From: Sutterellaceae bacterium
Lineage (GTDB): Bacteria > Pseudomonadota > Gammaproteobacteria > Burkholderiales > Burkholderiaceae_F
DNA: 16,582 bases
Reading direction: 5' to 3'
Assembly: GCA_030531135.1 (NCBI GenBank)
Contig: JAUNOJ010000013.1
Coordinates: 272 to 16,853 of the forward strand
The translations under genes and the position numbers were made by a program. Numbering within the stretch: the first letter of the stretch is position 1; every line of letters starts with the position of its first letter. Below the pieces are notes generated by a model. It had not been told where the DNA came from. It saw only the letters and a program-made list of their open reading frames with translations, and ran no database searches. Of the stretch, positions 1 through 16,582 are shown piece by piece.

Positions 1-233
1 GCAGTAACTTCGGGACGAATCAGGATTTGCATGGATTTGCTCAAAGAAAAGAGACACAAGACAAGTTAGGACAACCGAAATCCCCGACAAATCGGCGCGC
101 CTCGGCTAAAATGCAAACAAATGAGGATTGGGGAGCTTTTCCGACAAAGTTCGGAGAGGTTGTTTTGTGCTTTCTCAAACCGTCACAGAAGAATATACGC
201 ATACACGAAGAATAACGATTAGGAGTACACACC
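1..233. other. Leader region upstream of the aldo/keto reductase gene
   Basis: I see no supportable gene here. The stretch contains an 8-bp direct repeat GGATTTGC (23-30 and 33-40), the short dyads CCGA-CAAA-TCGG (84-95) and CCGA-CAAAGT-TCGG (141-154), and the ribosome-binding site AGGAG at 221-225 that sets the GTG start at 234. No convincing sigma-70 promoter pair stands out. Confidence 0.5.
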
Positions 234-1085
234 GTGCCTAGTATCGCGAGTACCTTTACGCTTTCCAACGGCGTCAAAGTTCCTTGCGTCGGTCTCGGAA
301 CCTGGCAGGTTCCCGATGACGACGATCTGGTCAAGCATCTGCATTACGCCATTGAGCTCGGTTATCGCCATATTGATACCGCACATATCTACGGCAACGA
401 GCGCAGCGTCGGGCAGGCAGTTCGCACGTGCGGTGTACCCCGCGAAAAGCTCTTTGTCACCAGTAAGCTCTGGAATTCGGATCGCGGCTACAAGGAAACC
501 TTGGCGGCATTCGATCGCACGATGGCGACCTTGGGTTTGGAATACCTGGATCTATATCTCATTCATTGGCCCGCCGCTCGCGGCGAAGCCATGACGTGGC
601 AGAGCATCAACTCGGGCACGTGGCGCGCCATGGAAGAGATTTACCAAAGCGGTCGCGTGCGCGCCATCGGCGTATCCAACTTCATGATTCACCATCTCGT
701 GCCCCTGTTGGCGCGTGCCAAGGTGGCACCCATGGTCAATCAATTGGAATTTCACCCGGGCTATATGCAAAAGCCCACGGTGGACTTCTGCCGTCAGCGC
801 GGCATTCAGATCGAAGCTTGGTCTCCGTTGGGGCGCGGCGCCTTGATCCGCCACCCGCTTTTGACCGAACTCGGCCGCAAGTATGGTGTCTCGAGCGCTC
901 AGATCGCTTTGCGTTGGTGCCTGCAGCACGGTGCCATTGCCCTGCCCAAGTCCATGAATCAGGACCGTTGCCGCGAAAACACCGAACTCTTCGGCTTTAG
1001 CATCAGTGACGAAGATATGGCACGCATCGACGCCATGCCCCAGACGGGCTTCTCGGGGCTTGATCCCGACCATGTGACGTTCTAA
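234..1085 (+). CDS. Aldo/keto reductase (2,5-diketogluconate reductase-like)
   Basis: A 283-residue cytosolic NADPH-dependent oxidoreductase of the aldo/keto reductase superfamily, which reduces aldehydes and ketones to alcohols. The catalytic tetrad is visible: Asp48 in YRHIDTA, Tyr53 in HIYGNE, Lys78 in FVTSKLW and His111 in LIHWP. GVSNF (146-150), the SPLGRG turn (197-202) and the cofactor-binding LPKS (237-240) followed by RENTELF (247-253) are all in family order. The length is normal for the small AKR5-type enzymes. Translation starts at GTG 234, supported by AGGAG at 221-225 with 8-nt spacing. The gene stands alone, followed at once by a terminator shared with the converging membrane-protein gene. 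The family resemblance is to 2,5-diketo-D-gluconate and methylglyoxal reductases. The true substrate cannot be read from sequence. Confidence 0.95.
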   Translation: MPSIASTFTLSNGVKVPCVGLGTWQVPDDDDLVKHLHYAIELGYRHIDTAHIYGNERSVGQAVRTCGVPREKLFVTSKLWNSDRGYKETLAAFDRTMATLGLEYLDLYLIHWPAARGEAMTWQSINSGTWRAMEEIYQSGRVRAIGVSNFMIHHLVPLLARAKVAPMVNQLEFHPGYMQKPTVDFCRQRGIQIEAWSPLGRGALIRHPLLTELGRKYGVSSAQIALRWCLQHGAIALPKSMNQDRCRENTELFGFSISDEDMARIDAMPQTGFSGLDPDHVTF

Positions 1086-1106
1086 CCGAAGAACGGTCTG
1101 ATAACG

Positions 1107-1144
1107 AAAAAACCGCAGGAGCTTCTCAACTCTTGCGGTTTTTT
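1107..1144. terminator. Bidirectional rho-independent terminator
   Basis: The stem is AACCGCAGGAG (1111-1121) with CTCTTGCGGTT (1130-1140), with one G-T wobble and an 8-nt loop. AAAA on the left and TTTT on the right extend it. The A-tract/T-tract symmetry lets it end both the aldo/keto reductase transcript and the leftward membrane-protein transcript that stops at 1164. Confidence 0.88.
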
Positions 1145-1163
1145 GTGCGTATAGGAATCGGGC

Positions 1164-1730
1164 CTACTTCGTCTGCCCGGCCACGATCTTCTTACCTTGG
1201 GGCGTTGCGTAGGTCAAAGCCACACGCGGGCTGATTGCCAAGTAAATGCTCCAAACGATGCACCAGCCGAAAATCTGAATCATCGAAAGGTCGGTCAATT
1301 CCATCTTGAAGTACCAGCTCTGTAAAAGCGTCAGACCCGGGCCGGAGATCCACAGCATCACGATAATGCTGCCGATGGCTGCGGCATTGCGCTTGGCAGC
1401 GATTTGCCAAAGAATCACGCCGCACAAAATCACCGTCAACCATACGGGCAAAACGGCCATGGCGCCGAGTTTGATGGATTGAGCGTCACGGGTGAGCATA
1501 TAGACGAGTTCGCTGGTCATATAGCTTGCCTGCCAAAGCGCGGTAATGAGAATGGCAACTTGGCCCGCCACAAAAAGAATCAGTGCGCCGCCAAAGCCCG
1601 ACTTATGCTTTTCATGCGTCATGGCAGGGGCAATTTTTGAAGCCCATGCGCAGATGATCCACGTGGGCAAAGCCACCACGACCACCATCAACACCCAACT
1701 TAAAATCGTATAACCGGTAGAGACCATCAT
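1164..1730 (-). CDS. Small polytopic inner-membrane protein, possibly DUF2569-like
   Basis: A 188-residue protein with about five hydrophobic segments (roughly residues 7-30, 46-66, 87-110, 115-137 and 150-168). The last four, together with a GFGGALILF stretch before helix 2 and a SPRVALTY ending after the last helix, remind me of the DUF2569 (YdgK-like) four-helix family, whose C-terminus typically reads S-x-RV-x-x-T. That match is from memory and weak, and the first helix would be an N-terminal addition. Two adjacent ATG codons (1730 and 1727) can serve as the start, and neither has a clear Shine-Dalgarno. The gene ends at the terminator shared with the aldo/keto reductase. Nothing in the neighbourhood assigns a function. 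It is co-oriented with the upstream regulator gene, 82 bp away. Confidence 0.7.
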   Translation of the reverse strand: MMVSTGYTILSWVLMVVVVALPTWIICAWASKIAPAMTHEKHKSGFGGALILFVAGQVAILITALWQASYMTSELVYMLTRDAQSIKLGAMAVLPVWLTVILCGVILWQIAAKRNAAAIGSIIVMLWISGPGLTLLQSWYFKMELTDLSMIQIFGWCIVWSIYLAISPRVALTYATPQGKKIVAGQTK

Positions 1731-1812
1731 AGGTTTGACTCAAATCGAAAGAAAAAGAAACGAGAGAATATAGCGCATCGCAACATGTGTTCTGTTGTCC
1801 CGACAAACGCCA

Positions 1813-2265
1813 TTACAATTTTTTGCCGACTTCCTTTTCGACAAAGTTCTTGCAACAGTCGCACCCTTCTTTGTCGTAAGCTTCCAAGCCTTCCAAAATG
1901 CCGCAGTTTTTGCAGGCATGATCCCCCGTGCAGGAGCTTTTGAGCTGCTCCAACTTATATTGCAACGCCATCAATTCGGCAATGCGCTTTTTGACTGCCA
2001 AGAGATGTGTGTCGATCATTTTGTGCACGTCGGAGAGCTCTCCCCCGTCGCTATTTTCAATGGCGCACAGCTTGGCAATATCCTCTAAAGAGATGTCCAA
2101 AGCGCGACAATGACGAATGAAGTGCAGCCTGGCCACATGCATTTCGCCGTAGACGCGATAGTTGTTGGCCTGTCGGACGGGTGCCGGCAACAAGCCTTTG
2201 GTTTCATAAAAACGGATGGTTTCGACACCGATACCGGTGCGAGACGCCAACTCTCCGATACGCAT
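1813..2265 (-). CDS. cadR: CadR/PbrR-type MerR-family heavy-metal regulator
   Basis: A 150-residue MerR-family activator that bends its operator DNA to switch on metal efflux. The N-terminal winged helix-turn-helix (MRIGELASRTGIGVETIRFYE) and the NNYRVYGE and RLHFIRHCRALDISLEDI segments match the CadR/PbrR branch. A long dimerisation helix follows (about 80-110), then a metal-binding C-terminus. The start is ATG 2265; an upstream in-frame extension to 2316 gives residues foreign to the family. Cysteines sit at 53, 67, 112, 118, 121, 135, 137 and 138. The helix-start cysteine conserved in CadR, PbrR, ZntR and MerR (near position 77) is a leucine here, and the tail carries extra cysteines including a CDCC cluster. 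It is divergent from its presumed target, the P1B ATPase at 2388. Cd, Zn or Pb are all possible inducers. Confidence 0.9.
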   Translation of the reverse strand: MRIGELASRTGIGVETIRFYETKGLLPAPVRQANNYRVYGEMHVARLHFIRHCRALDISLEDIAKLCAIENSDGGELSDVHKMIDTHLLAVKKRIAELMALQYKLEQLKSSCTGDHACKNCGILEGLEAYDKEGCDCCKNFVEKEVGKKL

Positions 2266-2286
2266 AAATTGGGTTCCCAAAAGAGT

Positions 2287-2307
2287 TTTGCAAATATTTT
2301 TGCAAAT
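2287..2307. repeat. Tandem palindromic TTTGCAAAT repeats in the cadR leader
   Basis: Two copies of TTTGCAAAT (2287-2295 and 2299-2307) lie 12 bp apart, each containing the self-complementary octamer TTTGCAAA. They sit between the cadR start and the MerR-type operator, so they would be in the cadR promoter or leader. They could bind a second regulator, or be AT-rich low-information sequence. Confidence 0.5.
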
Positions 2308-2322
2308 GATACGCAAAAAAGC

Positions 2323-2353
2323 TTGACTCTGTAGCCGCTACAGGGTTTTTAAT
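2323..2353 (+). promoter_or_regulatory. MerR-type promoter/operator for the metal ATPase
   Basis: The -35 box TTGACT (2323-2328) and the -10 box TTTAAT (2348-2353) are separated by 19 bp, the over-long spacing characteristic of MerR-family promoters. Inside the spacer is the dyad CTGTAG-CCG-CTACAG (2329-2343), extendable to ACTCTGTAG/CTACAGGGT with one mismatch. This is very close to known cadR/pbrR/zntR operators. Transcription would start near 2360, downstream of the ATG at 2352, so that ATG cannot start the ATPase. Confidence 0.9.
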
Positions 2354-2387
2354 GCGCATATCGAAAACCGTTTTAGGTGACACACAA

Positions 2388-4976
2388 ATGTCTCAAGACA
2401 CCAAGTTATATAAAGTCGTCGTGCGCGTTCCCGATATGGACTGCCCGCACGAATCGGGCGAAATCACCGAGCTCTTTGAAAAAGATGCCCGTTTTGCCTC
2501 GATGAAGTTCGACCATCCGGCCCGTTTGGCCACCTTTGAAATCAACGCAACCAAAGACGATTGCGCCAAAATCCCCGAGGCCATCAAAACGCTCGGCATG
2601 GACTCCGAAGTCGTATCCATCGACGAAGTCGTTGTTGACACGTCCAAGTTCAAGACCGTGGAAGTGCACGTTCACGATATGTGCTGCCCGTCCGAGGGCG
2701 GTCAGATCGAGCGCGCCTTTGAAAAGAACGATCAGGTCAACAGCCTTCGCTTTGACTATGGGCTGCGCATCGCCAAGTTCGAAGTTGCCAAAGAGATGAC
2801 GGACTACTCCTGGATTTTAGCCACCATCGCCTCGCTCGGCATGGAAGCCGAAGTGCTTGAAGCCAAGAAGTTGTCGGATGTGACCATTACGATCGACAAC
2901 ATGAAAACGCCCCAAGACGTGGACGCCGTACTGGAAATCGTCGGCATCGACGCCAAGGTCGATCGCAATGCGCACACCATTGGCGTACGCATTTATCCGG
3001 ACGCCGTCTTCGGTCTTTTGGAAAAGTTGGAGGCCACCGGTTGGAAAGCCAACGTGAGCCGCGTGGGCGACAATTTAAAGAGCCCGGTCAAGGCAGACCT
3101 TCCGATCAAGCGCTTGGGCGGCGCATTTGTCTTTGCGGCCGCTGCCGAAGTTTTGGAATTGATGGGCAACATTCCCGAATGGGCCATCATCGTGTGCGCC
3201 TTGGCCGCCATTGTCTTGGCGGGCTTTGACACAGTTACCAAGGGCTTGAAGTGCTTGGTGCGCTTTATCTTCAATATGAACACCTTGATGGCCGTGGCCG
3301 TGATCGGTGCTTGCTGCTTGGGCGCATGGCCTGAAGCCGCCATGGTGATGGTGCTCTATGAAATCGGTGAGTCCATCGAAGACATGTGCATGATGCGCGC
3401 CAAAAACGCCATCCGCAATTTGTTGGATGTCACACCCGAGACGGTATTAGCCAGCGTCAACGGCGTTTGGAAGCGTATGTCGGCCGAAACCGTTCCGGCA
3501 GGCACGATCTATCGGATTGAACCCGGTGAACGCGCCGGTCTTGACGGCACCGTTGTGGAAGGTCACGGCGCAATGGACGAAAGCATGATGACGGGCGAAT
3601 CGCTGCCGAGCCCCAAAGAACCCGGCAGCCGCGTTTATGCCGGCGCTCTTGCCTTGGACAGCACCTTGACGATTCGTGCCACGGCAGCTGCCGCCGACTC
3701 CATGAGCGCTCGCATCATTCGCTCGGTGGAAGACGCCGAACAGAAAAAAGCCCCCTTGCAGCGCTTTGTCGATCGCTTTGCCGCACGCTACACCCCGACC
3801 GTGTTTGCCTTGGCAATTTTGACGGCTGTGGTGGGTCCCCTTGTGAGCGATCTGCCCTGGACCGAATGGATTTATCGCGCTTTGGTGCTCTTAGTAATCT
3901 CTTGCCCCTGCGCATTGGTGATTTCCACCCCTGTGACGATTGTCTCTGCTTTGAGCCTTGCCGCTCGCCGCGGTATCTTGGTTAAAGGCGGCGTGTTCTT
4001 GGAAGCCGGTCGTTTCTTAAAGCATGTTGCATTGGATAAGACGGGTACGGTCACGCGCGGCAAGCCCGAGTTTGACACTCAGATCACGACTGCGGGTAAC
4101 GATGCCGACAAGGGCTTTGTGTTGGGCGCAAGTTTGGCGAGCATGAGCTCTCACCCCATCAGTAAGGCCATCGGTGCCGAACTTGCCAAACGCAGCTTGA
4201 CCCCGAAGCTTGTGACCGACTTTAAGGCTCTGCCCGGTTACGGCACGCAAGGCAAGATCGATGGCGTTTTGTATCGCTTCACGAACTTGCGCTGGTTGGA
4301 AGAACACCATTTGGCCACCGAAGAAGTGAAACTTGCCTTTGCCAAGGCTTACGACGAAGGGAAATCCGCTGTGGCCGTCTCCGACATGTTTGGCGTGATT
4401 GCCGTCTTCATTGTGGCCGATACCTTAAAGCCCAACGCTAAGGAAGCCATTGACGCGATGAAGCGTGCCGATTTGACGCCGTGGCTTTTGACCGGTGACA
4501 ACACGCGTGCCGCCACCTCGATTGCCGCTCAGGTCGGTATCGACAACGTGAAGGCTGAACTCTTGCCCGATCAGAAGTTAAGCGAAATCGATCGTTTGGA
4601 CAACGTTGCCCCGACCGCCATGGCAGGCGACGGCATCAACGACGCACCGGCATTGTCTCGCGCTCGCATCGGCTTTGCCATGGGTATTAAGGGCAGCGAC
4701 TCTGCGATTGAAGCTGCAGACGTGGCCTTGATGGACGACAACATTGGCAAGATCGCTTGGTTTAAGCGCTTATCTGAACTCACCCACACGACCTTGATTC
4801 AAAACATCGTCTTTGCCTTGGGTGTGAAGTTTGGCTTTGCCTTGGCAGCCATTATGGGACATGCTTCGATGTGGGCGGCCGTGTTTGCCGACACCGGCGT
4901 GTGCTTGATCGTGGTGGCTTGGGGCCTGCGCTTGATGAAGGCCGGCGACAAGGTCGATGCCATGACGAATCGATAA
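2388..4976 (+). CDS. cadA: Zn/Cd/Pb-exporting P1B-type ATPase
   Basis: An 862-residue inner-membrane pump that exports Zn(II), Cd(II) or Pb(II) at the cost of ATP. Two N-terminal heavy-metal-associated domains carry CPxE variants, DCPHE (Cys19) and CCPSE (Cys99/100). A third, about 164-225, has lost its metal cysteines. Core motifs are TGES (402-405) in the actuator, the CPC motif in the transmembrane segment (Cys506/508), the phosphorylation site DKTGT (Asp550), the HP dipeptide (589-590), TGD (702-704) and GDGIND (747-752). Lys814 and Asp835 in the last two helices (GVKFG and ADTG) match the ZntA metal-site residues, which argues for divalent soft metals over Cu(I). I chose ATG 2388 with AGGTGA at 2375-2380. 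The in-frame ATG at 2352 overlaps the -10 box. Regulated by the divergent CadR-like protein. Confidence 0.95.
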   Translation: MSQDTKLYKVVVRVPDMDCPHESGEITELFEKDARFASMKFDHPARLATFEINATKDDCAKIPEAIKTLGMDSEVVSIDEVVVDTSKFKTVEVHVHDMCCPSEGGQIERAFEKNDQVNSLRFDYGLRIAKFEVAKEMTDYSWILATIASLGMEAEVLEAKKLSDVTITIDNMKTPQDVDAVLEIVGIDAKVDRNAHTIGVRIYPDAVFGLLEKLEATGWKANVSRVGDNLKSPVKADLPIKRLGGAFVFAAAAEVLELMGNIPEWAIIVCALAAIVLAGFDTVTKGLKCLVRFIFNMNTLMAVAVIGACCLGAWPEAAMVMVLYEIGESIEDMCMMRAKNAIRNLLDVTPETVLASVNGVWKRMSAETVPAGTIYRIEPGERAGLDGTVVEGHGAMDESMMTGESLPSPKEPGSRVYAGALALDSTLTIRATAAAADSMSARIIRSVEDAEQKKAPLQRFVDRFAARYTPTVFALAILTAVVGPLVSDLPWTEWIYRALVLLVISCPCALVISTPVTIVSALSLAARRGILVKGGVFLEAGRFLKHVALDKTGTVTRGKPEFDTQITTAGNDADKGFVLGASLASMSSHPISKAIGAELAKRSLTPKLVTDFKALPGYGTQGKIDGVLYRFTNLRWLEEHHLATEEVKLAFAKAYDEGKSAVAVSDMFGVIAVFIVADTLKPNAKEAIDAMKRADLTPWLLTGDNTRAATSIAAQVGIDNVKAELLPDQKLSEIDRLDNVAPTAMAGDGINDAPALSRARIGFAMGIKGSDSAIEAADVALMDDNIGKIAWFKRLSELTHTTLIQNIVFALGVKFGFALAAIMGHASMWAAVFADTGVCLIVVAWGLRLMKAGDKVDAMTNR

Positions 4977-5001
4977 ACGTCCGACTTGGTTTTCGAGAAC
5001 G

Positions 5002-5037
5002 GGGAGATGCCTTTTAAGGGCGTCTCCCTTTCTTTTT
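5002..5037 (+). terminator. Rho-independent terminator after the metal ATPase
   Basis: The stem GGGAGATGCC (5002-5011) pairs with GGCGTCTCCC (5019-5028), with one G-T wobble, a 7-nt loop and TTTCTTTTT immediately after. It closes the cadA transcript and insulates the downstream rloAB cassette. Confidence 0.88.
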
Positions 5038-5060
5038 ACGTTCAACTCCTTTTTTCTTTA

Positions 5061-5101
5061 TTTGAGAGATTTTTTCTCTTAAACAAGGGAATGCGTATAA
5101 T
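5061..5101 (+). promoter_or_regulatory. Promoter and dyad upstream of rloA
   Basis: A perfect TATAAT -10 box (5096-5101) lies 27 bp before the rloA start, but no good -35 box sits 16-18 bp upstream. The -35 region is instead occupied by the dyad TTTGAGAGA-ttttt-TCTCTTAAA (5061-5069 and 5075-5083, one mismatch). That is compatible with an activator or repressor site, or with an extra weak hairpin. The Shine-Dalgarno for rloA is AAAGGAG at 5115-5121. Confidence 0.55.
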
Positions 5102-5128
5102 AACCTGTATACTGAAAGGAGTTCATGT

Positions 5129-6460
5129 ATGCTGATTAACTACTCTGTAACAAACTGGCGATCTATCAAGAAAACTGTCGACTTTTCTATGATTGCAACG
5201 CGCGAAAAGCAACATGGGGAACGTCTATCCCATGTTAAAAAATTCAACCTTAAATTGTTGCCGACAGCTGCTATTTATGGTGGAAATGCGTCCGGCAAAA
5301 GCAATCTTGTAGAGTCGATCTCCTTTGCACAAAACTTCATCCTCTTCCTGAGAGCACCTGATGCCAGTACGGCCACGCGCCCTTATCGTTTGGATAACGA
5401 ATCCGAATCCTTGCCAACGAAGTTTGCCTTCTCGATTCTCATTGACGAGTTGATTTATGACTACTCGTTTGCGGTGAATCAATCTGAAGTCATTTCGGAA
5501 GAGCTTACCGTCATTAACAGCTCCTCATCGACTATTCTGTTCAGTCGCCAAGGACAAAATTTTGATTTATCTCCATCATTAACGACTGCTGATCAGGATA
5601 CTCAGTTTATCTCTTACATTTCCAAAGGAACTCTGAAAAATGTCTTGTTCTTAACGCAAGCTGCATATCAGGGAGTGAACAAACTGAAACCCGTATGGAA
5701 TTGGTTTCGTAATTGCTTACATGTCTTAAGTCCGGAAAGCCAATTTGCATCTCGACACCAACTCACTGCTGAAAATAAAATATTAGGTAGTGCCTGCTCG
5801 CATTATTTACAAGCCTTGGATACCGGCATTGATCATCTTGAAAGAAAAGAAGTAGATCTTTCCAATATTCTTGATAAGGACGATACACGCAAATTTGCAG
5901 AATTTCTCAAAGATGGTCAATCGATCACGTTACCGGGACGTCGTTCACGAGAGCGATACGTTATTGCGAAAGAAAATGGTGGAATCAAGGCTTACCGTCT
6001 ATTTGCAGCTCATAAAACGTCTTCGAATGAATTTAAGCTTTTTGAATTCGATGACGAATCAGACGGTACGATTCGCCTCATTGACATAATACCGGCTATT
6101 TATGACATAACTCAGAAAGAAAGTAAGTCAGTCTTCATTATTGATGAATTAGATCGCAGTCTGCACACGAATCTTACAAGAGCATTGATCAAATCTTTTT
6201 TGTACCATTGCGATACGAATAATCGTGCTCAACTCATCTTTACGACGCATGATGTACAGCTCATGGATCAAGATCTATTCCGTCGAGATGAATTGTGGAT
6301 AACAGAACGTCGTGTTGGAGAGTCTGATCTCTACTCTTTTGCCGAATATAAAGAAGTCCGAAAAGATAAACAATTACGCAAAACTTACATTCAAGGTCGT
6401 CTTGGCGGCGTTCCTTATATTCCACAAATCCCCAATGGTCGTATTTATGAAGAGATCTAG
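5129..6460 (+). CDS. rloA: RloA/AbiLi-like AAA ATPase of a defence module
   Basis: A 443-residue ABC/SMC-fold AAA ATPase of the group that accompanies RloB/AbiLii in phage abortive infection. The N-terminus (LINYSVTNWRSI) is typical of these overcoming-lysogenisation-like ATPases. Walker A is GGNASGKSN (51-59), the signature-like ESDGT is at 310-314, Walker B is VFIIDELD (335-342; Asp339, Glu340), and the H-loop TTHD has His374. The C-terminal tail RLGGVPYIP (424-432) resembles a conserved terminal motif of the group. Start ATG 5129 has AAAGGAG 7 nt upstream. The last 14 nt overlap rloB, so the two are co-translated. Base composition is noticeably AT-richer than the flanking cadA and autotransporter genes, suggesting acquisition by transfer. 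PARIS-like ATPases are a related alternative, but the partner fits RloB better. Confidence 0.88.
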   Translation: MLINYSVTNWRSIKKTVDFSMIATREKQHGERLSHVKKFNLKLLPTAAIYGGNASGKSNLVESISFAQNFILFLRAPDASTATRPYRLDNESESLPTKFAFSILIDELIYDYSFAVNQSEVISEELTVINSSSSTILFSRQGQNFDLSPSLTTADQDTQFISYISKGTLKNVLFLTQAAYQGVNKLKPVWNWFRNCLHVLSPESQFASRHQLTAENKILGSACSHYLQALDTGIDHLERKEVDLSNILDKDDTRKFAEFLKDGQSITLPGRRSRERYVIAKENGGIKAYRLFAAHKTSSNEFKLFEFDDESDGTIRLIDIIPAIYDITQKESKSVFIIDELDRSLHTNLTRALIKSFLYHCDTNNRAQLIFTTHDVQLMDQDLFRRDELWITERRVGESDLYSFAEYKEVRKDKQLRKTYIQGRLGGVPYIPQIPNGRIYEEI

Positions 6461-7061
6461 TTTTAAATCCCAAAAAAAATTAAGAACACCAAATCGCGAT
6501 CTTCCCAATAGACACAGAATAGTACTCATCACAGAAGGAAGTGTGACAGAACCGGATTATTTCAATCACCTCAATGCCTTAATGCGTAACACAGTGATTC
6601 TGGAATTTGTCGACCCTGCTGGCGCAAGTTCTGCGTCCGACCCTGCCTCTCTCTTAAAAAAAATAAATCAGTATCTGAAAACAGCGAGCTTAAAAGGTAC
6701 GGATGAAGCGTGGATCGTTTGTGATCGTGACCGTTGGTCAGAGGCTCAACTTGACGAAATCTACAAATGGGCACAACAGCCGAATCATGGCATGGCTTTA
6801 ACCAATCCCAAGTTCGAATATTGGCTTTTATTGCATTTCGAAAATGGCAATGGACTTAAAAGCATTCAAGATTGTGATCAACGCTTAGCGAAGCATTTAC
6901 CCAATTACAAAAAGAAAATTGATACTTCCAAATTTACTGAGCAGGCTATTCGCCAAGCCATCGCGCGAGCGGAGCAACGTCCAAAGACGACTGGTTCATG
7001 GCCTCAAAGTTTAGGGGAAACACAGGTTCACATTCTTGTTAAGAAAATATTGAAAGGCTGA
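6447..7061 (+). CDS. rloB: RloB/AbiLii-like Toprim-type effector
   Basis: A 204-residue protein of the RloB family, the partner of RloA-like ATPases in AbiL/RloAB defence. It is presumed to be a Toprim-related nuclease. Family landmarks appear in order: RIVLITEGSVTEPDYF (24-39; Glu30 and Glu35), VCDRD (91-95; Asp93 and Asp95), NPKFEYWLLLHF (120-131) and a C-terminal TQVHILV (192-198). The glutamate plus DxD arrangement is what Toprim catalysis needs. I chose ATG 6447, which gives the basic MKRSSFK start typical of the family. ATG 6435 (four more residues) is possible, and ORF extension to 6312 would only be frame-shadow of rloA. There is no separate Shine-Dalgarno, so translation is probably coupled to rloA. 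Like rloA, it is AT-rich. Confidence 0.88.
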   Translation: MKRSSFKSQKKLRTPNRDLPNRHRIVLITEGSVTEPDYFNHLNALMRNTVILEFVDPAGASSASDPASLLKKINQYLKTASLKGTDEAWIVCDRDRWSEAQLDEIYKWAQQPNHGMALTNPKFEYWLLLHFENGNGLKSIQDCDQRLAKHLPNYKKKIDTSKFTEQAIRQAIARAEQRPKTTGSWPQSLGETQVHILVKKILKG

Positions 7062-7079
7062 TTTGACTCCGACATTTGA

Positions 7080-7118
7080 CGGCTGGGAGGCGTTCCCTAT
7101 ATTCCTTTGCCACCGTAA
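7080..7118 (+). pseudogene. 3' remnant of a second RloA-like ATPase gene
   Basis: Reading from 7080, the codons give RLGGVPYIPLPP and then TAA. The first nine residues equal RloA residues 424-432, but several synonymous positions differ (for example CGG CTG GGA against CGT CTT GGC). A TGA lies directly in front (7077-7079), preceded by GAC ATT where RloA has TAC ATT. This looks like the surviving end of a diverged ATPase gene rather than a fresh duplication of rloA. Only about a dozen codons remain, so chance or a short conversion tract cannot be fully excluded. Confidence 0.6.
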
Positions 7119-7136
7119 TCGCTTGCTCAAAAATGC

Positions 7137-7170
7137 AAACGCCGCGCTTTTGTCACGCGGCGTTTTGTTT
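7137..7170. terminator. Bidirectional terminator between rloB and the autotransporter gene
   Basis: A perfect 10-bp stem, AAACGCCGCG (7137-7146) with CGCGGCGTTT (7156-7165), has a 9-nt loop. TGTTT follows on the plus strand and a T-rich run (TTTGCATTTTTG) follows on the minus strand. It ends both the rloAB transcript and the leftward autotransporter transcript. Confidence 0.88.
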
Positions 7171-7186
7171 GGATGGTTAAAGAACT

Positions 7187-9316
7187 TTAGAAGCTATACC
7201 GCACCCCGAAATTGATACGATAGTCCGTATCCACTTCTCCACCGTTTGAGGCTTCGACGTCGGCATACAAGTGCGTCTGATCCGTCACGTTAAAGTTGGC
7301 ACCGATACCGAACTCGTACCACGTACCGCCCAAGTCGGAGGACATTGCGCGAGCATTCGCACCATCGCTAAACGTGAAGTCGGCTTCACTCTTCCAGTCG
7401 TGCAACACGGAAGCACGCACGTAGGCGTTGCCGCGATTGTTCGGGCACTTCACACCCAAAGCAAACCCTGCGCGGCCGATCAATGCGTCGGCAGAGTCCT
7501 GTTCAACATAGACCTTGACGGCACTATCGGTTGCGTAGTTGACGCCCGAAACGTGACCCCACATCATTTCGACTTGCGGTTCGATATAGAACATGTCGGT
7601 CAAATCAAAACGCCAACCGGCTTCGGCGGACAAGCTCACGGCATTGGTGTGGTAGCTTGCTGACGACGTGTAGCTCGGCATAGCGATATCAAACGTATTC
7701 TTCATGCGGCCGATCTTGCCGGTCACATCCAAGAAGAATCCGTTATCCGCCACCCAAGAACCGTAACCTGTGAAGGCATACAAAGAGCTGTCGCCGCCAC
7801 CGTTGGCAAAGTCGTTGTCACCGTCCGTCCACGATGCGGCGCCGCCCAACCACACGCCGTCGGCCACTTGATGGTCATAGCCGAATTGGAAAGCCGTGTA
7901 GTTGTTCTTGATGGATTTGCTACCAAAGCGTGCCTGACCGGTATAGACACGAGCCCAGACGCCGTTATTCTGACCCTTGCTGTCGCGCAACTCTCCCAGG
8001 CGCTTATTCATGTCGTTGATTTCGTTGCGCCAGATGTGCAAACCCACCATGGACATTTCGGTGATGCCGTAGACGGTGTCACTACCATGGATTTTGATGT
8101 TTTCAAGCGTACCGTCTACTCCCGCTGTAGCGGTTGCACCGTCGAAGATACCGCTGGCTTTCTGTTCGAGCGAGTAGCCGGTCAGTTCTTTCTCAACATT
8201 GCCGTTCGTATCCTTTGTATTAAGAGCTACGATGCCCAGTAACTTAGACAGGTCTTCCTGAGCATTGCCCGTACCGTTGGCACCGTCGGCCACGACTTTA
8301 ATGTTCTCGGCCTTCGTCTGAAGATTATCCTCGACGCCGGTCAGGTAAACCTTATTTCCGCTGTCTACATCGGCAATATTGAAAGTCAAAGAATCGGCCG
8401 TAATGTAGATGTCATCAGGTTTCCAACTTGTGTCGCCGTCTTCTTTATAACCGCCAAAGTCCACCATGGCACCGGCACCCATATTGATATTGACATTGCC
8501 GGCAATGTTTGCACCATGTTGGACTCCATAGACACTAAGGCGTAAACTGCCGCCGTCTAAAACATCAACCTCGTTTAATTCGAAAGTCGATCTTTCTGTG
8601 TTTGAGCCGTTAGTCTGAAGGTTAAGAACCGAATCCTTTTCAACCTTAAGTTGATTGATCTTTATCGTTCCTGCCTTATTGGATTGAACGAGTCCTTTGC
8701 TACCAATGACTGTGACCTGCGACAATTCCAACGTGCCGGCGGCATCGAATTCAACACGAGCATCTTGCGCAGTTCCAGTTCGCTTCAGAGTAATCGGAGC
8801 ATCAATTATTAGGCCACCGGCTCCCACAACCAAACCAGTCTTTGCGCCTTGGGACTCAACAAGAATTGCATCAACTTCTTCAAGAGTCTTTTGATTGGTA
8901 ACTACCAACCCAGTTTCGTTTGTCGTTCCAACAATCGTAAGCAGTTTCGTTTGGATAATCGTATTCTTAAGTTCCACGTCGTATGTATTCTTGCCAGTGC
9001 CTCGATAAATGAATGCATGATCAGCTTGAATCGTGCCTTGGAAAACAGGTATCGGGCTATTCGTTGTCAGGATGTCTAATGTCTGGGTATGAATGGAGCC
9101 ATTCTCACCCATGGCAAACTTGCCACCCTCAAGCTTGATTAGCTGATTTTCAACTGTCCCGTTCACGGTCAAAGTCGTTGTGTTGTCCGATGCGACAACA
9201 TCTTCCTTATATGTGGTTTGTGCATCCACCACAACATCTTCGGCGTAAGCAAACCCCGTAGTCATCAACAAAGAGGCGGCCACGGCCGTCAAACTGAACA
9301 TATTTTTGGTATTCAT
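7187..9316 (-). CDS. Type Va autotransporter with C-terminal beta-barrel
   Basis: A 709-residue secreted surface protein. A signal peptide (residues 1-25, cleavage after AYA) is followed by a passenger of about 400 residues rich in beta-helix-like T/V/N/G strands (LTVNGTVE, LSQVTVIGS, INQLKVE). A linker helix (about 428-446, NEINDMNKRLGELRD) leads into a 12-strand barrel domain from about 452 (GVWARVYTG) to the terminal GVRYSF, whose last Phe is the BAM recognition residue. I chose ATG 9316, preceded by GGTGAT. The GTG at 9328 would overlap that site. No serine-protease triad or other enzymatic motif is visible, so adhesin or biofilm functions are likely. The gene stands alone between two defence modules and ends at a shared terminator. 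Confidence 0.92.
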   Translation of the reverse strand: MNTKNMFSLTAVAASLLMTTGFAYAEDVVVDAQTTYKEDVVASDNTTTLTVNGTVENQLIKLEGGKFAMGENGSIHTQTLDILTTNSPIPVFQGTIQADHAFIYRGTGKNTYDVELKNTIIQTKLLTIVGTTNETGLVVTNQKTLEEVDAILVESQGAKTGLVVGAGGLIIDAPITLKRTGTAQDARVEFDAAGTLELSQVTVIGSKGLVQSNKAGTIKINQLKVEKDSVLNLQTNGSNTERSTFELNEVDVLDGGSLRLSVYGVQHGANIAGNVNINMGAGAMVDFGGYKEDGDTSWKPDDIYITADSLTFNIADVDSGNKVYLTGVEDNLQTKAENIKVVADGANGTGNAQEDLSKLLGIVALNTKDTNGNVEKELTGYSLEQKASGIFDGATATAGVDGTLENIKIHGSDTVYGITEMSMVGLHIWRNEINDMNKRLGELRDSKGQNNGVWARVYTGQARFGSKSIKNNYTAFQFGYDHQVADGVWLGGAASWTDGDNDFANGGGDSSLYAFTGYGSWVADNGFFLDVTGKIGRMKNTFDIAMPSYTSSASYHTNAVSLSAEAGWRFDLTDMFYIEPQVEMMWGHVSGVNYATDSAVKVYVEQDSADALIGRAGFALGVKCPNNRGNAYVRASVLHDWKSEADFTFSDGANARAMSSDLGGTWYEFGIGANFNVTDQTHLYADVEASNGGEVDTDYRINFGVRYSF

Positions 9317-9422
9317 AACTATCACCACGAAACAACTTTAGAAAATGATGGTGTAAACTTCCGGATCGAAATAGTTGCACACTAAGATATACGTTTTCAT
9401 TTACCCCCGCAAGCACAAGGGG

Positions 9423-9449
9423 TTTATAGCCCCCCAAGTCCGCTGTCAA
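9423..9449 (-). promoter_or_regulatory. Candidate sigma-70 promoter of the autotransporter gene
   Basis: On the minus strand, TTGACA (9449-9444) is followed by TATAAA (9428-9423) with a 15-bp spacer. That is shorter than optimal, but both boxes are near consensus. The -10 box lies inside a GGGG/CCCC dyad (9419-9434) that could modulate melting. It would give an untranslated leader of about 100 nt. Confidence 0.45.
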
Positions 9450-9603
9450 CCTTTTCAAGATATCAATTTCATTCAACCATAGCACTAAGGGTTTACCCCG
9501 AGATATTTCTGTAACAACATCTCCAAGTAGCGCAATGCATACTCAAATTTAGGATGGCAACTCCAAAAAAATCCGACTCCTGTACAAGCGCGGGTACGGT
9601 GAC

Positions 9604-9636
9604 CATATTCAGATATGAAAATTTCAAATTTTTGAA
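9604..9636. repeat. Pair of AT-rich dyads upstream of the McrBC-like operon
   Basis: CATAT-TCAG-ATATG (9604-9617) and TTCAAA-TT-TTTGAA (9623-9636) lie next to each other with centres 19 bp apart, roughly two helical turns. This is the geometry of a paired operator, although AT-rich sequence makes short dyads common. Confidence 0.4.
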
Positions 9637-9778
9637 CAAATACCGGACAAGCTTGAACTCTTGACCGAGCATCGACTCAATTGCTCTCTAACTTCTTTGC
9701 CTGTTTTGACCGAAACCGCGAAAGTTTTTCTTACTCCACCCCCAAAATCCACGCGACAAATCGGCATCGTTGCTAAGA

Positions 9779-9809
9779 TTGACGCCGCTCGCAAATTTGG
9801 ATGCGTCAA
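9779..9809. repeat. Inverted repeat just before the McrB-like gene
   Basis: A perfect 7-bp inverted repeat TTGACGC (9779-9785) / GCGTCAA (9803-9809) with a 17-bp spacer ends 33 bp before the start codon. It might be an operator or a 5' UTR hairpin. A 7-bp repeat at an arbitrary spacing is weak evidence on its own. Confidence 0.35.
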
Positions 9810-9842
9810 ACGAACAAGCCCTCGGACTGAAGGAAAGAAAAA

Positions 9843-12800
9843 ATGGACGTCGCTCTGCTTACCGCCATCAAAAATTACTACACCGGCAAAAATCAAACGG
9901 ATTTTTTGAATCGTTGTTACGAACTGTTAAAAAGGTACGGCAGCTCCAAAGGCTTTCGTCAAAAGACCTGGTGGACAAGCGACTTTTGCAAAGGTCAATT
10001 GGCAAGTTTCTTCACGAACAATCAAATGGCTCTGCTCGGTGCGTTACCGAGTCCAAAATTGCCCGCCGGCGACTGGGTCAACGACGAGATGCGAGCCTAT
10101 TGCCACGAACACTTCGACGCTCCTGCTCTCGAAGATAAAGAGCTCTTCTTTACCTGGTTTACGGAAAACATTTGTAAACCCGAAGTGGCGCAATACTTCT
10201 TGGACAACTGGGACGAGCACCCCGACATCATTCATTTAAAGCTCTTTTGGTCGCACTTTAACGATCACAACTTCGAGGAATTTTGCGACGTCTTCTGGCG
10301 CTCGATGTTGCCGCTCGAAGCCAAGCTTCAGAACCCCGAGCACATCAAACAATATTTCCCGGTGCCCAAGTCGCTCACGGGCGGCCAAGATGCTGTCGAC
10401 ACCGAAGTCGTTCAAGAACAAGCCGTCGAAGTTGAAAGTCAAAGTTCCTCTGCCTCCGAAAACTCGACCGACGACGATATGAAATCTCCTGCGGTGACCG
10501 ATTTGCCCGAAGAGATTGTCGACATGGACATGCGCTTCCGAGAAACCCGCGATCCGGATTTATGTCGTCAACTTGCCCAAGCACTGACCGGTATCGACTA
10601 CTTGCATGCGGCCGCCGACTATTACTTTGAATTGGTCTTGATGTGCAAATCCCAAGACAAGGCAGAGTCCGCGTACTACGACCGCCTGTTGGCTACGGCA
10701 CGCGCCGAAGGTCCGGATTGCGATATGGAACGTCTTGTTCAGGGATTCCAAAAAGCATTTCCTCAGACCAAGAAGCTTCAGACGCTCGACTTCGATCTTG
10801 CCGGTGCCTACGAGATCTTTAAGGACAAGAGTCGATGGCTCCCCATTTTCTCTGCCAAGCGCGAAGACTTCGGCCACGGTTGGGCCGATCAGGAAAAATA
10901 CTTCAAGACCGAATGCAACAAGGTCATGGCGGGCAACAAGCTTTATGCCCTCGAGTACATTCACGGTGCAGTCGAGCTTTTGCCCGATAGCTTCACGCTG
11001 TTGCGCAACCTGGCTCAAACGCAATCGGCGCTCAAACTCGCCATGTCCGCGAGCATGAGCTATGAATTGGTCTCCAGAATCGACCCCAGCCGCAAAAGTG
11101 CCGCCGAGGCAAAATGCCGCTCCGTGTCCTGCCTGATCGATGCCAAGCTCTATGATCAAGCTGCCATCGAGTTATCGGGCTTGAAAAAATTCGGCTCCGT
11201 CGATCGAGATGAAATCAGTCGGCTGAGCAAATACATAGAGCTGGGGCAAAAAGAGCTTGATCGACAACTTGCCCAAGCCGAAGTCGAAGAGCCCAAGGAC
11301 GAAGTACCGGCATCGCAAACCCAAAGCGATGTTGTCGCGCCTATCCAATCGGCCACCCCGATGCAACCCGTTTCCACCGAGTCTCACCCGACTTGGCCCG
11401 AAGGCATGGACGACGATGTGCCGCCCATGCGGTTGCCCACGCGCTTAATCGGGTATGTAAAACGCCTGTCTGGCTTCATCAATTTCTGGCCACAGTATTA
11501 TCAAGTCGACGGCAATTGGTACCTGCTAACCGATGACCAAGCTAAATTGCGGTTTGAAACCAAAGGTGCACTGAATCTACGCTTTAATAAGCACGAAGAG
11601 CCAAGCGCACTTAAAGACAGCTACCCCTTTGTCGTGGTTCTTCAGAGTCCAAGTCAATTGCGTCCGACTGGAAATCCCAATTACACCGTTTGTATCGATC
11701 CCAAGATCGGCAAAGAAGTGCAACCTTTGAGTAACGCCGGTTACGTCGTTGCCTACCCGTGCCAGAATCACATCGATCTGACCTCGGGCACCGATGTCAC
11801 GGTCACCTTGGGCGCCACCCAAGTCGATACCGGGGAAGATGTTTTAAGCAACCTCGACGTGGTCTTGGCTGTCGAAGGCGGCTTTGCCGGACCTTTCCGC
11901 ATGCTTGCCACCGCCAACGGACAACTCTATATTCCGGCCGTCAAGGTGGAAGCGTTAACTGCGGTCAATTTCTGGAAACAGAATAACGGCAAGGGTGTTT
12001 TGCCTGCAGCGACTTCGGGAAAAAACAACGAAACGGTGCACTACCAAATCGCACTCGTGCACGACAAAAAGCTCTTTACCAAAGGCACGATCGATTTGTT
12101 AAGCCCCGAAGAGGTGTTGCGCATTACGCTCAACAAAACCTCGGGCTTTACCACAATTGCCGATGTCAAAGAGTTTGTGAGAACAAGCGATTCGCTGTTA
12201 ATCAATAACGAAGCGCGTCGCGCCCGCGTCTTGGCGTTGCTCGACAAAATGCCCGAACTCGAAAACTTCTCGCAGTCCGTGCAAGATGCCGCCATTGAAG
12301 CTGCCGTGCGCGCCGTTGCCAAAGAAGCCGCAAGCGACGCTAAGCCTTTGACGGACGCTTTCGTCAAGGCCGTTGCCCAGTCCAAAAACCTCAAAGGTTT
12401 GGAAGCGCAACTCAAACAAAACGAAGACGAAATCCGCGCCGACTATCAGGCGCGCATTCAAAGCGCCAAGACCGAGTTTGAAAAAGCTTCGCGCGACATT
12501 GAAAAAGAACTCAAGGCTCGCCAAGCCGATTTGACCAAGGTCGAGACCGAAATCGAAAAGAAAGAAGCTTTCTGGAAGTCGGAGTTCGAAAGTTTTGTCA
12601 AGGCCGCCAAGGATCAAATCACCGAGCATCGCTTGTCGCCCTACTTTGACGAATTGACCGGTGTTGCAGCCGCAACCGGCACCGTAACTCGCCCGTGCGC
12701 CGAAGGCGAAATCGATTATGGGGCTCGCGCTCAGGCAATCGTCAAATCCGTACCCAAGCACCGTTTGGCGCCGGCAGAACTCAGAAACCATATCATCACG

Positions 12801-13817
12801 GCTTTCCAGGCTCGACGCGGCTATACGCACGACGAAGTCGTCAATTTGTGCGTGAGTTTAGCGAACAACTTCCTCACCATCTTTGCGGGCGACCCCGGTA
12901 TCGGCAAGACCACGGCCTGCCATGTCTTGGGCGACGTTCTGGGTTTATCCGACCTAAGCGCCTCTTTGGCAGGCTCTACCCTGTGGGACGCCGATGCCGC
13001 CAAGCGCTTCTTGCAGGTGCCGGTGGAACGCGGTTGGACCAGTAAACGAGACTTCTTGGGGTACTTCAACCCCTTGACGCAAAAGTTCAGTTCGCCCGAC
13101 AAGCGCCGCTACGAAGCCTTCCGCCTGCTTGACAAGGAGGCGTCTTTAGGCAAAGACAAGGTATTGCCCTTTGTGTTCCTCTTGGACGAAGCCAACTTGA
13201 GTTCGATGGAATACTACTGGGCCGACTTCATGGGCTTTTGCGGCAACGACGACGCGGCCAAGCGAGAAATCGTTTTGGGCGACAACGAAGTCATTGCGAT
13301 TCCCGATCACTTGCGCTTTTTGGCAACGATCAACGTCGACGATACGACCGAAACCTTATCGCCGCGCCTACTTGACCGCGCCTGGATCATTCGCCTGCCC
13401 GAACCCAAGTTTGATACGGTCACGCGCGAAGGTAACGAAAAGAAAGCCGTGCTTTGGAGCGACTTTCAAGCCGCTTTCGGCTGCCCGCAAGGCAAGACCC
13501 TTGCCAAGGTTGTCGAGCTCGATCCGATTTACGCCGAATTCAAGGCCGCAGGCGTCAACGTTTCCATGCGCAGCCAACGCGCCATCGCGAAGTTTGTCGC
13601 GGCAGGCGAATCGCTTTTTGACGGACGCCGTACCACGGCCGTGGACTATGCCATCGCGCAAAAGTTGCTACCCATGATTCGCGCAAGCGGCGCCCTTTTC
13701 CATCAACGTCTGGAAAAGCTCAAAGGTGTCTGCGCCCAATATCCGACCACTTGCGCCATCATCGACTCGATTATGACGCGCGGGGAAAACAACCTTAACT
13801 TCTATCAGTTCTTCTAA
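9843..13817 (+). CDS. Giant McrB-like AAA+/GTPase with coiled coil (type IV restriction motor)
   Basis: A 1324-residue, probably cytosolic motor subunit of a non-canonical McrBC system. Its C-terminal domain (about 985-1324) has Walker A GDPGIGKT (1016-1023), Walker B FLLDEAN (Asp1115, Glu1116) and the McrB-type NxxD signature in ATINVDD (Asn1164, Asp1167), followed by LSPRLLDRA with candidate arginine fingers. Before it is a charged coiled coil (about 846-928). Going N-terminal, there is a beta-rich region (about 531-770) whose GYVKRLSGFINFW opening recalls an OB/cold-shock fold, a Ser/Pro/Glu linker (about 480-530), an all-helical TPR-like region (about 225-480), an acidic Ser-rich linker (180-222) and a Trp/Phe-rich helical domain (1-175). 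Classical McrB is about 460 residues. The start has AAGGA 8 nt upstream. The nuclease partner follows after 3 nt. The N-terminal modules are unrecognised. Confidence 0.85.
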   Translation: MDVALLTAIKNYYTGKNQTDFLNRCYELLKRYGSSKGFRQKTWWTSDFCKGQLASFFTNNQMALLGALPSPKLPAGDWVNDEMRAYCHEHFDAPALEDKELFFTWFTENICKPEVAQYFLDNWDEHPDIIHLKLFWSHFNDHNFEEFCDVFWRSMLPLEAKLQNPEHIKQYFPVPKSLTGGQDAVDTEVVQEQAVEVESQSSSASENSTDDDMKSPAVTDLPEEIVDMDMRFRETRDPDLCRQLAQALTGIDYLHAAADYYFELVLMCKSQDKAESAYYDRLLATARAEGPDCDMERLVQGFQKAFPQTKKLQTLDFDLAGAYEIFKDKSRWLPIFSAKREDFGHGWADQEKYFKTECNKVMAGNKLYALEYIHGAVELLPDSFTLLRNLAQTQSALKLAMSASMSYELVSRIDPSRKSAAEAKCRSVSCLIDAKLYDQAAIELSGLKKFGSVDRDEISRLSKYIELGQKELDRQLAQAEVEEPKDEVPASQTQSDVVAPIQSATPMQPVSTESHPTWPEGMDDDVPPMRLPTRLIGYVKRLSGFINFWPQYYQVDGNWYLLTDDQAKLRFETKGALNLRFNKHEEPSALKDSYPFVVVLQSPSQLRPTGNPNYTVCIDPKIGKEVQPLSNAGYVVAYPCQNHIDLTSGTDVTVTLGATQVDTGEDVLSNLDVVLAVEGGFAGPFRMLATANGQLYIPAVKVEALTAVNFWKQNNGKGVLPAATSGKNNETVHYQIALVHDKKLFTKGTIDLLSPEEVLRITLNKTSGFTTIADVKEFVRTSDSLLINNEARRARVLALLDKMPELENFSQSVQDAAIEAAVRAVAKEAASDAKPLTDAFVKAVAQSKNLKGLEAQLKQNEDEIRADYQARIQSAKTEFEKASRDIEKELKARQADLTKVETEIEKKEAFWKSEFESFVKAAKDQITEHRLSPYFDELTGVAAATGTVTRPCAEGEIDYGARAQAIVKSVPKHRLAPAELRNHIITAFQARRGYTHDEVVNLCVSLANNFLTIFAGDPGIGKTTACHVLGDVLGLSDLSASLAGSTLWDADAAKRFLQVPVERGWTSKRDFLGYFNPLTQKFSSPDKRRYEAFRLLDKEASLGKDKVLPFVFLLDEANLSSMEYYWADFMGFCGNDDAAKREIVLGDNEVIAIPDHLRFLATINVDDTTETLSPRLLDRAWIIRLPEPKFDTVTREGNEKKAVLWSDFQAAFGCPQGKTLAKVVELDPIYAEFKAAGVNVSMRSQRAIAKFVAAGESLFDGRRTTAVDYAIAQKLLPMIRASGALFHQRLEKLKGVCAQYPTTCAIIDSIMTRGENNLNFYQFF

Positions 13818-13820
13818 GAG

Positions 13821-15692
13821 ATGACGGGACTGATAGGACAATTGACGCTCACGACCTCAAAGGGAGTTTCCTTCCCTTTGAGCGTTTGCGGCTACCCGCC
13901 GACCGAAGACCTTGAGACGATTTTAAAGCGCAAGGTTAGCCCAAGCGCACGCTTAAAACTTGCCTTTACCTTTGAGGCAAAGGACGGCTACGCCAAATCG
14001 CTCGGCCAAGGCGACATCACCGTCAAGGTTTATGCCGGCAAAGAGAAGTTGTGCGAAACGATGCCGGAGTGCACTGCCGGCGACGAGAGCTTTTCTTTTA
14101 CCGTCAAAACCAAGGCCGCAACGCTTGTCGACGTGGTGGGACCGGTAGCTTTAAAGGTGGTGATCTCAAACGCCTTTGACGTCACGGAAACGCTTTTCAC
14201 ACAAAGCATCTTTGTCGGATTTGAAAATTCCGGCCACGGTTTGCGTTTGAAAGACATGCTCTGGTTTATCTATGACCGAGCCCATCTTCTGATGCACGCA
14301 GCCGGGCCCAACGCCATTCGCAAAGATTCGGGGGCTCAAGACCGAAAACCGGATACGGTTTCCAAACGCGAGACCGGCGACTTCGTACTGACAGCCGTCA
14401 CTGCGCGTGAGAGTCAACGCAACCTCAAGGATCAAATTGCACTCATTGCCAAAGTGATTCAAACGTTCGGGCAACTGAGAAACTACTTTGAGAGAAACGC
14501 GCGCTTTCGGTTGCAACACCGGCATCGCTTAACGGCCTTTACGCGCGTGCAGGCCGTCACGCACCGCACGTTGGAGTTTATTGCCAACCATCCGCAGTAC
14601 TTGGTGCCCACGCACGAAGAAACCGGGATTCGGTTCGGTAATCGCAACTACGTGCCAGACGTCACCACGGACGAAAGCCTGCACAAGAGCTACAAGATTT
14701 ACGAAAACCAAAGCTTGGTCAACTTCCTCGTGACGGTTTGGCAAACGTGTCGCAACCTCTCGCAAAAGGTCGTGGCGCACCCCGACTCGATCTATAGTCA
14801 GACGATTTTGGCCGACTTGAAAGATCGAGACGTCTTTGCGTCGCAATTGGAAGGGTTGGTCGAAGTGTATTGCCGTCTCTTTGGGATTGACGAGAGAACG
14901 GCGCTCACAACATTACCCGAACCCACCTCGATTTTTTGCTCCTCGGCACACTACCGCTCGGTCTACGAACTCATGCGCGAGTGGTTCGATTGCAAGCGCG
15001 TCACGCCCGAAGAAGAGTCGTATGTGGAAAGCGTCTCGAACTCCTCTCGCTTGTACGAGCACTACGTCTTGGCGCAACTGGTGAGCGTTCTCGAACCTCA
15101 CTTGACGGACAAACGTCGCGTTGTCTACCCGGGCGTCCGAGATAACCGTTATGAAACGCAAACGTGCAATGTCTTTACGTTTGCTTGTGAAGACAAGCGC
15201 ATCACCCTTTATTACGAACCCGCGATAGCAGCGGGCCGCCTTGAGAACAACGACGTGGGGCTTGTTCGTACCGTAACGCTTGATTACGCCAACGACGGCA
15301 CGCCGTTACATACGGAGAGCGAACAGTACTGGACGCCGGACTATGTCATCAAAATTGAAGAGAAGGGGCAAACGCGCTTTTGGATTGCCGACGCCAAATA
15401 TTCCGTTTGGACCACGGCAGTCAAAGAGTACGCCCAGCAGGTGTTTTTCAACTACTTGCTGGCCACGTCGCCCGCAGATCCCAAAGATTCGGTCGCCGGG
15501 CTCATCCTCTTTTGCGGCAAAGACAATGTCAACGCCAAAGAGCGCGCATTGGCCGCTCCTTACAACTTACGCAATCTCGACAACCCCGCACACGCATCGG
15601 CGCGCGGCAATCGGTTGCAGGTTTTGACGCTTGCGGCAGGCGATATCGGCAAAGACAAAACTGCCCTGGAAAATTGGCTCAGCATGCTTTAG
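13821..15692 (+). CDS. DUF2357/McrC-like PD-(D/E)xK nuclease
   Basis: A 623-residue endonuclease subunit partnered with the McrB-like motor. An N-terminal beta-rich part (about 1-135) is followed by a helical DUF2357-type region with the characteristic YENQSLVNFLV (294-304). The C-terminal catalytic domain carries Glu413 (LYEHYVLAQL), Asp507 (WTPDYVI) and Asp524-x-Lys526 (IADAKY), the full PD-(D/E)xK set, so the nuclease looks intact. Proteins of this type are annotated as predicted virus-defence components (COG1700, DUF2357/DUF524) and act as McrC equivalents, cleaving when their GTPase partner translocates or is activated. ATG 13821 is 3 nt after the upstream stop with no good Shine-Dalgarno, implying translational coupling. 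The substrate may be modified DNA or RNA; the sequence does not decide. Confidence 0.85.
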   Translation: MTGLIGQLTLTTSKGVSFPLSVCGYPPTEDLETILKRKVSPSARLKLAFTFEAKDGYAKSLGQGDITVKVYAGKEKLCETMPECTAGDESFSFTVKTKAATLVDVVGPVALKVVISNAFDVTETLFTQSIFVGFENSGHGLRLKDMLWFIYDRAHLLMHAAGPNAIRKDSGAQDRKPDTVSKRETGDFVLTAVTARESQRNLKDQIALIAKVIQTFGQLRNYFERNARFRLQHRHRLTAFTRVQAVTHRTLEFIANHPQYLVPTHEETGIRFGNRNYVPDVTTDESLHKSYKIYENQSLVNFLVTVWQTCRNLSQKVVAHPDSIYSQTILADLKDRDVFASQLEGLVEVYCRLFGIDERTALTTLPEPTSIFCSSAHYRSVYELMREWFDCKRVTPEEESYVESVSNSSRLYEHYVLAQLVSVLEPHLTDKRRVVYPGVRDNRYETQTCNVFTFACEDKRITLYYEPAIAAGRLENNDVGLVRTVTLDYANDGTPLHTESEQYWTPDYVIKIEEKGQTRFWIADAKYSVWTTAVKEYAQQVFFNYLLATSPADPKDSVAGLILFCGKDNVNAKERALAAPYNLRNLDNPAHASARGNRLQVLTLAAGDIGKDKTALENWLSML

Positions 15693-15700
15693 CACCCGGA

Positions 15701-15737
15701 AAGCAAAACGGCCTCAACCATAGCTCGGTTGAAGCCG
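15701..15737 (-). terminator. Terminator, better suited to the leftward nrdG transcript
   Basis: CGGCCTCAACC (15709-15719) and GGTTGAAGCCG (15727-15737) form an 11-bp stem with a 7-nt loop. On the plus strand it has a C-A mismatch and only CTTTA behind it. On the minus strand the mismatch becomes a G-U pair and TTTTGCTTT follows. It should therefore stop leftward transcripts from nrdG better than the restriction operon. Confidence 0.65.
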
Positions 15738-15756
15738 CTTTATAAAGGAGGATTAG

Positions 15757-16002
15757 ATGCTCGAACCATCTAAGTCCGCCATCACGGTACGTGTTCTTCG
15801 CGTCCTTGTCAAGGTTCTCCTTGTCATCGCGTTGCTCCTCGTGCCCATGAGCGCGTATTCATTCCGACCATCGGAACCCCGGGTGGGCAAGCACGCCTGG
15901 GGGTTACGTGTTTTTTCTGCGCACTTCCCATTTTACCCGCGCCGAAGTAAAAATGTCGGAAAAAGTCCACTTAATTCATCGAGCACCGCCTGCCCCGGAT
16001 AA
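15757..16002 (+). CDS. Small signal-peptide or membrane ORF, possibly truncated
   Basis: An 81-residue ORF preceded by a near-perfect Shine-Dalgarno, AAGGAGG (15745-15751), 5 nt before ATG 15757. Residues 12-36 (VRVLRVLVKV then LLVIALLLVP) form a basic-flanked hydrophobic stretch ending AYS, like a signal peptide or a single membrane anchor. The rest is Arg/Pro-rich, resembles nothing I know, and its last 70 nt overlap nrdG in antisense. The strong ribosome site and credible export signal suggest a real gene start. The unconvincing C-terminus suggests the original gene was cut by a rearrangement near 15860. It could equally be a genuine small membrane peptide. Confidence 0.4.
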   Translation: MLEPSKSAITVRVLRVLVKVLLVIALLLVPMSAYSFRPSEPRVGKHAWGLRVFSAHFPFYPRRSKNVGKSPLNSSSTACPG

Positions 16003-16582
16003 TCCGCTACAACGTTATCCAACCCCAAATCAATTCCGGGCGCCTTTCTAAAAATCTGCAAGGCATAGTTGGTACAACCGCGTGCTTTCAGCCAATAGGC
16101 AAGCTCCAGAATCTGCTCGGGCGTCAGGTAATCGGGATGCGCTGTCGTGCGGGCTTCGTATCGAACACCGGCTTTAAGAATGATTTCAAAGCTCTCGATG
16201 AAATGTTCGAGCGCTTTAGGCGTTTGCACCACACGATTAAAGTGATCGGGATGCATCGTCGCCTTGACGTCCAACCCCACCCAATCGACATTGTCAATCA
16301 CGGATTGGAGATGCTCGGGGTAAGCGCCCGAAGTATGCAACCCCACGCACATCCCCAAGGCTTTGACTTCGGAAACGGCAGCCGGCAACGCGGGATCGAC
16401 ACAAGGCTCGCCCCCGGAAAAAACCACCCCGTCCAAAAGCCCCTGACGGCGCTTTAAAAGGTCGATCACGCGCGCCCAGTCGGTGTCGCCCTCTTGAGGA
16501 CGGCGATCCTGCATCCACGGATTTTGGCAATAGACGCACTTCCAGGGACAACCGCGCACGAAGACCACGGCAGATAATTTGC
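15933..16582 (-). CDS. nrdG: Anaerobic ribonucleotide reductase activating protein, 5' end off window
   Basis: A radical SAM enzyme that installs the glycyl radical on the class III ribonucleotide reductase NrdD. The visible part has the 4Fe-4S triad CPWKCVYC (CxxxCxxC), the SAM-binding SGGEP, and the ordering VGLDVKA typical of NrdG2-type (TIGR02495-like) activases. The reading frame stays open to the window edge, where the codons read KLSAVVFVRGC, the usual family lead-in. The GTG at 16568 is therefore internal, and the true start lies beyond 16582. Only about 20-40 N-terminal residues are likely missing. The stop is at 15933-15935. nrdD would be expected just upstream, outside the window. 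Its presence points to anaerobic DNA synthesis. Confidence 0.88.
   Translation of the reverse strand, partial: KLSAVVFVRGCPWKCVYCQNPWMQDRRPQEGDTDWARVIDLLKRRQGLLDGVVFSGGEPCVDPALPAAVSEVKALGMCVGLHTSGAYPEHLQSVIDNVDWVGLDVKATMHPDHFNRVVQTPKALEHFIESFEIILKAGVRYEARTTAHPDYLTPEQILELAYWLKARGCTNYALQIFRKAPGIDLGLDNVVADYPGQAVLDELSGLFPTFLLRRG

Follow-up and report, generated by a model that had tools for sequence, protein, structure and literature searches.

A predicted two-gene McrBC-type system of the NxD branch with a divergent helical and TPR-like front end in a Sutterellaceae bacterium

In the McrBC system of E. coli K-12, an AAA+ motor of 459 aa with Walker A and Walker B motifs (McrB) is partnered by McrC, which combines a DUF2357 region with a PD-(D/E)xK nuclease. 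The signature motif of this motor is NTAD, i.e., of the NxxD type, and the N-terminal regions of McrB proteins carry DNA specificity. Another group of McrB relatives, the CoCoNuTs, has been described by Bell et al. (2024, eLife; PMC11090510). According to the main text of that paper, their coiled coil is either fused to the motor or present as a separate protein (CnuA), and the subtypes can be told apart by a helical insert located after Walker B and before NxD (Type I-A), a CnuA gene (Type I-B), or a UPF1-like helicase named CnuH (Types II and III). The same text places a cold-shock-type OB fold at the N-terminus of Type I motors and describes an immunoglobulin (Ig)-like McrC domain that is nearest to RhoGDI in Types I-B and I-C and is found outside the CoCoNuTs too. 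It also mentions NxD groups other than CoCoNuTs.

Here, we describe a gene pair from a Sutterellaceae bacterium, located in a window of 16,582 nucleotides (the whole stretch of DNA that was analyzed). A sequence-only reading had proposed two adjoining genes at 9843..15692, and both open reading frames (ORFs) were indeed found there on the + strand, with 1324 codons for the motor and 623 codons for the McrC-like protein, separated by a gap of 3 bases (Table 1). The motor is nearly three times as long as classical McrB, as that reading had stated, and the ORF list of the window contains no separate specificity subunit, again in line with it. Judged from its sequence, the pair is a predicted restriction system of the McrBC type (type IV-like) that falls in the NxD branch and is thus non-canonical, i.e., not NxxD. 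We consider it probable that it works as a two-gene system in which a variable N-terminal sensor is mounted on a conserved motor and nuclease.

Table 1. Features of the gene pair, with positions in the window (residue numbers refer to the encoded protein)
Feature	Position	Strand	Evidence
McrB-like AAA+ motor, 1324 aa	9843..13817	+	ORF, homologues, hhalign to E. coli McrB
Motor: helical domain, residues 1-180	9843..10382	+	AF2 model; profile n1
Motor: TPR-like alpha solenoid, residues 223-481	10509..11285	+	AF2 model
Motor: beta-rich module, residues 528-756	11424..12110	+	AF2 model; profile n3
Motor: short coiled coil, residues 845-930	12375..12632	+	heptad-like periodicity; identity to P0002 jumps to 94%
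Motor: AAA+ motor domain, residues 985-1324	12795..13814	+	alignment, tree, hhalign
Motor: Walker A GDPGIGKT, residues 1016-1023	12888..12911	+	motif
Motor: Walker B DEAN, residues 1115-1118	13185..13196	+	motif
Motor: NxD signature N-V-D	13332..13340	+	motif, alignment
McrC-like protein, 623 aa	13821..15692	+	ORF; Foldseek best match McrC 6hz4_M, E 3.1e-5
McrC-like: immunoglobulin-like beta-sandwich resembling RhoGDI, residues 1-135	13821..14225	+	structure model
McrC-like: DUF2357 region, residues 193-334	14397..14822	+	Pfam, under cut-off
McrC-like: PD-(D/E)xK nuclease core, residues 411-533	15051..15419	+	Pfam PDDEXK_7 just under cut-off; invariant residues

The Walker motifs named in the earlier reading (GDPGIGKT and DEAN) are both present, whereas its NxxD motif is wrong, since the motor reads N1164-V-D1166-D1167 and this is an NxD signature. 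The distinction follows from conservation: among the 118 homologues with the motif found (from the best 120 of 220, query included), position 3 is D in every one, while position 4 varies, with D in 41 and one of H, Q, F, or L in the other 77. The run of letters N-V-D-D makes a misreading as NxxD easy. A wider set of 185 proteins, which holds many near-copies, gave NxD in 174 of the 175 that were scored, with E. coli McrB as the sole exception; the remaining 10 were left unscored as the search patterns missed a motif, and in two of these (L057 and L061) Q replaces the N of NxD. The signature points to the McrB branch that includes the CoCoNuTs, although an NxD motif alone is insufficient for membership.

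Profile comparisons agree with this placement. The AAA+ profile of the family aligned to five NxD reference motors with an hhalign probability of 99.95% (E 2.3e-38) and to E. coli McrB with 95% (E 2e-8), but to the MoxR ATPase RavA with only 5%, McrB and MoxR each being represented by a single protein. A MoxR-like identity of the motor, which the sequence-only reading had put forward as an outcome that would speak against it, was rejected on this contrast with one representative. By sequence, the motor itself matched no solved structure, and its profile yielded only three matches, which were weak P-loop hits or chance. An McrC-like gene lies directly downstream of the motor in 46 of the 48 loci of named genomes, and the contig ends in the other two. 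Thus, both the proposed McrBC-type combination of motor and nuclease and its co-occurrence across genomes hold up.

In the McrC-like partner, E413, D507, and D524-x-K526 are invariant in all 23 aligned sequences, which bears out the earlier claim of an intact E-D-DxK nuclease of the PD-(D/E)xK type. In the query, Pfam PDDEXK_7 falls just short of its curated cut-off (E 2.4e-4; 21.7 bits against 22.1), and so does DUF2357 (E 0.0041; 16.8 bits against 23.3). In the 23-member alignment, at E <= 0.1, DUF2357 matches 20 sequences and PDDEXK_7 matches 10, and the DUF2357-type region proposed from the sequence is retained. A solved-structure search by sequence returned nothing convincing for this protein. 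Its predicted structure, on the other hand, matches solved McrC, and the modeled N-terminal beta-sandwich matches RhoGDI, with Wzt sugar-binding domains tying at Z 8.5. Compared with E. coli K-12 McrBC, the pair thus shares the Walker A/B motor and the DUF2357/PD-(D/E)xK partner but differs in its NxD signature, the length of the motor, and the predicted extra Ig-like domain on McrC.

Among the CoCoNuTs, the published architecture closest to the pair, compared by description, is that of Type I-C, because an insert like that of Type I-A, a CnuA gene, and a helicase partner are all lacking. The motor has 49 residues from Walker B (DEAN) to NxD, against 54 in E. coli McrB, and hence no helical insert; the place upstream is taken not by CnuA but by an autotransporter gene on the opposite strand; and no UPF1-like CnuH helicase is encoded in the ORF list of the window, so that Types I-A, I-B, and II/III were rejected. 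With Type I-C, the pair shares the two-gene layout, the NxD motor with a coiled coil, and the RhoGDI-like Ig domain on the McrC partner. It deviates in that the motor is extended at its N-terminus by about 480 residues of helical and TPR-like character and in that the nuclease is intact, with no RNase gene alongside. In short, the pair is CoCoNuT-like and nearest to Type I-C in layout, with a distinctive front end. The CoCoNuT comparison of the earlier reading was therefore apt as to the NxD branch, the coiled coil, and the RhoGDI-like domain, even though its NxxD assignment fails.

Whether such a likeness amounts to membership is a different matter. A true CoCoNuT, of Type I-C or a sister subtype, would sense and attack RNA or the translational apparatus and lead to abortive infection, and we regard this as a serious contender, while leaning slightly against it. 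The NxD motif, the coiled coil, the RhoGDI-like McrC domain (as in Types I-B and I-C; PMC11090510, main text), and the two-gene layout free of an insert all speak for it, but the same source has the Ig-like domain occurring outside CoCoNuTs also, and no HEPN or other RNase gene adjoins the pair. The AAA+ tree pulls in the same direction. It comprises 79 rows, holds no Type I-A or I-C references, and has saturated outgroup branches (length 10), so that its root and its bearing on CoCoNuT membership are tentative. Within it, the query and five other full-length rows form one group (support 90, or 100 with P0015 added) among motors of Sutterellaceae and other gut bacteria. This family neighbors plasmid systems from Citrobacter, Klebsiella, and Acinetobacter (support 93) and is separate from the references of Priestia, Enterobacter, Rhizobium, Pseudanabaena, and Synechocystis (support 92), whose labels were inferred from gene neighbors (Type I-B for Priestia, II/III for Enterobacter and Rhizobium, III-C for Pseudanabaena, and ambiguous for Synechocystis).

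The plasmid pairs (L066 from Citrobacter, L067 from Klebsiella, and L068 from Acinetobacter) likewise consist of an NxD motor and McrC, lie on the same side of the tree, and, with 46-52 residues separating Walker B from NxD, are free of a large insert. Their motors are, however, annotated at 628-853 aa without a TPR-like extension, and their AAA+ regions are 30-32% identical to that of the query. The PADLOC candidate PDC-M26, for which we found no paper under that name, also comes close: its PDC-M26A model spans the coiled coil and AAA+ domain of the query motor (E 1.1e-22) and of 6 other NxD-type motors given to it, but leaves the N-terminal 770 residues of the query uncovered. None of the PADLOC McrC models matched.

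It is this front end that sets the family apart. The helical and TPR-like N-terminus of about 480 residues was detected in 14-15 related proteins by profile search, with the matches to the helical domain (profile n1) confined to 14 aligned close relatives. A single-sequence search with residues 1-485 returned only the query and its close relative P0002, an absence that is weak as such a search requires exact shared words. The beta-rich module (profile n3), on the other hand, is common to the wider family, with matches (E <= 1) in 107 of the 171 other proteins. A Pfam scan of seven relatives with long N-termini gave no N-terminal domain above the cut-off. The extension does not figure in the sections of PMC11090510 consulted here, and "TPR" appears once in its main text, as an entry in the abbreviation list. 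The evidence supports a coiled coil in front of the AAA+ domain, as proposed earlier, albeit a short one of some 80 residues. In a home-made test for heptad-like periodicity, which is not a dedicated coiled-coil predictor, p = 0.001 was attained by 2 of the 19 overlapping windows (853-908 and 867-922).

By eye, residues 530-606 of the motor are suggestive of a cold-shock domain, but their profile scored 10.4 against the host cold-shock protein, within the range of 50 shuffles (mean 8.5, highest 16.0), and the candidate was dropped. This counts against a true CoCoNuT as well, the RNA hypothesis for that group resting on cold-shock and YTH-like domains. Another explanation is an ordinary McrBC that depends on modified DNA, the N-terminus being a large, unrecognized DNA-binding region. 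The intact nuclease, the McrBC fold, and the established role of McrB N-terminal regions in DNA specificity would suit it. Yet the motor is NxD rather than NxxD, Pfam finds no known DNA-binding domain in it at E <= 1, and the N-terminal AF2 model resembles TPR rather than any named DNA-binding fold (the module at 528-756 could still be one), which makes this explanation unlikely in our view, if still worth keeping in mind.

A pointer to a sensor comes from the divergence between close relatives. The query and P0002 are closest relatives with motors 95% identical, whereas their N-terminal regions share only 46%, the largest gap among 144 compared pairs (all with motors 85-99.5% identical). Their first 25 residues are 92% identical. 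Identity is much lower across the helical domain (53%), the TPR region (44%), and the beta module (50%), and it is high again across the coiled coil (94%) and the AAA+ domain (93-97%). Over the 144 pairs, the gap has a median of 15 points and amounts to 25 points or more in 32 of them. P0005 and P0010 show a similar step at the beginning of the beta module; in P0012 and P0013 the step is absent. Such divergence is in keeping with a recognition part that is being replaced or is diversifying, although it could also reflect relaxed constraint instead of selection on recognition. Since the contrast is so extreme in the query and P0002, the motor N-terminus is the likely target sensor, and the earlier proposal that recognition lies in the N-terminal 770 residues gains indirect support from the much faster divergence there.

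In the window, a P-type ATPase gene and a radical-SAM gene flank an AbiL/RloAB-like pair, the autotransporter, and the McrBC pair. In nine other genomes of the genus, both flanks were on one contig in three: the first has just 53 bases between them, the second has other genes there, one matching PADLOC PDC-S01 (E 1.3e-29), and the third has genes resembling, by eye, an IS21-type element. The McrBC and AbiL/RloAB-like pairs occupy a variable chromosomal site. The insertion site is not marked by any tRNA or Rfam match, and its repeats look like chance occurrences. GC3 is 0.62-0.68 in the McrBC genes, 0.61-0.70 in the flanks, and 0.38 in the AbiL-like pair; resembling the flanks and not the AbiL pair, the McrBC genes do not have the look of a recent import from a distant source. 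At E <= 0.001, 10 of 101 related genomes (7 of the 75 of good quality) have a match, some of them weak. Viral contigs gave no match, and 50,697 phage records gave one weak, partial match. The flank-like composition and the rarity in phages both count against the reading preferred here.

In 11 of the 48 loci, the relatives sit in a conserved neighborhood that includes rhomboid and YceG genes and, in 8 of the 11, an HtrA-like protease as well; this may point to a stress or envelope function in that lineage. Moreover, peptides are the usual ligands of TPR-like repeats. Both points would agree with a stress or quality-control machine rather than a defense system, where the TPR-like part of the McrBC-like motor and nuclease binds host proteins. 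We find this improbable, as the query's own neighbors are the AbiL/RloAB-like pair, the autotransporter, and ordinary metabolic genes, presence is patchy at a variable site, and rapid N-terminal divergence suits conflict better than housekeeping.

Returning to the preferred reading, in which a conserved motor and nuclease carry a variable sensor, the motor would form a ring, as McrB does, and the McrC-like protein would bind this ring, stimulate nucleotide hydrolysis, and cut through its PD-(D/E)xK core. The helical domain, TPR-like repeats, and beta module may together recognize the invader, and their binding would be relayed via the coiled coil to the ring, licensing the cut. The substrate would most likely be DNA, given the intact nuclease and the absence of an RNase gene alongside, and none of our results points directly to RNA. 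The sensor would be exchangeable or fast-evolving, with motor and nuclease conserved. More tentatively, and in our judgment doubtfully, the system may be a receptor-type McrBC whose replaceable helical/TPR-like sensor reads an invader protein or ribonucleoprotein instead of a modified base and fires the nuclease via the coiled coil. If true, its sensor would diversify while motor and nuclease stay near-constant, as in immune receptors.

The family offers a two-gene NxD version with an intact nuclease, in a branch where, according to the main text of PMC11090510, no McrB GTPase with an NxD motif had been characterized at its date. The systems of the query and P0002 are a natural experiment, sharing motor and nuclease while differing over the first ~845 residues, and this contrast may provide a route to where target recognition sits and what is recognized.

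The variable chromosomal site lies between a metal P-type ATPase gene and a radical-SAM gene, and it is either almost empty or occupied by different genes in the other members of the genus with both flanks on one contig, three genomes in all. Within it, an autotransporter is situated between two defence-like pairs, namely the AbiL/RloAB-like pair and the McrBC-like pair, and a search of plasmids found no near match to this autotransporter. The GC content of the AbiL/RloAB-like pair is far below that of its surroundings, and of the 10 genomes from the genus, its own included, 6 encode relatives of its ATPase (E <= 0.001).

Features of the variable site and of a long-motor relative (coordinates in the window unless a locus is named)
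Feature	Position	Strand	Basis or remarks
Variable chromosomal site	4976-15933		Flanks: metal P-type ATPase gene, radical-SAM gene
AbiL/RloAB-like pair (AAA_21 ATPase + RloB)	5129-7061		PADLOC AbiLi E 6.7e-84, AbiLii E 2.5e-24
Autotransporter	7187-9328	opposite	Beta domain, E 6e-43
1666-aa motor, Sutterella wadsworthensis relative	L036:5856-10853

The PADLOC candidate PDC-M26A matches NxD-type motors in general (the query and all six other motors examined), and the candidate system PDC-M26 is therefore probably NxD McrBC.

In the 1666-aa motor of the Sutterella wadsworthensis relative, the match to the family profile begins only after about 660 residues, and this front part contains no Pfam domain at E <= 0.05. 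In two Erysipelotrichaceae relatives (L057 and L061) the conserved N of NxD is replaced by Q, and Walker B reads DDAN; their motors are possibly altered or dead. In two further relatives (L055 and L065), motor or McrC genes are split over several reading frames.

In 11 of the 48 loci (L032, L034, L037, L040, L041, L043, L044, L045, L046, L048, and L050), most of which bear the title Ruminococcus, a rhomboid gene and a YceG-domain gene lie downstream of the McrBC-like pair; 8 of these 11 also have an HtrA-like protease gene upstream of the pair. L032, titled Alistipes senegalensis, is probably a misassigned MAG contig, since its motor equals the Ruminococcus motor P0112 in length and nearly equals it in score. 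A stress-related role is possible for the McrBC-like lineage with rhomboid/YceG neighbours.
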